From Algisphaera agarilytica (GTDB taxonomy: Bacteria > Planctomycetota > Phycisphaerae > Phycisphaerales > Phycisphaeraceae): a DNA stretch of 64,000 bases. Each line of letters begins with the position of its first letter. Position 1 is the stretch's first letter. Both the position numbers and the translations under genes were made by a program. The notes beneath the pieces are model-generated. The model ran no database searches. It saw only the letters and a program-made list of their open reading frames with translations, and had not been told where the DNA came from. Location: the NCBI RefSeq assembly GCF_014207595.1, contig NZ_JACHGY010000001.1:62001-126000 (forward strand), read 5' to 3'. This document shows positions 1-64,000 of the stretch, in pieces.

Positions 1-1
1 G

Positions 2-1666
2 GGCGATCTCATGCGGCTGGGCGACACCTCGCTCACCCTCCGCGTTGAGAAAGACCTCACGTCCTACGGCGATGAGTGCAAGTTCGGCGGCGGCAAGGTG
101 CTCCGCGAAGGCATGGGCCAGCGGGCCGGCGGCGACCCCGATGAAGCGCTCGACTACGTCATCACCAACGCCCTCATCGTCGACTACACCGGCATCTACA
201 AGGCCGACGTCGGCATCAAGGCGGGGATGATCACGGGCATCGGCAAGGCCGGCAACCCCGACGTCATGCCCGGCGTCACGCCCGGCATGGTCGTGGGCGT
301 CACCACCGAAGCCATCGCCGGCGAGGGCCACATTCTCACCGCCGGCGGCCTGGACACTCACGTCCACTACATCTGCCCGCAGATCGCCGACGAAGCGATC
401 GCCTCCGGCCTCACCACGCTTGTCGGCGGAGGCACCGGCCCGGCGACGGGCACCTGCGCCACCACCTGCACGCCCGGCGCGAACAACATCGCGATGATGA
501 TGCAGGCCGTGGACGACATCCCCATGAACTTCGGCTTCCTGGGCAAAGGCAACACCGCCCTGCCCCAGGGCCTGCCCGAGCAGATCGCCGCCGGCGCGAT
601 CGGGATGAAGCTCCACGAAGACTGGGGCACCACCCCCGCCGCGATCGACTGCTGCCTCGGCGTGGCCGACGACATGGACGTGCAGGTCTGCATCCACACC
701 GACACACTCAACGAGTCGGGTTTCGTCGAAGCCTCGATCGCCGCGTTCAAGGGACGCACGATCCACACCTACCACACCGAAGGCGCCGGCGGCGGCCACG
801 CCCCGGACATCATCAAGGTCTGTGGCGAAGCCAACGTCATCCCGTCCTCGACCAACCCCACCCGGCCGTACACCGTCAACACGATGGATGAGCACCTGGA
901 CATGCTCATGGTCTGCCACCACCTCGACAAGAACCTACCCGAGGATGTCGCCTTCGCCGAGTCGCGCATCCGTGGCGAGACGATCATGGCCGAGGACATC
1001 CTGCACGACCTGGGCGCGTTCTCGATCATGGGCAGCGACAGCCAGGCCATGGGCCGCGTCGGCGAAGTCATCACCCGCACCTGGCAGACCGCCAGCAAGA
1101 TGAAAGACCAGCGTGGCACGCTCGGCGGCGACACCGAAGGCCAGGGCGACAACGAGCGCATCAAACGCTACGTCGCCAAGTACACCATCAACCCCGCGAT
1201 CGCCCACGGCATGTCGCACCTCATCGGCAGCATCGAGGTCGGCAAGCTCGCCGACCTGGTGCTCTGGAAACCCGCGTTCTTCGGGGCCAAGCCCGAGATC
1301 GTGATCAAGGGCGGCCACATCGCCTGGGCCCAGATGGGTGATCCCAACGCCTCGATCCCCACGCCCCAGGCCGTGTACATGCGTCCGCAGTTCGCGGCGT
1401 TGGGTAAGGCGGTCGGCCACACCTCGTTCAGCTTCGTCAGCCAGGCCGCCCAGGACGCCGACGTCCGCGAGGCCTATGGCCTGTCCAAGCGGACCGCCGC
1501 GGTGAAAAACTGCCGCAACATCGGCAAGGCCGACATGAAGCTCAACAGCACCGCTCCGAATATCGAAGTTGACCCGGAGACCTACAAAGTCACCGCCGAC
1601 GGCGAGTTCCTGCAGTGCGAGCCCGCCGAGTCGCTGCCGCTGGCTCAGAAATACTTCCTGTTCTGA
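2..1666 (+). CDS. ureC: Urease subunit alpha, 5' end cut by the window
   Basis: Catalytic subunit of the cytoplasmic Ni-dependent urease (urea + H2O to CO2 and two NH3). The reading frame is open to the window edge and the residues before the first Met (GDL) align with the conserved GD.VRLGDT start of UreC, so the true start lies a few dozen bases upstream. Visible active-site elements: the metal-binding DTHVHYI, the carbamylated-lysine block GMKLHEDWG, the histidines of [11 protein letters not shown] and [17 protein letters not shown]-type segments, the flap Cys-His in [22 protein letters not shown] and the Asp of [10 protein letters not shown]. The C-terminus ends in the usual KYFLF. UreA/UreB and the accessory UreDEFG genes are not in the window; they probably precede it. 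No linked terminator is obvious. Identification is near certain; the functional link to the guanidine cluster 1.5 kb downstream is inference. Confidence 0.97.
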
Positions 1667-1829
1667 GCCCAACAGAGTCCGTTGATCAAGCTTTGGACGC
1701 CGGCTAAGGCCTGCCTGCTTTTTGTGCGACCGGGCGATGGTTTCATGGCTTTGCGCGGTTCTTAGGCGAAATCCCACCCTGAATCGGCCCAGAACCCACT
1801 GGCCTGGTTTTTGTTGGATGTAGGGACTC

Positions 1830-2426
1830 ATGAGTCCCCGATTCTCCATGTTCAAAATGCTCGGGCTTCCGGTCGCCGTGTGCGTCGTGGTTTCGATGGT
1901 CGGCTGCGGGATGACCCCGGCGGCCTCGAACACCACGGCGGTTCGGCAGCTCGTCAGGGACCACGGTGGCTGGTCGCATCAGCCGGCCCACCAAGCGCAA
2001 GCCGAAGCACTGCTGGCGAGTTTGGCGCCGTGTCTCGGAGAATCAACCGACTTCACCCCACGCATCCGGGTGATCGCTACCTCGGCCCCCGTGGCCTACG
2101 CGGTGGCACCGTGTGATGTGCTGGTCTCGGAAGGTTTGCTGGACTGGGCCACGCCCGATCAGGTCCGCGCCGCGGTCGCCCACGAACTGGGGCACCTCAT
2201 CGAAGCGGAAGACGGCGTGGTGTCGGCGTTGCTCGGGCAGCCCGGCATGGAATGCCCCGAGGCCCGAGCCGACCACCTGGGCGTCGGGTTGTTGGACGCC
2301 GCGGGCTTCGACAGCTCGGCCATGGCCACGCTCCTCAGCGATCTGGCCAACCACCCCACAACCCGCCAGGCCGTGCAACTCCACCTCGAACATCGCCACG
2401 GCCTTCTCACGCAACACACGCACTAA
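1830..2426 (+). CDS. Small M48-like zinc metallopeptidase lipoprotein
   Basis: Protein of 198 aa with a signal peptide (hydrophobic LGLPVAVCVVVSMVG) followed by a lipobox-like SMVGC, so probably a lipoprotein. A short zinc peptidase core is visible: AVAHELGHLIEAEDG supplies HExxH, and EARADHLGVGLLDAAGFD further on matches the ExxAD helix that gives the third zinc ligand in M48-type enzymes. The protein is much shorter than FtsH-linked HtpX or BepA, so it is a minimal domain without TPRs. An alternative start is the Met six codons later. It lies alone between ureC and a convergent small gene. Substrate unknown. Confidence 0.7.
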   Translation: MSPRFSMFKMLGLPVAVCVVVSMVGCGMTPAASNTTAVRQLVRDHGGWSHQPAHQAQAEALLASLAPCLGESTDFTPRIRVIATSAPVAYAVAPCDVLVSEGLLDWATPDQVRAAVAHELGHLIEAEDGVVSALLGQPGMECPEARADHLGVGLLDAAGFDSSAMATLLSDLANHPTTRQAVQLHLEHRHGLLTQHTH

Positions 2427-2476
2427 CTTGCCGATGTGATTGCGACGGCCCTTTTTCACCACAAACCAAAAGAGAA

Positions 2477-2502
2477 AGCCGCGGACCTTTTGGCCCACGG
2501 CT
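2477..2502 (-). terminator. Rho-independent terminator of the small secreted-protein gene
   Basis: Read on the minus strand, an 11-bp stem (AGCCGTGGGCC / GGTCCGCGGCT, two G-U pairs) closes an AAAA loop and is followed by TTCTCTTTTT. It stands about 40 bases after the stop codon of the minus-strand gene at 2543-2782 and between the convergent genes. Confidence 0.8.
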
Positions 2503-2542
2503 CTCTCAGGATGGTCTTTGATGACCGGGAGGGATGGTTGGA

Positions 2543-2782
2543 TCAGCGGTTGGTGTTACGGCCGCCGTTGATCACGTTGGCGTAACGGTTGGTCGAGCGG
2601 TCGGCTTTCTTCACGGCCACGGTTTGGCCGGTGAGGGCGTAGACGTTTTGCTGCGACTGGGCGTTCTGGAAGGCGATCCGGGCGTTGTCGGCACCGCGGT
2701 GTTGGGTGCGGGCTTCGGCGGAGGTCGCAGTGGCGAAGGTCAGTGCGGCGGCCAGGGCGGTAAAGGCAAAGAGCTTGTTCAT
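2543..2782 (-). CDS. Small secreted hypothetical protein (79 aa)
   Basis: Not recognised. The first 23 residues form a clear Sec signal peptide (MNKLFAFTALAAALTFATA, cleavage after SAEA). The mature part is about 56 aa, polar, rich in Asn, Gln, Arg and Thr, without cysteines or obvious domain. A good ribosome site (AGGATG, 6 bases before ATG) and a strong terminator downstream support a real, monocistronic, exported product. Envelope or extracellular location is inferred from the signal peptide. Confidence 0.65.
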   Translation of the reverse strand: MNKLFAFTALAAALTFATATSAEARTQHRGADNARIAFQNAQSQQNVYALTGQTVAVKKADRSTNRYANVINGGRNTNR

Positions 2783-3103
2783 GGTTTCATCCTGCTTTCG
2801 TTGGGCGGTTGGGCCCGAGGTTTCTGGGTTGGGTCCCGCAACGTGCGGGGCTCTTCTGAGTCTGGCGATCCCGGCCGGGTGTCGCGTTCGATGTCTGCCC
2901 TATCAACCCCGGATCACCACGTTGTATTTCCGCGACGGAAAAAATCTGACGGCCAGGTACGAACAGCTTGCAAACCCGCGGGGCGAAATACGCCGCCTTT
3001 CGGGCTGCGCAGCGAATAGGCAATCTGACCGAAAATAGATACACCCGCGCGTTTATTATGCGGGAGACCGCGTCTATCGGCTCAAAAACGGCCTTCGGGC
3101 AGC
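2783..3103. other. Intergenic region upstream of the transporter operon
   Basis: About 320 bases without a credible gene between the divergent small secreted-protein gene and the transporter. It must hold the promoter of the minus-strand gene and could hold enhancer sites for a sigma-54 activator. I found no guanidine-I, -II or -III riboswitch pattern and no convincing NtrC palindrome (TGCACC-N5-GGTGCA). Confidence 0.5.
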
Positions 3104-3119
3104 TGGCATCCCTTTTGCC
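3104..3119 (+). promoter_or_regulatory. Sigma-54 (-24/-12) promoter of the guanidine/urea-type transporter operon
   Basis: TGGCATCCCTTTTGCC: the GG and GC doublets are separated by exactly ten bases and both boxes match the TGGCAC-N5-TTGC consensus except one base. The predicted transcript starts near 3130, some 50 bases before the chosen ATG of the binding-protein gene. Sigma-54 control fits a nitrogen-scavenging operon. Confidence 0.8.
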
Positions 3120-3178
3120 AAAGAGAGGGTTAGCACTTGTTTCACACCCCGCCCGGAAACCCTTTGGAGAGATTCTCG

Positions 3179-4183
3179 ATGACCCGATTCAAATCGCTTA
3201 TCCGCCGCGCTGCCGCTGCCGCCCTCACGGGTGTGTTGGCTGTTGCCCCGTTCACCTCGGCCCAGGCCGACCCGCTGAAAATCGGCTACTCCGACTGGCC
3301 CGGCTGGGTCGCGTGGGAGATCGCCATCCAGAAAGGCTGGTTCGATGAGGCTGGCGTCGAAGTCGAGTTCGCGTGGTTCGACTACGTCGCCTCGATGGAC
3401 GCCTACGCCGCCGGCCAACTCGACGCCGTGTGCATGACCAACGGCGACGCCCTGGTCACCGGCACCGCCAAGCCCTCGGTCGCCATCATCATCAACGACT
3501 ACTCCAACGGCAACGACATGCTCGTCGCCACCCCCGACATCAAGTCCGTCAAGGACCTCGAAGGCAAGAAGATCGGTGCCGAGCTCGGCTTCGTCGCCCA
3601 CCTCCTGGCCATCACCGCTCTGGAAGAGAACGGTATCGCGGTCGACAGCGTCGAATGGGTCAACACCCCCACCGACAAGACCCCGGCCATGCTCTCCTCG
3701 GGCAACGTCTCGGCCATCGCGGCCTGGCAGCCCAACTCCGGCGAAGCCCTGAAGGCCGTCCCCGGTTCGACCCCGATCTTCACCTCGGCCGACGCCCCGG
3801 GCATCATCTACGACGTCCTGGCGGTCAGCCCCGAAAGCCTCGCCGAGAACCGCGCCGAGTGGGCCAAGGTCGTGGCCGTGTGGTACCGCGTCGTGGACTA
3901 CCTCAAGGACGAAGACAACTGGGACGACGCGCTGGCCATCCTCGCCGCCCGCGTGCAGATCAGCCCCGCCGAATACGAGCCGTTCTTCCAAGGCACCTAC
4001 ATCCTCTCGCTTGAGGAAGCCCTGAAGGTCTGGGAAGAAGGCGACGGCCTGAGCTCCATCTACGGCTCGACCGACTACTCCAACAAGTTCAACGTGGAGT
4101 ACGAAGCCTACGACTCGCCCCTGGAATACAAGACCTACCTCGACCCCAGCCTGACGCTGGAATACGCCAAGTCGGTCAAGTAA
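3179..4183 (+). CDS. ABC transporter substrate-binding protein, NitT/TauT type (guanidine/urea-carboxylase-associated class)
   Basis: Periplasmic binding protein of 334 aa. The ATG at 3179 was chosen because it follows GGAGAG by 7 bases and begins a normal signal peptide ([20 protein letters not shown], cleavage after SAQA); the frame is open to an earlier ATG at 3137, but that would lie almost on the predicted sigma-54 start point. The mature protein opens with [20 protein letters not shown], the pattern of NMT1-like binding proteins found beside urea/guanidine carboxylase and guanidine hydrolase genes. The partners are the permease and ATPase immediately downstream. Ligand guanidinium (or urea) is inferred from context, not visible in sequence. 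Confidence 0.85.
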
Positions 4184-4213
4184 TCCCTTTCTCACCCGAA
4201 TACCTCCGCCCAA

Positions 4214-4233
4214 GCCCGGCCTAACCGCCGGGC
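4214..4233 (+). other. Intercistronic hairpin between binding protein and permease
   Basis: GCCCGGC-CTAACC-GCCGGGC forms a 7-bp GC stem with a 6-base loop, 30 bases after the binding-protein stop codon. It has no immediate T-run. Such hairpins commonly protect the 3' end of an abundant binding-protein message or weaken read-through into the membrane genes; that role is inferred. Confidence 0.55.
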
Positions 4234-4283
4234 ATGGGATTTGACGGCCCGATTTTTCCACCACGCCCCGCGACGGTTCATCC

Positions 4284-5672
4284 ATGAGTGAGACTCCCCC
4301 GCCCAAACCACCCCGCGACCCGTGGTTCCGGATCCGCACCAACCTGACCGGACGCCGACGAGCGGTCCTCATGATCCTCTCGTTCGTACTGCCGATCGCG
4401 ATCTGGTCGCTGGCGACCTACCTCCCGGCCTTCCAGTCCGAGATCAAGTTCACGCTGGTCACCGAAAAGATCGGCAACTCGGCCGCGTTCTCCGTGGGCG
4501 ACCGTATCGACAAAGAATATTTCTCGGTGTACCTCGACCAGGTCCGCGACGAAAACAAAGCCATCCTCGAGGCGAGGGAAGCGGGCGACGCCAAAGGTTC
4601 ATCCCGGGCCAACAAGAAACGCCTCCGCCAACTCATGCCGCTCGCCGAGTCCATGGGCGTCATGGACGGCGTCCCCCAAGACGACTTCGCCGCGGTGGAC
4701 GGCAAGCTGTTCAGCCTCTACGGCTCGTTGGCCGAGGGAACCGCGACGGTCTCCAATGACCAGCTCACCGCCGAGAACCTGGAGATCGTGAAAGCCAACT
4801 GGGAACTGCTCAAAGAGTTCGCCCCGTACGACAGCAAGAACTTCATCAAGACGCCGCTGCTGCACCTGTTGCCGCAGGGGGTATCGTCGTCGCCGGTCTT
4901 CCTGCCGCCGCCGCACGAGTGCCTGATCGCGGCTTGGGACGACTTCACCAAGGAACCCGCGAACCAGCAGCCGTGGATGTACGAACGCCTGCTGGGTTCG
5001 CTCAAGGTGGTGTTTGGGGCGTTCCTCTTGGCGTGCTTGATCGGTATCCCGATCGGCCTGCTCTGCGGCACATACGACTTCTTCGCCAAGCTGATCGAGC
5101 CTTTCACCGACTTCTTCCGCTACATGCCCGCCCCGACGTTCGGTCTGCTGCTGCAAGCCATCTTCGGCGTGGCCGGAGCGCCCAAGATCGCGATGGTCTT
5201 CATCGGCACGTTCCCCCACATGATCCTGATGCTCGGCAACACCACCCGCCAGCTCGACCGCGGCCTGCTCGAAGCGGCCCAGACCCTGGGGGCCAAGCCC
5301 CGCGCTTTGTTCACCAAGGTGATCGTGCCCGGCATCATGCCGCGCATGTACAACGATCTGCGGGTGCTGCTCGGTTGGGCGTGGACCTGGCTGGTCATCG
5401 CCGAGCTGATCGGCGAGAAGACCGGGCTCACCGCCTTCATCGATACCCAGGGCGGCAAGTACAACTTCGACCGCGTCTTCCCGGTCATCATCATGATCGG
5501 CATCATCGGCTTCCTCACCGACCAGATCCTGCAGTGGATCGCCCGCGGCCTGTTCCCCTGGGAATACAACACGCAGGGCGGATTTATCTCCAAGATCGTC
5601 GGGCTGCCCGGCCGTCTGCTCTCGAAGATCGGCAAGAAAGAAGAAGCGATCATCCCCGCCGAAACCGCCTAA
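4284..5672 (+). CDS. ABC transporter permease, NitT/TauT type, with large extracytoplasmic insertion
   Basis: Inner-membrane subunit of 462 aa. One TM segment lies at about residues 29-50 (AVLMILSFVLPIAIWSLATY), then about 180 mostly polar residues predicted outside the membrane, then the BPD_transp core from about residue 235 with TM segments such as VVFGAFLLACLIGIPIGLL and VFPVIIMIGIIGFL. The cytoplasmic EAA loop that docks the ATPase is present (EAAQTLGAKPRALFTKVIVPG). Ordinary permeases of this family are about 260 aa, so the N-terminal insertion is large; it may interact with the binding protein. Lies between binding protein and ATPase in one operon. Confidence 0.9.
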   Translation: MSETPPPKPPRDPWFRIRTNLTGRRRAVLMILSFVLPIAIWSLATYLPAFQSEIKFTLVTEKIGNSAAFSVGDRIDKEYFSVYLDQVRDENKAILEAREAGDAKGSSRANKKRLRQLMPLAESMGVMDGVPQDDFAAVDGKLFSLYGSLAEGTATVSNDQLTAENLEIVKANWELLKEFAPYDSKNFIKTPLLHLLPQGVSSSPVFLPPPHECLIAAWDDFTKEPANQQPWMYERLLGSLKVVFGAFLLACLIGIPIGLLCGTYDFFAKLIEPFTDFFRYMPAPTFGLLLQAIFGVAGAPKIAMVFIGTFPHMILMLGNTTRQLDRGLLEAAQTLGAKPRALFTKVIVPGIMPRMYNDLRVLLGWAWTWLVIAELIGEKTGLTAFIDTQGGKYNFDRVFPVIIMIGIIGFLTDQILQWIARGLFPWEYNTQGGFISKIVGLPGRLLSKIGKKEEAIIPAETA

Positions 5673-5699
5673 GCGCACTCGCCACTCGAAAGGTTCAAC

Positions 5700-6605
5700 G
5701 TGTCCACCGAACAACCCATCATGGAAGGCCCCGCGCCGATGCCGCCCGACGTGGCCGAGCGTTTCGAACGCATCAAGCAGCGCCCGGTGGTCTTCGACGT
5801 ACAACACCTGGGCCGGGTCTTCACCAGCCCGCAGGGCGAAGCGATCCAAGCCATCGGCGACCTGTCGTTCCAGATCCGCCGCCGCGAGTTCATCACCGTC
5901 ATCGGCCCGTCGGGCTGCGGCAAGTCGACGCTGATCCGCATCATCGCGGGCCTCGAAAAAGCCACCTCCGGCCAGATGCTGCTCGACGGACAACCCGTCA
6001 CCGGACCCGGGGCCGACCGCTGCATGGTCTTCCAGTCGTACACACTCTTCCCCTGGCTGTCGGTGAAGAAGAACGTCATGTTCGGCCTCGAACAAGCGGG
6101 CCACAGCCCGACCGGCGCGGCCAACGAAGCGATGCAGTGGATCGAGATGGTCGGCCTCGGAGACTTCGCCGAGCACTACCCACACCAGCTGTCCGGCGGC
6201 ATGAAGCAGCGCGTCGCGATCGCCCGCGCTCTGGCCAACAAGCCGCGTGTGTTGCTGATGGACGAGCCCTTCGGTGCCCTCGACCCGCAGACGCGCTGCA
6301 CGATGCAGAAGTACCTGCTGCAGATCTGGCAGAACGTGGACGTCACCATCATCTTCATCACCCACGATATGGACGAAGCGATCTACCTCGCCGACCGCGT
6401 CATGGTGCTGGGCCGCAACCCCGGCCACCTCAAGACCATGGTCGAGGTACCCCTGCCCCGCCCGCGTCACCCCGATCAACTCGTCGACCCGCTGTTTGTG
6501 CAGACCAAGAAGTACATCGACGACCTGATCCACCCCCCCGGGGAAGAAGAAGACAAACCCCTGCCGATCTATCGGATGACCGAAGTCGGCGACGACGTGT
6601 TCTGA
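5700..6605 (+). CDS. ABC transporter ATP-binding protein, NitT/TauT type
   Basis: Energising subunit of 301 aa for the importer above. Walker [15 protein letters not shown]-loop [12 protein letters not shown], signature LSGGMKQR, Walker [13 protein letters not shown] and the switch His in FITHDMDEA are all intact. About 30 residues precede the nucleotide-binding domain and about 50 follow it. The start is GTG at 5700, preceded by AAAGG 7 bases upstream. It follows the permease gene by 27 bases and completes a binding protein-permease-ATPase operon. Confidence 0.93.
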
Positions 6606-6655
6606 TTTTTTTGGCTGCGTAATTTCTGTACTCCGTCACTTGATCTCGATTTCCC

Positions 6656-7300
6656 ATGGGCCTGAACAACCGCGAAGACGCGGAGAAAACCCGACGCCGG
6701 ATCATCGACGCCGCGCTCATGCTCTTCTCGAAGCGCGGCTACGGCCACACGTCGCTGGAGATGATCGCCAAGGAAGTCGGCATGACCCGCGGCGCGGTGT
6801 ACGGCCACTTCAAGAACAAACTCGCTCTCTACAGCGAACTCATGCAGCTCTCGCAGACCCCGCTGTACGACATCATGGAGCGGGCGTTGTCCAACCCCGC
6901 CCCCCCGCTCACGGCCCTGCGCAGTTTCATGATCGAGTGGTTCGAGCTGCTGGAAAGCAACCCGCAGCACCGCGAGGCCTTCGAGATCCTGCTGAACAAA
7001 ACCGAACTGACCGAAGAGCTCAGCGAATACCTCGAATCGGAGTATTCGCTGACGCAGGCCATGGTGGACGGCATGGGGCGGCTGATCCAGACGGGGGTGG
7101 AACAACAGGCGTTGCCCGCGGACACGGACGTGCGTTTCCAGGCGTTGTCGGCTTACAACCTGCTCATGGGCGCGACGCACACCTGGCTCTTCAACCCCCG
7201 ACTGTTTGCGATCAACACCTACGGCCCCCAGCTGGTGGACCAGTTCTTCTTTGCCCTGAAACGTTCGCCGGAACACAGTGCCGCGGCGAAGATCGCCTGA
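6656..7300 (+). CDS. TetR/AcrR-family transcriptional regulator
   Basis: 214 aa. The N-terminal helix-turn-helix is canonical (RRRIIDAALMLFSKRGYGHTS followed by AKEVGMTRGAVYGHFKNK). The C-terminal ligand domain resembles the AcrR-type (FEILLNKTELTEELSEYL, ALSAYNLLMGATHTWLF). It sits 50 bases after the transporter ATPase and 80 bases before the first ureohydrolase, so it probably reports on the substrate or a product of this pathway. No strong ribosome site precedes the chosen ATG and no clear operator palindrome was found in 7301-7380. Ligand unknown. Confidence 0.88.
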   Translation: MGLNNREDAEKTRRRIIDAALMLFSKRGYGHTSLEMIAKEVGMTRGAVYGHFKNKLALYSELMQLSQTPLYDIMERALSNPAPPLTALRSFMIEWFELLESNPQHREAFEILLNKTELTEELSEYLESEYSLTQAMVDGMGRLIQTGVEQQALPADTDVRFQALSAYNLLMGATHTWLFNPRLFAINTYGPQLVDQFFFALKRSPEHSAAAKIA

Positions 7301-7380
7301 CTTTCTCACCCCCGTTACGATACGGCTCTCGCTAATCAACCCGGCCTACTGGCCGACGCCTCAACCTCGGAGAATCACGG

Positions 7381-8547
7381 ATGCCCGACGAACCCCTGAA
7401 AGAACCGCTCGACCCCAAACAGATGAAGGGCTACCTTGCGGCGCTCAAAGAAGAGACGCTCACCGAAACCGCGACGATGGACAAGATCGCGCAAGACCTC
7501 GAGATGGGCCTGCCCGGTGCCGACTCGATCAGCGACCCGAACATCAGCACGTTCTCCCGCGGCGAGCTGCCCCACTACGCGGGCATCAACACGGTCATGA
7601 AGACCAAGTATCTCGAAGACGTCCGCCAGATCGGCAACTACGACGTCGCCTTCATGGGCATCCCCTTCGACATCGGCACCACCTACCGCTCGGGCACCCG
7701 CTTCGGCCCTCAGGCGATGCGTCGCATCTCGGCGCTGTACACCAGCTACTTCTACGAGCTGGGCGTGGACCTCGTCGAGAAGGTCAAGATCTGCGACGTC
7801 GGCGACGTGTTTACCATCGGCAACATCGAAAAGTCCTTCGACCAGGTCAGCCGGGCCGTCAGCCACATCTACGCGAACGGCTGCTTCCCCATGCTGATGG
7901 GCGGGGACCACTCCCTGGGCTACCCCAACGTCCGCGGCATCGCGCCGCACGTCGACGGCGATATCGGCATCATCCACATCGACCGACACATCGACACCCA
8001 GGAAAAAGACATGGACGAGCGGATGCACACCTGCCCGTGGTTCCATGCGACCAACATCCCCAACGCCCCCGCCAAGAACCTCGTGCAGGTCGGCATCGGC
8101 GGCTGGCAGGTCCCCCGCCCCGGCGTCAAAGTCGCCCGTGAACGCGGCAGCACCATCATCTCGATGGACGACGTGGATGACCACGGCATCGACAAGGTCG
8201 CCGAGATGGCCCTCGAAGCCGCCTGGAAGGGCAACGTCAAACAGGTCTATCTGTCCTTCGACATCGACAGCGTCGACTGCGGCTTCGTCCCCGGCACCGG
8301 CTGGCCCGAGCCCGGCGGCTTCCTACCCCGCGAAGTCCTTAAGCTGCTCAAGCTCGTCGCCAAGGAAGGCATCTGCGCCATGGAATGCGTCGAGGTCGCC
8401 CCGGCCTACGACACCTCAGACATCACCGCGCTCCTTGGCATCCGCGCGATGCTCGACGTGCTCGCCACGCTCGTCGACGAAGGCCACCTGCCCCGCCAGA
8501 AGAAGCACACCTCCGACGCGGGCATCGATGCGTGGAAAGGTACGTAA
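7381..8547 (+). CDS. gdmH: Ureohydrolase of the Ni-dependent guanidine hydrolase type, copy 1
   Basis: Cytoplasmic ureohydrolase-fold enzyme of 388 aa. Metal ligands are in place: His177 in GGDHS, Asp201/His203/Asp205 in DRHID, Asp294/Asp296 in SFDID. Features unlike agmatinase (about 300-320 aa) but like the guanidine hydrolase of Synechocystis are the long N-terminal extension with GLPGADSISDPNI, DRH instead of DAH in the metal loop, the DERMHTCPWFHATN block after it, and VPGTGWPEPGG. Expected reaction: guanidine + H2O to urea + NH3. The HypA/HypB-like chaperones downstream fit a nickel cofactor. Start ATG follows GGAGA by 8 bases. Function rests on recalled family patterns plus context; agmatinase is the main alternative. 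Confidence 0.82.
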   Translation: MPDEPLKEPLDPKQMKGYLAALKEETLTETATMDKIAQDLEMGLPGADSISDPNISTFSRGELPHYAGINTVMKTKYLEDVRQIGNYDVAFMGIPFDIGTTYRSGTRFGPQAMRRISALYTSYFYELGVDLVEKVKICDVGDVFTIGNIEKSFDQVSRAVSHIYANGCFPMLMGGDHSLGYPNVRGIAPHVDGDIGIIHIDRHIDTQEKDMDERMHTCPWFHATNIPNAPAKNLVQVGIGGWQVPRPGVKVARERGSTIISMDDVDDHGIDKVAEMALEAAWKGNVKQVYLSFDIDSVDCGFVPGTGWPEPGGFLPREVLKLLKLVAKEGICAMECVEVAPAYDTSDITALLGIRAMLDVLATLVDEGHLPRQKKHTSDAGIDAWKGT

Positions 8548-8587
8548 AAACGTGCCTTTCCGTTAACCCCGGGTCAATGACCCGGGG
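8534..8587 (+). other. Two consecutive hairpins between the ureohydrolase genes
   Basis: The first (8534-8561) spans the stop codon of copy 1: GGAAAGGTACGT-AAAA-ACGTGCCTTTCC, a 12-bp stem with one G-U pair. The second (8567-8587) is a near-perfect palindrome, CCCCGGGTC-AAT-GACCCGGGG. Neither is followed by a T-run, so they look like mRNA processing or stability elements that could set different levels of the two paralogues. Confidence 0.6.
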
Positions 8588-8605
8588 CCGCCGCGGCCTT
8601 CAACC

Positions 8606-9781
8606 ATGACCGACTCCACCCCCGACTTCCGCCCCCCATCCCAAGGCCTCGACGCCGTCGCCCGTGAGGCTTCCCTGCCCACCGGCAAACGGGAAGCGGC
8701 CGACGCCCGTGCGTTGGAGATGGGATTGCCCGGGGCCGAGTCGATCACCGATCCGAACATTGGCACGTTCTCGCGGGGCCCGCTCCCGCTCTACGCGGGC
8801 ATCCCGACGATGCTGAAACTGCCCTACGTCGAAGACGTTCGGCAAGCACATCAACACGACGTGTCGTTCATGGGCGTGCCCTTCGACATCGGCACCACCT
8901 TCCGCCCCGGCACCCGCTTCGGCCCGCAGGGCATGCGCCGCGCTTCGGTGCAGTACACCAGCTTCTACAGCTTTGAGATGGGCGTGGACCTCTTCGAATC
9001 GCTGAACATGTGCGACCTCGGCGACGTGTTCACCATCGGCAACATCGAAAAGTCCTTCGACCAGATCAGCCGCGCGGTCGGCCACGCCTACACGCAAGGC
9101 ACGTTCCCCGTGATCATGGGCGGCGACCACAGCATCGGCTACCCCTGCGTCCGCGGCCTCGCCCCGCACATCCGTAAACCGGACGGTTCCCCCGGCAAGC
9201 TCGGCATCATCCACATCGACCGCCACCTCGACACGCTCGAGAAGGACATGGACGAGCGGATGCACACCTGCCCGTGGTTCCACGCCACCAATATCCCCAA
9301 CGCCCCGTCGACCAACCTCGTGCAGATGGGCATCGGCGGCTGGCAGACCTCACGCGAGTGGGTCAAGGGCGCACGCGACAAAGGGACATATGTCCTGACC
9401 ATGGACGACATCGAGACCATGGGCATCGAAAAGGCCGCCGAGGTCGCACTCGACATCGCTTGGAAGGACGCGGATGCGGTGTACCTGAGTTTCGACATCG
9501 ACAGCGTCGAAGCGGGCCACGTCCCCGGCACCGGCTGGCCCCAGCCCGGCGGGTTCCAGCCTCGCGAAGTGCTCAAGCTCCTACGCCTCATCGCATCGCG
9601 CGGTTTGGCGGCGATGGAATGCGTCGAGGTCGCCCCGTGCTACGACATCGCCGACGTCACCTCGATCATGGCCGTGCACGCCACCATGGAAGTGCTCGGC
9701 TCCCTCGTCGACCACGGCCACCTACCCGACAAACGTGCTCCCATACTCGACGCCGACCTGAATGCATGGAAAGGAACCTGA
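8606..9781 (+). CDS. gdmH: Ureohydrolase of the Ni-dependent guanidine hydrolase type, copy 2
   Basis: 391 aa, an obvious tandem paralogue of the previous gene. It shares GLPGAESITDPNIGTFSRG, CDLGDVFTIGNIEKSFDQ, the DERMHTCPWFHATNIPNAP block and the C-terminal LNAWKGT. Metal ligands His175, Asp205/His207/Asp209 and Asp297/Asp299 are all kept. It differs near the active site: DSVEAGHVPGTGWPQPGG replaces DSVDCGFVPGTGWPEPGG, and there is a small insertion (KPDGSPGK) before the metal loop. It could form mixed hexamers with copy 1, have a different guanidino substrate, or be a backup. It lies 58 bases after copy 1. No strong ribosome site is visible before the ATG. Confidence 0.8.
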   Translation: MTDSTPDFRPPSQGLDAVAREASLPTGKREAADARALEMGLPGAESITDPNIGTFSRGPLPLYAGIPTMLKLPYVEDVRQAHQHDVSFMGVPFDIGTTFRPGTRFGPQGMRRASVQYTSFYSFEMGVDLFESLNMCDLGDVFTIGNIEKSFDQISRAVGHAYTQGTFPVIMGGDHSIGYPCVRGLAPHIRKPDGSPGKLGIIHIDRHLDTLEKDMDERMHTCPWFHATNIPNAPSTNLVQMGIGGWQTSREWVKGARDKGTYVLTMDDIETMGIEKAAEVALDIAWKDADAVYLSFDIDSVEAGHVPGTGWPQPGGFQPREVLKLLRLIASRGLAAMECVEVAPCYDIADVTSIMAVHATMEVLGSLVDHGHLPDKRAPILDADLNAWKGT

Positions 9782-9866
9782 ACCTCCAACACCCCAGGAA
9801 GCTCAAATCAATCCCCACTGACTTGTCTTCGCGCCCTCCGCGCCTTCGCGGTTCACCCTCACCCCC

Positions 9867-10229
9867 ATGCACGAACTCTCCGTCGCCATCTCGATCGTCC
9901 AGAGCATCACCGACGCCACCGCCGCGGAAGACCACGGCCAGATCGCCGCGGTGAACGTCCGCGTCGGCGCGATGTCCGGTGTCATCCCCGAAGCCCTCCA
10001 GTTCGCCTGGACCCCCGCCACCCGCGACACGCCGCTCCAGGGCAGCGAACTCCGCGTCGAATTCATCCCCGCTGCGATCTATTGCGAAAACTGCTCCGAC
10101 ACCGTCGAATTGCCCGGGCAACGCCTGGTGTGCCCGGTCTGCCAGACCCGTTCGCCGCGCCTCGTGCGCGGCCGAGAACTCGATATCCTGTCCGTTGAAC
10201 TTCAACCCGAGTCCCAACATGCCTCCTGA
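9867..10229 (+). CDS. ghaA: HypA-like nickel chaperone (GhaA type)
   Basis: 120 aa, full length for HypA. The nickel site starts with Met1-His2-Glu3 (MHELSVAISI) and the zinc site uses Cys73, Cys76, Cys89 and Cys92 (two CxxC pairs). In hydrogenase organisms HypA delivers Ni to NiFe enzymes, but no hydrogenase gene lies here; the gene directly follows two guanidine-hydrolase-type genes and overlaps a hypB-like gene. That arrangement matches the dedicated GdmH maturation pair GhaA/GhaB known from cyanobacteria. Cytoplasmic. The role in loading Ni into the ureohydrolases is inferred from context; generic HypA remains possible. Confidence 0.85.
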   Translation: MHELSVAISIVQSITDATAAEDHGQIAAVNVRVGAMSGVIPEALQFAWTPATRDTPLQGSELRVEFIPAAIYCENCSDTVELPGQRLVCPVCQTRSPRLVRGRELDILSVELQPESQHAS

Positions 10230-10926
10230 ATCACCCACGCCTGCTTCCGATTCCGCCGTCGCCAAGCCCCGCATCCTCGAGGTCCGCACCCAGATCCTCA
10301 AGAAGAACGACGAGTTGGCCCGCGACCTGCGCGACCGCTTCCGGGCGGCGGGCTGCTTTGTCGTCAGCCTCGTCTCCAGCCCCGGCACCGGCAAGACCGA
10401 GTTCCTCAAGCAAACCCTTATCCGCCTGCAAGAGCGCGGCGGCCTGAAGATCGCCGCCCTCGTCGGCGACCTGCGCACCGACAACGACGCCGCCCGCCTC
10501 GCCGAGTCGGGCGTTGATGTCCGCCAGATCGAGACCGGCACGATGTGCCACCTCGAGGCCGACATGGTCGAACGCGCGATCGAAGAAGCGTCGTGGGACT
10601 GCGACGACCTCGACCTGCTCTTCGTCGAAAACGTCGGCAACCTCGTCTGCCCTTCCGGTTTCGACCTGGGCGAAGACCTCCGCCTCGTCTTGGTTTCGAC
10701 CACCGAAGGCGAAGACAAGCCGCTGAAGTACCCGACGATCTTCAACACCGCCGACGTCGCGGTGATCACGAAGATGGACCTCGCCGAGGTGCTTGAGTAC
10801 GACGCCGAGAAAATGCAGAACAGCATCCAGGACGTCCGCCCCGGCATGCGTGCCTTCGAAGTCTCGGCCAAGTCCGGCCAAGGCATGGACGAATGGATCC
10901 AGTGGCTGACCGATCAAGCCTCTTGA
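10219..10926 (+). CDS. ghaB: HypB-like nickel-insertion GTPase (GhaB type)
   Basis: 235-aa SIMIBI-class GTPase. Walker A is SSPGTGKTEFLK (GTGKT at residues 56-60); VGDLRTDNDAARL and the IETGTMCHLEADMVERA block carry the HypB metal-site region; FVENVGNLVCPSGFDLGED and KMDLAEV complete the fold and guanine-specificity motif. It lacks the His-rich N-terminal Ni store of many HypBs. The ATG at 10219 overlaps the hypA stop by 11 bases, which fixes the start and implies translational coupling. Its last codons overlap the convergent gene by 13 bases. Partner of the preceding HypA in Ni delivery, most plausibly to the two ureohydrolases. Confidence 0.88.
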   Translation: MPPESPTPASDSAVAKPRILEVRTQILKKNDELARDLRDRFRAAGCFVVSLVSSPGTGKTEFLKQTLIRLQERGGLKIAALVGDLRTDNDAARLAESGVDVRQIETGTMCHLEADMVERAIEEASWDCDDLDLLFVENVGNLVCPSGFDLGEDLRLVLVSTTEGEDKPLKYPTIFNTADVAVITKMDLAEVLEYDAEKMQNSIQDVRPGMRAFEVSAKSGQGMDEWIQWLTDQAS

Positions 10927-12545
10927 GTTAGCCGTTCCCGCACCGCGGCCCGCACATCCTCGTCCAGATCGAACTTCAATAGCTCCAGGCTTGATGGCGG
11001 CAGTGTCGGATTGGCCACCGCCGCCAACCGGATGGCGGGGATAGCGTCGTGTAGAAGCTCACCAAGTGCCTCGGCCGAGACATCGGCGCGGTTGACCAAA
11101 GCCCAACGGACATCGTGCGCCACGTCGTGCACCATCGCATCCGCGACCCCGGCGGGTGTTGCAGAGTTCTTGGCCACCGCGACGCGGACCGCCATGTCAT
11201 CGTCGCGTGACAGTTTTTCGAGTTGGGTTGTATTGGCTGAGCGTTGTCGGGCCGCGAGGCGTCGTGCCCAAGGGCCAAGCTTGGCGAGTCGGTCGATTGA
11301 CGCAACCGGTAGCGATCGTGCTCCCCGCTCAAAGCCTTGGAGGTCGTCGCTGCTGCCCGCCGCCACGAGCAGATCGATCAGGTCACGCGGGCAGGCGGGG
11401 TGACGCAGCGCCACATCACGCAGCATCGGATCACCCGATGTCACCAACACAGCGAGAATGCGGCTGGGCGTCGCGGGGTGCCGGGCGGCCAGGCGTTGGC
11501 CCCAACCCCCGGCCGCCGCGAGTTCTTCTAGCGAAGCTTCATCCAACGCGGGATCTGGCTCGATGAATTGCTGCAGGTCGGGCGTGGTCCCGGCCGCCGT
11601 GAGCCAATCCCGGTCGGCTTGGGTCAACGCGGGGTGTGCCGAGACAAATTCGCGCACCGCCGAGGAACCGTCGAGCGCGAGTTGGCGCAGCAACGACGCG
11701 GGCGTGCCCGGGTTGCGGGCGATCTCCACGCGGATGCGGATGTCGGGTTCTTCCGCGAGTTGTTCCAAAGTCGCTGCGGGGGTTTGGGGGTGTCCTGCGA
11801 CGCGCTGCCGGGTCTCGAATACGTCCAGTCCCGCAAGCTCTTCGAGCAACACACCTGCTGCTGCGGGGTTCTCCGCCACGGCTGCCCGAACGCGCCAGTC
11901 GGAATCTTGGGCCAGCTCCGCCAAAGTGTCGGGATCGATGCGTGGATGACGTGCCGCAAGTTGCTTGCTGTAGCTACCCGCCGCGATCAGCCCTTCCGTA
12001 TCGATTTCTCCCGCGGGCACGTCTTCTGCCCAACCCGATAGATCCGGTCGGCTGCCCGCGGCTTCCAACATCGCCACGGTCTCGCGGGGCACGTTCGGAT
12101 GCGCCGCGGCCGCTTGTCGGACCTGCGCATCCACGTCGCCGCAGAGCGTGCGCAACACCTCGGCCGGACACGCCGGGTGCGTGGCCACCGTACGCCGCAG
12201 TGCATTACCCCCCGACTCGGCCAAGTTTCGCAGCGTCGCCGGACCGGTGTCGGCGTGCTGCGCCGCCAGCAGACGCCCCCACTCGCCAAGGCCAACCAGC
12301 TCGGCAATCTCCTGGGCCGACAACGCATCCGCGCCGCCGCCAAACCCCATCAGGTCCGATGTTGCCCCCGCCCGCCCAAGCAGTTGCAACGTCGCGCTCG
12401 GCGTCGAAGGATTCTTCGCCGCAGCGCGACGGACGTGCAAGTTCCCGTCCGCCGCCAGCATGGCCAACACCCCCGGCGGGGTGTCGGGCGACGAAGCCAA
12501 GGCCTGGCGCTGCGGCGCGGATTCCATCTCAGACTCAGACAACAT
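10914..12545 (-). CDS. Leucine-rich-repeat-variant / HEAT-like repeat protein
   Basis: 543 aa built almost entirely from tandem helical repeats of roughly 24-28 residues with the pattern VAxNPxTPxxxLxxLAxDxDxxVRxxVAxHP (examples: AKNPSTPSATLQLLG, VAGHPQTPAATLEQLAEE, IARNPGTPASLLRQLALD). This is the LRV-type alpha solenoid, which usually acts as a protein-binding scaffold. There is no signal peptide or TM segment, so it is probably cytoplasmic. It converges on the hypB-like gene with a 13-base overlap and is not obviously part of the guanidine pathway. No partner can be named. Confidence 0.75.
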   Translation of the reverse strand: MLSESEMESAPQRQALASSPDTPPGVLAMLAADGNLHVRRAAAKNPSTPSATLQLLGRAGATSDLMGFGGGADALSAQEIAELVGLGEWGRLLAAQHADTGPATLRNLAESGGNALRRTVATHPACPAEVLRTLCGDVDAQVRQAAAAHPNVPRETVAMLEAAGSRPDLSGWAEDVPAGEIDTEGLIAAGSYSKQLAARHPRIDPDTLAELAQDSDWRVRAAVAENPAAAGVLLEELAGLDVFETRQRVAGHPQTPAATLEQLAEEPDIRIRVEIARNPGTPASLLRQLALDGSSAVREFVSAHPALTQADRDWLTAAGTTPDLQQFIEPDPALDEASLEELAAAGGWGQRLAARHPATPSRILAVLVTSGDPMLRDVALRHPACPRDLIDLLVAAGSSDDLQGFERGARSLPVASIDRLAKLGPWARRLAARQRSANTTQLEKLSRDDDMAVRVAVAKNSATPAGVADAMVHDVAHDVRWALVNRADVSAEALGELLHDAIPAIRLAAVANPTLPPSSLELLKFDLDEDVRAAVRERLTQEA

Positions 12546-12614
12546 GACGCGGATGATGACGCCAAACGACTCTTGCGTCTACTCGCAGACTCAAGAGGGC
12601 CGCGCTATCCGCGC

Positions 12615-12653
12615 AAAACAAAACCCCGCAAAAGCAAACGCTCGTGCGGGGTT
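12615..12653 (-). terminator. Terminator of tmRNA
   Basis: On the minus strand AACCCCGCA pairs with TGCGGGGTT (9 bp) and is followed by TTGTTTTG. It lies about 27 bases beyond the mature 3' end of the tmRNA. Confidence 0.85.
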
Positions 12654-12679
12654 AAGTGGGATGGGACGCGAGGTCCCAG

Positions 12680-13062
12680 TGGAGCCGGGGGGATTCGAAC
12701 CCCCGTGTCGGTACAGTCAATCGGTAGCTTCTTCACGCATAGTCGTTGATTTAATTTCGAACCGCAGACGGCCAGCGACAGCCTGCTGCTTATCTAGTGC
12801 CAGTGTTGTTTAATCCGCACCAGCTGAAACGCCTGGATTGGACGAGCCCGTTGTCATCCCCATGTTTGCCACGGGCCCAGCGCCCATGGGGGTTCGTTAC
12901 CTAATCAAGATTAGGCAGCGAGTCGCATTTGGCCGAAGCCGATGCGACCAGCGATGTTTTCATCGTTGGCATTTATGGTTTTGTACGTGGTTTAACGAGG
13001 CCAACGTACACCTCGACGTGCGACCACCGACCTTCCCTGTCCGGTCGATACCAGTCGGCCCC
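12680..13062 (-). ncRNA. ssrA: Transfer-messenger RNA (tmRNA)
   Basis: One-piece tmRNA of about 383 nt that rescues stalled ribosomes with SmpB. The 5' end GGGGCCG pairs with the 3' end CGGCTCC(A), giving a 7-bp acceptor stem with the G3-U pair that marks it for alanyl-tRNA synthetase; the T-arm GGGGGTTCGAATCCCCC is perfect. The tag frame encodes ANDENIAGRIGFGQMRLAA then TAA, ending in the LAA degron seen by ClpXP. The GC-rich inverted segments after the tag are the expected pseudoknots. The 3' CCA is not encoded. The same base order on the plus strand is meaningless as protein. Confidence 0.97.
12911..12970 (-). other. tmRNA tag-peptide reading frame
   Basis: The resume codon GCC (12968-12970) starts 19 codons ending in TAA (12911-12913). 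Tag: ANDENIAGRIGFGQMRLAA, about twice the length of the E. coli tag but with the same AANDE-like start and LAA end. Confidence 0.92.
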
Positions 13063-13084
13063 AATTGTCAAAGAGCGATCCACC

Positions 13085-13090
13085 ATTATA
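13085..13090 (-). promoter_or_regulatory. Probable -10 box of the tmRNA promoter
   Basis: TATAAT on the minus strand, 22 bases before the mature 5' end, leaving room for a short leader removed by RNase P. No consensus -35 box could be seen at the right distance, so the call is tentative. Confidence 0.45.
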
Positions 13091-13116
13091 CCCATCGGCC
13101 ACCCCGGAGGCGAGGG

Positions 13117-13248
13117 TTACAGCAGCCCCAGTTCCACCGCGGCCATCGCCCCGAGGAAGAACGGCAGGCTCAGACCGATCGCGGCAAGGATCACAATGAA
13201 TAGCCCGGCGAGGCAGCCGACGTTGGTACAGCGGAATGAGAGTTCCAT
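13117..13248 (-). CDS. Small one-helix membrane protein (43 aa)
   Basis: A short frame on the minus strand starts MELSFRCTNVGCLAGLFIV and continues as a single hydrophobic stretch rich in Leu, Ile, Ala and Phe, ending ELGLL. One TM helix with two N-terminal cysteines (CTNVGC) is predicted. There is a weak GAG before the ATG. It lies between tmRNA and a zinc-ribbon membrane protein of the same strand. Unrecognised; the composition of a real membrane peptide is the main support. Confidence 0.4.
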   Translation of the reverse strand: MELSFRCTNVGCLAGLFIVILAAIGLSLPFFLGAMAAVELGLL

Positions 13249-13339
13249 GGCTCATATTTTGGGGCCAAGGCCTCTCTCCGGGCCGGGAAACCGTCACCCG
13301 TCGCCCCCAAGTTCGCAGTTCCAGAACACGTGGCGGAAC

Positions 13340-13666
13340 TCAAGCTTGCCTGGGTATCCGCATCCCACATTCCGGGCAAGCTCCCTTCGAAGCTCTGAGG
13401 TCGTAGCCACACTTGCGGCAAACGCCTGGGACCTGCGGAGAATGGTCTGAGGTCAAAGCGATCGATATCCCGATCACCAGTGAAACAAAACAACCAGCAA
13501 GCGCAGAAATACCTCCGAGTGCCGCGACACCAAACAACTCACTGCTTTCGTCACCGTAGACACGCGCCGCAATCACCATTGCGGTGATCAGAAGCAGCAC
13601 ACAGCCCCCGCATCCTACGGCTATCGCCATCAGGCCCTTTCCGATGGCTCTGAGTCGGCTGTTCAA
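13340..13666 (-). CDS. Two-helix membrane protein with planctomycete-type C-terminal zinc ribbon
   Basis: 108 aa. Two TM helices (about residues 12-33, IAVGCGGCVLLLITAMVIAA, and 45-72, VAALGGISALAGCFVSLVIG) are followed by CRKCGYDLRAS and CPECGMR, four cysteines forming a small zinc ribbon. This CGYDLRAS...CPECG tail is very common on otherwise unrelated short membrane proteins of planctomycetes and helps identify the host. Function unknown. It ends about 90 bases from the tmRNA-side small gene and lies downstream of the acetyltransferase on the same strand. Confidence 0.72.
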   Translation of the reverse strand: MNSRLRAIGKGLMAIAVGCGGCVLLLITAMVIAARVYGDESSELFGVAALGGISALAGCFVSLVIGISIALTSDHSPQVPGVCRKCGYDLRASKGACPECGMRIPRQA

Positions 13667-13758
13667 AAAATACCCCTGGGTTCATGAGTGGGTGAGGACG
13701 CGACTGATGTGTTCAACGCATCAATCTTTAGTTTACATACGAATGACCCCAGATCGCG

Positions 13759-14256
13759 TTACGAGCTAAGTTCGCAGCTCCAGAACTCGTACCCGGGCTC
13801 GAATCCGCTGGACGCGTACAAGCCCTTGGCCACGGCGTTGTCGGCGTGGACCTCGAGTGTGGCGTAGCAGCAGCCGCGTTGCCGGGCCTCGGCGAGTACT
13901 GCCGCCATAAGTGCTCGGCCGACGCCGCGGCCGCGTGCTTCGGGGGACACCGCCAGGTCGTGGAGGTTCAGCTTCGGCTGGGCCCGGAAGGTCGACAGCC
14001 CTTCGAAACACACCGCGACGCCGAGCGGCGCTGCATCGTGCGAGTCGTCCGCGTAGGCCAGGAACACGACGCAGCCCGGCGTATTGTGAAGTGCCTCGGG
14101 TAAGCGCTCGCGGACTTCGTCGGGAAGCGTCACGCCGCCCGCCAGCGGGTCGGTCGCGTACATCGCCACCATCTCGACCACCGATTTGGCGTCACGCGCA
14201 TCGGTCAGGTCGGCTTCGCGGACGAGCAGTTCGGGATAAGCGGGGTCTTGGGGCAT
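13759..14256 (-). CDS. GNAT-family N-acetyltransferase
   Basis: 165 aa, a normal single GNAT domain. The acetyl-CoA loop is VSPEARGRGVGRALMAAVL (the Q/RxxGxG/A motif as RGRGVG) and the C-terminal part shows the usual YATLEVHADNAVAKGLYASSGF ending. The chosen ATG at 14256 is preceded by AAAGGA 7 bases upstream; the frame stays open for another 100 codons upstream but that part has no GNAT similarity and no ribosome site. Substrate unknown; small-molecule or protein N-acetylation are both possible. Follows the M32 peptidase gene by 87 bases on the same strand. Confidence 0.85.
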   Translation of the reverse strand: MPQDPAYPELLVREADLTDARDAKSVVEMVAMYATDPLAGGVTLPDEVRERLPEALHNTPGCVVFLAYADDSHDAAPLGVAVCFEGLSTFRAQPKLNLHDLAVSPEARGRGVGRALMAAVLAEARQRGCCYATLEVHADNAVAKGLYASSGFEPGYEFWSCELSS

Positions 14257-14342
14257 CGGTGAATCCTTTACATCGAAACATACACAGAAAAACAGGCCGA
14301 GTACGCTCGGCCTGGGAGAAACAACGAAAGAGTAAGCGTTGG

Positions 14343-15884
14343 TTACAGGCCGTAGATCGGCAGCAGTTTGTTTTCGAGTTGGCGCATCAGCGGGTCGGCC
14401 GAGAGGTCTTTCCCCGTGACGTGCTTGCACAGCTCGGCCGAGTGGTAGGTGTTGCCCGACGAGTGGATGTTCGTGCGCAGCCAATCGAGCAGCGGGGCAA
14501 ATTCGCCGCGTTCGAACATTCCGTGGACCGTATCGCTCCCGCCGAGCGCTTCGCAAGCGGCCTCAAAGAACTGGGCGGAGTACAGGTTGCCCAGCGTGTA
14601 GGTCGGGAAGTAACCCAGGGCGCCCATCGACCAGTGGATGTCTTGGAGGCAGCCCTGCGCATCGCTGGGCACGTCGATGCCGAGGTAGTCGCGGTACTTC
14701 TGGTTCCAGGCCTCCGGGAGGTCGGCCGCCTTGATGTCGCCCTTCAACATGGCCCGCTCCAATTCGAAGCGGATCATGATGTGCAGGTTGTAGGTCGCTT
14801 CGTCCGCCTCGACACGGATCAGGCTCGGCTGCACGCGGTTGGCTGCGGCGTACACGGCGTCGGGCGAGAGTCCCCCCACCGCGTCGCCGAAGTACTGCGC
14901 GAGCTTCGGGAAGCACCACGTCCAGAACGCGCGGGACCGCCCCACCTGGTTTTCCCAGAGGCGGGACTGGCTCTCGTGGATCGATAGGCCCACCGCGTTG
15001 CCGCGCGGCGTGCCGAGATGCTCGGCAGGCAGCCCTTGCTCGTACAGGCCGTGGCCGGTCTCGTGCAGGGTCGAGCCCAGCGCGTCGTTGACGTTGTTCT
15101 TGGCGAACCGCGTGGTCAAGCGGATGTCGGCGTAGTGCGTGCCCGAGCAGAACGGGTGGGACGACACGTCCAGCCGACCCCGGCCGTAGTCGAACCCAAC
15201 CGCGGCGCTGACCTCACGCACAAACGCTTCCTGCTGGGCGATGGGGAGTTCCAACTCGTTGAACCCGTTGTCGGGTTGCGCCCCAGCCCCCATCAGCCGA
15301 TCCAACAAGCCCACAAGCCGATCGCGCAGCGGCGTGAACACCCCCTCGACATAAGCCGCGGTCATCCCGGCCTCGTAGCCCTCGGCCAGCGCATCCCACG
15401 GCTCGCCGTCGTCCGACCAGCCGTAGCACTCCGCTTGCTTGCGGGAAAGCTCAATGATCTTGTCCAGCCACGGCGCGAAGCGGGCGTACTCATCGGCCTT
15501 GCGTGCCTCGGCCCACTCGGCCTTGGCTTTGCTGGTGGTCTCGGACATCTCCACCACCAGCGCAGCCGGCAGCTTGGTGGAGCGGTCGTAGCCGCGCCGC
15601 CACTCGCGGACGTTTACCGCGGCATCGCTCAGCGGGTCTTTAGTCACCGAATCATCTGCCTCGCAGGCCGAGAGCCAATCGGCGATCCGCGGATCGGTCG
15701 AGCGGGCGTGCACCATCTGCGCGAGTTGGGCGAGCTGCCGGCTCCGGTGCTCCAGACCGCCGGGCGGCATCATCACTTCCTGGTCCCAGCCCAAGAGCGA
15801 CGCGGTGGACGACAGCAGCGACGCATCGCGCTGATGGTCGAGGAGTTCGGTGTAGGCCTGCGATGTCGTGGCGGGTGAATCCAT
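14343..15884 (-). CDS. M32 (Taq-type) metallocarboxypeptidase
   Basis: 513 aa, the normal length for the M32 family. The zinc site HETGHGLYEQGL (HExxH, near residue 272) is intact, as are the family blocks LGWDQEVMMPPGG near the N-terminus and GLSIHESQSRLWENQVGRS, which carries the HES/GQ region and third ligand. It removes C-terminal amino acids from peptides in the cytoplasm. The ATG at 15884 was chosen because the 59 upstream codons of open frame are made of intergenic repeat sequence. Likely co-transcribed with the acetyltransferase gene. Confidence 0.92.
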   Translation of the reverse strand: MDSPATTSQAYTELLDHQRDASLLSSTASLLGWDQEVMMPPGGLEHRSRQLAQLAQMVHARSTDPRIADWLSACEADDSVTKDPLSDAAVNVREWRRGYDRSTKLPAALVVEMSETTSKAKAEWAEARKADEYARFAPWLDKIIELSRKQAECYGWSDDGEPWDALAEGYEAGMTAAYVEGVFTPLRDRLVGLLDRLMGAGAQPDNGFNELELPIAQQEAFVREVSAAVGFDYGRGRLDVSSHPFCSGTHYADIRLTTRFAKNNVNDALGSTLHETGHGLYEQGLPAEHLGTPRGNAVGLSIHESQSRLWENQVGRSRAFWTWCFPKLAQYFGDAVGGLSPDAVYAAANRVQPSLIRVEADEATYNLHIMIRFELERAMLKGDIKAADLPEAWNQKYRDYLGIDVPSDAQGCLQDIHWSMGALGYFPTYTLGNLYSAQFFEAACEALGGSDTVHGMFERGEFAPLLDWLRTNIHSSGNTYHSAELCKHVTGKDLSADPLMRQLENKLLPIYGL

Positions 15885-15919
15885 GCCGAGATTGTAGAGG
15901 TAACTGCCGCGCTTGCCTT

Positions 15920-16050
15920 GCCCGCTCTCCCTCCGGGGGAGGGTTGGGGTGAGGGGACGCGGTTGATTTACACGTCCAAAGCGTATTCCAGAGTTAAGTT
16001 CCCCCTCCGACCCGCGACGCGGGCCACCTCCCCCGATGGGGGAGGGGTTC
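15920..16050. repeat. Intergenic hairpin-rich repeat
   Basis: Contains CTCCCTCCGGGGGAGGG, CCCGCGACGCGGG and CCTCCCCCGATGGGGGAGG in a row, each a short perfect or near-perfect hairpin, between two minus-strand genes. The sequence style is that of dispersed REP-like elements rather than coding DNA. Confidence 0.55.
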
Positions 16051-16083
16051 AAGAAAACCATCGCGGGGTTACCAGCTATTGAA

Positions 16084-16836
16084 TCAAGCCTGATCGGTCG
16101 GGTCGAACTCGAAATCCAGCAGCTTGGTGTGCGGCGGGGTCATCGGGCAGGAGGGGCCGGTTTGCTCTTCTTCTTTGGCGAGCTGATGTTCGAGCCGTGC
16201 CTTGGCGTCGGCGATCGGGGACATGCGGGGGTTGATCGCGAGTGCCCGGCGGTAGCAGTCGATGGCCTGGCGGAGTTGGCCGAGGTGGGCGTAGCAGTGG
16301 CCGAGCCCCGCCATCGCGCCGAAGTGGGTCGGCATCAGGGCCAAGACCTGACGGCAGGCCGAGACCGACGCCTCCCACTCGCTGCTGAGGTAGTGGGCGA
16401 TGGCCAGCTGGTTGTAGGCCTCGGCGAAGGCGGGGTCCTGGTCGACCGCCGCGCGGAACGCCTCGATCGCGGCGGGGTAGTCGTCTTCGGTGAGAGCGGT
16501 GACGCCGGCCCGGAATTGGTCGGCCGCGGCGCATTTGCCGCTGCGGAACCAGATGGACCACAAGGCGTCCTCGGCGAAGTGGTGCACCTGCTCGTCGTCG
16601 TCGTGGAGGCAGCGGGTGAGGCAGCCCACCACCGAGACGTCGCCGGTGACGCCGAGGGTGACCACGGCCGTGCGGCGGACGTCGAGCTCTTTGTGGCGTA
16701 GCAGGCCGCAGAGGTCGTGGGGCTTCCACTGGTCGCTGACGACCTCGCGCAACGCCTCCACGTCCCCGCTGTTGAGCGCGGGGGTCACGGTGGCCAGGAA
16801 CTCATTGGCGTTAATACAGCCCATCTTCCAAAGCAT
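16084..16836 (-). CDS. HEAT-repeat plus TPR protein
   Basis: 250 aa, cytoplasmic. The first 100 residues look like two HEAT repeats (LRHKELDVRRTAVVTLGVTGDVSVVGCL; HDDDEQVHHFAEDALWSIWF). Residues from about 110 to 225 are three TPRs (AGVTALTEDDYPAAIEAFRAAVDQDP, AEAYNQLAIAHYLSSEWEASVSACRQVLALMP, GAMAGLGHCYAHLGQLRQAIDCYRRALAINP). Both are protein-interaction repeats. It could start at the Met at 16836 or at the next one (16824); neither has a good ribosome site. It is divergent from the PilZ gene. No specific function can be assigned. Confidence 0.75.
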   Translation of the reverse strand: MLWKMGCINANEFLATVTPALNSGDVEALREVVSDQWKPHDLCGLLRHKELDVRRTAVVTLGVTGDVSVVGCLTRCLHDDDEQVHHFAEDALWSIWFRSGKCAAADQFRAGVTALTEDDYPAAIEAFRAAVDQDPAFAEAYNQLAIAHYLSSEWEASVSACRQVLALMPTHFGAMAGLGHCYAHLGQLRQAIDCYRRALAINPRMSPIADAKARLEHQLAKEEEQTGPSCPMTPPHTKLLDFEFDPTDQA

Positions 16837-17016
16837 AGGCGAGGCGGAGCAGCGATGCCGCTAGGGGGATTTACCAAATCTAAACCCGATCACGCCGTTC
16901 CGCGTTCAAGTTTTTGAATATCGGTCACCGATGAGGGTATTGGGTCCGAAAAGCTCACCCCGGACGGACCTTGATTCAGATTTCGCCCGGAAGACGGGAA
17001 AGAGAAAAGAGCCCTC

Positions 17017-17349
17017 ATGATCATGCCCATCCTGACCCGAGACCGACGACGCAGCCCCCGTGTGCCGTGCGAGAAGCCGGTGAAAGTCCGCTGCGGTGTG
17101 ACGGGCAAGTACCTCTCGGGCGAGACCATCGATTTGTCCGACGGCGGCTGCCTGATGCGGCTGGACCGCCGGGTCATCGTCCAGGCCGGGCAGACCGTCC
17201 GGGTCGGCATCGCCCACCGCCCCCTGCAGTCGCTGATCCTGGCCGACCAGATGATCGAGGGCACCATCGTCCGACGCTTCGGCCACGGCGACGCCCAGCA
17301 CGTCGCGGTGAGCTACGAGAGCACGACCTCGCTCGCCGAAGCGGGTTGA
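17017..17349 (+). CDS. PilZ-domain protein, probable c-di-GMP receptor
   Basis: 110 aa, a single PilZ domain. The two binding elements are present: the basic RRRSPR at the N-terminus and DLSDGGC (D/NxSxxG) at about residues 40-46. PilZ domains change partner behaviour on binding cyclic di-GMP. It lies just upstream of the Tad pilus cluster, separated by an inverted-repeat element, so a role in surface attachment is a reasonable inference. AAAGAG precedes the first Met; the second Met two codons later is an alternative. Confidence 0.85.
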   Translation: MIMPILTRDRRRSPRVPCEKPVKVRCGVTGKYLSGETIDLSDGGCLMRLDRRVIVQAGQTVRVGIAHRPLQSLILADQMIEGTIVRRFGHGDAQHVAVSYESTTSLAEAG

Positions 17350-17379
17350 TCCAATCCACGACCTTTGAATACGCAGCGG

Positions 17380-17427
17380 GTTAGCCGCGTCGCTTGACGA
17401 CGCGCGGGGCCAAGCCCCGCGGCTAAC
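17380..17427. repeat. Three-armed inverted repeat between PilZ and cpaF genes
   Basis: GTTAGCCGCG and CGCGGCTAAC pair as outer arms; inside are two further hairpins, GCGTCG-CTTGA-CGACGC and GCGGGGC-CAA-GCCCCGC. Related copies occur at 29427-29470 and 33559-33643, so this is a dispersed element. Confidence 0.7.
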
Positions 17428-17470
17428 GTGGTGATGGCATTTTGCAGTCGCTTGCGGCTACAATGCGCCG

Positions 17471-18580
17471 ATGGCGATGACCGAGCTGTTTGCCAGAACC
17501 ATTGACCACTACCTGGCGCCGATCCGGCCCTACCTCAGCGACTCCTCCGTCACCGAGGTGATGGTCAACGCGCCCGACGAGATCTACGTCGAGCGTGAGG
17601 GGCAGCTCGTCCTGACCGACGCCAAGTTCGACGACAAAGAGATCTACGAGGCGGCGGTCAACAATATCCTGCAATTCACCGGGAAATCGCTCGCCGACGA
17701 GGAAACGCTCATCGACGCCCGGCTGCCGGACGGCTCGAGGGTCCACGTCGCCAAGGCCCCCTGCGCCCGCCACGGCACGGTGATGAGCATCCGCAAGTTC
17801 AGCAAGATGATGCTCGACATCGACTGGCTGATCGAGCTGGGCTCGCTGACCACCGAGGCCCGCGACTACCTCAAGATGGCGGTGATCGCCGAGCAGAACG
17901 TGCTCGTTGCCGGGGGCACCAGCTCGGGCAAGACGTCGCTGCTCAACGCGATGTCCGCGTTCATCCCCTCCGGCGAGCGGCTGGTCGTGATCGAAGACTC
18001 GGCCGAGCTGCAGCTGCAAAAAGAACACCTGGTCTCCTTGGAATCCAAGCCCGCCGACACGTTCGGCCGGGGCGCGGTGGGCGTGCGTGAGCTGTTCCGC
18101 TCGTCGCTGCGTCTGCGTCCGGACCGCATCATCATCGGCGAGGTGCGCGGCGGCGAGGCGCTGGACATGATCCAGGCGATGACCTCCGGCCACGGCGGAT
18201 CGATGGGCACCCTCCACGCCAACACGCCGGCCGACGCACTAAACCGCCTCGAGACCATGGCGCTGATGTCCAAGGTCGAACTCCCGCTGCACGCGCTGCG
18301 CAGCCAAGTCAGCTCGGCGATCGATCTGGTCGTGCAGATGTCCCGGCAGATCGGCGGCCGACGCCTGGTCACCCACATCAGCGAGGTCCTGCCGCTGGGC
18401 GACCAAAGCTACTACCAGCTCCGCGACATCTTCACGCTCCAGCAGATCGATGATGATGAGGGCGGCAAAGCGATGTGGCTGACCTGGACCGGCCAGCCCT
18501 CGGTCTTGGCCGGCCGACTCGACGCGGATCAGCAGGCCCAGGCCGCCCCCGCCGTCCGCCCGATTTTTGGTCTGGATTGA
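17471..18580 (+). CDS. cpaF: CpaF/TadA-type pilus assembly ATPase, first copy
   Basis: 369 aa, type II/IV secretion ATPase that powers Flp pilus assembly at the inner membrane. Visible: Walker A GGTSSGKTSLLN (about residues 147-158), Asp box VIEDSAELQLQ, the arginine-rich SSLRLRPDRIIIGEVRGGEALD Walker B region and the His box GHGGSMGTLHANTPADALNRLE. It lacks the extra N-terminal domain of long CpaFs and so differs from the second, FHA-fused copy 6 kb downstream. It heads the Tad cluster, followed by two pilin-like genes. Confidence 0.92.
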   Translation: MAMTELFARTIDHYLAPIRPYLSDSSVTEVMVNAPDEIYVEREGQLVLTDAKFDDKEIYEAAVNNILQFTGKSLADEETLIDARLPDGSRVHVAKAPCARHGTVMSIRKFSKMMLDIDWLIELGSLTTEARDYLKMAVIAEQNVLVAGGTSSGKTSLLNAMSAFIPSGERLVVIEDSAELQLQKEHLVSLESKPADTFGRGAVGVRELFRSSLRLRPDRIIIGEVRGGEALDMIQAMTSGHGGSMGTLHANTPADALNRLETMALMSKVELPLHALRSQVSSAIDLVVQMSRQIGGRRLVTHISEVLPLGDQSYYQLRDIFTLQQIDDDEGGKAMWLTWTGQPSVLAGRLDADQQAQAAPAVRPIFGLD

Positions 18581-18609
18581 TCACCCCGGTTCCGATAAAA
18601 TAGAGAACT

Positions 18610-18855
18610 ATGGACGAAAGCCGTTTGTCCACCACCCCCCGCTCCGGATCATGCAAACACCGTATTGTCGTGTATTTATCGCGTTTTCGTAGAAAATGGC
18701 GAAGAAACGGCGAGCGTGGAGCTACGATGTTGGAGTGGGTGCTGCTGCTCGCCGCAGTCGCGCTGCCCAGTTACTTTATAATTCAGACTGGTTTGGCGAT
18801 CCTTTTCGCCCACTACCGTCTGGTCACCACGATCAACGGCCTGCCGCTCCCCTAG
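18610..18855 (+). CDS. Flp-related prepilin-like small protein
   Basis: 81 aa. The sequence ERGATMLEWVLLLAAVALPSY contains a class III-like prepilin site: cleavage after Gly leaves ATMLE with Glu at +5, followed by the hydrophobic helix. The leader is long and basic (SRFRRKWRRNGERG). The mature part ends in LFAHYRLVTTINGLPLP. It sits 30 bases after cpaF and before a second pilin-like gene and the prepilin peptidase, so it is probably a major or minor Flp pilin. An internal start would shorten the leader. Confidence 0.7.
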   Translation: MDESRLSTTPRSGSCKHRIVVYLSRFRRKWRRNGERGATMLEWVLLLAAVALPSYFIIQTGLAILFAHYRLVTTINGLPLP

Positions 18856-18956
18856 TGACGCCCGGATAGGTCCCCCCACCGGCCCCCGCCACCCACCGCC
18901 GACGTCCCTCGTCGGCGACGCGCAGACCGTCGCCCGCATCCCCCGAGGCCCTCGCC

Positions 18957-19193
18957 ATGAAAAAACTGCTTCCCCTGGTTCAGAAATCCCGGAGCGTCCT
19001 CTCGAAACTGCACCGCGACGAACGCGGCGCCGAAGGACTGGAAAAGCTCTTGATTGTTGCCGCGATCGTCCTGCCCCTGCTGGGCCTGCTGATCATCTTC
19101 CGCCAGACGCTGGGCGACTGGGTCGTCGGCGAATGGGACGATGTCCGAGATGCCGCGGACAGCGACCTGAGCGGCCCGAGCAACAGCGAGTAA
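18957..19193 (+). CDS. Flp-type pilin
   Basis: 78 aa. DERGAEGLEKLLIVAAIVLPLL gives a prepilin peptidase site after Gly (AEGLE, Glu at +5) and a hydrophobic N-terminal helix, followed by a short acidic tail (VVGEWDDVRDAADSDLSG). Length and architecture match Flp pilin subunits assembled by Tad systems. The CpaA-like peptidase that would process it is the next gene. The tail lacks the usual aromatic pair adjacent to the helix, so its status as major or minor pilin is open. Confidence 0.75.
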   Translation: MKKLLPLVQKSRSVLSKLHRDERGAEGLEKLLIVAAIVLPLLGLLIIFRQTLGDWVVGEWDDVRDAADSDLSGPSNSE

Positions 19194-19261
19194 CGTCCAC
19201 ACCCGTTTGGACGGCCCGCCGTCCAACCCCGCCCCCCTCCTTCCGCGACGAGTGACAATAT

Positions 19262-19834
19262 TTGGCTGTAACCGCGTGGATCATGTATTCGCTGTTGATG
19301 ATCGTCGTCGCGGTGGCCGCGGTTATTGACTGGCGGACCCAGCGGGTCCCCAACCGCCTGACCTACCCCGCGATCCTGGCGGGCCTGATCATCTGGCCGA
19401 TCGCCGGGGCCGTCCTCGGCGGGGGCGAACTGGCCCTCGAACTGGGCCGGGCGTCGTGGATCGGCATGCTTTGCGGGTTGATCCCGTTCGCCCTGCTGGT
19501 GATGACCGCGGGGCTCGGAGGAGGAGACATGAAACTCATGGCCGCCGTCGGTTCCCTGTCTGCTTCGTGGGAGGTCGTGCTGAGCACGACGATCTACGCG
19601 TTGGTGGTGGCGGTGGTGATGGCGGTGGTCGTGATGGTCCGCAAGGGCGTGGTGAAAGAAACGCTCAGCCGGGTGTTCTCCGCGGCCCTGCTCGCCTCGG
19701 CGAAGGTCAAGGCCGAGCTGCCCGAGGACGGGCCGAAGGTCGCCTTCGCGGCGGCCGTGGCGGTCGGGGCGGCGATCGCGGGGGCCGAGCAGATGCTGGG
19801 CCTGGCCACGCCCTGGCGCGGATTCAGCCCGTAA
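19262..19834 (+). CDS. cpaA: CpaA/TadV-type prepilin peptidase
   Basis: 190 aa, membrane aspartic peptidase of family A24. The two catalytic aspartates lie in AAVIDWRTQRVPNRLT and GGGDMKLMAAVGS. About five TM helices are visible. It lacks the N-terminal CxxC/methylase domain seen in PilD (compare 29503-30690), as expected for the Tad-dedicated type. The start is uncertain: TTG at 19262 extends the frame, while ATG at 19283 (MYSLLMIVVAVAAVID) also gives a complete protein; neither has a convincing ribosome site. Confidence 0.88.
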   Translation: MAVTAWIMYSLLMIVVAVAAVIDWRTQRVPNRLTYPAILAGLIIWPIAGAVLGGGELALELGRASWIGMLCGLIPFALLVMTAGLGGGDMKLMAAVGSLSASWEVVLSTTIYALVVAVVMAVVVMVRKGVVKETLSRVFSAALLASAKVKAELPEDGPKVAFAAAVAVGAAIAGAEQMLGLATPWRGFSP

Positions 19835-19916
19835 CGCCCCTTTCGGGGGACCGAATTGTTCCTTGTTGCAATACCCCGCACGATTTACGCGTATTGCGGG
19901 TAAAATAAAAGGCCCC

Positions 19917-22487
19917 ATGCCCGACCCCTCCACCCCCGGCAATCCGAACCCCGCCGTCACCACCCTAAGCCTCAAACCGGGCGACAAGGTGGACGCCTTC
20001 ACCGTGGTCGACACCATCGCCACCACCGGCTCTGCGGTCGTCTACAAAGCCCACGACGACCTGCTCGATCGCCACGTCGCCATCAAGCAGATCATCCTCG
20101 GTCAGGAAGACTCCGACGAGGCCCTGCGCAAACGCATCCGCGAAGAAGCCGCGATCCACAAACGCGTCTCGACATCGCAGCCCAAGCACCTGATTCAGTT
20201 CATCGATGCCGTGGACGACCCGCGCGGCCTGATGCTGGTGGGCGAGTACTACCCGTCCACCTCGCTCGAAGACCTGCTCCAGAAAACCGACGCGCCGCTC
20301 GACGAACGCCAGGCCCTGGGCATCGTCGCCGCCACCGCCAAGGGGCTCGAAGCCATCCACGGCATGGGCGTCGTCCACCGCGACCTCAAGCCCAGCAACA
20401 TCCTGCTCGGCGACGACGGCGGTCTGAAGATCTGCGACTTCGGGCTCTCCGCTCTCATCGAATCCCAAGACTCGCTCTCGCTCGGATCGGTCCGCTACAT
20501 GGCCCCCGAGCTGCTCAAGTCCGAACCCGCCGACGGCCGGGCCGACCTCTACTCGCTGGGCATCATCGCCTACGAGATGCTCGCGGGCCGGGGCAACTTC
20601 GACGTGGCTTTCCGCAACGTCCTCCGCGACCAGCGCAACCAGGCGATGCGATGGATGAAGTGGCACACCAACCTGCGTGTGTCCGCCCCGCTGCTCGACG
20701 AATACCTGCCCGACCTGCCGACGCACCTGGTGCAGCTCGTGTCGCGGATGATGGACAAGGACCAGGCCCGCCGCGTGGGCTCGGCCGAAGACGTGGTCGA
20801 AGCGATCCGGCGCCACTTCACCGGCGACGGGCCCGACCTCGACCTTGCGCCCAGCCGATCCATCGACCACCCCGCCATCACCACCAGCACCCCCGGCGAC
20901 ACCACCGCCCTGCCCAGCCGCAGCAAGCTGCCCCTGCTCCTGGGCAGCTTCCTCCTGTTCTGGGTTGTCGTGTTCGGCGTCCTGTTTGCGATCAACGACT
21001 ACAAGAAGACCGCGGCCTACGAACAGAAGCTCGCCGCCGCAACGACGTCGATGGACCAGGGCAACACGCTGTACCAGGAAGGCGACTTCGCCGGGTCGCT
21101 TGAGAGCTACGAATCCGTGGTCGCGGACTGGCCCGCCGAGAGCGACATGGCCCAGCGGGCGACGCGCGGCAAGCTCAAAGCCATGGGCCGGATCGCGTTT
21201 GCCGAAGCGCGTTACGACGACGCCGTGGACGTCTTCGAGCAGTACAAAGATGCTGGCGGCAACCCCGCCAACGTGGACGGCCTGATTCTCGAAGCGAAAG
21301 ACAACGAAGCCTTCGCCCAGATCGATCTGACCATCCAGAACGACGTCGAAAACGCCGACTTCACGGCCGCGCAGGACACCCTGAAGAAAGCCCGCGAGCG
21401 TGACTGGAACGACGGGCAGAACGCCCGGCTGGATGCGCTCGAAACCCTGATCGAAGAACGCCGGGCCGAGGCCCTCGCCGCCCAGCGGATCGAAGACGCC
21501 CGCCGGCTGGTCAACGAAGGCGACCGCCCCGCCGCGATCGCCACCCTCGAAGACCTGGCCAACCTCCCCGAAGAGGGCCAGACCCTGCTCGAAACCCTCA
21601 AGGCCGACCAGGCCTACGACGACGCCATCGCCAAAGGCGAGGAAGCCATCCGCACCGGTCGGCTCGGCGAAGCCGTCGACTCGCTCAACGCCGCCCTCGC
21701 CCTCCGCCCCGACTCCGAACTGCAAGCCCGCATTATCAAACTCGACGCTCGGCGACTGGCTGCCGAGGCCGCCGCGCTGTTCGACGACGGCGAAGTGGGG
21801 GCCGCCAAACTCCGTATCGCCGCGGCGCTCGAAAAAGACCCCGAGAACCCCGACGCGCTGCGCCTTCAGAAACAGATCGCGGTGAAGACCGAGCTGACGC
21901 AGATCGAGCAACGGGGCGACGCCGCACTCGCCGCGGGCAACCTCGACGCTGCGATCACCGCGTTTGAAGAAGCCCTCGCGCTGGCCCCGGGCGACACCGC
22001 CCTCGCCGGCAAGCTCAACCGCACCCGCGTCCGACGCGGGCTCGATCAGGCCCGTGCCGCGATCGACGCCGACGAACTGACCCAGGCCGAGGCCCTACTC
22101 AAAGACGCCCAGCTCCTCGATCCCGACAGCGAAGACATCCTGGGCCTCCTCGCGCAAATCGAAACCCAACGCGGCTACGACACCTTCGTCCAGCAGGGCG
22201 ACCGGGCCAAAGAAGCGGGCGACTTCGGACGCGCCAAACGCTTCTACCGCCAGGCCAAGGAGCTCATCCCCGGCAAGGAAATCGATCAACTGCTCGAAGA
22301 CCTCGACTACGCCCAGTACCTCACCCAAGCCAGGGACTTCATCGCCAAGGGCGAGTTCGCCGCCGCCCGCGCCATGCTGCTGCAAGCACAACGCATCCGC
22401 TCAACGCCCGAGATCGAAGAGCTGATCAAGAAGACCGAAAGCCAGACCCCACCCGAGGGCGAAAGCCCGCCCCCCGCGGACGAGTGA
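19917..22487 (+). CDS. Membrane Ser/Thr protein kinase with extracytoplasmic TPR-like domain
   Basis: 856 aa. The kinase domain (about residues 24-300) has Lys57 in VAIKQI, the catalytic HRDLKPSN (Asp156), DFG (Asp174) and GSVRYMAPE; the Gly-rich loop is degenerate (IATTGSAVVYKA). One TM helix follows at about 336-360 (LPLLLGSFLLFWVVVFGVLF), then some 490 residues of helical TPR-like repeats outside the membrane. ATG at 19917 is preceded by AAAAGG; TAAAAT just upstream may be a -10 box. Placed inside the Tad cluster with two FHA proteins, which bind phosphothreonine, it probably phosphorylates pilus-assembly components. Confidence 0.9.
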   Translation: MPDPSTPGNPNPAVTTLSLKPGDKVDAFTVVDTIATTGSAVVYKAHDDLLDRHVAIKQIILGQEDSDEALRKRIREEAAIHKRVSTSQPKHLIQFIDAVDDPRGLMLVGEYYPSTSLEDLLQKTDAPLDERQALGIVAATAKGLEAIHGMGVVHRDLKPSNILLGDDGGLKICDFGLSALIESQDSLSLGSVRYMAPELLKSEPADGRADLYSLGIIAYEMLAGRGNFDVAFRNVLRDQRNQAMRWMKWHTNLRVSAPLLDEYLPDLPTHLVQLVSRMMDKDQARRVGSAEDVVEAIRRHFTGDGPDLDLAPSRSIDHPAITTSTPGDTTALPSRSKLPLLLGSFLLFWVVVFGVLFAINDYKKTAAYEQKLAAATTSMDQGNTLYQEGDFAGSLESYESVVADWPAESDMAQRATRGKLKAMGRIAFAEARYDDAVDVFEQYKDAGGNPANVDGLILEAKDNEAFAQIDLTIQNDVENADFTAAQDTLKKARERDWNDGQNARLDALETLIEERRAEALAAQRIEDARRLVNEGDRPAAIATLEDLANLPEEGQTLLETLKADQAYDDAIAKGEEAIRTGRLGEAVDSLNAALALRPDSELQARIIKLDARRLAAEAAALFDDGEVGAAKLRIAAALEKDPENPDALRLQKQIAVKTELTQIEQRGDAALAAGNLDAAITAFEEALALAPGDTALAGKLNRTRVRRGLDQARAAIDADELTQAEALLKDAQLLDPDSEDILGLLAQIETQRGYDTFVQQGDRAKEAGDFGRAKRFYRQAKELIPGKEIDQLLEDLDYAQYLTQARDFIAKGEFAAARAMLLQAQRIRSTPEIEELIKKTESQTPPEGESPPPADE

Positions 22488-22587
22488 CCCCCACTCGTGA
22501 GCACCGCCCGATCCCGGCCTCGGCCGCGTCGGCCATCAACCCCACGCCCCGGACCGATACCCGGAACCGCCCCCCGGAACCCTTGCC

Positions 22588-23424
22588 ATGAGTCAAATGC
22601 CCGGTTCGCCCACCGTTCCACTGCCCAAAAAACCCGGCAACCTCGGCGTCTCCAACCCCGGCCCCGCGCCCGCCAGCCCCAAGCTCGTGGGCCTTGCGCT
22701 GCTCATCGCGCTGATCGCCGTGGTACTGGTCAACCTCTACATCATCGGGATCAAGAAGGCCGCTCAGGAAGGCGAGTTCCGCTTCTTCCGTCTGGTTGTC
22801 GCCAAGGACGTCGGGCAAACGCTCGAGCTCGAAGACGTCCGCCTCGTGGGTGTGCCCGAGAGCTTCCGCGACGCGTTCCGCGACGTGGTCGAATCCAACA
22901 GCCAGGGCCAACCGCTGCGGCTGGGCGACCCGTTCACCCGCCGGGCCGAGGTCGGCGAGCCGCTCACCACCCGCATGTTCGACGACCTCACCGGCGACGA
23001 AGCCCGTCGGCTCATCACCCAGGGCTACCGCGGCGTCTCGCTGCCGGTGGTCTCCAAGACCCTGCCCGACCCGCTCAAGTCCGAGATGCGTGTCGACATC
23101 CTCGCCCCGGTGCGTGCCCCCGGCGGCCGACAAGAGATCCTGCCGGTCATGGAAAACGTCCGCGTGGTGAGCGTGGGCTCCCGCACGATCGTCGATGAAA
23201 AATCCGGCGGCCGCGCCTCGTCCAACTTTGAAACCCTCACGGTCGAAGTCCGACCCGACGAAGCCGTGTTGTTTGAAGCCATCACCCAGGAAGTACAGAA
23301 GACCGGCGTGTACCGCGTCCTGCTCCGCTCGCCCGACGATCAACGCCAGGCCTACATCACCGAAGGCGGCCTCAACCCCGAAATCCTCGAACGTTTCGGA
23401 CTTAGCGCCGCTTCGCGGCAGTGA
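22588..23424 (+). CDS. cpaB: CpaB/RcpC-like pilus assembly protein
   Basis: 278 aa. An N-terminal TM helix (LVGLALLIALIAVVLVNLYIIG, about residues 33-54) precedes an SAF-like domain (VVAKDVGQTLELEDVRLVGVPES) and the RcpC region (RGVSLPVVSKTLPDPLKSEMRVDILAPV). CpaB proteins are periplasmic scaffolds linking inner-membrane machine and secretin. No secretin (cpaC/rcpA) gene is in the cluster, so it must be encoded elsewhere. The gene ends inside a large inverted repeat. Flanked by the kinase and the FHA-ATPase genes. Confidence 0.8.
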   Translation: MSQMPGSPTVPLPKKPGNLGVSNPGPAPASPKLVGLALLIALIAVVLVNLYIIGIKKAAQEGEFRFFRLVVAKDVGQTLELEDVRLVGVPESFRDAFRDVVESNSQGQPLRLGDPFTRRAEVGEPLTTRMFDDLTGDEARRLITQGYRGVSLPVVSKTLPDPLKSEMRVDILAPVRAPGGRQEILPVMENVRVVSVGSRTIVDEKSGGRASSNFETLTVEVRPDEAVLFEAITQEVQKTGVYRVLLRSPDDQRQAYITEGGLNPEILERFGLSAASRQ

Positions 23425-23517
23425 TGAGTTAACAGTGAACAGTGATGAGTGAGAGTCACTGGAATCTGTAGAAAGCTCGTGCCTTTACTCATCACTGTTC
23501 ACTCGTCACTCATCACT
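23420..23517. repeat. Large inverted repeat overlapping the cpaB stop codon
   Basis: Left arm 23420-23451 and right arm 23486-23517 are about 32 bases each and match at roughly 28 positions when inverted. Both are made of ACTCATCACT / AGTGATGAGT and GTGAACAGTGATGAGT motifs. The loop of about 34 bases is unrelated. It stands between two pilus genes and is one of four such elements in the window. Confidence 0.8.
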
Positions 23518-23527
23518 CTGACTTGAT

Positions 23528-25393
23528 ATGCAATTCTGGCTCTACGACCACAGCAACAACCTCCGTCACACCCTCGAGGCCGAGGGCGACCCGATCCATA
23601 TCGGGCGTGACGACGGCTGTGACATCGTGCTCAAGAGCCCCTTCGTCGCCCCCCGCCACGCCCGCATCCTGCGCAAGGGCAACCGCATGGTCGTCGAAGC
23701 CCTCAGCCAGGCCGGTACCCGTGTGGCCAACCGCGAGGTGCAAAAAGGCACCCCGCTCTACGTGGACTTCGGCGACGAGATCCAGATCGGCCAGTTCACC
23801 ATCGCGATGGTCGGACGCAACGGCGACGCCGTCGACTCCCGCACCGCCGACGACGAACTGCTCCAGGCCCGGCTCATGGAGCTCGAGCAAGAGGTCCACG
23901 CCGAGCTGCTCGAGCGGATGAACCTCCGCGTCACCGGCAGCATCCGCAAAGACGACTCGGCCTTCCTCAACGAAGTCCTGTTCCACCTCGACGAGGTCTT
24001 GCAGAGCCGCATCAACGCCCTCGACTCCGACATCATCCGCCTCGCCTGCCGACACCACCTCGAGCGCCTCGTGACCGCCGAGGTCGTCCGCCAGTGCCAG
24101 GGCAAAGTCCAGACCGAATACAAGTCCGGCGACGACCGGCTGCTCGACCCCGCTCAGGAAACCAAGATCACCGAGCTGGTCACGTCGCTCGTCGACATGA
24201 TGCCGCTGCTGTTCGACCCGTCGAGCGTCAGCGAAGACCTGGCCGTGGCGGAAGACTCGTTCGACGAGTTATTCGACAACGAATACCCCACGCTCGACCA
24301 CGAGGTGACTCGCTACATCGTCCAGCGCACCGTCGCCAAGGACATCCAGGACATCATGCTCGGCCTCGGCCCGCTGCAGGACCTCCTGGAGATGCCCTCG
24401 GTCAGCGAGATCATGGTCGTCGGCAAAGACCGCATCTACATCGAGAAGAACGGCATCATCCAGCCCACCACCCGTACGTTCTTCTCCGACGACGTGCTGC
24501 TGTCGATCATCGAGCGCATCCTCGCGCCCGTCGGCCGACGCGTGGACACCTCCGTGCCGCTGGTCGATGCGCGTCTGGCGGACGGCAGCCGCGTCAACGT
24601 GGTGATCCACCCGCTCTCGCTGGTCGGGCCGTGCCTGACGATCCGCAAGTTCGGCTGGGTGCCGTTCACCATGGACGACCTGGTCGAACGCGAGGCGCTG
24701 AGCGCCAACGTCGCCAGCTTCCTGCAGGGCTGCATCATCGGCCGCTCCAACATCGTCATCGCCGGCGGCACCGGCTCGGGTAAGACCACCCTGCTCAACG
24801 TGCTCGGCGCCTACGCCCGCCCCAACGAACGCATCATCACCGTCGAAGAGTCGGCCGAGCTGCAACTGCCCCAGCCCCACGTCGTGAAACTCGAAGGCCG
24901 TCCCGCCAACATCGAGGGCAAAGGGGCCTACACCATCCGCGAGCTGGTGCGCAACAGTCTGCGGATGCGCCCCGACCGCATCATCGTCGGCGAGGTCCGC
25001 GGCCCCGAAGCCATGGACATGCTCCAGGCCATGAACACCGGCCACGACGGCTCGCTCTCCACCGTCCACGCCAACAACCCCCACGACGCGATGAAGCGCC
25101 TCGAAGCCCTCGTTCTCATGGCCGTCGAGATGCCCATCCGCGCGATCCGCGAACAGATCGTCACCGCCGTCGACCTCGTCGTGCAGGTCACCCGCTTCGC
25201 CTCCGGCCACCGCCGCGTGACCGCGATCTCCGAAGTGACCTCCATCGACCCCGAGACCGGCCAGGTCCGCCTCGAAGACATCTTCACCCTCAAGAACCCT
25301 AAACAACCCACCCTCCGCCACACGGGATACATCCCCACCTTCGCGGAAGAGATGGTGGAGCGCGGCGACTTCGACGTCGACGTTTTTCTCTGA
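23528..25393 (+). CDS. cpaF: FHA domain fused to CpaF-type pilus ATPase
   Basis: 621 aa. Residues 1-97 form an FHA domain ([14 protein letters not shown] with the GR, then APRHARI with the SRxH-like turn and a final [10 protein letters not shown] strand), which binds phosphothreonine peptides. The rest is a full CpaF: N-terminal helical part (about 150-250), Walker [13 protein letters not shown] (near 412-423), [34 protein letters not shown] and [22 protein letters not shown]. An FHA on the motor implies control by phosphorylation, and a Ser/Thr kinase lies two genes upstream. The next gene, tadB, starts 3 bases after its stop. Confidence 0.93.
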
Positions 25394-25396
25394 CCC

Positions 25397-26248
25397 ATGT
25401 TTAATCCTCCGCTCTTCATCCTGCTCAACCTCTGCGTGTTCGCCGCCGCGTACCTGCTGGTGCGCTACGGCAAAGAGCCCGCGGTGCAGTTCCGGGCGCG
25501 GCAGGAGTTGGCGTACGACCGCGTGCTGCGGCGACAGCTGATGATGGACGTCGAACCCAGCCAGGCGTTCTGGATGGCGGTGTCGGGGGTGGGGGTGGCG
25601 TTCCTGTTTTCGTTTTTCCTGACGTTCAACCTGTTCGTCGCGGTGGTGTGCGGCATCGCGGCCTACTTCATGCCGGCCATCGTGATCCGCCACCTCGAAC
25701 AGAAACGCCGCCAGCAACTCGAGTCGCAACTGGTGGACGGGCTCACCACGATCTCGGCGGGCGTGAAGGCGGGGCTCAACCTCGTGCAGTCGATGGAGAT
25801 GCTCGTCGATAACCAGACCGGCCCGATCAAGCAGGAGTTCGAGCAGCTGCTGCGTGAGTACAACATGGGGCGCGACCTCAACCAGGCGATGCGGGCGGCG
25901 AGCAACCGCATCGGCTCGCCGTTGTACCGGCTGACGTTCACCGCGATCGAGATGCACCGAGTGCGCGGCGGCGACACCGGCGAAAGCATGGACCGCCTGG
26001 CCGATGCGGTGCGTGAGATCAAGAAGCTCGAAGGCAAGCTCGACGCGATAACGGCCCAGAGCCGATCGCAGGCATCGATGATGGCGGTGATGCCGTTCGT
26101 GTTCGTGTTCATCCTGTGGATCATAGACCCCGAAGGCATCCGTCTGTTGTTCACCGAAACCATCGGCCGGGTGCTGCTGTTGATCTGCGGAGCGCTGATC
26201 CTCGGCGCGTTCCTGTGGATCCGAAAAATCATGGCGGTGGACGTGTGA
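25397..26248 (+). CDS. tadB: TadB-type pilus assembly membrane protein
   Basis: 283 aa, inner-membrane platform protein of the T2SSF fold. TM helices near the N-terminus ([17 protein letters not shown]), at about 57-95 and two at the C-terminus ([33 protein letters not shown]). The cytoplasmic F domain reads [21 protein letters not shown] and [22 protein letters not shown]. Works with TadC and the CpaF motor. Starts 3 bases after the FHA-CpaF stop; its TGA overlaps the tadC ATG (TGATG). Confidence 0.9.
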
Positions 26249-27147
26249 TGGACCTCGAACTGATCCTCATCTCGGTTATCGTTTTCGTCGGTGTGTTCCT
26301 GCCGATCTACGCGATCTTCCGCTACCCGGTGCCCGCCGCCCCGCCGGTGAACCGACGGATCGCGCGGGCGATGGGGGCCGACCGCGCGACGATCTTCGAG
26401 CTGCCCGCGCTCGCGCCGGTGCTGAACGCGGTCGTCGCGATCGCCAACCGGTTGAACCTGCCGAAGATCCGCGCCGACATCCGGCAGGACCTCGACGCCT
26501 CGGGCAACGCGTCGGGCTACAGCGTCGAGCAGTACCTGGCGTTGTGCGTGCTGTCGGCGTTGAGCGTGGCCTTCCTCGCGGGGCTCGGCGAGCTGTGGCT
26601 AGGCGGCGGCCTGCTGCTGGTGGTGCTGCCGCTGGGGGCGGCCGGCGGGTTCTACGTCCCGCTCATCCTCCTGCACGGGGCCCGCAACCGCCGCGTGATC
26701 CGCATCGCCAAGCAGCTGCCCTACACCCTCGACCTGATCGCGCTGGTCATGGCGGCGGGTTCGAGCTTCGGTGAAGCGATCCAAACGCTCATCCGCGACA
26801 ACCCCGAAGACGAACTCAACCAGGAACTCAAGATCGCCTTGTCCGAGATCGAGTTCGGCGCGACGCGGGCCACGGCCCTGAAGAACCTGGCCCAACGCAT
26901 CCCGCTGGAGAGCCTGCGCAGCGTCATCGCGTCGGTGAACCAGAGCGAAAAGCTCGGCACGCCCATGGCGGCGGTGCTGAAGGTCCAGGCCGACATGCTC
27001 CGGGCCCAGCGTGGCGTGATCGCCGAAAAAAAATCCGCCTCGGCGAGCCTGCGCATCCTCGTTCCTTCCATGATGATTATGATCGCGGTGGTGCTCATCG
27101 TGTTCTCGCCGATGATCATCCGTTTCATCAAGGGTGAACTGTTTTGA
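26248..27147 (+). CDS. tadC: TadC-type pilus assembly membrane protein
   Basis: 299 aa, second T2SSF-fold platform protein. The start ATG at 26248 shares a base with the tadB stop, which decides the start. TM helices: LILISVIVFVGVFLPIYAI, two in the middle (YLALCVLSALSVAFLAGLGEL, LLLVVLPLGAAGGFYVPLIL) and MIMIAVVLIVFSPMIIRFI at the end. The cytoplasmic domain contains LDLIALVMAAGSSFGEAIQTL and SLRSVIASVNQSEKLGTPMAAVL. Its stop overlaps the next gene's TTG start. Confidence 0.9.
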   Translation: MDLELILISVIVFVGVFLPIYAIFRYPVPAAPPVNRRIARAMGADRATIFELPALAPVLNAVVAIANRLNLPKIRADIRQDLDASGNASGYSVEQYLALCVLSALSVAFLAGLGELWLGGGLLLVVLPLGAAGGFYVPLILLHGARNRRVIRIAKQLPYTLDLIALVMAAGSSFGEAIQTLIRDNPEDELNQELKIALSEIEFGATRATALKNLAQRIPLESLRSVIASVNQSEKLGTPMAAVLKVQADMLRAQRGVIAEKKSASASLRILVPSMMIMIAVVLIVFSPMIIRFIKGELF

Positions 27148-28118
27148 ATCAGCATCTGCTCGAAATCACGATCACCGCCGGCCCGAGCGCGGGCCAACGC
27201 GTGCGGGTCAACCACTCCCCCGCCACGTTCGGCCGGGGCATGGACAACGCGCTGGTCATCGACCTGCAGACCGTCTCGCGCGTCCACGGCGAAATCCGAT
27301 ACGAGGACGATCGCTGGGTCGTGGCCAACCTCTCGAAGAACGGCACCAGGCTCAACCGCCGGGTCATCGGCCGTAAGCCCCGCCCGCTGAGCGACAACGA
27401 CCAGATCGTCGTGGGCAATCAGCCGGTGATGACCGTGGCGCTGCGTGAGGGCGAGGGCGACGGGCCGACCGTAGCCGCCGCCGAAACCAAAGACGTGGGC
27501 ACGGCCAACGCCGCGCCGCCCCGCCCGGGCATGAGCCCGCGGACCAAGCTCTGGCTGGCGATCCTGGGGTTCTGGGTGACTGTATTCGGCGTGGCGTTTT
27601 TTGTTTCGAGCGGGGCCGACAGCGGCGCGACCCGGACCGGGCCGAGCGTGCCCATGCTGACCGATCAGGAGATCGCCAAGGCCATCCGTGCCCCTCTGCC
27701 CAAGCAGGAGGCCTCGCCCCGCACCGCGGCGAATCACTTCGACGAGGCCGAGGCGTTCTACGGCATGATCAACGCCGACCCGCAAAACGCCTTCCGCGCC
27801 CTGTTCGCCTACAAGACCGCCCTGTCCTTCGCCTACAGCGACGACTTCATCGACGACCGCGACGACTGGGGCGGCAAACCCGTGGCCGACCTCGCCGTCG
27901 CCCAGAAGAACTACATCGAACTCGAAGCCCAGCTCATCGACGACGTCCAGCGTCTCTACAAAGACGCCCACGGCAAGCTGATGGACCGACGCCACGGTGA
28001 GGCTAAACTAGCTTTTGAGAAAGTCTTCAAACTCTACAACGACCCGCAGAACCCGATCTACAAAAACGCGCTCAAGCAGCGCGACCTCGCCCGGCAACGC
28101 CAGGACGCCAAAAAATAA
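27144..28118 (+). CDS. FHA-domain membrane protein of the Tad cluster
   Basis: 324 aa. An N-terminal FHA domain ([25 protein letters not shown], with GR and SRVH intact, then [10 protein letters not shown]) occupies residues about 1-95. A TM helix follows at about 132-153 ([19 protein letters not shown]); the C-terminal half is helical and probably extracytoplasmic ([29 protein letters not shown]). The start is TTG at 27144, overlapping the tadC TGA, with AAGGGTG upstream. Likely a phosphothreonine-dependent adaptor of the pilus machine. It is the last gene of the operon. Confidence 0.8.
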
Positions 28119-28156
28119 TCGCCCCTCGGAATGATCCCCGGGCCCGAAAGAACCCC

Positions 28157-29389
28157 ATGAACCAGTCCGCCACCGAATCCGCTCTCCCCGCCGCCCCGTC
28201 GGTCCCCGACGAGTTGGGCCACTACGGCCCGTTCGGCGGCAGCTTCATCCCCGAGACGCTCCACAAAGCCGTCGCCGAGCTCGGCGAGGTTTACGAGGTC
28301 GCCAAGGACGACCCCGAGTTCCAGAAGCAGATGGCCGAACTCAACCGCGACTACATCGGCCGGGCCACGCCGCTGCAGTTCGCCCCCCGCCTCACCGAGC
28401 ACGCAGGCGGCGCTCAGATCTGGATCAAACGCGAAGACCTCGCCCACACCGGCGCCCACAAGATCAACAACGCCATCGGCCAATGCCTGCTCACCATCCG
28501 TATGGGCAAGAAGCGCATCATCGCCGAGACCGGCGCTGGCCAACACGGCGTCGCCACCGCCACCGCCGCCGCGAAGTTTGGCCTCGACTGCGAAGTCTTC
28601 ATGGGCACCGAAGACATGCGCCGCCAACGCCCCAACGTCCTGCGCATGCAGCTCATGGGCGCGAAAGTAACCGGCGTCGAGTCCGGCAGCAAAACCCTGA
28701 AAGACGCCACCAACGCCGCCATGCGCGACTGGATGGCCACCAGCGAAACCACCCACTACACCATCGGCAGCGTCGTCGGCCCCCACCCCTTCCCCATGAT
28801 CGTCCGCGACTTCCAGTCGGTCATCGGTAAGGAAACCTACGAGCAGAGCCTCGCCCAGCTCGGCAGACTTCCCGACTGCATCACCGCGTGCGTCGGCGGC
28901 GGGTCCAACGCTGCGGGCATGTTCCACCCCTTCGCCGTGCGTGAAGAAGCCAAGGACGTCCGCCTCGTCGGCGTCGAGCCCGGCGGCGTCGGCACGGAGT
29001 TCGGCAAACACGCCGCGTCCCTCTCCCAGGGCAGCCCCGGCGTACTCCACGGCTCGCTCTCCTACGTCCTCCAGGACGACGACGGCCAAACCGCCCCCGT
29101 CCACTCCGTCTCCGCCGGCCTGGACTACCCCGGCGTCGGCCCCGAACACGCCTACTGGAAAGACTCCGGCCGCGTGTCCTACGCCAGCGTCACCGACACC
29201 GAAGCGCTCGACGCCTTCCAGCTCATGTCCAAGCTCGAAGGCATCCTCCCCGCCCTCGAGTGCAGCCACGCCATGGCCCACACCCTCAAGCTCGCCGCCG
29301 AGATGCCCAAGGACGAAATCATCGTCATGAACCTGAGTGGCCGCGGCGACAAAGACCTCGACGAAGTCGTCCGCGTCCTCAAGTTGTAA
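28157..29389 (+). CDS. trpB: Tryptophan synthase beta chain
   Basis: 410 aa, the normal length. PLP-binding Lys102 lies in [11 protein letters not shown]; the phosphate loop [10 protein letters not shown], the conserved RNPLT-like GRATPLQF and the C-terminal [13 protein letters not shown] are present. It condenses indole and L-serine to tryptophan. No trpA, trpF or trpC is adjacent, so the pathway genes are scattered, as in many planctomycetes. Follows the Tad operon by 38 bases but is probably a separate function. A small hairpin (AGCCGC-TT-GCGGCT, 29394-29407) lies just after the stop. Confidence 0.97.
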
Positions 29390-29426
29390 TAAGCCGCTTG
29401 CGGCTCAGCGCTCCCCACCCCCACGA

Positions 29427-29470
29427 AGCGTCGCGGCTCCGCCGCGCTAACGCGGCCAAGCCGCGTCGCT
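29427..29470. repeat. Inverted repeat related to the 17.4-kb element
   Basis: AGCGTCGCGGCT and AGCCGCGTCGCT pair (11 of 12) around CCGCCGCGCTAACGCGGCCA. It uses the same GCCGCGTCGCTT and GCTAACG words as the elements at 17380 and 33559. It lies between the convergent trpB and prepilin peptidase genes. Confidence 0.55.
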
Positions 29471-29502
29471 TTCATGTAATGCCCCCATCCCGAAACACCT
29501 AC

Positions 29503-30690
29503 TTACGGAAAAATCGCGTCCAAAATCGGTGTCCGCCAAACCATCACCACAACCGTCGCGCCACACAGGTACGGCCCGTAAGGGATCACGCGCACTTTGC
29601 CTTTAACCAGCGCCGCCACCCCCGCCATCACGACCGCCGCAACGATGCCGAAGAACGGCGCAATGAAAAACGCCAGCGTCGTGTCCCGCCAACCGATCAC
29701 CGCGCCGACCGCCGCCATCAGGTGCACATCACCCAAGCCCATCGCTTCCTTGCCGAAGCCCAGCGTGCCGAGCACCCGGGTCGCCCAGACGATGCCGCCG
29801 CCCGCGAGGTAACCCAGCTGCACCCCGCCGATGACCTGCCATAACGGACTTATGGATTCATCGATCAGTTCGGGCGGTGCCGTCCGTCCAGCGGCAGCCA
29901 ACGCTTCGCCAACAAAAAATCCTATCGCCGCGCCCACGATCGGGAAGATCAAAAACAACATCTCCTTGCCGATCTCACGCCGCGGGTGCGGGTGCACCAA
30001 AATCAGATTCGGGTCGTCCGGGTCCGCGCTCTCGGGCAGCGGGATTTCCTCCGCGAAACTCAGCGGCAGCTTTTTCAGCCGCAGCAACACGATCGCCACG
30101 ATCAGCCCCACCGTGCCGCCGATCGCCAGGCCGACTTGATCCGTCACCGGGATCAACATCTCGTACGAATCGCCCACAACCAGCAAATCTTCCGGCACCC
30201 AACCCGCCGCCACCACAATCGGCAACCCGCCCACCGCGACGCCGGTGATGAGCCAGGTGATCCCCAGCGGGATGATGTACAGCTTCGCATCAATCATCGT
30301 CGCCGCGATCATGCACGACAGCAGCACCAAATGCACCGCCAGCACCGGCCACGTGTCCACCACGCCCGGCACCGCAAACACCTCACGCAAATCCGTGAAG
30401 TAGTACGCATACGTCAGCCCGAAGAACAACAACCCCGTCACCGCTTCGACCAGCGGGTACTGGATGCTGATCTTCATCTTGCAATACCGGCACTTGCCCC
30501 GCAGCCACAGCCAACCCAGCACGGGCACGTTGTCGTAGATCGCCAGCTTCTTCTCACACCCCGGGCAACGCGACGGCGGCGAGATCACGCTCAGCCCCGC
30601 CGGCACGCGGTAGATCACCACGTTCAGAAAACTGCCCACACAGGCGCCCCAAATGGTCAACAGGATGAGGGCAAAGACTTCGATGGGCAT
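29503..30690 (-). CDS. PilD-type prepilin peptidase / N-methyltransferase with acidic insertion
   Basis: 395 aa, polytopic membrane protein. The N-terminal region has [16 protein letters not shown] and the zinc cysteines of RCPGCEKK and CRYCKMK; catalytic Asp residues lie in [10 protein letters not shown] and [17 protein letters not shown]. It is longer than the usual 250-290 aa because of a hydrophilic insertion (about residues 195-240, [20 protein letters not shown]) between TM helices. It would process type II secretion/type IV pilin-like proteins such as the one at 61815-62570, complementing the Tad-specific CpaA. GTG/ATG alternatives are not needed: ATG at 30690. Confidence 0.88.
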
Positions 30691-30699
30691 GGGGGTGGG

Positions 30700-30790
30700 G
30701 ATTTCGGATTGGGGATTTGGGATTTCGGGAAGCTAGACGCTGGTATATCGGCTAGGAACGCGGACCATCCGAAATCCGCAATCCGAAATC
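30700..30790. repeat. Inverted repeat between prepilin peptidase and xseB
   Basis: The left part starts GATTTCGGATTGGGGATTT and contains a repeat of GGGATTTCGG; the right arm (30769-30790) is CCGAAATCCGCAATCCGAAA followed by TC. The arms are about 22 bases and nearly perfect, with a loop of about 40 bases. Same style as the elements at 23420, 35089 and 37623. Confidence 0.7.
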
Positions 30791-30795
30791 GAGCT

Positions 30796-31017
30796 TCATT
30801 CGGCGTCTGAATCGCCTTCAGCCTCGCCATCCGCGGTCAGTTCCCCGATCTTCTTCTCCGCCGAGTCGAGGATCGATCGGCAGCGTTGGATGAGCTTGGT
30901 TCCGTCTTCGTAGCGCTTCAGCGCGTCTTCCAGGCCGATCTCGCCGGACTCGATCTGCTCGATGAGCTCTTCGAGTTGGTCGATGGCTTGCTCAAAACTC
31001 GGGGCCTTCTTGGTCAT
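30796..31017 (-). CDS. xseB: Exodeoxyribonuclease VII small subunit
   Basis: 73 aa, normal length for XseB: SFEQAIDQLEELIEQIESG, then LEDALKRYEDGTKLIQRCRSIL and a C-terminal acidic tail. It forms a complex with XseA that degrades single-stranded DNA. The Met at 31017 begins MTKKAPSFEQ; a start at 31026 (MLPMTKK) is equally possible and there is no clear ribosome site. The catalytic partner xseA lies 1.2 kb upstream on the same strand with a plus-strand PEP-CTERM gene between them. Confidence 0.9.
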   Translation of the reverse strand: MTKKAPSFEQAIDQLEELIEQIESGEIGLEDALKRYEDGTKLIQRCRSILDSAEKKIGELTADGEAEGDSDAE

Positions 31018-31363
31018 GGGCAGCATTATCGCGATTCGGGCGTGTTGTGCGTTCTCCCGGTCTCCGCCTCGGGTATCGGTGAGCCCAGGCATATGTGATC
31101 AGGCCCGCATTCTATTGCTCACATCGGTTAAGACCAATGCGACACTTTCCGAGGCCGTGCCACGCTGCGGCGTTGACTGCCGGATGGGGGCAAGCACGAC
31201 GACAAGCGCTGTCTTGATCGATGGCGCAGAAGTGATCAAAACACAGCGGCTTTTATGTCAATCAACCGCTTTATTGCATTCATACTTAGGCCATGGCAGC
31301 AATTGCCTCGTCCCTCGCGGATGGTTGAGTTTCTTTTTTTGTTTCTATTCTGGAGCCCACACA
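31018..31363. other. Intergenic leader of the PEP-CTERM gene
   Basis: About 345 bases with no credible gene. It must contain the xseB promoter (minus strand) and the promoter of the PEP-CTERM gene. A TGGCA-N6-TTGCC motif at about 31294 resembles a sigma-54 site but the spacing is two bases short, so I do not call it. Confidence 0.4.
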
Positions 31364-32122
31364 ATGAAATCGCGGTTTGGAATTTCTATCTGGGGTATCG
31401 CTGCGCTCGTGGCCATGCCATCCCTCGGTGGTCAGGCTTCGGCCCAGGATGTTTACCTTGAAAAAGACGGGCTACTAGTGCTCGAGGCCGAAGCCGCCGA
31501 CGTTCCCAGCAACCACTGGCAAGTCGAGAGTGCCGTTGCGGGCGCTTCGGGCGGGACCTACCTGCGGGCCAAGACCAATTCATTCGGAACCCCGGGTATG
31601 GGCATCATCGATTACCACTTCGAAACCACCACCACCGGCACCTTCCAATTCAACTACCGCACCCGCATCGGCCAGGGCAGCAGCAGCACCGATCACAACG
31701 ATACCTGGGTCCGCCTGGTGGATGACAACAGCAACCCGGTGGTGCCCGTGGTGAACAACAACGACATCCGCACGGGGCAGTGGATGAAGGCGTACCGCAA
31801 TGGCGATATTACTCAGTGGATATCCCAAGCCTCGAATCTCGACAACGTCGGCCGATCGATTTCGTGGTCGCTGGAAGAAGGGATGCGCTACTCGCTACAG
31901 ATCTCAAGTCGATCGGCCGGGCACCTGGTCGATCGACTTTATCTATGGGATAAGTCGCAATACAACTTCGCCGACAAGGATCGCGGCTTCGGAGCCAACG
32001 AGAACGCCCTGAATGCTTTTGGCAATTCCCAGCTGGTCCCCGAGCCGGGCACCGCGGTGCTCACGCTTGGCGTGGTAGGTGCCGTACTGTTGGGCCGCCG
32101 AAGATTCGGGACATCGGCTTAA
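31364..32122 (+). CDS. PEP-CTERM-anchored secreted protein, carbohydrate-binding-like
   Basis: 252 aa. Signal peptide to about residue 27 (SIWGIAALVAMPSLGGQASAQ), then a beta-rich domain (LVLEAEAADVPSNHWQVES, YHFETTTTGTFQFNYRTRIG, VDRLYLWDKSQY) resembling CBM6/galactose-binding folds, and a C-terminal sorting signal VPEPGTAVLTLGVVGAVLL followed by GRRR. Exosortase would cut at PEP and attach the protein to the envelope. GGAG 11 bases upstream supports ATG 31364; the frame is open further upstream without coding character. It interrupts the xseB-xseA pair in the opposite orientation. Confidence 0.82.
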   Translation: MKSRFGISIWGIAALVAMPSLGGQASAQDVYLEKDGLLVLEAEAADVPSNHWQVESAVAGASGGTYLRAKTNSFGTPGMGIIDYHFETTTTGTFQFNYRTRIGQGSSSTDHNDTWVRLVDDNSNPVVPVVNNNDIRTGQWMKAYRNGDITQWISQASNLDNVGRSISWSLEEGMRYSLQISSRSAGHLVDRLYLWDKSQYNFADKDRGFGANENALNAFGNSQLVPEPGTAVLTLGVVGAVLLGRRRFGTSA

Positions 32123-32209
32123 ACTGATCCGGTCTTTCCTCCGGACAACCGGCACGCTTTCGCGAAGTATCTCCAGGCTTTCACCGCTCGCCCCGAATCG
32201 CAAGGCTAT

Positions 32210-33529
32210 TCACGCAAACAATGTCGGCTCGCCATCCTCGCCCTTCAGGGGTTTGGCCTTCCGGGGCGTGCGTGGTTTACGGGGCTTGGGGGCTGGCGTT
32301 TCGCCGTTGACCGTCGACACCACCTTTCCATCCGCCAATACGGTCGTCAGCTCGCTCCCGGCCGCGGCGTCATCGGCGTTTCGCAACAACTTCCCGCCCA
32401 CCAGCGTGTAGCTGTACCCACGCTTGAGCACGTTCGTCGGCGAGACCGCATCGAGCGTCCGAGCCATCGCGTCCAGTCGCTTGCGTTCGTCGCCCACCCG
32501 ACGGGGTAGGGAGGCGGCGAGTTGTTCGCCAAGCCGGTCGACGCGTTGGCGGGCGTCGTCAACAAACCGCTGGGGTTGGCTGAACAGCGGGTGACGGGCC
32601 GCGGCGTCGAGTCGGTGGCGGGCGACCTCGGCCCGGCGTTGCAACGCCAAGCTCATACGCCGAGCCAGTTGATCGACCTGCTGCTCAAGCACCGCACGGT
32701 CGGGCACCAGCGTCATCGCGGCTTGCGTCGGCGTGGCGCAGCGCAAGTCAGCAACCAACTCGGCGACGGTCGTATCGGTCTCGTGGCCGATGGCCGCGAT
32801 GATGGGCAGCGAGCAGTCGTACACCGCGTCCGCCACGATGCGTTCGTTGAACGCCCAGAGGTCCTCGATGCTGCCGCCGCCGCGGGTGAGGATGATCGCG
32901 TCGATGCCTTGCTTGGTCCCGTTCTGCGACAGGTCTTCGAGCGCGGCGGCGATCTGCGGGGCCGCCTCATCACCCTGCACCCGAACGTCAACGAGCACGA
33001 GTTCGCAGCCCGCCCAACGCTGCTGAGCGGTGTTGATCACGTCCTGCAGGGCTGCGGCCGAGCGCGAGGTGACCACCGCGATCTTGCGCGGCACGGCCGG
33101 CAGCGGCTTCTTGTGTTCGAGGTCGAAATACCCCAGGCCACGCAGCTCCTGGATCATCGCTCGGAGCGCGAGTTCGCGGGCCCCCTCGCCGACGGGTTCG
33201 AGCTTGTCGACGTAGAGCTGGACGCTGCCCTGGGCGTCGTAGAAATCGATCCGGCCGGTGGCGACGACTTCGAGGCCGTCGCGGACCGGGAAGCCGACCT
33301 TGCGGGCCGCCGAGGCGAACATGACGCTGCGGATGGAGGCGTCCTGATCCTTGAGGCTGAAGAACCAGTGGTTGCGGTCCGAGAGGTTCGACACCTCGCC
33401 GACGACGCGGACCCGCCGGGGGAGGTTATCGGTGAGCGCCGCCTTGATCTGCCCCGCCAACTCCCCGACGGACCACGGGCGGTCGGCGGATTCATCGGGT
33501 TCGTTGCGATCTGAATACAAACTGGACAT
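32210..33529 (-). CDS. xseA: Exodeoxyribonuclease VII large subunit
   Basis: 439 aa. N-terminal OB fold (WSVGELAGQIKAALTDNLPRRVRVVGEVSNL), then the catalytic domain (PRKIAVVTSRSAAALQDVINTAQQR, ILTRGGGSIEDLWAFNERIVADA, PIIAAIGHETDTTVAELVADLRCATPTQAA), and the C-terminal coiled region ending VLKRGYSYTLVGGKLL plus a basic tail. The start MSSLYSDRNE at 33529 was chosen over an ATG 28 codons upstream in repeat-like sequence. Functions with XseB in mismatch repair and ssDNA trimming. Confidence 0.95.
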   Translation of the reverse strand: MSSLYSDRNEPDESADRPWSVGELAGQIKAALTDNLPRRVRVVGEVSNLSDRNHWFFSLKDQDASIRSVMFASAARKVGFPVRDGLEVVATGRIDFYDAQGSVQLYVDKLEPVGEGARELALRAMIQELRGLGYFDLEHKKPLPAVPRKIAVVTSRSAAALQDVINTAQQRWAGCELVLVDVRVQGDEAAPQIAAALEDLSQNGTKQGIDAIILTRGGGSIEDLWAFNERIVADAVYDCSLPIIAAIGHETDTTVAELVADLRCATPTQAAMTLVPDRAVLEQQVDQLARRMSLALQRRAEVARHRLDAAARHPLFSQPQRFVDDARQRVDRLGEQLAASLPRRVGDERKRLDAMARTLDAVSPTNVLKRGYSYTLVGGKLLRNADDAAAGSELTTVLADGKVVSTVNGETPAPKPRKPRTPRKAKPLKGEDGEPTLFA

Positions 33530-33558
33530 GGGGTCAGTGTAGCGGGTCGGCACCGTTC

Positions 33559-33643
33559 GCCGCGTCGCTTGACGACGCGCGTCCGGGGCGCTTACCGAGT
33601 CGTGGTCCAACACCCACGCGCGGGGACAAGCCCCGCGGCTAAC
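33559..33643. repeat. Second copy of the three-armed repeat, with extra internal segment
   Basis: Starts GCCGCGTCGCTTGACGACGC and ends GCGGGGACAAGCCCCGCGGC followed by TAAC, the same two hairpins as at 17380-17427, but with about 40 additional bases between them. The rest of the gap 33530-33936 holds only a second dyad (33868-33914). Confidence 0.65.
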
Positions 33644-33867
33644 GGATCGAACGCGCGCACAACACGTCGCATTGGCACAACGAAAACACGGCCCGTGTCA
33701 AAAAATTTTGTTTCTTGTCCGCACACAGTTTATGGGGAACGCCAAGTCCATCACGACCCCACAGTGCGCACCATGCCGACGCCCCGCCCCTCATTGACGA
33801 CACCCCCGGAACGCGCTCTTTGACAACCGCATAGCTCACACCCCGCCGATGTTCGGCGGCTTGCCAC

Positions 33868-33914
33868 TGGTCTGGTCTAATGGTGGTCTAACCGCAGACC
33901 AGACCACCAGACCA
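33868..33914. repeat. Dyad built from GGTCTGGT words
   Basis: TGGTCTGGT and ACCAGACCA are outer 9-bp arms; inner GGTCT/AGACC extend it. Further GGTCCGG/CCGGACC words follow up to 33936. It lies just beyond the stop of the minus-strand dgcA gene and could act as its terminator, though there is no clean T-run. Confidence 0.5.
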
Positions 33915-33936
33915 AAACCGGACCACTTCCGGACCC

Positions 33937-35076
33937 TCAGGCCGTGGGCAGTTCGCGGTTGAGCGTGACGCCGTTGCCGTGGGCAGCCGCGCCTTCGGGG
34001 AAGATCGCGACGCCGTCGGTGCCGAGCTTCACCCCGTCGGCCGGGTCGCTCCCGGGGGCGAGCAGCAGAGCCCCGTCCATATCGACGTAGTCGAGCAGCG
34101 GCAGGAACTGGGCCACCGCGCTGATGCCCACGGTCGTCTCGGTCATGCAGCCCATCATGACCTTGAGGTCGAGCTCACGAGCCTTAGCAATCATCCGCCG
34201 GGCGGGCGTCATGCCGCCGCACTTGCTGAGTTTGATGTTGATGCCGTGGAAGAGGCCCGCGCACTTCTCGACGTCGCTCTCGGTCTGACACGACTCATCC
34301 GCCATGATCGGCAGGTCGCTGCCGAAGTACACCGCCTCGTGCTCGCTCCGCGGCGCATCGGGCGGCAGCGGCTGCTCGATGAACTCGACGTCCAGGTCTC
34401 GCAGCGGGCCCGACGCGCGGATCGTTTGCTCCGCATCCCACCCCGTGTTCGCATCCACCCGGAACACCGCATGCGTCTCCTCCCGCAGCCGACGCAGCAC
34501 CGCCAGGTCGACCTCCAGTCCACCATCCGCCTCCGGCCGACCGAGCTTGATCTTGTAACTCGGAAAGTCGGGGTACTCGCGGAGCTTGGCGACCATCACC
34601 TCGGGGGCGTCCATGCCGAGGGTGTAGTTGGAGAGGAGCGAATTTTGATGGTCAAGGTGGAGTAACTCGCCAGTTGAGATATCGCGGTTCTTGGCACAGA
34701 GATCATGAGCCGCTTGATCAATCGCGCATATCGCAAATTTAATCTGGGTTTCAAAACCGTCTGCGTAACCAGAAGGAAAGAAAGGTGGTTCATCCTGGCC
34801 GTACAACCCCCAATCGTCTTCCACAACGCCTGGCTCAGGTATGCCTGTGATGTAATTCAGAGTAGATGTTGGTCGTACTCCTTCAAACCATGCCACCATC
34901 TTTTCAACCGTCACCCCCATGTACGGAATCGCCGGTGCTTCGCCGTAGCCGGTGTGGCCGGTTTCGGGGTCGTGCAGGGCGACGATGAGGTTGCGTTGGA
35001 CGGTGCGGGTGCCGTGGGCGATGGTCCAGGCGTGACGCAGGGGGAGTTCGACGGGGTGGAGGGTGAGTTGGAGCAT
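33937..35076 (-). CDS. dgcA: Enolase-superfamily N-acetyl-D-glutamate racemase (DgcA type) / dipeptide-epimerase-like
   Basis: 379 aa of the muconate-lactonising/dipeptide epimerase group. Acid-base lysines Lys175 and Lys177 (YKIKLG) and Lys285 (IKLSKCGG), metal ligands Asp208 (RVDANTGW), Glu234 (EFIEQPL) and Asp260/Glu261 (MADES) are all present, with DMDGALLL near the end. Pairing with the DUF1611/DgcN gene directly upstream identifies the D-glutamate route in which DgcN acetylates D-Glu and DgcA converts N-acetyl-D-Glu to N-acetyl-L-Glu. L-Ala-D/L-Glu epimerase is the alternative. Codons 57-149 (34630-34905) are noticeably AT-richer than the rest. Confidence 0.8.
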   Translation of the reverse strand: MLQLTLHPVELPLRHAWTIAHGTRTVQRNLIVALHDPETGHTGYGEAPAIPYMGVTVEKMVAWFEGVRPTSTLNYITGIPEPGVVEDDWGLYGQDEPPFFPSGYADGFETQIKFAICAIDQAAHDLCAKNRDISTGELLHLDHQNSLLSNYTLGMDAPEVMVAKLREYPDFPSYKIKLGRPEADGGLEVDLAVLRRLREETHAVFRVDANTGWDAEQTIRASGPLRDLDVEFIEQPLPPDAPRSEHEAVYFGSDLPIMADESCQTESDVEKCAGLFHGINIKLSKCGGMTPARRMIAKARELDLKVMMGCMTETTVGISAVAQFLPLLDYVDMDGALLLAPGSDPADGVKLGTDGVAIFPEGAAAHGNGVTLNRELPTA

Positions 35077-35088
35077 CGCTTTGTTTTT

Positions 35089-35157
35089 GCCGCAGATTTC
35101 GCAGATGACGCAGATTCCGTTTCGAATTTAATCGGTGCAATCTGCGAAATCTGCGGC
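35089..35157. repeat. Perfect 18-bp inverted repeat between dgcN and dgcA
   Basis: GCCGCAGATTTCGCAGAT (35089-35106) and its exact inverse ATCTGCGAAATCTGCGGC (35140-35157) flank a 33-base loop that itself contains GACGCAGATT. The right arm touches the dgcN stop codon, so the hairpin forms in the dgcN-dgcA message. Confidence 0.85.
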
Positions 35158-36269
35158 TAACTGCCTTTCCCAAGTTCAGCCTTCAACGCCAGCACCGCGT
35201 CCACCAACCGCCCCGGGCCTTCGCGGTAGACATCGCACACGGGCAAACCCAATTCGTCTTCAACGCGCTGGCGTTCGGCTTCCACGGCTGCGTCATCGGG
35301 TAACCGTCGGCTGTTGAGCGCGACGCCGATGAACTTGCACGGCTTTTCGAGGTTAGCGACGTGTTCGTAGAGTGGTTTGATCGTGGCGAGGGGCGTGAGC
35401 GGGAGGTGGGGTCGGCCGTGCATGTGGGGGCGGTCGGCCTCGTAGCAGAGGATCAGGCCGTCCGGCAGGGTGCCGTGGAGCAGGCCATAGGTCACGCTGG
35501 AGTAGCTGGGGTGGACGAGCGTGGCCTGGCCTTCGATGACGAGGATGTCGTGGTGCTGGTTGCGTTTGATGAGGCGCTCGGAGGCACCGTTGATGAAGTC
35601 GGCGACGACGCAGTCGATCGGGCTGCCACCCGCCGTCGGATCGTTTCGTTCCTCGTCGGTCATCTCGATCGCTTCGTTGATCCCGGGGGCGACCAGGATG
35701 CCCGTCTGCCCGGTGGCGACGAACTTGGCGTCCTGCCCGGCCCGCTGCAGCCCCAACGCCACCTCCACCGACGCGACCATCTTGCCACACGAACAGTCCT
35801 GCCCAACCGTGTGGATCTTCAAACACTCGGCCCGCAGGTCTTTGCGGTCCGCCACCACCCGCTCGTCGTTCTTCCGCACATCCCACAGCGTCGCCCCGCC
35901 CCGCTCGGCCGCCGCCACGATGCCCGGGTCATCGGCCAGGAACTGGTGCAGCCCGGCCGTGACATCGATGCCCCGGGCCGCGGCATGCAGGATCACGCTC
36001 CGCATCGCCCCGGGCAGCCGGCCGCCGGGCGGGGCGACGCCGACGATCAACTCCTCAGGCCACCCACCACTCTGTTCCAGTTGTTCCAACCCCGCCACGA
36101 TCGGCGTGTCGCCACCACAACCCAGTAGAGCCTGGGCCGTACTCCCCGCTTGCTCGCTGTCGATCAACGCCACCACCTCGTCCCCGCGGTAGCGCAGCAG
36201 GCTTACGGCGGTCTTGGCGGACAACGGGTTGGTCTGTCCCTCGGTGAGGACGGCGAGACGGCGGGGCAA
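35157..36269 (-). CDS. dgcN: DUF1611 family, D-glutamate N-acetyltransferase (DgcN type)
   Basis: 370 aa. Recognised from the family opening PRRLAVLTEGQTNPLSAKTA, the P-loop-like block IHTVGQDCSCGKMVASVEVALG, FVATGQTGILVAPG, and VIEGQATLVHPSYSSVTYGLLHG. I chose the TTG at 36269 because AGGAG stands 6 bases before it and family similarity begins there; the frame is open 24 codons further to an ATG without support. Known family role: N-acetylation of D-Glu in a DgcN-DgcA pathway feeding N-acetyl-L-Glu to arginine synthesis. The 80-base gap to dgcA holds an 18-bp inverted repeat. Confidence 0.82.
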   Translation of the reverse strand: MPRRLAVLTEGQTNPLSAKTAVSLLRYRGDEVVALIDSEQAGSTAQALLGCGGDTPIVAGLEQLEQSGGWPEELIVGVAPPGGRLPGAMRSVILHAAARGIDVTAGLHQFLADDPGIVAAAERGGATLWDVRKNDERVVADRKDLRAECLKIHTVGQDCSCGKMVASVEVALGLQRAGQDAKFVATGQTGILVAPGINEAIEMTDEERNDPTAGGSPIDCVVADFINGASERLIKRNQHHDILVIEGQATLVHPSYSSVTYGLLHGTLPDGLILCYEADRPHMHGRPHLPLTPLATIKPLYEHVANLEKPCKFIGVALNSRRLPDDAAVEAERQRVEDELGLPVCDVYREGPGRLVDAVLALKAELGKGS

Positions 36270-36399
36270 AGCGGGCTCCTGAAGGGGTTTGGACCTCGTT
36301 ATAGGATACCGCCGAAGCCCGGCGGAGAGTGTCGTAAACACTTGTGATTCCGCACGTTTCTCGTCTTATTAACACGTCGGATTTGACACTAGGACTTAA

Positions 36400-37509
<1,110 letters not shown>

Positions 37510-37533
37510 GACCGCCGCAACAACTTAAAGCCC

Positions 37534-37573
37534 AAAGCCCACACGTGATCTCAGATCATGTGTGGGCTTTTTT
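37534..37573 (+). terminator. Rho-independent terminator of gap
   Basis: AAAGCCCACACGTGAT pairs with ATCATGTGTGGGCTTT (one G-U pair) around a CTCAG loop, followed by TTTTTT. About 25 bases after the gap stop codon. Confidence 0.93.
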
Positions 37574-37622
37574 ACAACGCCAGAGCGCAAGCGTTTCTTT
37601 TGCGGCGTCCCCGAATCTACAT

Positions 37623-37691
37623 GGGAGGGCGAGGCTCTGCCGAGCCGTGAAATTTCGGCGACACCCGGCTCGGAAGGAGCCTCGCCCTCCC
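37623..37691. repeat. REP-like inverted repeat between gap and the glycosylase gene
   Basis: GGGAGGGCGAGGCTC-TGCCGAGCCG and CGGCTCGGAAGGAGCCTCGC-CCTCCC pair over about 25 bases with small interruptions; the loop is about 18 bases. It lies between the gap terminator and the next gene. Confidence 0.75.
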
Positions 37692-37736
37692 GTCAAACCG
37701 TTATGCATCCATCGGTTCCGCGATAAGCTATCGCTC

Positions 37737-38489
37737 ATGGCCCGCCCCACGAAAACCGCCCAAGCCCTGATCGACGCCGCCCGCGAATTGTCCGATGCGT
37801 GCGACCGCCTGTCGTTTTCCGACCCGGTCACCCACGTCTACAACCCGCTCGCCTATGCCCGGCCAATGCACGAGCAGTACCTCTCGCGCTTCGGCCGATC
37901 ACGCAAACGCATCCTCATGCTCGGCATGAACCCCGGGCCCTGGGGCATGGCCCAGACCGGCGTGCCCTTCGGCGAGGTCGCCGCCGTCCGCGACTGGATG
38001 AAGATCACCCAACAGCTCGACAACCCGCCCACCCCCGACACCGGCCAACACCCCAAGCGCCCCGTCGAAGGGTTGGCGTGTTCACGTTCCGAAGTCTCCG
38101 GCCGCCGCGTCTGGGAACTCATGCAGCGGCGCTACGGCCAACCCGAAGCATTCTTCAAAGAACACTTCATCACCAACTACTGCCCGCTCGTGTTCATGGA
38201 GCAAGGCGGCAAGAACCGCACCCCCGACAAGCTGCCCGCCAGCGAACGCGAGCCGCTCGAAGCCGTGTGCAACGCGCACCTCCAGCAGATCGTCGAGATA
38301 CTCAAGCCCGCCTGCATCGTGGGCATCGGCAAGTTCGCCGAGCAAAAAGCCCGGACGGTACTCGGCGAAACCGATGCGATGAAGATCACCACGATCCTCC
38401 ACCCCAGCCCCGCCAGCCCCCTGGCCAACCGCGGCTGGGCCGAACGCGCCACCCAGCAAATGATCGAAGCCGGTCTTTGGTCCGCCTAG
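37737..38489 (+). CDS. SMUG1-type uracil-DNA glycosylase
   Basis: 250 aa. The active-site block LMLGMNPGPWGMAQTGVPFG (Asn65) is nearly identical to the SMUG1 motif of animals, where it reads GMNPGPFGMAQTGVPFG, and the second motif is LHPSPASPLANRGW (His222). It excises uracil and oxidised pyrimidines from DNA in base excision repair. SMUG1 is sparsely distributed in bacteria. ATG 37737 chosen because homology begins shortly after it; the frame is open through the upstream repeat but that is non-coding. Ends 65 bases before tRNA-Gly. Confidence 0.9.
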   Translation: MARPTKTAQALIDAARELSDACDRLSFSDPVTHVYNPLAYARPMHEQYLSRFGRSRKRILMLGMNPGPWGMAQTGVPFGEVAAVRDWMKITQQLDNPPTPDTGQHPKRPVEGLACSRSEVSGRRVWELMQRRYGQPEAFFKEHFITNYCPLVFMEQGGKNRTPDKLPASEREPLEAVCNAHLQQIVEILKPACIVGIGKFAEQKARTVLGETDAMKITTILHPSPASPLANRGWAERATQQMIEAGLWSA

Positions 38490-38553
38490 CTCAAACCATT
38501 CCCGGTGATACAACAGATTGACCAAACCCCGAAATGTTTGATGAAATTTAGAA

Positions 38554-38651
<98 letters not shown>

Positions 38652-38907
38652 AAGGGGCTTGCGAAGCCGAAATCCGTTAGGCGCATGGCCGCTCGGAGGG
38701 TTTCCAACCATGGTTCTAACCAAAACTTGGTTGAAGTGCCGAGTGTACCACCCTTGACGCCCGGCGACCACAGGTGGCTTGCAGATGCACTACAGGTGAC
38801 GAGGCAGTGGTATGTCTCTCGATCGACCTAAGAGGTCGCATCGAAGGTTCCAGGAAAGTGCTTCAATTGTTCCCCTGGCTGGAGTTCCAAAACGGCGGTC
38901 GCATCCA

Positions 38908-39879
38908 CTATATACCTGATCGGGGTCGACGGGCCAGGGCTATAGCACCTGATAGAAAGAGTACAGAGAAAGCACCTGGCTCCGGAATGTAACTGGTAAT
39001 CCAATCCCCAGCATGTGACAGTCGCACGACGCCAACCATATCTGTGTAGCTTGAGTTGTTACTTCCATCCCATGCGAGGTTCATACTAATCGTTCCGATC
39101 AATACCGAGTCACCGTTAATTTCGGCAAAAACACCGCCTCCGCTATCACCGATCGTAGGAAGCATCTCTAGCGCCAACGGATCAGCCGCGCCCATGCGGT
39201 TGATTCTCCGATCGCCAGCCAAGATCGTTGGAATAGCGGTATCGCCGAACGCGGAGTTTGCAGGCAAGGCCAGTTCAAGCGGATATGGGTAATCAAAATC
39301 AGCCATCAAGAGACTGTCGTCTAGCAAGAACCAGAAATCCGAACCTACTTCATCGAGGGTGTTATGCCCCGCAATCTTCTGGCCAAAATTGCTAGTCGGT
39401 CCCGACAAGCCATGACCTGTGCGGCCGAAACCAACAAAAGTCGTGACTTCACCCAAGACTTGAGCCGAAACATCAATGACCGCAGGATTCACACCAACCA
39501 CAGGACGGTCGAGATGCACCAGCGCCAGGTCATTGCCACGGAACACACTTCCGCTCCAGTCTGGATGGATCACTACGCGGTCGGCGTCGTAGATCACACC
39601 ATCGATCAGAAAGTGGTTCCGCGAGCCAACAATTGTATGAGCGGCGGTCAGTACCCATCGGCTGCCAATCAGGGTGCCTGAACTGTATTGCCCTGAGCCC
39701 CCATCTTCAGCGCCCGACCAGATGCGTCCGACCGAAGGGTATTGCTCCGCGAGCTCACGATAATACTGATCAGATGTGTCGTGGCGAACAATGCCTGCAA
39801 CTGTTGACCCACTCGTAACGGTCAAAAGAAGAAACACAAATGAGAACAAAATACAGAAAAGGTCAACTCTATTATCCAT
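38908..39879 (-). CDS. Trypsin-like serine protease with PEP-CTERM anchor
   Basis: 323 aa. After a signal peptide (LFCILFSFVFLLLTVTSGS) comes an S1 protease domain with the complete triad: His81 (LTAAHT), Asp117 (GNDLALVHLD) and Ser246 (GDSGGGVF). The C-terminus IPEPGAFSVLFLSGAIALA plus RRPR is a PEP-CTERM sorting signal. ATG 39879 has GGAG 7 bases upstream, which favours it over an ATG at 39924 that would overlap the gene before it. Likely an envelope or matrix protease, co-transcribed 22 bases behind the DUF4114-like gene from the sigma-54 promoter at 41664. Confidence 0.9.
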   Translation of the reverse strand: MDNRVDLFCILFSFVFLLLTVTSGSTVAGIVRHDTSDQYYRELAEQYPSVGRIWSGAEDGGSGQYSSGTLIGSRWVLTAAHTIVGSRNHFLIDGVIYDADRVVIHPDWSGSVFRGNDLALVHLDRPVVGVNPAVIDVSAQVLGEVTTFVGFGRTGHGLSGPTSNFGQKIAGHNTLDEVGSDFWFLLDDSLLMADFDYPYPLELALPANSAFGDTAIPTILAGDRRINRMGAADPLALEMLPTIGDSGGGVFAEINGDSVLIGTISMNLAWDGSNNSSYTDMVGVVRLSHAGDWITSYIPEPGAFSVLFLSGAIALARRPRSGI

Positions 39880-39901
39880 ATCGATACTCCACTCAGTTAT
39901 T

Positions 39902-41617
39902 TCACAAGGACCGGTGACGTCCACCTATACCCGCCAAAAGGCCAAGAATCGCCAATCCCGCAGTCCCCGGCTCCGGAATCACTCCGGGTGCGGTGAAGAT
40001 GTGGGTATCACTTAAGGCCTGCGATTGGATAGCCCATACACAAAAGATCTGGTCATTAAAATCATCGTCGCTGGCATATCCATAGCCGTTCAATTCAGCT
40101 GTCGTTCGATGCAGGTCCTCAATACCCATCACAATGCTCTCACGCGACTCATTTGCAAACAGCATTGCCACATGTCGTGAATCCGCAAGCATGCTGTCGG
40201 TATCTAAACCTGCATTCGCTTCATTCTCAGGATTCAGCATATCCAGAGTGTAGAACACTAAGGGGTCTTCTTGGTCACCACCGAAACCGGCTACGTGGTC
40301 ACCGGTCCACCCAGACTGGACCAGAAAAAAGCCAATCCGAGTGCCCGGATCAAATTCAGTACCATCGCCCAGCAGAACCGTATCACCATGAAGCAACCGC
40401 CCGCCTTTTCCTTGGGCGGCAGCTTTCGCAAAAACCATCCCGGTCTCGACGCCATCGATTGCACTGAGCTCAGAAATTGAAACCCCTTGAGTTAAATCAA
40501 GGTTGATGTCACCATGAGTTAGTGACTCAAAAGTACTTTCTTGATAAGTGAAATAACCCAGGCTATTTTGATATGAAGCGCCTTCATCGTTGAAAGTCAC
40601 TGCAATCTGGGTTCTCGCCCCCACCACAAGATTAGGATCGTATTCCGGATTCAAGAATTCCGCTTGAACATTCGTTCGCTCAGGCAAATACTCACTGATG
40701 GCGTTTCGTGAATGCTCACAAACATCCACTTGAAATAAATTCGTAGGCCGATCAGATAATGATTGGATCGCAGTCGGAATCTGCGTATTAAAAAGCGCCT
40801 CGATTGGGTTTGAAGACACAAGGAACACTGCGTCATTGAAGTCTTCATCACTAGGAGCACGTTGGGGGCTATAGTTGGTACCCGTGCGTTTGAGATCTTC
40901 AAACCCCATAATGATCGACTCACGCTCCTGCCCGGCAAACAACATGGCAACGTGCCGCGAGTACGCCTCATTACTTGGGGTATTGATGGTAGCTTCAGGC
41001 CGATTTTCTGGATTTAGCATGTCAAGGGAGTAGAACGTTAGGGCGTCACCTGCGTCATCCGAATACCCTTTAACCACTCCACCAGCCCAGGCATTTTGCA
41101 ACAGGAAGAAACCAACTTCCGTACCCGCATCAAATACGCGATTATCTGCTATCGCAACACTGTCTCCAGCAACCAACTGCCCCCCTCCGTTTAATCGCGA
41201 TGAGTTGGGGAAGACAAGACCGTAATCAACGCCACCTACTTGTGATAACTCGTCGAGAGAAATCCCTCCACGACGATCCAGATCAATATCGCCATAGGTC
41301 AAAAAATCAAACGCACCGGTAGGATATGAGAAGTAACCTAGCGAATTACGGAAACCCGCACCTTCATCAAGAAACGTAACACTAATTTGCGCATCTTGGG
41401 ACAAAAAGAGATTGGGCGAGTAACTCGGATCAAGAAAATTGGCATTGACTGCCGCACGCTCCGGGAGTTCGCGTCGTACAGTTGATACAAGTTCAGGCGA
41501 CACCTCCTCCTGACTTATACCAATAGGAATTTCGTCTATAGACCCATGCGCATAGCAAGAGATAATCGACAAACAGGGTAAAAGTAATACGACAGGCAAT
41601 GATTCTTTAATAACCAC
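39902..41617 (-). CDS. Secreted PEP-CTERM protein with two DUF4114-like repeats
   Basis: 571 aa. Signal peptide (SLPVVLLLPCLSIISCYAHG) followed by two clearly homologous halves of about 260 residues: SLGYFSYPTGAFDFLTYGDI / SLGYFTYQESTFESLTHGDI, GTEVGFFLLQNAW / GTRIGFFLVQSGW, FYSLDMLNPEN / FYTLDMLNPEN, SDEDFNDAVF / SDDDFNDQIF. The end VIPEPGTAGLAILGLLAGIG plus GRHR is PEP-CTERM. DUF4114 domains are common in secreted surface proteins. GTG start at 41617 with GGGAG 7 bases before it. Probably a matrix or surface protein made together with the exopolysaccharide. Confidence 0.85.
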   Translation of the reverse strand: MVIKESLPVVLLLPCLSIISCYAHGSIDEIPIGISQEEVSPELVSTVRRELPERAAVNANFLDPSYSPNLFLSQDAQISVTFLDEGAGFRNSLGYFSYPTGAFDFLTYGDIDLDRRGGISLDELSQVGGVDYGLVFPNSSRLNGGGQLVAGDSVAIADNRVFDAGTEVGFFLLQNAWAGGVVKGYSDDAGDALTFYSLDMLNPENRPEATINTPSNEAYSRHVAMLFAGQERESIIMGFEDLKRTGTNYSPQRAPSDEDFNDAVFLVSSNPIEALFNTQIPTAIQSLSDRPTNLFQVDVCEHSRNAISEYLPERTNVQAEFLNPEYDPNLVVGARTQIAVTFNDEGASYQNSLGYFTYQESTFESLTHGDINLDLTQGVSISELSAIDGVETGMVFAKAAAQGKGGRLLHGDTVLLGDGTEFDPGTRIGFFLVQSGWTGDHVAGFGGDQEDPLVFYTLDMLNPENEANAGLDTDSMLADSRHVAMLFANESRESIVMGIEDLHRTTAELNGYGYASDDDFNDQIFCVWAIQSQALSDTHIFTAPGVIPEPGTAGLAILGLLAGIGGRHRSL

Positions 41618-41928
41618 TTACAATCTCCCACAAAGATAGAAATAAATACATAATGTGATAATGGCAAGAACCGTGCCATATCACAGATTTGTTGTTTTTT
41701 CGTATGAAGAGATACTTATTCTCATAATGAGAATCAATCTGAAATAACTATATTTGTTTGTTTCAAAGTGACTCAATCGCTTGGCAAATAATGTCCAGCG
41801 ATAATAAGTTTTTTAAAATATACAATTCATTACAGTTTTACTATTTTTGACTTACCTGTACGCGTAGAAGTACGCTGCCACAGAAGACATGCACTGCTAT
41901 AAAGCAAACTCATAAGACGTGGTCGAAA
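41618..41928. other. AT-rich intergenic region with sigma-54 promoter
   Basis: About 310 bases, very AT-rich, no gene. It separates the histidine-kinase operon end from the DUF4114-like gene start (both minus strand). It carries the sigma-54 promoter at 41664-41679 and, farther upstream, AT-rich sequence suitable for activator or IHF-type bending. GCGTA-CTTC-TACGC (about 41861-41875) may be the end hairpin of the kinase operon. Confidence 0.5.
41664..41679 (-). promoter_or_regulatory. Sigma-54 promoter of the PEP-CTERM pair
   Basis: On the minus strand TGGCACGGTTCTTGCC, an exact match to TGGCACG-N4-TTGC. Predicted start near 41653, leaving a 36-base leader before the GTG start of the DUF4114-like gene and, behind it, the protease gene. 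Confidence 0.9.
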
Positions 41929-44580
41929 TCACACAGCATTTCGCAGAAGTCGCGACAGCTCTTCGACGCTTCGCCGAATATTCTCGATATTAGAATTACT
42001 TCGTATTAAGTCTTCACAAAGACCGGCGGCCTCTGTAATTTCCGGGAAGCCATGACTTGTCCCGGTACCCCTTAGGCGATGAGCAAGAGCTTGAACACTA
42101 CCCCAATCACCGTTAGCAACAAACTCACTCATACTCGTTAGAGATGCCTGGAGTGATTCGAGATATGCCTCTAAAAGTGGCCTAAACTTCGCATTGTCAG
42201 CCATGGTACTAACGAGTGGCTCATACCCCCCCCCATCCAAGCCAACTACGTCTTGATCAGGCTGCAAGTCATCCTTGCTTATGAGCTTCGCGAGCGAACG
42301 GTAGAGGTTGTCCGGTACAATAGGCTTGCTCACATAATCATTGCAGCCAACGATTAGACAACGCGCTTTATCTTCAGCCATAGCATGAGCGGTTAACGCA
42401 ATGATTGGAACCTGAACTCCATTTTCGCGCATGAGCCGCGTAGCGGAATACCCATCAAGGACGGGCATCTGGATATCCATCAGGACTGCATCAAATGCCT
42501 GATTAAGAGACGGATTAAGGATGATATCAACCGCTTCTTGGCCGTTCATCGCTGGGGTAACAGCAATATTCATTTCATCTAGAAGGAAACGAATGATCCG
42601 CTGATTGTCAGGGTTATCATCAACAACAAGGACATGAGCTTGATCAAGGCTTGCGTAGTCGCTTGTTTCGCCAATAGTCACCGAACAGTCATCTTCGGCA
42701 TCTAAATATGAGGGCCCTTTGCAAAGAATATCAAATGCAAATTCACTACCTCCCTGCTCACCATTTCGCGCGGAGAGCTTTCCGCCAAGCATACCCACCA
42801 AATGGCGACATATCGTCAAGCCTAACCCAACTCCCCCGCCAGAGCTGGGCTGAGATTGCTTAATCTGATTAAAAGGCCGAAAAATCTCATCTAGTTTCTC
42901 TGCCGGTATACCCACGCCTGTATCTAAAACGGAGAAGCACATCCGGGACCCATTACTTTGGGAGTCGCCCACCACAACTTCCTCCACACATATTGTAACC
43001 GACCCGTGATCAGTAAATTTGAGAGCGTTGTGCACCAAGTTGATGAGTACCTGTCGCAAACGCGTCGGATCACTATGAAGCTTGCGATCTGTAGAGAACG
43101 ACTTCACAACCCTTAGATCCAGCATCTTCTCCATGGCCAGAGGGCGAAGCAATGACGTTACATCATCGACAACATCATTCAATGAAAACGACTCATGGGA
43201 AATCGTTAGCTCACCTGCTTCAATCTTCGATAAATCAAGAATATCGTTTAACAACCCCAGCAAGTGCTCTGCACTGCGACGGGTTTGAGTGGCCCATTCT
43301 TGCTGCTCCTCGCCCGAAATATTTGGCCGAGTGAGCATATCGGCATAACCTAAAATAGCCGTCATGGGAGTACGAATCTCGTGGCTCATATTTGCCAAAA
43401 AACTACTTTTGGCTTTATTCGCAATTGTTTCTCGCTGAAGCGACTCACTAAGTTCGATGCGATGTTGCTCTTGGGCACGCTCAGCTATGTGACGCTCAAT
43501 TGTACGAGACAAACTCTCAACTACGGTTAGTAACAGCGAGACCTCTTCATCCATCCACTCACGAGGGTACGTAGTTTCATCAAAACCCAATAGCCCGGTC
43601 AGCTTGCCATTGAGAATAATCGGCACGGCAAGTACTGCTCTTGTCTGATAGCGGCGCAGGGCTGCACAAATCCGGTCGGGCAAAACGGTTTCGTCCAGGT
43701 CTTGAATCACGATCGGCTTGCCGGTACTCAGTTCATCAATCCACCATCCGAACTCACTGATAGGAACATCTTGAAAACGGGAAGACTGGCTGGGGAAACC
43801 ATCTGAAGTCCACTCGTGAGTATTGTAAACCAATTGTTCGCCATCGCGAAAACGCATAAAGTACGCGCGAGAAACGTCGAGGTGTTTCCCCATTTCGCTA
43901 AGGATATAGTTAATTGCTTGAGTTAAATCCTGAGATTTAACGAGATAGTGTGTTAAATCCTGAACAACTCGATTAAGCGCTGAAACACGATCTCGACGTG
44001 ATCTCTGAGCGACACGCTCGCTAATGTCCCTCGCAAAAACACAGTTATATTCAATCCCATCCACCTTGATGTAGTTAGCCGACACCTCGACGGGAAAATG
44101 CTCACCCGATCTACTGACGTGTACTGATTCGATGGTGAGCGACTTCTTTTCACACAACTCGTTCCAGTGACCTGCCCAGTCAGAAGACATCATTTCGGCA
44201 TCAAGATCAAATACACGCAGCTCTGCTATTTCTGCACGCGTGTAACCTGCGGCCCTACAAGCCGCATCGTTTGCATAGATAAAATTAGCGTCGGAATCCA
44301 CCCAGTACACTGCATCGGCACACCGGTCGACCGCAAACTGTGTAATGCGCAGCTTGTCTTGCGCGTCTTGGCGCTGCTGCATTTCATCGCGCAGCCTAGC
44401 GTTTGCATCAGCCAGCTCCGCAACACGTGACTTCACTCGATCTTCTAGCGTTGCGTTTAGTGCATTGGCTATTTGATTTGCGTTGTATAGCTCGAGGCTT
44501 TTCGCCTCAAGTAGTTGTTCCGCAACCTCGCGAGCCTTGCGTTCACGGATTGCGCGCCGTTCCCAAGCTGACTCGGTCAC
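41929..44580 (-). CDS. Hybrid histidine kinase (PAS-GAF-HisKA-HATPase-REC-HPt), H-NOX partner
   Basis: 883 aa, no TM segments, so cytoplasmic. Order: coiled coil (about 10-75), PAS (80-190), GAF (200-365), HisKA with His400 (NMSHEIRTP), HATPase with NLVHNALKFT, DTGVGIP and GGGVGLGLTI, receiver with Asp702 (VLMDIQMP) and a C-terminal HPt with His834 (LAHRLRGTGTSHG). All phosphorelay residues are intact. GTG start overlaps the stop of the H-NOX gene (GTGA), so the pair is translationally coupled, the usual sign of an H-NOX-associated kinase regulated by nitric oxide. Output is probably phosphate transfer from HPt to a receiver elsewhere, such as 48083-48571 or the sigma-54 activator. Confidence 0.93.
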   Translation of the reverse strand: MTESAWERRAIRERKAREVAEQLLEAKSLELYNANQIANALNATLEDRVKSRVAELADANARLRDEMQQRQDAQDKLRITQFAVDRCADAVYWVDSDANFIYANDAACRAAGYTRAEIAELRVFDLDAEMMSSDWAGHWNELCEKKSLTIESVHVSRSGEHFPVEVSANYIKVDGIEYNCVFARDISERVAQRSRRDRVSALNRVVQDLTHYLVKSQDLTQAINYILSEMGKHLDVSRAYFMRFRDGEQLVYNTHEWTSDGFPSQSSRFQDVPISEFGWWIDELSTGKPIVIQDLDETVLPDRICAALRRYQTRAVLAVPIILNGKLTGLLGFDETTYPREWMDEEVSLLLTVVESLSRTIERHIAERAQEQHRIELSESLQRETIANKAKSSFLANMSHEIRTPMTAILGYADMLTRPNISGEEQQEWATQTRRSAEHLLGLLNDILDLSKIEAGELTISHESFSLNDVVDDVTSLLRPLAMEKMLDLRVVKSFSTDRKLHSDPTRLRQVLINLVHNALKFTDHGSVTICVEEVVVGDSQSNGSRMCFSVLDTGVGIPAEKLDEIFRPFNQIKQSQPSSGGGVGLGLTICRHLVGMLGGKLSARNGEQGGSEFAFDILCKGPSYLDAEDDCSVTIGETSDYASLDQAHVLVVDDNPDNQRIIRFLLDEMNIAVTPAMNGQEAVDIILNPSLNQAFDAVLMDIQMPVLDGYSATRLMRENGVQVPIIALTAHAMAEDKARCLIVGCNDYVSKPIVPDNLYRSLAKLISKDDLQPDQDVVGLDGGGYEPLVSTMADNAKFRPLLEAYLESLQASLTSMSEFVANGDWGSVQALAHRLRGTGTSHGFPEITEAAGLCEDLIRSNSNIENIRRSVEELSRLLRNAV

Positions 44581-45122
44581 ATCACGCTCCGTAAGGTAAA
44601 GCGGACATAAGATCCTTTCGGATCTGCCAAATCTTCGCCATCTATGCTGACGTTTTCATTGAAGTGATTAAAGCAACCTTTCATAAGCCCTACTGCCAGG
44701 CCGGCAAAGCAACGCGAGGACCTATAGTCCAGAATGAGTATTGTAGGCTTCGGCTGCGAATATGAAAATGATGGCAACTCGGCATCAGGATAGAGCTTGC
44801 GCACTTCCACGTGTATCACGTCCTCGATTTGTTTTATAAACGTGAATGAATCCTCGATTCCGTCAAAGAAAGATGGGTATTTTTGCGCCAAAGAAGCAAA
44901 CAAAGACACTCCAAATCCTTCGATCAGCTGATCGATATCGATGCCTGTCCGCTTGTGAAGGTAGCTGACCATCATCAGCAGCTCTTTGTGATCGTACGTC
45001 CCAACAGCGGTATATGCCCCGCCGTCGGTTAGGTTATTCGCCGCGATCATATCCTCACATATCTCGACACCAAGCTGGCTGGTTACGTGATCAAGAAACT
45101 CGGTAAAGATGATTCCTTTCAT
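44577..45122 (-). CDS. H-NOX heme nitric-oxide sensor
   Basis: 181 aa, normal for bacterial H-NOX. It starts MKGIIFTEFLDHVTSQLG; the proximal heme ligand is His104 in DVIHVEVRKLYPDAELPSF, and the heme-propionate YxSxR motif is intact (Tyr133, Ser135, Arg137 in LDYRSSRCFAG). Such proteins bind NO at picomolar to nanomolar levels and inhibit or activate a linked kinase. It lies 5 bases after the exopolysaccharide export gene and overlaps the kinase start, so sensor, kinase and exporter form one operon. Whether it also binds O2 cannot be told by eye. Confidence 0.95.
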   Translation of the reverse strand: MKGIIFTEFLDHVTSQLGVEICEDMIAANNLTDGGAYTAVGTYDHKELLMMVSYLHKRTGIDIDQLIEGFGVSLFASLAQKYPSFFDGIEDSFTFIKQIEDVIHVEVRKLYPDAELPSFSYSQPKPTILILDYRSSRCFAGLAVGLMKGCFNHFNENVSIDGEDLADPKGSYVRFTLRSVM

Positions 45123-45127
45123 TCGGT

Positions 45128-47839
45128 CTATCTCCGTGTCTTTTCTAAGATCGCTTCCTGGTAGGCATTGATACCCGTATTTCGATGTCCACTATCGGAA
45201 ATACTGCTAAAGTTAAAATCATTCACCGGCTCACCGATTTGCGTGGCAATTAGGCCTAGCTCAGCCGCACGACGAGCTATCATTAGTGTATCGGCAAGTT
45301 CGGCTCCAAATGTACGACTTGGTGCTTCACGCGGGACCAGAACGACGTCGCCGGGATGCAGACGAGCAGATAACCTAAGCTGATTTTGTCCTTTTTGTGC
45401 TAAGCTTTCCACGTTGCCGTCGGCCCTGATCACATAGACTTGGTCTTGATCTGCCAAATCGGTCGTACCGCCTACACGGTCTAACGCCTGCATTACTGTG
45501 AGCCCGTCTTCAGCAACAAAGCTGTTGGGTGTGAATACACAGCCGATGACTGCCACAGTTTCCTGGCGACGAGGTACCACCAGCCGATCCCCGGGTTCGA
45601 GAGCTAAGTTGTAGGGGCTGGACGGGAAGTCGGGGGTATTGAACGGGATTACGATCCGACCGTTGCTGTCCTGCCTGCGCATGCGATCTACCAATTGTTC
45701 GGTGTCCTGAAGTGCAAGCTTTGCTGCCAGCCCCTCTTGTGGACGCCCCGATTGAACCATACTACGAAGTGAGTCTTCAAAGAGTCGTTGAGTGCGTTCA
45801 CTCAGATGGTTGAAACGCGAATTCTGAAGCTGCTTCACACTCTCGCGGCTAAAGACGGCGGCACGTAGGTCCGCGTTATCCGCTAACCCTCCTGCGGCTG
45901 CGATCAGGTCCGTAATTTTTGCGTCAGCCGGGAATACATACTCACCAGGAAATCGAACCTGTCCTTCAATACGCGCTTTGATCTCGGCCTTACGCATCTT
46001 GCGGATAACCAAGCGATCGCCGTTCTTCAATAGCGGGTCGTGCTTTCCACCGAGATCTAACGCATCTCTTAGATTAAACCGGTAGCGCTTTACATCCAAG
46101 TGGTTATCCGAATCGTCATTAACACGGCGAATCAGCTCCGCCTCGTCGTAGTAGACATCCGGGGTGACATTGTCGGCCAGTGCGATCAACTCAGAAACGC
46201 GAAGCCCCACCGTCAATTCGTATGCTCCCGGCTTTTGTACCGCTCCCATGATCTCCACAATCGGACTCACCGTAGCGCTGGAACGGGGGCGAATAGACAG
46301 ATGGTCCAGAGGTAACAATTCCAGATCGTGTGCAGCGTCCTGAGCAAGAGCTTTTTCTAGGTCCACTACAATCACTCGCCTACTCGAAGCCAAACTCTTC
46401 CGGCCAGCGACAAGCTCGATCGATCCAGGAGTACCAACCTGCCGTGAAATAAAGGCTTGAGGCAAGAAAGCATCAATGGTGAGGCCGTCGGCGAGCGTGA
46501 TGAGCTCACTAACGCGTAGCCCCGAGCGATATTGGAATTCACCGGGTCGTACGACTTCCCCCGAAACCTGCACAATCGGTTGCAGGCGATCGTCTACCGC
46601 GCCGATTATCAGGATTTCACCGTCGTGGATCAGCCTTTGGCGTGAAGCGTCGTCAAGAAGCACATCGACCGTTTCACGGCCACGCCCCTCAGAGGTACGC
46701 TCAATCTGTAGATACGGCGTAAACGTGAAAGGGGTCGTACCACCGGCGAGACGCAACGCCTCATCCAGGTTAACGACTTCTGACATTTCATAAATCCCCG
46801 GCCGTTGGACATAACCTGCGACTCCGATCGTTTTCCCAATCGGCGGAACATGTATGACATCTCCCGCCAGAACGACGTTCCGCGGGGGCTCCTCAACACC
46901 GACAAGAAAATCGTACAGGTCAATGCTTGTCTCAGCGCGGCCGTCTCGCTTCCATGAGATGTTACGTAGGCTGCCCGTTTTTTTCGGCCCACCTACAGAA
47001 GCGAGGACATCCAGGATGTTGGCACGTGCACTGATCTCAATCATGCCGGGACGGGCTACTTCACCAACCACGTGGACCCGGATACTACGGATACGTCCAA
47101 GGCTGACGCTGAGTTGGTATCCCTTACGCACTTGCTTAAGCGCTAGGTCAATCGTGTCTGCCAGCTGGTCGTACCGCAGGTCCGCAACCGGGATAGCACC
47201 GACATCAGGGATCACCACGGTACCTTCTCTACTGACCTCGAGGCGGTAGTACGCCTCGAAGCTCCCGGTAACCGCGATCAATATCTCATCTCCTGCACCG
47301 AGACGATAATCTGCCGGAACCGGGCCCGAAGCCGCTGGCGTGTGTTGATTCTGGAAATAGTCATATCCAAATTGAACCAGGTTACGCGAGGCATTTCTTT
47401 CGTACTCACCGCGATACAAACGCTCGAGCGGTGCAACAAATGCTTCCGGGGCCAGCGTTGGCTCGGATGCAGCGTTGCTTTCATCACGATGAATATTCAC
47501 GATGACTCGATGATCCGCGTTCCGTGCAGATTGTTGAGATCGGGAAAGACTCGCCGTATCACGGAGGTTGGATGCTGGACGACTAACAGGACCGGTAAGG
47601 TCACGAGGGAGACCACGGGGCGTGACGTTTGAACCAGAGCTGAAAGAGGAGGGGGAGGTCACCTCGTGTGAACTCAAGTCTTCACTAGCTGGGATTAGCT
47701 CGACCGGCTCACTGATCGCCACAGCCCAGGCCGGTACTTGTCGTCCATTACCCTCTTGCGAACTTGGTGTTTGCGGGGTCGAGCAGCCTATGGCGATCAT
47801 AGCGGTCGTAACGGTTGAGAGGATGATACTGATTTTCAT
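45128..47839 (-). CDS. Outer-membrane polysaccharide export protein with many SLBB domains
   Basis: 903 aa. Lipoprotein signal (MKISIILSTVTTAMIAIGCS, lipobox Cys at residue 20). The Poly_export domain reads YRLGAGDEILIAVTGSFEAY and VSREGTVVIPDVGAI; several SLBB domains follow (VHVVGEVARPGMIEI, IGVAGYVQRPGIYEM, VQVSGEVVRPGEFQY, VEIMGAVQKPGAYEL, ARIEGQVRFPGEYVF), far more than the two of Wza, then a last one near TVAVIGCVFTPNSFV. It would form the periplasmic/outer-membrane channel for the exopolysaccharide. ATG 47839 with GGAAG upstream; sigma-54 promoter 38 bases before. Confidence 0.92.
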   Translation of the reverse strand: MKISIILSTVTTAMIAIGCSTPQTPSSQEGNGRQVPAWAVAISEPVELIPASEDLSSHEVTSPSSFSSGSNVTPRGLPRDLTGPVSRPASNLRDTASLSRSQQSARNADHRVIVNIHRDESNAASEPTLAPEAFVAPLERLYRGEYERNASRNLVQFGYDYFQNQHTPAASGPVPADYRLGAGDEILIAVTGSFEAYYRLEVSREGTVVIPDVGAIPVADLRYDQLADTIDLALKQVRKGYQLSVSLGRIRSIRVHVVGEVARPGMIEISARANILDVLASVGGPKKTGSLRNISWKRDGRAETSIDLYDFLVGVEEPPRNVVLAGDVIHVPPIGKTIGVAGYVQRPGIYEMSEVVNLDEALRLAGGTTPFTFTPYLQIERTSEGRGRETVDVLLDDASRQRLIHDGEILIIGAVDDRLQPIVQVSGEVVRPGEFQYRSGLRVSELITLADGLTIDAFLPQAFISRQVGTPGSIELVAGRKSLASSRRVIVVDLEKALAQDAAHDLELLPLDHLSIRPRSSATVSPIVEIMGAVQKPGAYELTVGLRVSELIALADNVTPDVYYDEAELIRRVNDDSDNHLDVKRYRFNLRDALDLGGKHDPLLKNGDRLVIRKMRKAEIKARIEGQVRFPGEYVFPADAKITDLIAAAGGLADNADLRAAVFSRESVKQLQNSRFNHLSERTQRLFEDSLRSMVQSGRPQEGLAAKLALQDTEQLVDRMRRQDSNGRIVIPFNTPDFPSSPYNLALEPGDRLVVPRRQETVAVIGCVFTPNSFVAEDGLTVMQALDRVGGTTDLADQDQVYVIRADGNVESLAQKGQNQLRLSARLHPGDVVLVPREAPSRTFGAELADTLMIARRAAELGLIATQIGEPVNDFNFSSISDSGHRNTGINAYQEAILEKTRR

Positions 47840-47876
47840 TGCGGCTTCCATATTGGGGCAAGGACACCACTTGAAA

Positions 47877-47892
47877 GGCAAGCCCTGTGCCA
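47877..47892 (-). promoter_or_regulatory. Sigma-54 promoter of the exporter/H-NOX/kinase operon
   Basis: On the minus strand TGGCACAGGGCTTGCC, a full match to TGGCAC-N5-TTGC. Predicted start near 47866, 27 bases before the exporter ATG. It is back to back with the plus-strand promoter at 48022. Confidence 0.9.
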
Positions 47893-48021
47893 GTCGTTGA
47901 GAGCAGTGAAGTGCTTTCAATCTGACTCATTCTGATAGTCGTTCAGCGGTCACTCTCTCATCTTGACCACCAATATCAATCAAATCTCGCGAAAGGGTGG
48001 GCGTTTAGTGCGAAATCGTAT

Positions 48022-48037
48022 TGGCACAGGCATTGCC
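48022..48037 (+). promoter_or_regulatory. Sigma-54 promoter of the receiver/glycosyltransferase operon
   Basis: TGGCACAGGCATTGCC, a full match to TGGCAC-N5-TTGC. It is enclosed by the inverted words CGTATTGG and CCAATACG (48017-48049). Predicted start near 48048, 35 bases before the GTG of the receiver gene. Confidence 0.9.
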
Positions 48038-48082
48038 TTTACCAATACGTAAGCCAACAGCGACTAGCAAAAGGAGCAATTC

Positions 48083-48571
48083 GTGCATCTCATCTACTCA
48101 GCATTGATCGTTGACGACGACCCGATCGCGTGTGCATTTATGAAGTGGTTCCTCGAAGACCGCTTTCCGTATCTTCGTGTTGTTACGAGTACCGAGCCTA
48201 AGGCTGTACACGGTTTTAGTCTCTATTTCCTCGATAACGACTTCGAGGGAGATGAGCGAGCGGTTGATCTGGTCCAAAAGATTCGAGGCGAAGCTAAAAA
48301 CGCGTTCATCTCGGTATTCTCGGCACGCTTGGATACTGCCGCGTTTAAGCAGCTGCTCAATGCAGGCTGCGACGGAGCATTTGAAAAAGGAAAACCAGGC
48401 GAGCTTTCGGTTCTGGAGAGCAAAATTCGCGCGTACCTATATCAGCGTGAACTACGGGCTTCTCAGGTTGTAGATCGAGGGTTCACTTCAACCTTCAAGG
48501 CAATGACCGGCCTGGTCACCGGCTGGAACCAAAGACTGAATGCTACCGTCACCCATAAAGGAGGGAACTGA
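48083..48571 (+). CDS. Stand-alone receiver-domain protein
   Basis: 162 aa. The receiver fold is visible: SALIVDDDPIACAFMKWFLE with the acidic pair, a putative phosphoacceptor in LYFLDNDFEGDERAVDLV, SVFSARLD as the Ser/Thr switch, and FEKGKPGE with the Lys. About 35 residues follow without a DNA-binding or enzymatic domain. GTG start with AAGGAG 6 bases before it. First gene of a sigma-54 operon with exopolysaccharide glycosyltransferases; it may accept phosphate from the HPt of the NO-linked kinase and act by protein contact. The DxD around the acceptor is unusual, so phosphorylation is not certain. Confidence 0.78.
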   Translation: MHLIYSALIVDDDPIACAFMKWFLEDRFPYLRVVTSTEPKAVHGFSLYFLDNDFEGDERAVDLVQKIRGEAKNAFISVFSARLDTAAFKQLLNAGCDGAFEKGKPGELSVLESKIRAYLYQRELRASQVVDRGFTSTFKAMTGLVTGWNQRLNATVTHKGGN

Positions 48572-50016
48572 TGGAGACGACAACCGACCGCAGCATTTGG
48601 CAGTTCCTCCAGCAAGTTTTAGCGGCTCTCGCTCTACTTCTGCTTATTCCACTACTAGCTTGTCTATATGTGATCGTACGGCTGGAATCAAAAGGTGCAT
48701 TTCTATTCAAGCAAGAGCGCCGTGGGTTTCACGGCAAGCCCTTCCGGATTGTTAAGGTCCGCACGATGGCGGTGGCAGCTGAGTCGGCAACTCGATTGGG
48801 GACAACTCAGAATGGCCCTTATGTGACACGTGTTGGAAAAGTCCTACGAATTCTCAAGCTGGATGAGATTCCTCAACTGTGGAATATCGCCCGTGGTGAC
48901 ATGGCGCTAGTCGGACCACGACCACTCCCTATCGCGCTAAGTGATTACCTCGAGCAGAATATACCGGGGTTTGAGGTTCGCTACAGTATTCGCCCAGGCC
49001 TCACGAACCTCGGACAAGTGTGCGTTACCGATAACGACCTTGATGAACAGTTGTTAGTGGATTGGGGCACCCGATTTGAAGCCGAGCTGCACTACTTACA
49101 GCATAAATCGGTCCGTTACGACATAGTCCTAATCGCATTGACAGTCCTTTATGTGCTGCGAAGCTTTACCTCGCACGCACCGGCGATCTGCCAAAGCAAT
49201 CACTGCGACAAGCCTGTGGCCGATGCTACGCGAATTGTCACGACCCCTATTTCCAACCTCAACTATCAAGGCGTTATCTCGCATATTCGTTCTGCGGTTA
49301 CTTCAAGCCAAGCAAACTACGTATGCGTCGTCCCGGTGCACAGCATCATTGTTGCACTATGGAATCGAACCCACCGTGCTGTACTCAAGGGTGCCTCGAT
49401 CTGCACCGCTGACGGGATGCCGGTTGTATGGATTCAGCGCTTGTTGGGCTATCGCTCGGCAACACGGGTCTACGGCCCCACTCTGATGAGTAAGGTCTTA
49501 ATGGAAGCTCAAGATAAACAATGGCGTGTGGCATTCGTAGGTGGTAGTGAGCAGACCCTGGCAAAACTCGCGAACAACGTCCAGGACGAATACCCCTCGT
49601 TACAACTTGTGGAGGCATACAGTCCACCGTTTCGCCCTCTGACTCAAGCCGAGGACGACGAATTAGTCGAACGCCTGAAGAGAAAGCAAGCGCAGATCAT
49701 CTTCGTGGGGCTCGGGTGCCCCAAGCAAGAACGGTGGATGTCCGAGCATAGCTCAAAGCTACAAGCCACAATGTTAGGTGTTGGTGCGGCCTTCGACTTC
49801 CACGCAGGATCTCTTCGGCAATCACCACCCGTTCTGCAGAAATTAGGGCTGGAATGGGCCTTTCGCTTAGCAATGGAGCCGCGGCGTCTATGGAAACGGT
49901 ACGCCACAACGAATCCCACGTATGTCTTGTGCGCTGGAGCACAGGTATTTGCCAGCGTCGTTCTGGGTAGAAACTATCAGCTCAAAACAAACGCTGCTGA
50001 AGGAGGTCGGCCGTGA
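48571..50016 (+). CDS. Fused undecaprenyl-phosphate sugar transferase and WecG/TagA-type glycosyltransferase
   Basis: 481 aa. Residues 1-205 are a WbaP/PssY-type bacterial sugar transferase: TM helix VLAALALLLLIPLLACLYVIV, FKQERRGFHGKPFRIVKVRTM, LRILKLDEIPQLWNI and ALVGPRPLP. Residues about 225-440 are a WecG/TagA/CpsF domain (GASICTADGMPVVWIQRLLG, FVGLGCPKQERWM, GVGAAFDFHAGSLRQSP). The protein would start the repeat unit on the lipid carrier and add the second sugar. Fusion of the two steps is uncommon. ATG shares a base with the previous stop (TGATG) behind AAAGGAGG. Confidence 0.9.
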   Translation: METTTDRSIWQFLQQVLAALALLLLIPLLACLYVIVRLESKGAFLFKQERRGFHGKPFRIVKVRTMAVAAESATRLGTTQNGPYVTRVGKVLRILKLDEIPQLWNIARGDMALVGPRPLPIALSDYLEQNIPGFEVRYSIRPGLTNLGQVCVTDNDLDEQLLVDWGTRFEAELHYLQHKSVRYDIVLIALTVLYVLRSFTSHAPAICQSNHCDKPVADATRIVTTPISNLNYQGVISHIRSAVTSSQANYVCVVPVHSIIVALWNRTHRAVLKGASICTADGMPVVWIQRLLGYRSATRVYGPTLMSKVLMEAQDKQWRVAFVGGSEQTLAKLANNVQDEYPSLQLVEAYSPPFRPLTQAEDDELVERLKRKQAQIIFVGLGCPKQERWMSEHSSKLQATMLGVGAAFDFHAGSLRQSPPVLQKLGLEWAFRLAMEPRRLWKRYATTNPTYVLCAGAQVFASVVLGRNYQLKTNAAEGGRP

Positions 50017-50960
50017 AGTATCGCTTGGCGATCTGTATCGCGACCTATCAACGCCGCTCCTTGCTCGCGGACACACTTAGGAGCCTGTTAACCACGCGTC
50101 TTAATGGGATCGATATTGAGCTACGCGTGGTTGATAATGATCGAGAAGCTAGCGCATACTCCATCGTTACCAAGTACGCGTCGATGATGCCCTTCCCCGT
50201 CCGTTATGCGATTGAACCGATTCAAAATATCGCGATGGCACGCAATCGGGCACTGGATATGGGGCCGGCTGATTACGTTGCGTTCATAGACGATGACGAG
50301 ATCGCACGCCCAGGCTGGCTTCGTACGCTAGTTGAGGCCATCCAGCAGTCTAGAGCTGACGCGGTATTTGGATCTGTCGACGCGGTCCTGGTCGGTGACC
50401 AGCAAGTGCGGGGTAAGCAAACGCGGTGGTTTAACAAGCCTATGGCTGACACCGCGAAACGTCTGGATTGGACTCAGACCCGAACAAGCAACACCCTGGT
50501 TCGTGGCGAATGGTTCTACCGCTATGGATTTCGTTTTGATGCCAGCTACGGGCGATCGGGTGGCTCAGATACCGCACTGTTTGCTCACATGGGGGTGAGT
50601 GGGGCAAGGTATCACTCGGCACCACGAGCGGTAGTAACCGAGATTGTTGATCCCGAACGGTTGAGCTTGGGTTGGTTGCTGCGACGCCGTTTTCGCGGCG
50701 GAGTGGTTTACCACCGTATATCCGAAGAGATTGGCGGCACCCATCCGATGCTGGTGGCTGCACGACGCACGGCACGCGCCATTGGCCTACTCACCGTTGC
50801 GGCGATCAAATTGCCCGCTCTACGCACAGAGAAATTAACTGAAGCCCTGCTGTGCCTGGGCGTGTTGTCAGGCGGAGTTTACGCCTGGGCTTTCCCCAAT
50901 CGCGGGAAATCATATGTTGAATATCACACCAAAACCACCGAAAGGACGTTATGCGCGTAG
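50013..50960 (+). CDS. Family 2 glycosyltransferase
   Basis: 315 aa, GT-A fold. MKYRLAICIATYQRRSLLADTL opens the nucleotide-sugar site and YVAFIDDDEIARPGWL holds the metal-binding DDD. A conserved-looking segment YGRSGGSDTALFAHMG lies in the acceptor half, and the C-terminal region is hydrophobic enough for membrane association (AIGLLTVAAIKLPAL). GTG start at 50013 overlaps the previous stop, with AAGGAGG 6 bases before. Adds a sugar to the exopolysaccharide repeat unit; donor unknown. Confidence 0.88.
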   Translation: MKYRLAICIATYQRRSLLADTLRSLLTTRLNGIDIELRVVDNDREASAYSIVTKYASMMPFPVRYAIEPIQNIAMARNRALDMGPADYVAFIDDDEIARPGWLRTLVEAIQQSRADAVFGSVDAVLVGDQQVRGKQTRWFNKPMADTAKRLDWTQTRTSNTLVRGEWFYRYGFRFDASYGRSGGSDTALFAHMGVSGARYHSAPRAVVTEIVDPERLSLGWLLRRRFRGGVVYHRISEEIGGTHPMLVAARRTARAIGLLTVAAIKLPALRTEKLTEALLCLGVLSGGVYAWAFPNRGKSYVEYHTKTTERTLCA

Positions 50961-52132
50961 CCTTCTTAACCAATATCGTCAGCCCCTATCGCCTCCCCGT
51001 TTTCCAACGACTCGCACAAACACCCGACTGGGATTTTCGGGTCATGGTTAACGCCATGTCGGAGTTTGACCGGTCGTGGGCAGTAAGCCACAACGCCTGC
51101 CCTGTCCGAAAGTCGAAGACTTGGTCGTTACGGAGAACCGTACACAGCGATGTCCCTGTACCCTTCGACCAGACGATCACACTTCACTTTCCCGTTGGAC
51201 TGTGGGGCGATCTCCGACGCTTTCGCCCGCAAGTTGTGATTAGCCATGAATTAGGTCCGCGGACCATGCTTGCCGCCGCCTACTGCAAAGCCTACGGCAT
51301 CCCACTAGTGATCTGGTCCTATCAATCTCTGGTCAGTGCTACCCAAGGCAGCGGTTTAAAACAGATCGTCCGCCGACGCCTGATCAGCCAAGCCTCTTGC
51401 CTGATCGGGATGGGCGGTCAAGCACGAGATGTACTGCGTGGCTGGGGAGCGTCTGATGAAAATATTATTGATGCACCGAACACCGCGGACAACGAAACAC
51501 TCATCAGGCGTTACGCCGACGCTGCTTCTAAGAACGCAGCACAAAAGCTTCGCTGGGAGTTCGGCAAAGGTCGCAAGATCGCGACGGTCATTGGTCGGCT
51601 GGTTCCACTTAAAGGAACCGCGGCCTTACTGGAGCAGTGGTCTGCCTTGCCCCAATCGATAAGAGATCAATGGCGACTTGTCTTTGTGGGGGAAGGCCCG
51701 TTGGCCAAGCTAGTCCAGGACTCGGAGGATGACAGCGTTTACCACGCCGGCCAAGCGGACGCAACACTTATGGCCGATTGGTACCAGGCAAGCGACCTGC
51801 ACATCTTCCCTACCTTAGGCGATGTGTGGGGCTTGGTCGTTAATGAGGCCATGCTCTGCGGCACACCAACGCTCTGCTCAGTACACGCGGGGTGTAGCAC
51901 CGATATGATTCATGATGGATGCAACGGCTTTACTTACGATCCCACCGTATCCGACGCAGCGAGTCGACTGCACGCTGCCCTTACCCATCCACAATTGGGC
52001 CGCGTAGGCGAACAGGCTCGTCGAACCGCAAATCAATTCACGCCTGACCGATTGGCGCACGGTTTTCGTGAAGCGGTTAATAAAGTTACTCGCATCACCG
52101 AATATGAAGAACTCATACCTGCGGTTGCTTGA
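50951..52132 (+). CDS. Family 4-type glycosyltransferase
   Basis: 393 aa, GT-B fold. N-terminal domain MRVAFLTNIVSPYRLPVFQRL; C-terminal domain with KGRKIATVIGRLVPLKGTAALLE, RLVFVGEGPLAKLVQ and the nucleotide-sugar site DLHIFPTLGDVWGLVVNEAMLCGTPTLCS, i.e. the EX7E-like block with VNEAM. Overlaps the preceding GT2 gene by 10 bases and the convergent flippase gene by 20 bases. Last gene of the plus-strand sigma-54 operon that starts at 48083. Donor sugar and linkage are not readable. Confidence 0.9.
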   Translation: MRVAFLTNIVSPYRLPVFQRLAQTPDWDFRVMVNAMSEFDRSWAVSHNACPVRKSKTWSLRRTVHSDVPVPFDQTITLHFPVGLWGDLRRFRPQVVISHELGPRTMLAAAYCKAYGIPLVIWSYQSLVSATQGSGLKQIVRRRLISQASCLIGMGGQARDVLRGWGASDENIIDAPNTADNETLIRRYADAASKNAAQKLRWEFGKGRKIATVIGRLVPLKGTAALLEQWSALPQSIRDQWRLVFVGEGPLAKLVQDSEDDSVYHAGQADATLMADWYQASDLHIFPTLGDVWGLVVNEAMLCGTPTLCSVHAGCSTDMIHDGCNGFTYDPTVSDAASRLHAALTHPQLGRVGEQARRTANQFTPDRLAHGFREAVNKVTRITEYEELIPAVA

Positions 52133-53414
52133 CTCGTTCACGGTCTGCACCCCACCATCGCAGGTAAACGGCAAACATGAGCACGAGCTCAAGGCCAGCC
52201 ATCACCGTTATAGCCCCTTCCGTCCCCCAGTAGGAGCAGGCCGGCCACATCAGCAGCAGCGACATGACGGAATGGAGAAGCCTGGCCTTCGCAACAAATT
52301 TAGACCCCACATTAGACTGGACCTGTAGCGCAGTTACCAAGAATGAGGTTACACCGGCAATAGTAGCATAGCAGGTGTATAAGACCAGCGGTTTAGACGC
52401 GTGAACGTACCACCCCCCAAGCAATTCGGTCCCCAACCAGTCTCCTACGACCACAAAGAGCATCGCCATGGTTAAGCCGAGACCAATGACCGATGCACAG
52501 ACTAATAACATCAATCTACGAACCTTAGCGATGTCGGCTTGATGATAGTACAAGCCAAATCTAGGTCGAACGACTCCGGAGATCGCCATCCCTAACATGC
52601 GCAGCGGACCAACAAGTGCTGCCGCCCCACCGAATCGCGCCACCTCAACCGAAGTCGCTACAAGCGCGAGGATGATCGGCTGCAGCCTCGATCCCGCGGA
52701 GTAAGCCAAAGAGCCGTATAGGATCGGCCGCCCCTTAGTCTTGAGCAGTAGCCGCAACCTCTCATCTGGATACTGACCGCTGAAGAATCGGCGCCTGTCG
52801 AAGCAGATAATTGCTAAGCCGGCCAGCAAATTAGCGAGAACCATCGCCCACCAAAAACACCACAGTACCGAGTCTGCCCCCAGCCAAAACCACCCAGCCA
52901 ATGCCCCCAAGATCGGGATTCCAACGCTGAATAGATCAGACCAAAACACATGCCAGGTCTCAAACGATAGGTTTCGCCAACTGCGGAGCGCGGCCAGCAG
53001 CCCCTGCAGCAGTGTTGCAACTGCGAATCCCAATGCGACAAGTCCACTCAACCCCGAGAATCCGACGAGAGCCCACAGGATGAAGGCGGGTATCCCAACG
53101 AACAGGGATACCCGCAGTACCTGGGTTGCTACATAACGAGACAACCCATCGCGTTGAGCTTGATGCAAGCCCGGAGCCATATGCAGAAGCGGGGTGACCA
53201 GACCCGCCCCCAAGAGAGTGGTCCAGATCACCTCGATAGACACCAAGATGACAAACGTCCCGTAAACATCCGCCCCGCAAAGACTCGCAATCAACAGATT
53301 CACCGCGAGACGAGCGACAGATCGCGTTGCGGTATTCAAGAGTGAGAAATACTTATCGTTTGATCCTCGGTGAAGCAAGGATAGGTATCGCATCATGGAG
53401 AGCGCCTCAGTCAT
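52113..53414 (-). CDS. Polysaccharide flippase (Wzx-like)
   Basis: 433 aa with about twelve TM helices, MOP-superfamily type (DVYGTFVILVSIEVIWTTLLGAGLVTPL at the start; ILYGSLAYSAGSRLQPIILALVATSVEVARFGGAAALVGPLR in the middle). Would move the lipid-linked repeat unit across the inner membrane. Start at 53414 (MTEALSMMRYLS) is uncertain; the Met at 53396 is an alternative. Third gene of a minus-strand operon behind two glycosyltransferases. Confidence 0.85.
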   Translation of the reverse strand: MTEALSMMRYLSLLHRGSNDKYFSLLNTATRSVARLAVNLLIASLCGADVYGTFVILVSIEVIWTTLLGAGLVTPLLHMAPGLHQAQRDGLSRYVATQVLRVSLFVGIPAFILWALVGFSGLSGLVALGFAVATLLQGLLAALRSWRNLSFETWHVFWSDLFSVGIPILGALAGWFWLGADSVLWCFWWAMVLANLLAGLAIICFDRRRFFSGQYPDERLRLLLKTKGRPILYGSLAYSAGSRLQPIILALVATSVEVARFGGAAALVGPLRMLGMAISGVVRPRFGLYYHQADIAKVRRLMLLVCASVIGLGLTMAMLFVVVGDWLGTELLGGWYVHASKPLVLYTCYATIAGVTSFLVTALQVQSNVGSKFVAKARLLHSVMSLLLMWPACSYWGTEGAITVMAGLELVLMFAVYLRWWGADRERVKQPQV

Positions 53415-53444
53415 TTAGTCATCGGCCACTTGATGCCAGATAAT

Positions 53445-54689
53445 TTACCCGGAGGAGAATAGATGATCACAGACGATTCTGGCATTGTGTTCCCATGAGA
53501 AACGGTTCGAAATAAATTCGATCGCCGCTCTGCTTCTTGCCGCCAATTTATGTGGGCATTCCACCACTTCCCGAAGTGCTTGTGTTAGCGCAGCTGAATC
53601 ATCTACGGGTACGATCCAGGCGGGTGATACACCGTCGATTCTTGCAGAATTGATCTCGTCAGCCATTCCGCAATCTTCGGTCATTAACACGGGCGTTCCG
53701 CGGGACATAGCTTCTGCGTAAACGAGGCCGAAGGCCTCGCGCCGCGAGGGAAGCACAAATGCACTTGCCTTCGACATCCAACCCATCAACTCCTGCCGCG
53801 AGCAAGGCGGGACAACCTGCAGCCTCGATGACAAACCAAAGGTATCAATCATTTGCCGAAGCGACTCGGGCGCCTCAGTGATAATGACCAGCGATGCATC
53901 TACCTGGGCCTTAACGAGCTCTGCAAAAGCTTGCACAAGCTCTTCAAAACCTTTTCGTTGGTAGTAGTGGCCGGCCGACAGAAATAGAGGCTTGTTCTTG
54001 GCCGCGTTGAACATACTGGGATTCTGCAATATGTCGTAGTGAGATAAACCGTTCGTACACAGAACTAATCGCGAACTACCAATACTACTCTCGAGATGTC
54101 GAAGCATTGGCCTGCTCACAACAAAGACCGATTTCGCCTTATCCGCTACGTTTGTGTAACAAGCAGCCATCGGACTATTCGGCTGGATGCGCAGGACATC
54201 ACCTGCGGAGTGCTCGATCACAGCAAAAGGAATACCGCACTCCTCCGTAACCCGTTCAGCGACCTTACCCCAAGGAAACATCCCGTGGACCAAAACCCCT
54301 TCCGCATTAGTACGTTCTATAGCGCGCTTGAGGCATTTCGATAGGCCCGCCACACACCACCGGTTCACCCCATATGGGTATTTTGGAACCCACTGCTCTC
54401 GCATCATCCGCGGAAAACTAAATGGTACACGTGGAGAGTGAATCGTAACACCGTTAATCTCGTAGCTTTTGGGGCGGGCGTTATGCCTTGCAGCCCAAGA
54501 AGATAGTTTTCCTGCCCAAGTAGGGATCAGCGGGGCTGGACTAAGGATCTGCGTATCGACACCCATACGATTTAACGCGATAGCCTGGTCAACGTGATAA
54601 AGCCCTTGTGTGGGACGGTCCGGCCACGGCACCGTCATCGAACATAGCAGCAGCCGCTTACGATCAGGCAACACAGGCATGTTCAGCAT
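53445..54689 (-). CDS. Family 4-type glycosyltransferase
   Basis: 414 aa, GT-B fold. N-terminal KRLLLCSMTVPWPDRPTQGLYHVDQAIAL; C-terminal LFLSAGHYYQRKGFEELVQAF and ASAFVLPSRREAFGLVYAEAMSRGTPVLM with the two glutamates of the EX7E motif (EAFGLVYAE). ATG 54689 is preceded by GAGGAGGTGC with ideal spacing, deciding it over an earlier ATG at 54710. It overlaps the end of the upstream glycosyltransferase gene by 26 bases. Member of the exopolysaccharide operon; sugar unknown. Confidence 0.9.
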   Translation of the reverse strand: MLNMPVLPDRKRLLLCSMTVPWPDRPTQGLYHVDQAIALNRMGVDTQILSPAPLIPTWAGKLSSWAARHNARPKSYEINGVTIHSPRVPFSFPRMMREQWVPKYPYGVNRWCVAGLSKCLKRAIERTNAEGVLVHGMFPWGKVAERVTEECGIPFAVIEHSAGDVLRIQPNSPMAACYTNVADKAKSVFVVSRPMLRHLESSIGSSRLVLCTNGLSHYDILQNPSMFNAAKNKPLFLSAGHYYQRKGFEELVQAFAELVKAQVDASLVIITEAPESLRQMIDTFGLSSRLQVVPPCSRQELMGWMSKASAFVLPSRREAFGLVYAEAMSRGTPVLMTEDCGMADEINSARIDGVSPAWIVPVDDSAALTQALREVVECPHKLAARSRAAIEFISNRFSWEHNARIVCDHLFSSG

Positions 54690-55860
54690 GACGCACCTCC
54701 TCGAAAACACTTAGTAAACCCTCAAGATGGGCATCAGGACAATAGTGTTCCTCGTAGTAGTTACGGGCCATACGACCCATAAGTCGGGTACGTGAAGCAC
54801 TTCCCAGAATGGATGCAGCTGCTGCAGGTAAGTATGCATAATCTTTGGTTTCAAGATGAATACCTGACTGACCGGACACATTGATGCTACCCGGAGCCCC
54901 TGGCCCAACGGTAATTACCGGGCGCCCGCACGACATCGCCTCTATCACACCCAGCCCAAAGGGTTCGAGCCAAAGACTCGGAAACAAAGCAAGATGAGAA
55001 TCGCGAAGTACTTGAATTGCCTTGTCGTGAGGCATTTGGCCATGAAAACAGATGTTGGTGTGATTGCAATACTGCGAGCGGAGTTCGCGCTCAAGTGATC
55101 CAGTACCAACGACATTAAGCTTCCACGGGGACTCACGCCAGACTTCGAGTAATCGCGAGATGCCCTTCTCCGGCTCCAGACGGCCAATGAACACCGCCTC
55201 GGAGTCACCCGTCGGCGGCGGAGTGAAACCCGCATCCAGGCAGCCGTTAGGAACAACACGGAGCAGGTGTTTCGCAACCCCCATCTTCACGTGCAAGTCA
55301 GCAACTATGTTGGAGGGAGCGATATAGGCGTCAACGAGATTGTTAAAGACGCCCGCCACTCGGTTGGATTGCATCGTCCGATACCAGGCAGCCGATTGCA
55401 CCCGCGACCCACGGTAACAGCCACGACGGACAGCCCGAGCCAGGTCGCCATCCAGGCAATCGGTACAAACTTCGTCATCAAGCCAGCATGTCCCACTTCC
55501 ACAGAATAATCGGTAGTTATGAAGCGTCTGAATCACAGGCACACCCGACAATCGGTGAGCCTGGTAGATCGATGGGCTAAACAAAGGAAACCAGTTATGC
55601 ACATGCCCAACATCGGGCTTAAAGTCCTCTAAAAACTCTTGGACGGCCCGCATTGCATTGCGATCCCACCGACATCGTGCTGCAGTCAAGGCGGCGCCGC
55701 AAAGAGTTGCCAGCTTCCCTCCGCCAAAGGCGGAAGTGTTGCTGACCTCAAACCTTCGGACCTCGTGCCCGGCATCTTCAAGCACGCGGTGCTCAAACTC
55801 CACAGCCACATCTTCACCGCCGGGCTGTTTGTAACGATTATGGAAAATAGCAATTTTCAT
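54664..55860 (-). CDS. Family 4-type glycosyltransferase
   Basis: 398 aa, GT-B fold. MKIAIFHNRYKQPGGEDVAVEFE start with the GGxE loop; C-terminal AVFIGRLEPEKGISRLLEVW and HLALFPSLWLEPFGLGVIEAMSCGRPVITVG with the EX7E motif. A cysteine-rich middle (CGSGTCWLDDEVCTDCLDGDLARAVRRGCYRGS) is the typical insertion of GT4 enzymes in Planctomycete and cyanobacterial EPS loci and may bind a metal. First gene of a minus-strand operon behind the sigma-54-like site at 55894, with a hairpin that overlaps its ribosome site. Confidence 0.9.
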   Translation of the reverse strand: MKIAIFHNRYKQPGGEDVAVEFEHRVLEDAGHEVRRFEVSNTSAFGGGKLATLCGAALTAARCRWDRNAMRAVQEFLEDFKPDVGHVHNWFPLFSPSIYQAHRLSGVPVIQTLHNYRLFCGSGTCWLDDEVCTDCLDGDLARAVRRGCYRGSRVQSAAWYRTMQSNRVAGVFNNLVDAYIAPSNIVADLHVKMGVAKHLLRVVPNGCLDAGFTPPPTGDSEAVFIGRLEPEKGISRLLEVWRESPWKLNVVGTGSLERELRSQYCNHTNICFHGQMPHDKAIQVLRDSHLALFPSLWLEPFGLGVIEAMSCGRPVITVGPGAPGSINVSGQSGIHLETKDYAYLPAAAASILGSASRTRLMGRMARNYYEEHYCPDAHLEGLLSVFEEVRHAEHACVA

Positions 55861-55863
55861 GGA

Positions 55864-55890
55864 TACACCTCATTGGGGGACGAGGTGTAT
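55864..55890 (-). promoter_or_regulatory. Hairpin covering the ribosome site of the first glycosyltransferase
   Basis: ATACACCTC (5' arm on the minus strand, 55890-55882) pairs perfectly with GAGGTGTAT (55872-55864), which contains the GAGGTG Shine-Dalgarno and ends two bases before the ATG. A transcript beginning upstream of 55890 would have its ribosome site sequestered; one starting near 55883 from the sigma-54 site would not. Confidence 0.6.
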
Positions 55891-55893
55891 ATA

Positions 55894-55909
55894 TGCAGAA
55901 TCGATGCCA
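55894..55909 (-). promoter_or_regulatory. Sigma-54-like promoter of the glycosyltransferase/flippase operon
   Basis: On the minus strand TGGCATCGATTCTGCA: GG and GC doublets ten bases apart, TGGCA and TGCA boxes, two mismatches to consensus. Predicted start near 55883. Confidence 0.7.
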
Positions 55910-56035
55910 ATGAATTTCGGGCTACCAAGGGTGTCTTAATGAGAATAATCCATCTTATTTTCTCATTCTGCGATCGCAATTCTCGATGTTATGCGGCAGT
56001 GTCCCTTAGCTTCATGTGGCATAGCTTTTGTATTG

Positions 56036-57304
56036 ATGAATCACATGAAACCCTCACCTGTCAATCCCCAAGGGCCCGTAACGATCGGCTGGCAAGCCCC
56101 GCTGATCGACGCCTGTCTTGCTTTAGTTAGGCGAAAATTTACAGTTCTACTGTGCATAATCGCTTGCCTGGGGATAGGAGGATTGAAATACCTCTCAACA
56201 CCCAACACCTATCGATCCTCCGCCGTGGCCATCTTGCTACCACGCGAGAAGCCGGTATTCGATGTCGCGGTTGATTCGGGCAACCTCGAAACGAGCGAAG
56301 ATGCCGCGAAACGGGAAGACACGGGCGCGCTCATGCTCCCCGCTAACCCTGATCTATATACCACGCTCATCAGGTCTCGCTCCGTACTTCAGGAAGTCGC
56401 AGCGATGTACCAAGATCAACTGGTCCTAGGAGTACCGGGGCGAACGCGAAGCGAAGAACTCATCGGCAAACTCCGAAGTATGATCGTAGTTGAGTCAACC
56501 GAGCAAGGGATGATGACGGTAACGGTCACCTCGAGCTCTCCAGATTTAAGCGCGGAACTGGCGAACGCCTTGGTCGGCGTCGGAGAAGCAGCCAGCAAGG
56601 ACATCGAGAAGCAGCTTGTACTTCAGCAAGCTATATATATCGATGAATCACTCGTACTGGCCAAAAACAAACTAAAACACCTGACGGATCATTTAAAAGA
56701 GTTTACCGGATCGAAGAGCATTATCGACCCCCGCAATCAGGCCAACGACTTCTTACGTCAGCGACGTGAACTTACCCTGAAGCTCAATGATCTGGAACGC
56801 GAATTAGCTGCGCGTCGACTTTCGTGGACGGATGCTGACCCTGAGGTACAACGCCTGATACTTGAAGTTCACCTCTGCAAAGATCAGATCTCAGCACTGC
56901 AGGACGCGGTCGCCGGTAATGTAGGCAGTGCTGAGTACGCCCCGTTTATGGTGGACTATGAGGAACTTTCCAGCAAAGTTCGCCTGCAGAGCGATTTGGT
57001 TGTGTCACTATCAGCAAAGTCTGATGTCTTGCATATCCGGGCTGAGCAGCCCGCAGGGAGTATCGCGGTGGTGCGTCCCGCCACTGCTTCGCACCGGCCG
57101 GTGGGTCCAAGTCGCAAGGTATTCCTGATGATGAGCCTGGGTCTGGGCATGATTTCGGGCCTGGGGCTGGCGCTTCTGCAAGAGCAGTGGGCACAAGCAA
57201 AACAAGAGCCATATGTTGCCGAGCGTCTAGCGCAGCTTCCAAAACTCAACACTCCCGGTGTGATACTTCGGCGTTTCTCGACTTCGCAAGGGCTTCAGTC
57301 GTGA
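56036..57304 (+). CDS. Wzz-like chain-length / polysaccharide co-polymerase
   Basis: 422 aa. Two TM helices bracket a large periplasmic part: FTVLLCIIACLGIGGLKYL near residue 40 and VFLMMSLGLGMISGLGLALL near the end, the normal topology of PCP proteins. The Wzz motif is recognisable (NTYRSSAVAILLPREKP), then coiled-coil stretches (IDESLVLAKNKLKHLTDHLKEF; DFLRQRRELTLKLNDLERELAARR). No cytoplasmic tyrosine-kinase domain follows, so it is the kinase-less type. The ATG at 56036 is tentative; ATGs at 55991 and 56045 are in frame and no ribosome site decides. Next gene overlaps by GTGA. Confidence 0.85.
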   Translation: MNHMKPSPVNPQGPVTIGWQAPLIDACLALVRRKFTVLLCIIACLGIGGLKYLSTPNTYRSSAVAILLPREKPVFDVAVDSGNLETSEDAAKREDTGALMLPANPDLYTTLIRSRSVLQEVAAMYQDQLVLGVPGRTRSEELIGKLRSMIVVESTEQGMMTVTVTSSSPDLSAELANALVGVGEAASKDIEKQLVLQQAIYIDESLVLAKNKLKHLTDHLKEFTGSKSIIDPRNQANDFLRQRRELTLKLNDLERELAARRLSWTDADPEVQRLILEVHLCKDQISALQDAVAGNVGSAEYAPFMVDYEELSSKVRLQSDLVVSLSAKSDVLHIRAEQPAGSIAVVRPATASHRPVGPSRKVFLMMSLGLGMISGLGLALLQEQWAQAKQEPYVAERLAQLPKLNTPGVILRRFSTSQGLQS

Positions 57305-58617
57305 ACGCACTCAGTCACAACCAACTGGCCGATCCTTACAGCTTGACGTCTGCTTGGGCGAAGCTTTCTGCCGATCCCTGGCGTTGGTTGCTGGCGATTG
57401 CGGTCATCGCATGGATGAACGCGGGTATTCACGGCTTTCGCATGCCTTGGCAACCACTGGTGGTAAGTGACTCAAACTCTGGCGGGGGCATGCGTCAATT
57501 AATCTTCGGCACGGCAGGCCTATTGGCGATAACGCGAATGATCTGTACAAGATCCCTTGGCGCGGCATGCGTACGCCAGCTGCCGTGGTGCCTAGTCGCG
57601 ATCCTATTGCTTTCATCAACCAGTTGGTCATCCAATACAACCCTCACTGTGAAGCGTGCGGGGATCTTCACCCTCGGTCTCATGCTCATTATTTCTCTGG
57701 TCCACAGCACCGACAAGCCGGTATTGCTGATGAAGCGATGCGTGGTGTACACCGTCGGCTTATGTGCCTGGATATCCATAGCAATGATGTTCATCTTCCC
57801 GGCAGAGTGTAGTAGCATTGCGTCACGGCCAGGTCTGGCTGGACTGGCTAGCCACCCCAATACACTGGGAGCCGTGATGTTTACGGGGTGGATTGTGGCC
57901 CTAGGCTGGCCTCCCAGCGTCCGCCTAGAGATGTGGGCCGTACGACTATCGCAACTCGGTATTGTCGCGGCTCTTTTCTGGACAGGATCGATTACGGCGA
58001 TTCTTGTCGCTGCCGCGGGGACCATGGCATACATGATCCTAATCGCCCCGCCTTATCAGAGAGGGGTTTTGATTCTTCTGGCTGTTGTGTTTCTGGCGAC
58101 GGCCGCGGTCATCGGTCCAGATAACCTTAAGACATGGTTCTTCGACACAGTCCAGCGTGACGAGAGCTTATCGGGACGGGATGTCCTCTGGGCGGAGGTG
58201 TATCGCGAAGGTAGCAAGCAGCCTGTATTCGGCGGCGGATTCGGTGCGTTCTGGCATGAAGGACGTGGACGCGAGTTGACGGGGACTTGGAACCCCCGTC
58301 AAGCACACAACACCTACTTGGATGTCTTTGTTGACCTTGGCTGGGTTGGCCTGCTGGGCATAAGTGGGCTGATACTTGGGGTGCTGTATAGCGCAGTCCA
58401 CGGGGTTATCGGACGTCCCGGCACGCCGCAGCGAGCTGCGGTTGCATCTCTTATCGCACTAGCTATCGCAAGTCTGGGAGTCTATGGATGGAGCCAAAGC
58501 TTTCTGCTTCGGCTCGATCAACTCATCATGTTGGTGTTATTGTGGTCCTTGATGCTAATCGTCAATCGTGACGGAAACAGGATTCAAGAAGAGTTCGTCA
58601 TCGATTCCGCCGCGTAG
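57301..58617 (+). CDS. Wzy/O-antigen-ligase-type polysaccharide polymerase
   Basis: 438 aa, about ten TM helices. The GTG at 57301 overlaps the previous stop (GTGA), deciding the start. The periplasmic loop near residues 290-345 (DESLSGRDVLWAEVYREGSKQPVFGGGFGAFWHEG ... RQAHNTYLDVFVDLGWVGL) carries the Wzy_C signature: SGRxxLW, the G-G-G-F segment and the AHNTYL motif. It would polymerise the lipid-linked repeat unit in the periplasm together with the Wzz-like partner upstream. Not an exosortase: the Cys-Arg-His arrangement of that family is absent. Confidence 0.9.
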   Translation: MNALSHNQLADPYSLTSAWAKLSADPWRWLLAIAVIAWMNAGIHGFRMPWQPLVVSDSNSGGGMRQLIFGTAGLLAITRMICTRSLGAACVRQLPWCLVAILLLSSTSWSSNTTLTVKRAGIFTLGLMLIISLVHSTDKPVLLMKRCVVYTVGLCAWISIAMMFIFPAECSSIASRPGLAGLASHPNTLGAVMFTGWIVALGWPPSVRLEMWAVRLSQLGIVAALFWTGSITAILVAAAGTMAYMILIAPPYQRGVLILLAVVFLATAAVIGPDNLKTWFFDTVQRDESLSGRDVLWAEVYREGSKQPVFGGGFGAFWHEGRGRELTGTWNPRQAHNTYLDVFVDLGWVGLLGISGLILGVLYSAVHGVIGRPGTPQRAAVASLIALAIASLGVYGWSQSFLLRLDQLIMLVLLWSLMLIVNRDGNRIQEEFVIDSAA

Positions 58618-58673
58618 AATGTCGATGAACACAACATACGGTGAAGCGACTTCTCCCTCTTCCTGCACTGAAT

Positions 58674-60104
58674 ATGGCAAATCCCAGCAACGCCTACGTC
58701 TTAGTGGTCGACGATGACGCAGATTTCTTGCGTGTCTCGCAATGGATGCTTGAGCAAGCAGGTTATTCCGTGCTCACCGCCACCGACCACGATCAAGCGA
58801 TCGGCCGAATCTTAGAACATGAGCCCGACGTCATCTTGCTCGACCGCCACTTGGGGGAAGAGGATGGCCTGAACTTGATAGCCCCGCTTCAAGCACGCGT
58901 TCCTGAGGCAGCAATCATCCTTATGACAGCCCAAAGCACCACCGAGCTAGCTGTTCAGGCAATCAAGGTGGGGGCGTTCGATTTTATCGTGAAGCCGTTA
59001 GATGAAGCCCGCCTCATGACGGTGCTCCAACATGCAATTGAACGAGGGGACTTACTCGAAAAACTTGGCCCAGCCCCGGACGACGAGTTAGGATTTGAAG
59101 GCATCATCGGCCAATCAACCGCCATGCGTGCTGTGTTTGGTGCGATCGAAAATGTCGCGCCCACCTCTGTAAATGTTATGGTCCGTGGTGAGTCAGGAAC
59201 CGGCAAAGAACTGGTCGCCGCCGCCATCCACAGCCGTGGAGCCAAGCCAGAGGGCCCTTTTGTTCCTATCAACATGGCAACACTGCCAGCCGAGTTGGTG
59301 GAGTCCACGCTCTTTGGTCACGAAAAAGGCTCGTTCACGGGAGCTGAAAAGCAACGCATCGGTGCATGCGAAGAAGCTCAAGGCGGCACGCTTTTTCTTG
59401 ATGAAATCACAGAAATGCCAATTGAGTTGCAGCCCAAACTTCTGCGATTCCTGCAGGAAAAATGCTTCCGCCGTGTAGGCGGGTCAAAAGACATCCCCTC
59501 CGATGCCCGTATTGTCAGCGCGAGTAACAGAAATCCCCTCGAAGCGATAAAGCAAGGAAAACTCCGAGAAGACTTGTACTACCGGCTCAATGTCATACCA
59601 GTTGAATTACCTCCACTCCGAGAACGCGGGAATGACATCGTTTTACTTGCCGAGCACTGGCTCAGCGAGTTCAGCGCAAGGTACAGCAAAGAGTTTCGAA
59701 CACTCAGTGCCGAAGTAACCCAAAGTTTGGTCAGCCACCCCTGGCCAGGAAATGTTCGTCAACTTCAAAATACAATCGAACGGATTGTTGTTCTCTGCAA
59801 TGGGATTGAAGTTTCAGAAGACATGTTGAATCGCGAGCTTGAGAGCGTCGATGTTCCAACTGTTGAGCAGAAGAACTTACCGACAGACGATCAAGCTCAG
59901 CAAGCAACACCATCGAACTTACCTTCACGTGACAAACCTTCGCTTTTTTCGGACGATCAGATCTATCCGCTAGCAGATCTTGAAAAGTGGGCAATCGAGC
60001 ATGCCCTGAAGTTGTGTGATGGTTCTCCTGCTAAGGCATGTAGGCAATTAGGCATATCGCCTGCAACTATTTACCGCAAGATCAAGCGTTACGAGATATC
60101 CTGA
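58674..60104 (+). CDS. Sigma-54-dependent response regulator (NtrC family), probable island activator
   Basis: 476 aa from the ATG at 58674 (GTG at 58641 is in frame; neither has a good ribosome site). Receiver domain with Asp57 (VILLDRHLG), AAA+ domain with Walker A GESGTGKE, the sigma-54 contact loop GSFTGA (Ser in place of Ala in GAFTGA), Walker B GGTLFLDEI and the arginine-finger region NREDLYYRLNVIPVELPPLRERG; C-terminal Fis-type helix-turn-helix (GSPAKACRQLGISPATIYRKIKRY). Located at the right end of an island whose operons carry sigma-54 promoters. By context it resembles the PrsR regulators of PEP-CTERM/EPS loci; no PrsK-type kinase is present here. Confidence 0.93.
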   Translation: MANPSNAYVLVVDDDADFLRVSQWMLEQAGYSVLTATDHDQAIGRILEHEPDVILLDRHLGEEDGLNLIAPLQARVPEAAIILMTAQSTTELAVQAIKVGAFDFIVKPLDEARLMTVLQHAIERGDLLEKLGPAPDDELGFEGIIGQSTAMRAVFGAIENVAPTSVNVMVRGESGTGKELVAAAIHSRGAKPEGPFVPINMATLPAELVESTLFGHEKGSFTGAEKQRIGACEEAQGGTLFLDEITEMPIELQPKLLRFLQEKCFRRVGGSKDIPSDARIVSASNRNPLEAIKQGKLREDLYYRLNVIPVELPPLRERGNDIVLLAEHWLSEFSARYSKEFRTLSAEVTQSLVSHPWPGNVRQLQNTIERIVVLCNGIEVSEDMLNRELESVDVPTVEQKNLPTDDQAQQATPSNLPSRDKPSLFSDDQIYPLADLEKWAIEHALKLCDGSPAKACRQLGISPATIYRKIKRYEIS

Positions 60105-60588
60105 CCATTCTGGAGGCGCTCAACTCACCGATTTCGTGTAAATTGATCCCTGTTCCAACCGCTTTCCAACCAAACTCAGTCTGGTAGATGACTAGTAGGT
60201 GACAAGCAGGCGCCTTAAAGGTGCCCAGATCATCGAGACAAGCCCTTGTACAATCAGCGCTCGACTAGCGTAAGTCTAGAATCAAAAGTTGTTTAAAGCA
60301 CGACCCAGAACTCATTGGGAAGCTGACGCTCTACAACTGAGCTACACCCGCATTTTGTCACAAGCTCTTGTTGGCGAATACTTGTGAGGCGTGATTCTAT
60401 GATGTGCATGGCTGAACAAAAAGTTGTCTAACCACGCCCAACTCTAATACGGTTGGAAACGAGAAAATACCATCCTGGAGCACGCCATACCACAGATGGC
60501 CCCCGGCACCCCACTGACTGCTGGAACGATAAAGCGGATTCGGTTCGACAAAGTGAGTATCGAGGAAGCACCCGTCGCCCTAATCGAT
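60105..60588. other. Right boundary of the island, non-coding
   Basis: About 480 bases without a gene between the sigma-54 activator and the GH99-like gene. It contains the truncated tRNA-Gly copy (60315-60375) and marks the return from AT-richer to GC-rich sequence. No integrase remnant can be read. Confidence 0.6.
60315..60375. repeat. Right direct repeat: truncated tRNA-Gly(CCC) 5' half and its upstream flank
   Basis: The minus strand reads GCGGGTGTAGCTCAGTTGTA then GAGCGTCAGC-TTCCCAA and stops matching after the anticodon loop. One base is missing from the D-loop and the whole 3' half is absent, so it is not a functional tRNA. It also keeps about 25 bases of the sequence upstream of the intact tRNA. 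Confidence 0.8.
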
Positions 60589-61809
60589 CTACTCCATCTC
60601 GAGCCCTAATCCTTCAGAAACATTTCGTTCTTTCAATTCCTCGAACGGATCACGATTGTCCTGAAGGTCTACGGGTCGCCCGCTGATCCGCCCCCACCAT
60701 TCCTCGATCGCATCCAGATACTCGAACCCCTGCTCACGGCTGGGTTCTACCGCGGTGCCCTCCTGCCAATCGTTCCAGGTGACGATTTGAATCAGCTCGG
60801 GCTGGCCGATGGTGGACATCGCCATGGTCTGCTGCAACAGATCCAGCCCGTTCCTTGCCAGGATCCGAGGCTGGCCACCCCCCCAGCCCGACACCCCACT
60901 GTCATCAAATCCGGGCGAAACGAAGCCCATAAAGAAATCCAGGCTGCCCGAAGCGTAGAGCGACTCTGCTCGCCCCGCGAAGAAGGTGTAGTCCTTGATC
61001 CAGGCGGGGTCGGGCTTGATCCACATGTAGGCCGAGCGGATGGTCGGGTGCATCTCGAGCCGGTCGAGGTTCTGCCTGCAGTAGTAGATCGATGTCGGCA
61101 GATGATCAAACACCGCTTGAAACTCATGAGCTTGGAGATACCGAGGCCCAAACTCGTCTTGCCCCCAGTAATTGAATTGCGCAACGAACGGCTTGCCTTC
61201 CCGGCGGAGGTAGGCGGGGTGATCGCCGTATTGTTCGAGGATGTAGCGCAGGTCCGACTCGAAACTGTCAACGATGTCCTGCCGACTCTCGGGCTGACGG
61301 TAAGGCGGCCAATTCACTTTTTCTTCGTAGCAGATCGCGATCCGCATACCGGCCGCTTCGGCCTCGTCCAACATCATGGGCAAGTGAACGTCGGAGTCTA
61401 CGGTGTTCGGGCCGTACCAGAGAACAAGGAAAATACTGATCCCAGCGGACTTGGCGGTTTCCAGGTGGTAGCGGAAGACATCGCGATCGTGGCTGCTGTA
61501 GGGGCCGATGAGCGGATAGTAAGCGGTCGCGAGATCGCGCTGACCGTTAGGTAGGATGGTATTGGGGTCGTGCCTGTTACCCGGGCCGTCCCACTTCCAG
61601 TGCTGCCAGTGGGGTTGATCCGGGGCGTCTGCAGGCGCCACCTCGAACCAAGGCAGGAAGTGGGCCATGAGGTAAGGCGGCTCGCCGGGCAGGTTGTACA
61701 ACCCCGATTCGGTGCTGACTTCTTTCGTTTCAGCCGCGGCGCAACCGGTTAGGGCGAGCACCGTGGTCGCAAGCAGAAGGCGAAGTGTCGGGCTACCGGG
61801 TCGAGACAT
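60589..61809 (-). CDS. GH99-like (WbsX/endo-mannosidase-type) lipoprotein
   Basis: 406 aa. Lipoprotein signal LRLLLATTVLALTGCAAA (lipobox LTGC). The glycoside-hydrolase 99-like barrel shows YLMAHFLPWFEVAP, TAYYPLIGPYSSHDRDVFRYH, GISIFLVLWYGPNTVDSD and the C-terminal TWNDWQEGTAVEPS, equivalent to the WNEWxEGxxxEP motif of the group. Likely cleaves or recognises alpha-mannose-type glycans outside the cytoplasm. ATG 61809 is favoured by GGAAG 8 bases upstream; an ATG at 61824 would overlap the previous gene. Activity on a specific glycan cannot be inferred. Confidence 0.8.
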   Translation of the reverse strand: MSRPGSPTLRLLLATTVLALTGCAAAETKEVSTESGLYNLPGEPPYLMAHFLPWFEVAPADAPDQPHWQHWKWDGPGNRHDPNTILPNGQRDLATAYYPLIGPYSSHDRDVFRYHLETAKSAGISIFLVLWYGPNTVDSDVHLPMMLDEAEAAGMRIAICYEEKVNWPPYRQPESRQDIVDSFESDLRYILEQYGDHPAYLRREGKPFVAQFNYWGQDEFGPRYLQAHEFQAVFDHLPTSIYYCRQNLDRLEMHPTIRSAYMWIKPDPAWIKDYTFFAGRAESLYASGSLDFFMGFVSPGFDDSGVSGWGGGQPRILARNGLDLLQQTMAMSTIGQPELIQIVTWNDWQEGTAVEPSREQGFEYLDAIEEWWGRISGRPVDLQDNRDPFEELKERNVSEGLGLEME

Positions 61810-61814
61810 ACGAA

Positions 61815-62570
61815 TCACTTCCATCTCCAGGGGTCGCCGGCAAGCAGCTGCGTGTGGTCGGCAGGGTCATAGATATCGACGTCTTCGAAGAGCTCGAAGG
61901 CGGCGTGTCCGTCGACGTAACCGTAGTTGCCGCCCCCCGCTTGGTGTTGATCTGCCGCGAAGAAGAACATGGATTCGTTTTCCGGGACCGTCACGAACGA
62001 TCGGTTTCCCGGTCCGGTGTTTTGTTCGATATAACGGTAGTTTTCGCCGACCAGAAAGATGTCGCTGGGGATCGCGTAAATCCGCTCAACCTTCGTCCCC
62101 GCAACCGGGGTCTTGGCCACGTTGTCGTATTCAGGCCAAGGGAAACGGTAGCCATTGCCGCGCAGAGCGGCCTGGTTAAACCGCATGTCATTCACCCCGT
62201 AGCTGCGGATGCTGTATTCATCTGCCGGCAGGGGCAGCCCGGCTGTGGATCGGGCGATATCGTCCTCCGGGCAAGCGTAGACCGCGGCATCGCTCACGTA
62301 GTCTCGAACCAACAAAATGCCGGACCAATCGTTGAAGCCAAGGTCGGAGGGCGGCGCGGTGACCATCGGAACGAGGTAGCCATCGTAATCCACGGTATAG
62401 GTGGTGTGAGCGACAATCGTCTGACGGACGTTTGAGCCGCACGCGATCTGCCTCGCCGAGGCACGCGCAGACGCCAGGGCGGGCAAAAGGATGCCAATCA
62501 AAAGCGCGATAATCGAAATGACCACCAAAAGCTCGATGAGCGTGAAAGCTTTTTCGCACGGGCGGGTCAT
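61815..62570 (-). CDS. Prepilin-like secreted protein with N-terminal methylation site (H-X9-DG type)
   Basis: 251 aa. The N-terminus CEKAFTLIELLVVISIIALL is a type IV/II prepilin site (cleavage before Phe, Glu at +5) with a hydrophobic helix. The C-terminal part contains the HQAGGGNYGYVDGHAAF block characteristic of the very numerous planctomycete pseudopilin-like proteins. Processed by a PilD-type peptidase such as the one at 29503-30690. It precedes the GH99-like gene by 5 bases and is probably co-transcribed with it and with the PEP-CTERM gene upstream. Confidence 0.88.
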   Translation of the reverse strand: MTRPCEKAFTLIELLVVISIIALLIGILLPALASARASARQIACGSNVRQTIVAHTTYTVDYDGYLVPMVTAPPSDLGFNDWSGILLVRDYVSDAAVYACPEDDIARSTAGLPLPADEYSIRSYGVNDMRFNQAALRGNGYRFPWPEYDNVAKTPVAGTKVERIYAIPSDIFLVGENYRYIEQNTGPGNRSFVTVPENESMFFFAADQHQAGGGNYGYVDGHAAFELFEDVDIYDPADHTQLLAGDPWRWK

Positions 62571-62619
62571 GGGGCATCCCTTTTTTGAAGAAACTAAGGG
62601 GCAAATGTCTTGAGTGAAT

Positions 62620-62649
62620 GCCGTGGCCGCGCGTTAACGCAGCCACGGC
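62620..62649 (-). other. Hairpin after the PEP-CTERM gene
   Basis: GCCGTGGC and GCCACGGC form an 8-bp stem around CGCGCGTTAACGCA, inside which GCG/CGC can pair further. Located 15 bases after the stop at 62664 on the minus strand. No T-run follows, so partial termination or mRNA 3'-end protection is more likely than full termination. Confidence 0.55.
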
Positions 62650-62663
62650 CTGTATCTGGAGCG

Positions 62664-63224
62664 TCAGCACGCGCGTTTCCGGCGAAGCATGCATAACCCA
62701 CCGGCCGCCAGCAAGGCGAGGGATGCGGGCTCGGGCACCGCTTGAATCGAGTCGAAGGTGTAAGACGCGGATTCGCTGCTGAAAGGCAAGATGCGGATCT
62801 GCAGCACGTACGACTCGGCGTTGATATCGGCCGAGGAACTCACGTCGAAGCTGATCGGCGAGTCGGTGTTGGTGTCGGTCACAACCGTGGCCTGGCTGGT
62901 GAAGACGCCGGCACCATCGAAGTACTGGGCGGTAACGTTGATGAAGTCTTCGTTCGCAACCGCAGGATTAATCGTGACCGCGCTGTCGGCAAGATCGATC
63001 TTGAAACCGGCGTTGTTCCACACGATGCCCGAATCGACATTCGCGCCGCTGGATTTGGTCAGCGTGACGGTCCCGTCGAGATTATCGACAACCGATGCGG
63101 CACCGAATGCACCGCTGAAAAACGTGGTGTCGTCCATGTTGTCGATCACCGCTGCACTGGCGGGCAGCGATGCGATCACGGACGTGACGGCGAGAGCGGT
63201 TGAACATAACAGATGGCGAAACAT
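62664..63224 (-). CDS. Secreted PEP-CTERM protein
   Basis: 186 aa. Signal peptide (LLCSTALAVTSVIASLPASA), a beta-rich middle (IDNMDDTTFFSGAFGAASVV, DSGIVWNNAGFKIDLADSAV) and a C-terminal VPEPASLALLAAGGLCMLRRKR sorting signal. ATG 63224 has AGGAGG at ideal distance; an ATG 14 codons upstream is not supported. The domain is similar in layout to the preceding protein (63284-63820), both containing a predicted jelly-roll-like strand pattern ending in YxFDxIxA/TxxxE. Probably a surface glycan-associated protein. Confidence 0.82.
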   Translation of the reverse strand: MFRHLLCSTALAVTSVIASLPASAAVIDNMDDTTFFSGAFGAASVVDNLDGTVTLTKSSGANVDSGIVWNNAGFKIDLADSAVTINPAVANEDFINVTAQYFDGAGVFTSQATVVTDTNTDSPISFDVSSSADINAESYVLQIRILPFSSESASYTFDSIQAVPEPASLALLAAGGLCMLRRKRAC

Positions 63225-63283
63225 ATGGGTCCTCCTGGGGTAATAGAACTCGATTCGTGAAAGCATCCCCCGAGCGTCACGGT

Positions 63284-63820
63284 TTATTTGGGTTCCGATG
63301 CGGTGTTGCGGGTCGCTGTGATCTGGTCGAAGACAAACCCTGCGCCTTCCTTCCCGACGGGATTGATCCGTATCCGCAGACGGTATTTCGAAGCCCCATC
63401 GACACCCTGACTCTCCGCAAAAGCGGCGACGCTCTTGAGCACCTGCGGCGCGACTCGGCTCGTGTCTTCAAGCCAGGTCTTCTCGGCGATAAATGTTCCG
63501 TCGGCCTTGAAGAAGAGAAGCGAGGTGACGTAGTAACCGCCCCCAACCGCTGAATTCGGGGTTAGGGTCAGCACATCATGATCCGCGTCGAGCGGGATGT
63601 CGGTTTCCCCGCCAATCAACCAATCCACCCCGGCGTCCTGATCGCCGGCCTGACGGGTGAGCGTCGCTAGTCCATCGCCCTCGCCACTTGCCTGGACCTG
63701 CAGGGGGCCAAACGGCTTCGCAAAATTCTCGTCGGTGAGCAGCGGATCATCGATATGAGCCGTCGCGGTAACTGCTATCAATGAAAGCAAAGCTGATGCA
63801 AGTGAGAAATGTTGATGCAT
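63284..63820 (-). CDS. Secreted beta-rich protein, relative of the PEP-CTERM neighbour
   Basis: 178 aa. Signal peptide (HFSLASALLSLIAVTATAH). The mature protein has GDGLATLTRQAGDQDAGVDWLIGG, LTPNSAVGGGYYVTSLLFF and KYRLRIRINPVGKEGAGFVFDQITAT, aligning in order with YVLQIRILPFSSESASYTFDSIQA of the next protein, but it ends right there (RNTASEPK) without a PEP-CTERM helix. So it appears to be a soluble, secreted counterpart. First gene after the LacI-type regulator on the same strand. Unrecognised function. Confidence 0.7.
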   Translation of the reverse strand: MHQHFSLASALLSLIAVTATAHIDDPLLTDENFAKPFGPLQVQASGEGDGLATLTRQAGDQDAGVDWLIGGETDIPLDADHDVLTLTPNSAVGGGYYVTSLLFFKADGTFIAEKTWLEDTSRVAPQVLKSVAAFAESQGVDGASKYRLRIRINPVGKEGAGFVFDQITATRNTASEPK

Positions 63821-63860
63821 GGTGAACCTATTGAAAAAGCAGGGCGTTTGCGGTGGTCGG

Positions 63861-64000
63861 TCAATCGTCTTGACGAATCCGGGCTACCGAATCGCGGGTG
63901 ATGAGTTCTGTAGGCAGGCAGCAATCCAGCGGCGCGAATGAGTCCGTGGAATTGCACGCCTGAATCATGTGATCGACCGCGATCCGGGCCAGTTGTTCCA
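63861..64000 (-). CDS. LacI-family transcriptional regulator, C-terminal end only
   Basis: The minus strand is open from the window edge to TGA at 63861-63863. The readable 45 residues (EQLARIAVDHMIQACNSTDS ... CCLPTELITRDSVARI) match the usual LacI/GalR ending, where LARIAVDHLL and LPTELIVRDSV are conserved. The DNA-binding part lies beyond the window. It probably controls the secreted-protein/GH99 genes that follow in the same direction. Confidence 0.8.
   Translation of the reverse strand, partial: EQLARIAVDHMIQACNSTDSFAPLDCCLPTELITRDSVARIRQDD

Follow-up and report, generated by a model that had tools for sequence, protein, structure and literature searches.

Among the known systems closest to the locus analysed here is the GdmH operon of Synechocystis sp. 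PCC 6803 (sll1077, sll1080-1082, hypA/hypB; PDB 7OI1/7ESR), in which the guanidinase is joined by an SsuA-type ABC importer and by two proteins that load nickel, as described in PMC8390497 and PMC12186494. The case of the guanidinase of Nitrospira inopinata (PDB 9FEK) differs from the one described here in that this organism has a riboswitch and an APC permease; the authors report finding no nickel chaperones in its genome (PMC11410670). In the studies cited here, the organisms in which the nickel guanidinase route was put to the test are one cyanobacterium and one comammox nitrifier, and the present locus would add planctomycetes to them. For the metformin and dimethylguanidine hydrolases MefH, DmgH and MetCaCb, which likewise depend on nickel, arginase-family genes in tandem next to hypA/hypB are described (PMC11399263, PMC11271267). 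Neither gene product of MefH works alone, and the beta subunit has lost four of six metal ligands by the authors' count (PMC11399263); five of the six are lost in the alignment made here. PMC11271267 describes 56 arginase pairs, one of them from Planctomycetota, which may or may not be the pair considered here, and its authors leave open the function, metal and cooperation of those pairs whose ligands are intact.

Gene content and proposed function of the locus

Within the window, i.e. the whole 64,000-nucleotide stretch of Algisphaera agarilytica DNA that was analysed, genes for an importer, a TetR-type regulator, two ureohydrolases (Gdm1 and Gdm2), hypA and hypB occupy one strand (+) at 3179-10926, with urea-uptake and urease genes close by upstream (Table 1). 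All of the components named in the original prediction were recovered on the + strand, along with the DRHxD and DERMHTCPWFHATN blocks that it had attributed to the two ureohydrolases, but the cluster begins at 3179 rather than at 3104. ureC does lie upstream, as stated there, with approximately 1.5 kb and an M48-peptidase-like gene intervening before the importer. This ureC is the sole urease alpha match in the genome, and ahead of it lie urtA, a fused urtBC, urtD, urtE, ureD and a fused ureAB, with ureF and ureG on the opposite strand. The transport domain of the permease lies in its C-terminal half, the ATPase matches NF040729 (2e-73) and TIGR01184 (9.3e-73), each under its cut-off, HypA falls slightly below the TIGR00100 cut-off (84.3 versus 88.1 bits), and the hypB start codon, ATG at 10219, results in an 11-base overlap with hypA.

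Table 1. Features of the locus, with positions given in the window
Feature	Position	Strand	Evidence and remarks
ureC, urease alpha subunit	1..1666	+	TIGR01792 3e-279; cut by window start; full ORF 572 aa, start codon just before window (L093 11949-13667)
M48-peptidase-like gene	1830-2426		between ureC and importer
ABC importer substrate-binding protein (SBP), NMT1/SsuA type	3179..4183	+	NMT1_2 4.8e-16; signal-peptide-like N-terminus
ABC importer permease, 462 aa	4284..5672	+	PF00528 2.8e-24 at 254-423
ABC importer ATPase, SaoA/NtrCD type	5700..6605	+	PF00005 3.8e-34
TetR/AcrR-family regulator	6656..7300	+	PF00440, PF08361
Gdm1, predicted GdmH-type guanidine hydrolase	7381..8547	+	phmmer, trees, residues
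Gdm2, diverged GdmH-type paralogue, catalytic residues intact	8606..9781	+	phmmer, trees, residues, Foldseek
hypA-like nickel metallochaperone (GhaA-like)	9867..10229	+	PF01155 2.7e-29, above cut-off
hypB-like nickel GTPase (GhaB-like)	10219..10926	+	TIGR00073 259.6 bits, cut-off 121.2

The locus very probably serves guanidine assimilation, by means of an importer, a nickel-dependent Gdm1, urease, TetR control and a duplicated Gdm2. As to substrate, nickel, transport specificity, regulation and the role of Gdm2, we infer that the ABC importer would take guanidine in, that the HypA/HypB-like chaperones would load nickel into Gdm1, a guanidinase of the GdmH family, and that Gdm1 would split guanidine into urea and ammonia, the urea then yielding two more ammonia through the urease encoded just upstream. 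A TetR-type repressor, not a riboswitch, probably senses the substrate, and Gdm2 would most likely form its own hexamer, its substrate being either guanidine in different circumstances or some small guanidino compound related to it. The route from guanidine through urea to ammonia by nickel enzymes, as originally predicted, is supported by the clade of the hydrolases, their Thr and Trp residues, hypA, the importer, the urease and the absent hydrogenase; it is subject to the reservations that Gdm2, being diverged, may lack activity on guanidine, that nickel is itself a predicted metal here, and that the urease adjacency is not conserved.

Assignment of the two ureohydrolases

In phmmer searches, the E-values of Gdm1 and Gdm2 against the two guanidinases with crystal structures ranged from 1e-134 to 1e-152 (Gdm1: 9fek 7.2e-152, 7esr/7oi1 1.3e-148; Gdm2: 9fek 3.6e-139, 7esr/7oi1 3.5e-134), while those against the next family ranged from 1e-41 to 1e-45 (3nio, 7.8e-45 for Gdm1 and 1e-41 for Gdm2). 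The tree check proposed with the original prediction placed both proteins in the guanidinase clade and not inside the agmatinases. In the careful tree (43 rows), the Phycisphaeraceae Gdm1 and Gdm2 sequences grouped together with support of 95/89 and fell outside all of the outgroups, i.e. the E. coli agmatinase 7lol, the hypothetical agmatinase 4dz4, guanidinobutyrase, guanidinopropionase and proclavaminate amidinohydrolase; the quick tree (94 rows) returned the same placement at 96, and both trees carry a warning that long outgroup branches meet.

The ten metal-binding and catalytic residues listed in PMC11410670, namely six metal ligands together with T97, H214, W305 and E336 (Synechocystis numbering), are all present in the alignment in Gdm1 and Gdm2 (10/10 each) and are also kept in the Gdm2 orthologue of a second genome (L003). 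The same ten residues occur in the N. inopinata guanidinase, which belongs to the same clade. Palatinszky et al. used the Thr and Trp to infer a guanidinase, and guanidine specificity in Synechocystis is reported to have depended on them (both PMC11410670); the pair is present in Gdm1 and, as Thr97 and Trp305, unaltered in Gdm2.

That the two proteins belong instead to polyamine or arginine metabolism, as agmatinases or as hydrolases of guanidino acids, would accord with their automatic names and with the agmatinase models that match them, though below the cut-offs: Gdm1 and Gdm2 scored 160.1 and 145.5 bits against the 174.3 bits required by TIGR01230, and both were under the cut-offs of the NCBIfam agmatinase models. 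This identity was rejected on the tree, the residues and the scores, and is accordingly considered very improbable. There are no other arginase-family genes in the genome besides these two.

Nickel chaperones, uptake and regulation

The claimed absence of a hydrogenase holds beyond the window, with no PF00374 matches anywhere in the genome, in which HypA nevertheless has one match. Across 51 Phycisphaeraceae genomes, HypA was above its cut-off in 23, comprising 19 with a PF00374 match and the four with gdm; at E<=0.001 the count was 26, and the short sub-cut-off matches in G395, G425 and G240, which have neither hydrogenase nor gdm, are not included in the 23. As hypA was found above the cut-off exactly where there was a hydrogenase or gdm, there is a simple argument that HypA and HypB serve the guanidinase. 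In all four gdm genomes hypA and hypB directly follow gdm, and their adjoining gdm in a hydrogenase-free genome is what would be expected of dedicated GhaA/GhaB-like chaperones; the locus also isolates the question of the role of HypA/HypB-like proteins without hydrogenase.

HypA and HypB assist urease in Helicobacter, and urease is present in all four gdm genomes. A role for the two proteins in urease maturation, instead of or besides that of the guanidinase, is nonetheless improbable, given their invariable position behind gdm, the distance of urease from gdm in the other genomes (approximately 52 kb in G149, separate contigs in both G398 and G399) and the presence in the window genome of its own ureD, ureF and ureG.

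The SBP was far under the cut-off of every named family in NCBIfam, the best being TIGR03427, 'putative urea ABC transporter substrate-binding protein', at 141.4 bits for a cut-off of 333.9. The 'uca' in the name of this model presumably points to urea carboxylase clusters. Most carboxylases of such clusters are predicted in PMC12186494 to use guanidine, a point in favour of the guanidine reading.

Guanidine carboxylase was also considered as an alternative route and rejected. No match to TIGR02712 was above the cut-off in the four gdm genomes (best 425-515 bits versus 1303.85), and the best matches span only the first ~440 model positions, as biotin carboxylase would.

No guanidine riboswitch was detected at the locus (all Rfam families, positions 1-11500, E<=1), and guanidine-I (RF00442) was found in none of the 51 genomes under stricter filters that did recover the control in Bacillus subtilis. 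The sole Rfam match, RF02514 at 101-392 on the minus strand, lies inside ureC and probably reflects coding conservation. The TetR gene has matches of 37-40% identity at the same position in three related loci (L003, L004 and L090), and a search for its operator as perfect 7-base inverted repeats with gaps of up to 10 returned none in three intergenic stretches.

Several observations were counted against the guanidine reading: the SBP scores, the missing riboswitch, which is the usual sign of guanidine genes, the changes at 14 of 145 near-invariant columns of Gdm2, and the Km of 13.6 mM reported for the N. inopinata guanidinase (PMC11410670). The authors of that study consider another true substrate possible, yet obtained no urea from five of the alternatives that they tried, and describe a small but significant release from agmatine (PMC11410670).

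Divergence of Gdm2 and comparison with known systems

By its sequence, Gdm2 is sister to Gdm1 and has evolved fast. It would stem from a tandem duplication that doubled the gdm gene of the Phycisphaeraceae, giving a predicted second hydrolase with a full active site. Its stem in the careful tree is 0.66, versus 0.28 for the Gdm1 clade. In an alignment from which the outgroups and the 31%-type second gene of L034 were excluded, both Gdm2 proteins differ at 14 of 145 near-invariant columns, the corresponding figure for the matching two Gdm1 proteins being 6 of 145, and the changes include E307 and R353 (Synechocystis numbering), which are invariant across the 84 other family members. The long stem and the altered columns, together with the existence of relatives that use other substrates, the metformin and dimethylguanidine hydrolases (PMC11399263), suggest that Gdm2 may have become a nickel ureohydrolase that acts on a different small guanidino compound, brought in by the same importer, with guanidine left to Gdm1. 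This change of substrate is possible but somewhat doubtful, as Thr97 and Trp305 are the same and the altered sites lie no nearer in the sequence to the ten active-site residues than the remaining near-invariant sites do (P 0.51 to 0.67). The lack of enrichment near the active site along the sequence was contrary to expectation.

The AlphaFold models have a mean pLDDT of 86.1 for Gdm2 and 81.3 for Gdm1, with values under 50 at positions 98-101 of Gdm2, in the loop just behind Thr97. A Foldseek search against solved structures, run with the Gdm2 model only, ranked guanidinases first (9fek 6.7e-43), followed by metformin hydrolases, whose chains share 26-29% identity with it.

Gdm2 appears to be under constraint of its own, since two genomes retain it, at 82-83% identity and a rough dN/dS of 0.14 (0.17 for Gdm1) between the window and L003. 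Synonymous divergence is 0.56 between Gdm1 and Gdm2 within the window and 1.03 between the Gdm2 genes of the two genomes, values at odds with the tree, where the duplication comes first. Such a pattern could result from saturation, codon bias or gene conversion.

Among the best 80 of 236 relatives, several on short contigs, the pair was present in two of the four gdm genomes. A Gdm1 orthologue 87% identical is followed directly by hypA in L004, with no Gdm2 at the locus and no gdm found elsewhere in that genome (G399, 78% complete), and another, 86% identical, is the single arginase-family gene of G149 (99% complete). Gdm2 is dispensable in these two relatives, since the gdm of L004 has no Gdm2 next to it and G149 lacks Gdm2 altogether. 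This, with the retention of all ten residues, makes it quite conceivable, short of probable, that Gdm2 is a plain second guanidinase (for dosage or with a different affinity) whose changes are drift after duplication; its own constraint speaks against this. The occurrence of Gdm1 alone also argues against an obligate two-subunit enzyme. An obligate heterohexamer comparable with MefH alpha/beta is suggested by the tandem arrangement beside hypA/hypB and by the apparent constraint on both copies, but is unlikely in view of these single-gene relatives, of the six metal ligands that Gdm2 retains unlike MefH beta, and of the N. inopinata guanidinase, a homohexamer like that of Synechocystis (PMC11410670). 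It is possible, though short of probable, that Gdm2 represents a new nickel ureohydrolase branch, in which the guanidinase active site was kept and other near-invariant residues changed, either for another small guanidino substrate or for a non-obligate mixed hexamer with Gdm1 in which both are catalytic.

Gdm1 and Gdm2 fit the description in PMC11271267 of an arginase pair with metal ligands intact in both members. They differ from the metformin and dimethylguanidine hydrolases, in which one partner has lost metal ligands and neither functions without the other, whereas here the ligands are complete in both and single-copy relatives exist. If Gdm2 is such a new branch, it would show at work one of the pairs with intact ligands that are an open question in the literature, and the tandem pair with its single-gene relatives (86-87%) offers a good system for asking whether two-intact-site pairs cooperate or split substrates, a point left open in the text of PMC11271267.

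Outside the Phycisphaeraceae, the only one of 83 loci searched that combines gdm, hypA, hypB and an ABC importer is from Chloroflexaceae (L032), the HypA model having been built from four sequences, such that distant HypA may be missed; unlike the present locus, it has one gdm gene on a 5.4 kb contig and no match to the TetR of the window. Over the aligned part, the N. inopinata guanidinase is 62.5% identical to Gdm1 and 59.7% to Gdm2, and Synechocystis GdmH 59.3% and 55.0%, respectively. Since the parts list is that of Synechocystis, the guanidine route itself is already known from there. The Synechocystis operon has a guanidine-I riboswitch (PMC12186494), where here there is a TetR gene, and unlike that operon the present locus has two gdm genes and adjoining urease and urea-importer genes. 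Judged by the comparisons above, what sets it apart from the known Synechocystis kit is the doubled gdm, with its second copy changed.

Genomic setting of the locus

The window occupies positions 62001-126000 of contig C1. The window genome (4.17 Mb, 99.75% complete) had been described in the original prediction as planctomycete-like, which was correct given that the top protein matches among named genomes were in a Phycisphaera MAG (locus L003, genome G398) and an Algisphaera MAG (locus L004, genome G399), both of the window's own genus. The stretch directly ahead of the window holds urtA, urtB and urtC as one fused gene, urtD, urtE, ureD, a fused ureAB and the beginning of ureC; ureF and ureG are encoded there on the opposite strand. 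The fusion of both urea-importer permeases, UrtB and UrtC, is a single 1020-aa ORF with ~300 additional N-terminal residues (5306-8368 of L093, the genome's own stretch including the region before the window). The importer permease within the window (462 aa) carries ~230-250 residues N-terminal to the transport domain and aligns over almost its full length, at 57-70% identity, with those of L004 and L090, the locus of a further relative, G149.

Features of the predicted guanidine locus, in window coordinates
Feature	Position	Strand	System
SBP	3179-4183	+	ABC importer
permease	4284-5672	+	ABC importer
ATPase	5700-6605	+	ABC importer
TetR	6656-7300	+	
Gdm1	7381-8547	+	
Gdm2	8606-9781	+	
hypA	9867-10229	+	
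hypB	10219-10926	+	

Farther along, at 38000-64000, G+C drops from ~0.65 to 0.45-0.58 around a tRNA-Gly gene (38554-38626). Pfam matches in eight of the nine ORFs scanned there, including polysaccharide export, sugar transferases, O-antigen ligase and GH99, make this probably an exopolysaccharide region, perhaps an acquired one.

Family assignment and origin of the tandem enzymes

Among solved structures, both enzymes matched the Nitrospira inopinata guanidinase 9fek best (7.2e-152 for Gdm1, 3.6e-139 for Gdm2), followed by Synechocystis GdmH, 7esr/7oi1 (1.3e-148 and 3.5e-134), and then guanidinobutyrase (7.8e-45 and 1e-41). In the careful tree (43 rows), the comparison with agmatinases proposed alongside the original prediction, both grouped with guanidinases, and two agmatinase structures and other ureohydrolases fell outside (outgroup split 93/99). 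Together they formed one Phycisphaeraceae group (95/89), in which Gdm2, on a long stem (0.66), sits beside four Gdm1 proteins (100/99, stem 0.28); a quick tree of 94 rows agreed with this placement, and in both trees long outgroup branches call for caution. All ten guanidinase residues named by Palatinszky et al. (PMC11410670) are kept in Gdm1, Gdm2 and both L003 proteins, and across 86 family members they are invariant except for Trp305 (W in 83), on which, according to the same paper, guanidine specificity depended in Synechocystis. Three proteins of the guanidinase clade, encoded by the gdm genes of loci L014, L016 and L067, carry Thr or Ser at this position and are candidates for other substrates.

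At E<=1e-60, gdm was present in 4/51 Phycisphaeraceae genomes, and in 2/397 and 2/392 genomes sampled from the class and phylum, both samples counting the window genome and the same relative, G149. The Gdm1-Gdm2 pair occurs in two of the four, the window genome and G398; across 80 loci kept from 236 relatives, L003 alone carries an adjacent pair of GdmH-type genes. In G399 and G149 a single gdm is followed directly by hypA and hypB. The Gdm1 tree pairs L003 and L004 as sisters (100/100), so Gdm2 was probably lost in the L004 lineage, or else was transferred from one lineage to another. At 78% completeness, G399 could hold a second gdm elsewhere; G149, 99% complete, has one arginase-family gene.

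Gdm2 shares 64% identity with Gdm1. At 145 columns conserved in at least 95% of the 84 other family members, the Gdm2 pair (window and L003) is changed at 14 and the matching Gdm1 pair at six; at two of the 14, E307 and R353 (Synechocystis numbering), the 84 others show no variation at all. The Gdm2 changes showed no concentration along the sequence near active-site residues (P 0.51-0.67). A WKG motif near the C-terminus was found in six of the 94 rows (the PDB-alignment reference rows lacking their ends), namely the six Phycisphaeraceae proteins, Gdm1 and Gdm2 alike, and this shared motif favours an origin by local tandem duplication. Rough dN/dS between window and L003 was 0.17 for Gdm1 and 0.14 for Gdm2; comparing the paralogues with each other gave 0.55. 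Synonymous distances among the gdm genes are high and their order disagrees with the tree.

Nickel chaperones, urease and regulation

The absence of hydrogenase noted in the original prediction was borne out: the [NiFe]-hydrogenase family model PF00374 had no match in the window genome or in the other three gdm genomes. Each of the four has one HypA match, always the gene behind gdm. Among the 51 Phycisphaeraceae, HypA exceeded its cut-off in 23, exactly the 19 genomes with a PF00374 match plus the four with gdm; three more had short matches below it. Random placement over the 32 hydrogenase-free genomes would pick exactly the gdm ones with a chance of 2.8e-5, a value that assumes independence and is weakened by three of the four sharing one genus. 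Across 83 loci scanned, HypA and HypB adjoin gdm at L003, L004, L090 and the Chloroflexaceae locus L032, and are thus a minority arrangement in this sample; five other HypB-like hits were UreG.

Each gdm genome has one urease alpha match. The proposed position next to urease holds in the window genome, where the gene ends 1.5 kb ahead of the importer, but not as a trait conserved among these four genomes, since urease is ~52 kb from gdm in G149 and on another contig in G398 and G399. Rubrobacter and some other actinobacteria also have urease within some kilobases of gdm. An Rfam match to 5_ureB_sRNA (RF02514; 101-392, minus strand, 108 bits) lies antisense within ureC and likely reflects conserved coding sequence, not RNA.

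No guanidine riboswitch was found in window positions 1-11500 against Rfam, nor guanidine-I in the 51 Phycisphaeraceae genomes. A TetR gene lies between the ATPase gene and gdm in all four gdm genomes, the other three proteins being only 37-40% identical to the window's, and may control the guanidine operon.

Comparison with known systems

A search by title and start of abstract of the guanidine hydrolase/GdmH, guanidinase, planctomycete, Phycisphaera and Algisphaera/Phycisphaeraceae literature, with subscription literature mostly outside its reach, found no paper on this locus among the titles listed. Judged from gene content and sequence, its prediction as a real guanidine locus of a known kind is well supported, and Gdm2 is an unusual, unexplained component of it. 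The Synechocystis operon has the same parts list, including chaperone genes beside gdm (PMC8390497, PMC12186494); the window locus departs from it in the regulator and in having gdm twice. The metformin and dimethylguanidine hydrolases are likewise encoded by tandem arginase-family genes next to hypA/hypB; they are described as alpha/beta complexes that are obligate and in which the beta subunit is degenerate (PMC11399263). Gdm1 and Gdm2 show neither feature. PMC11271267, which also mentions pairs with intact ligands in both members whose function its authors call open, counts 56 arginase pairs, one from Planctomycetota, and the window pair may already be among them.
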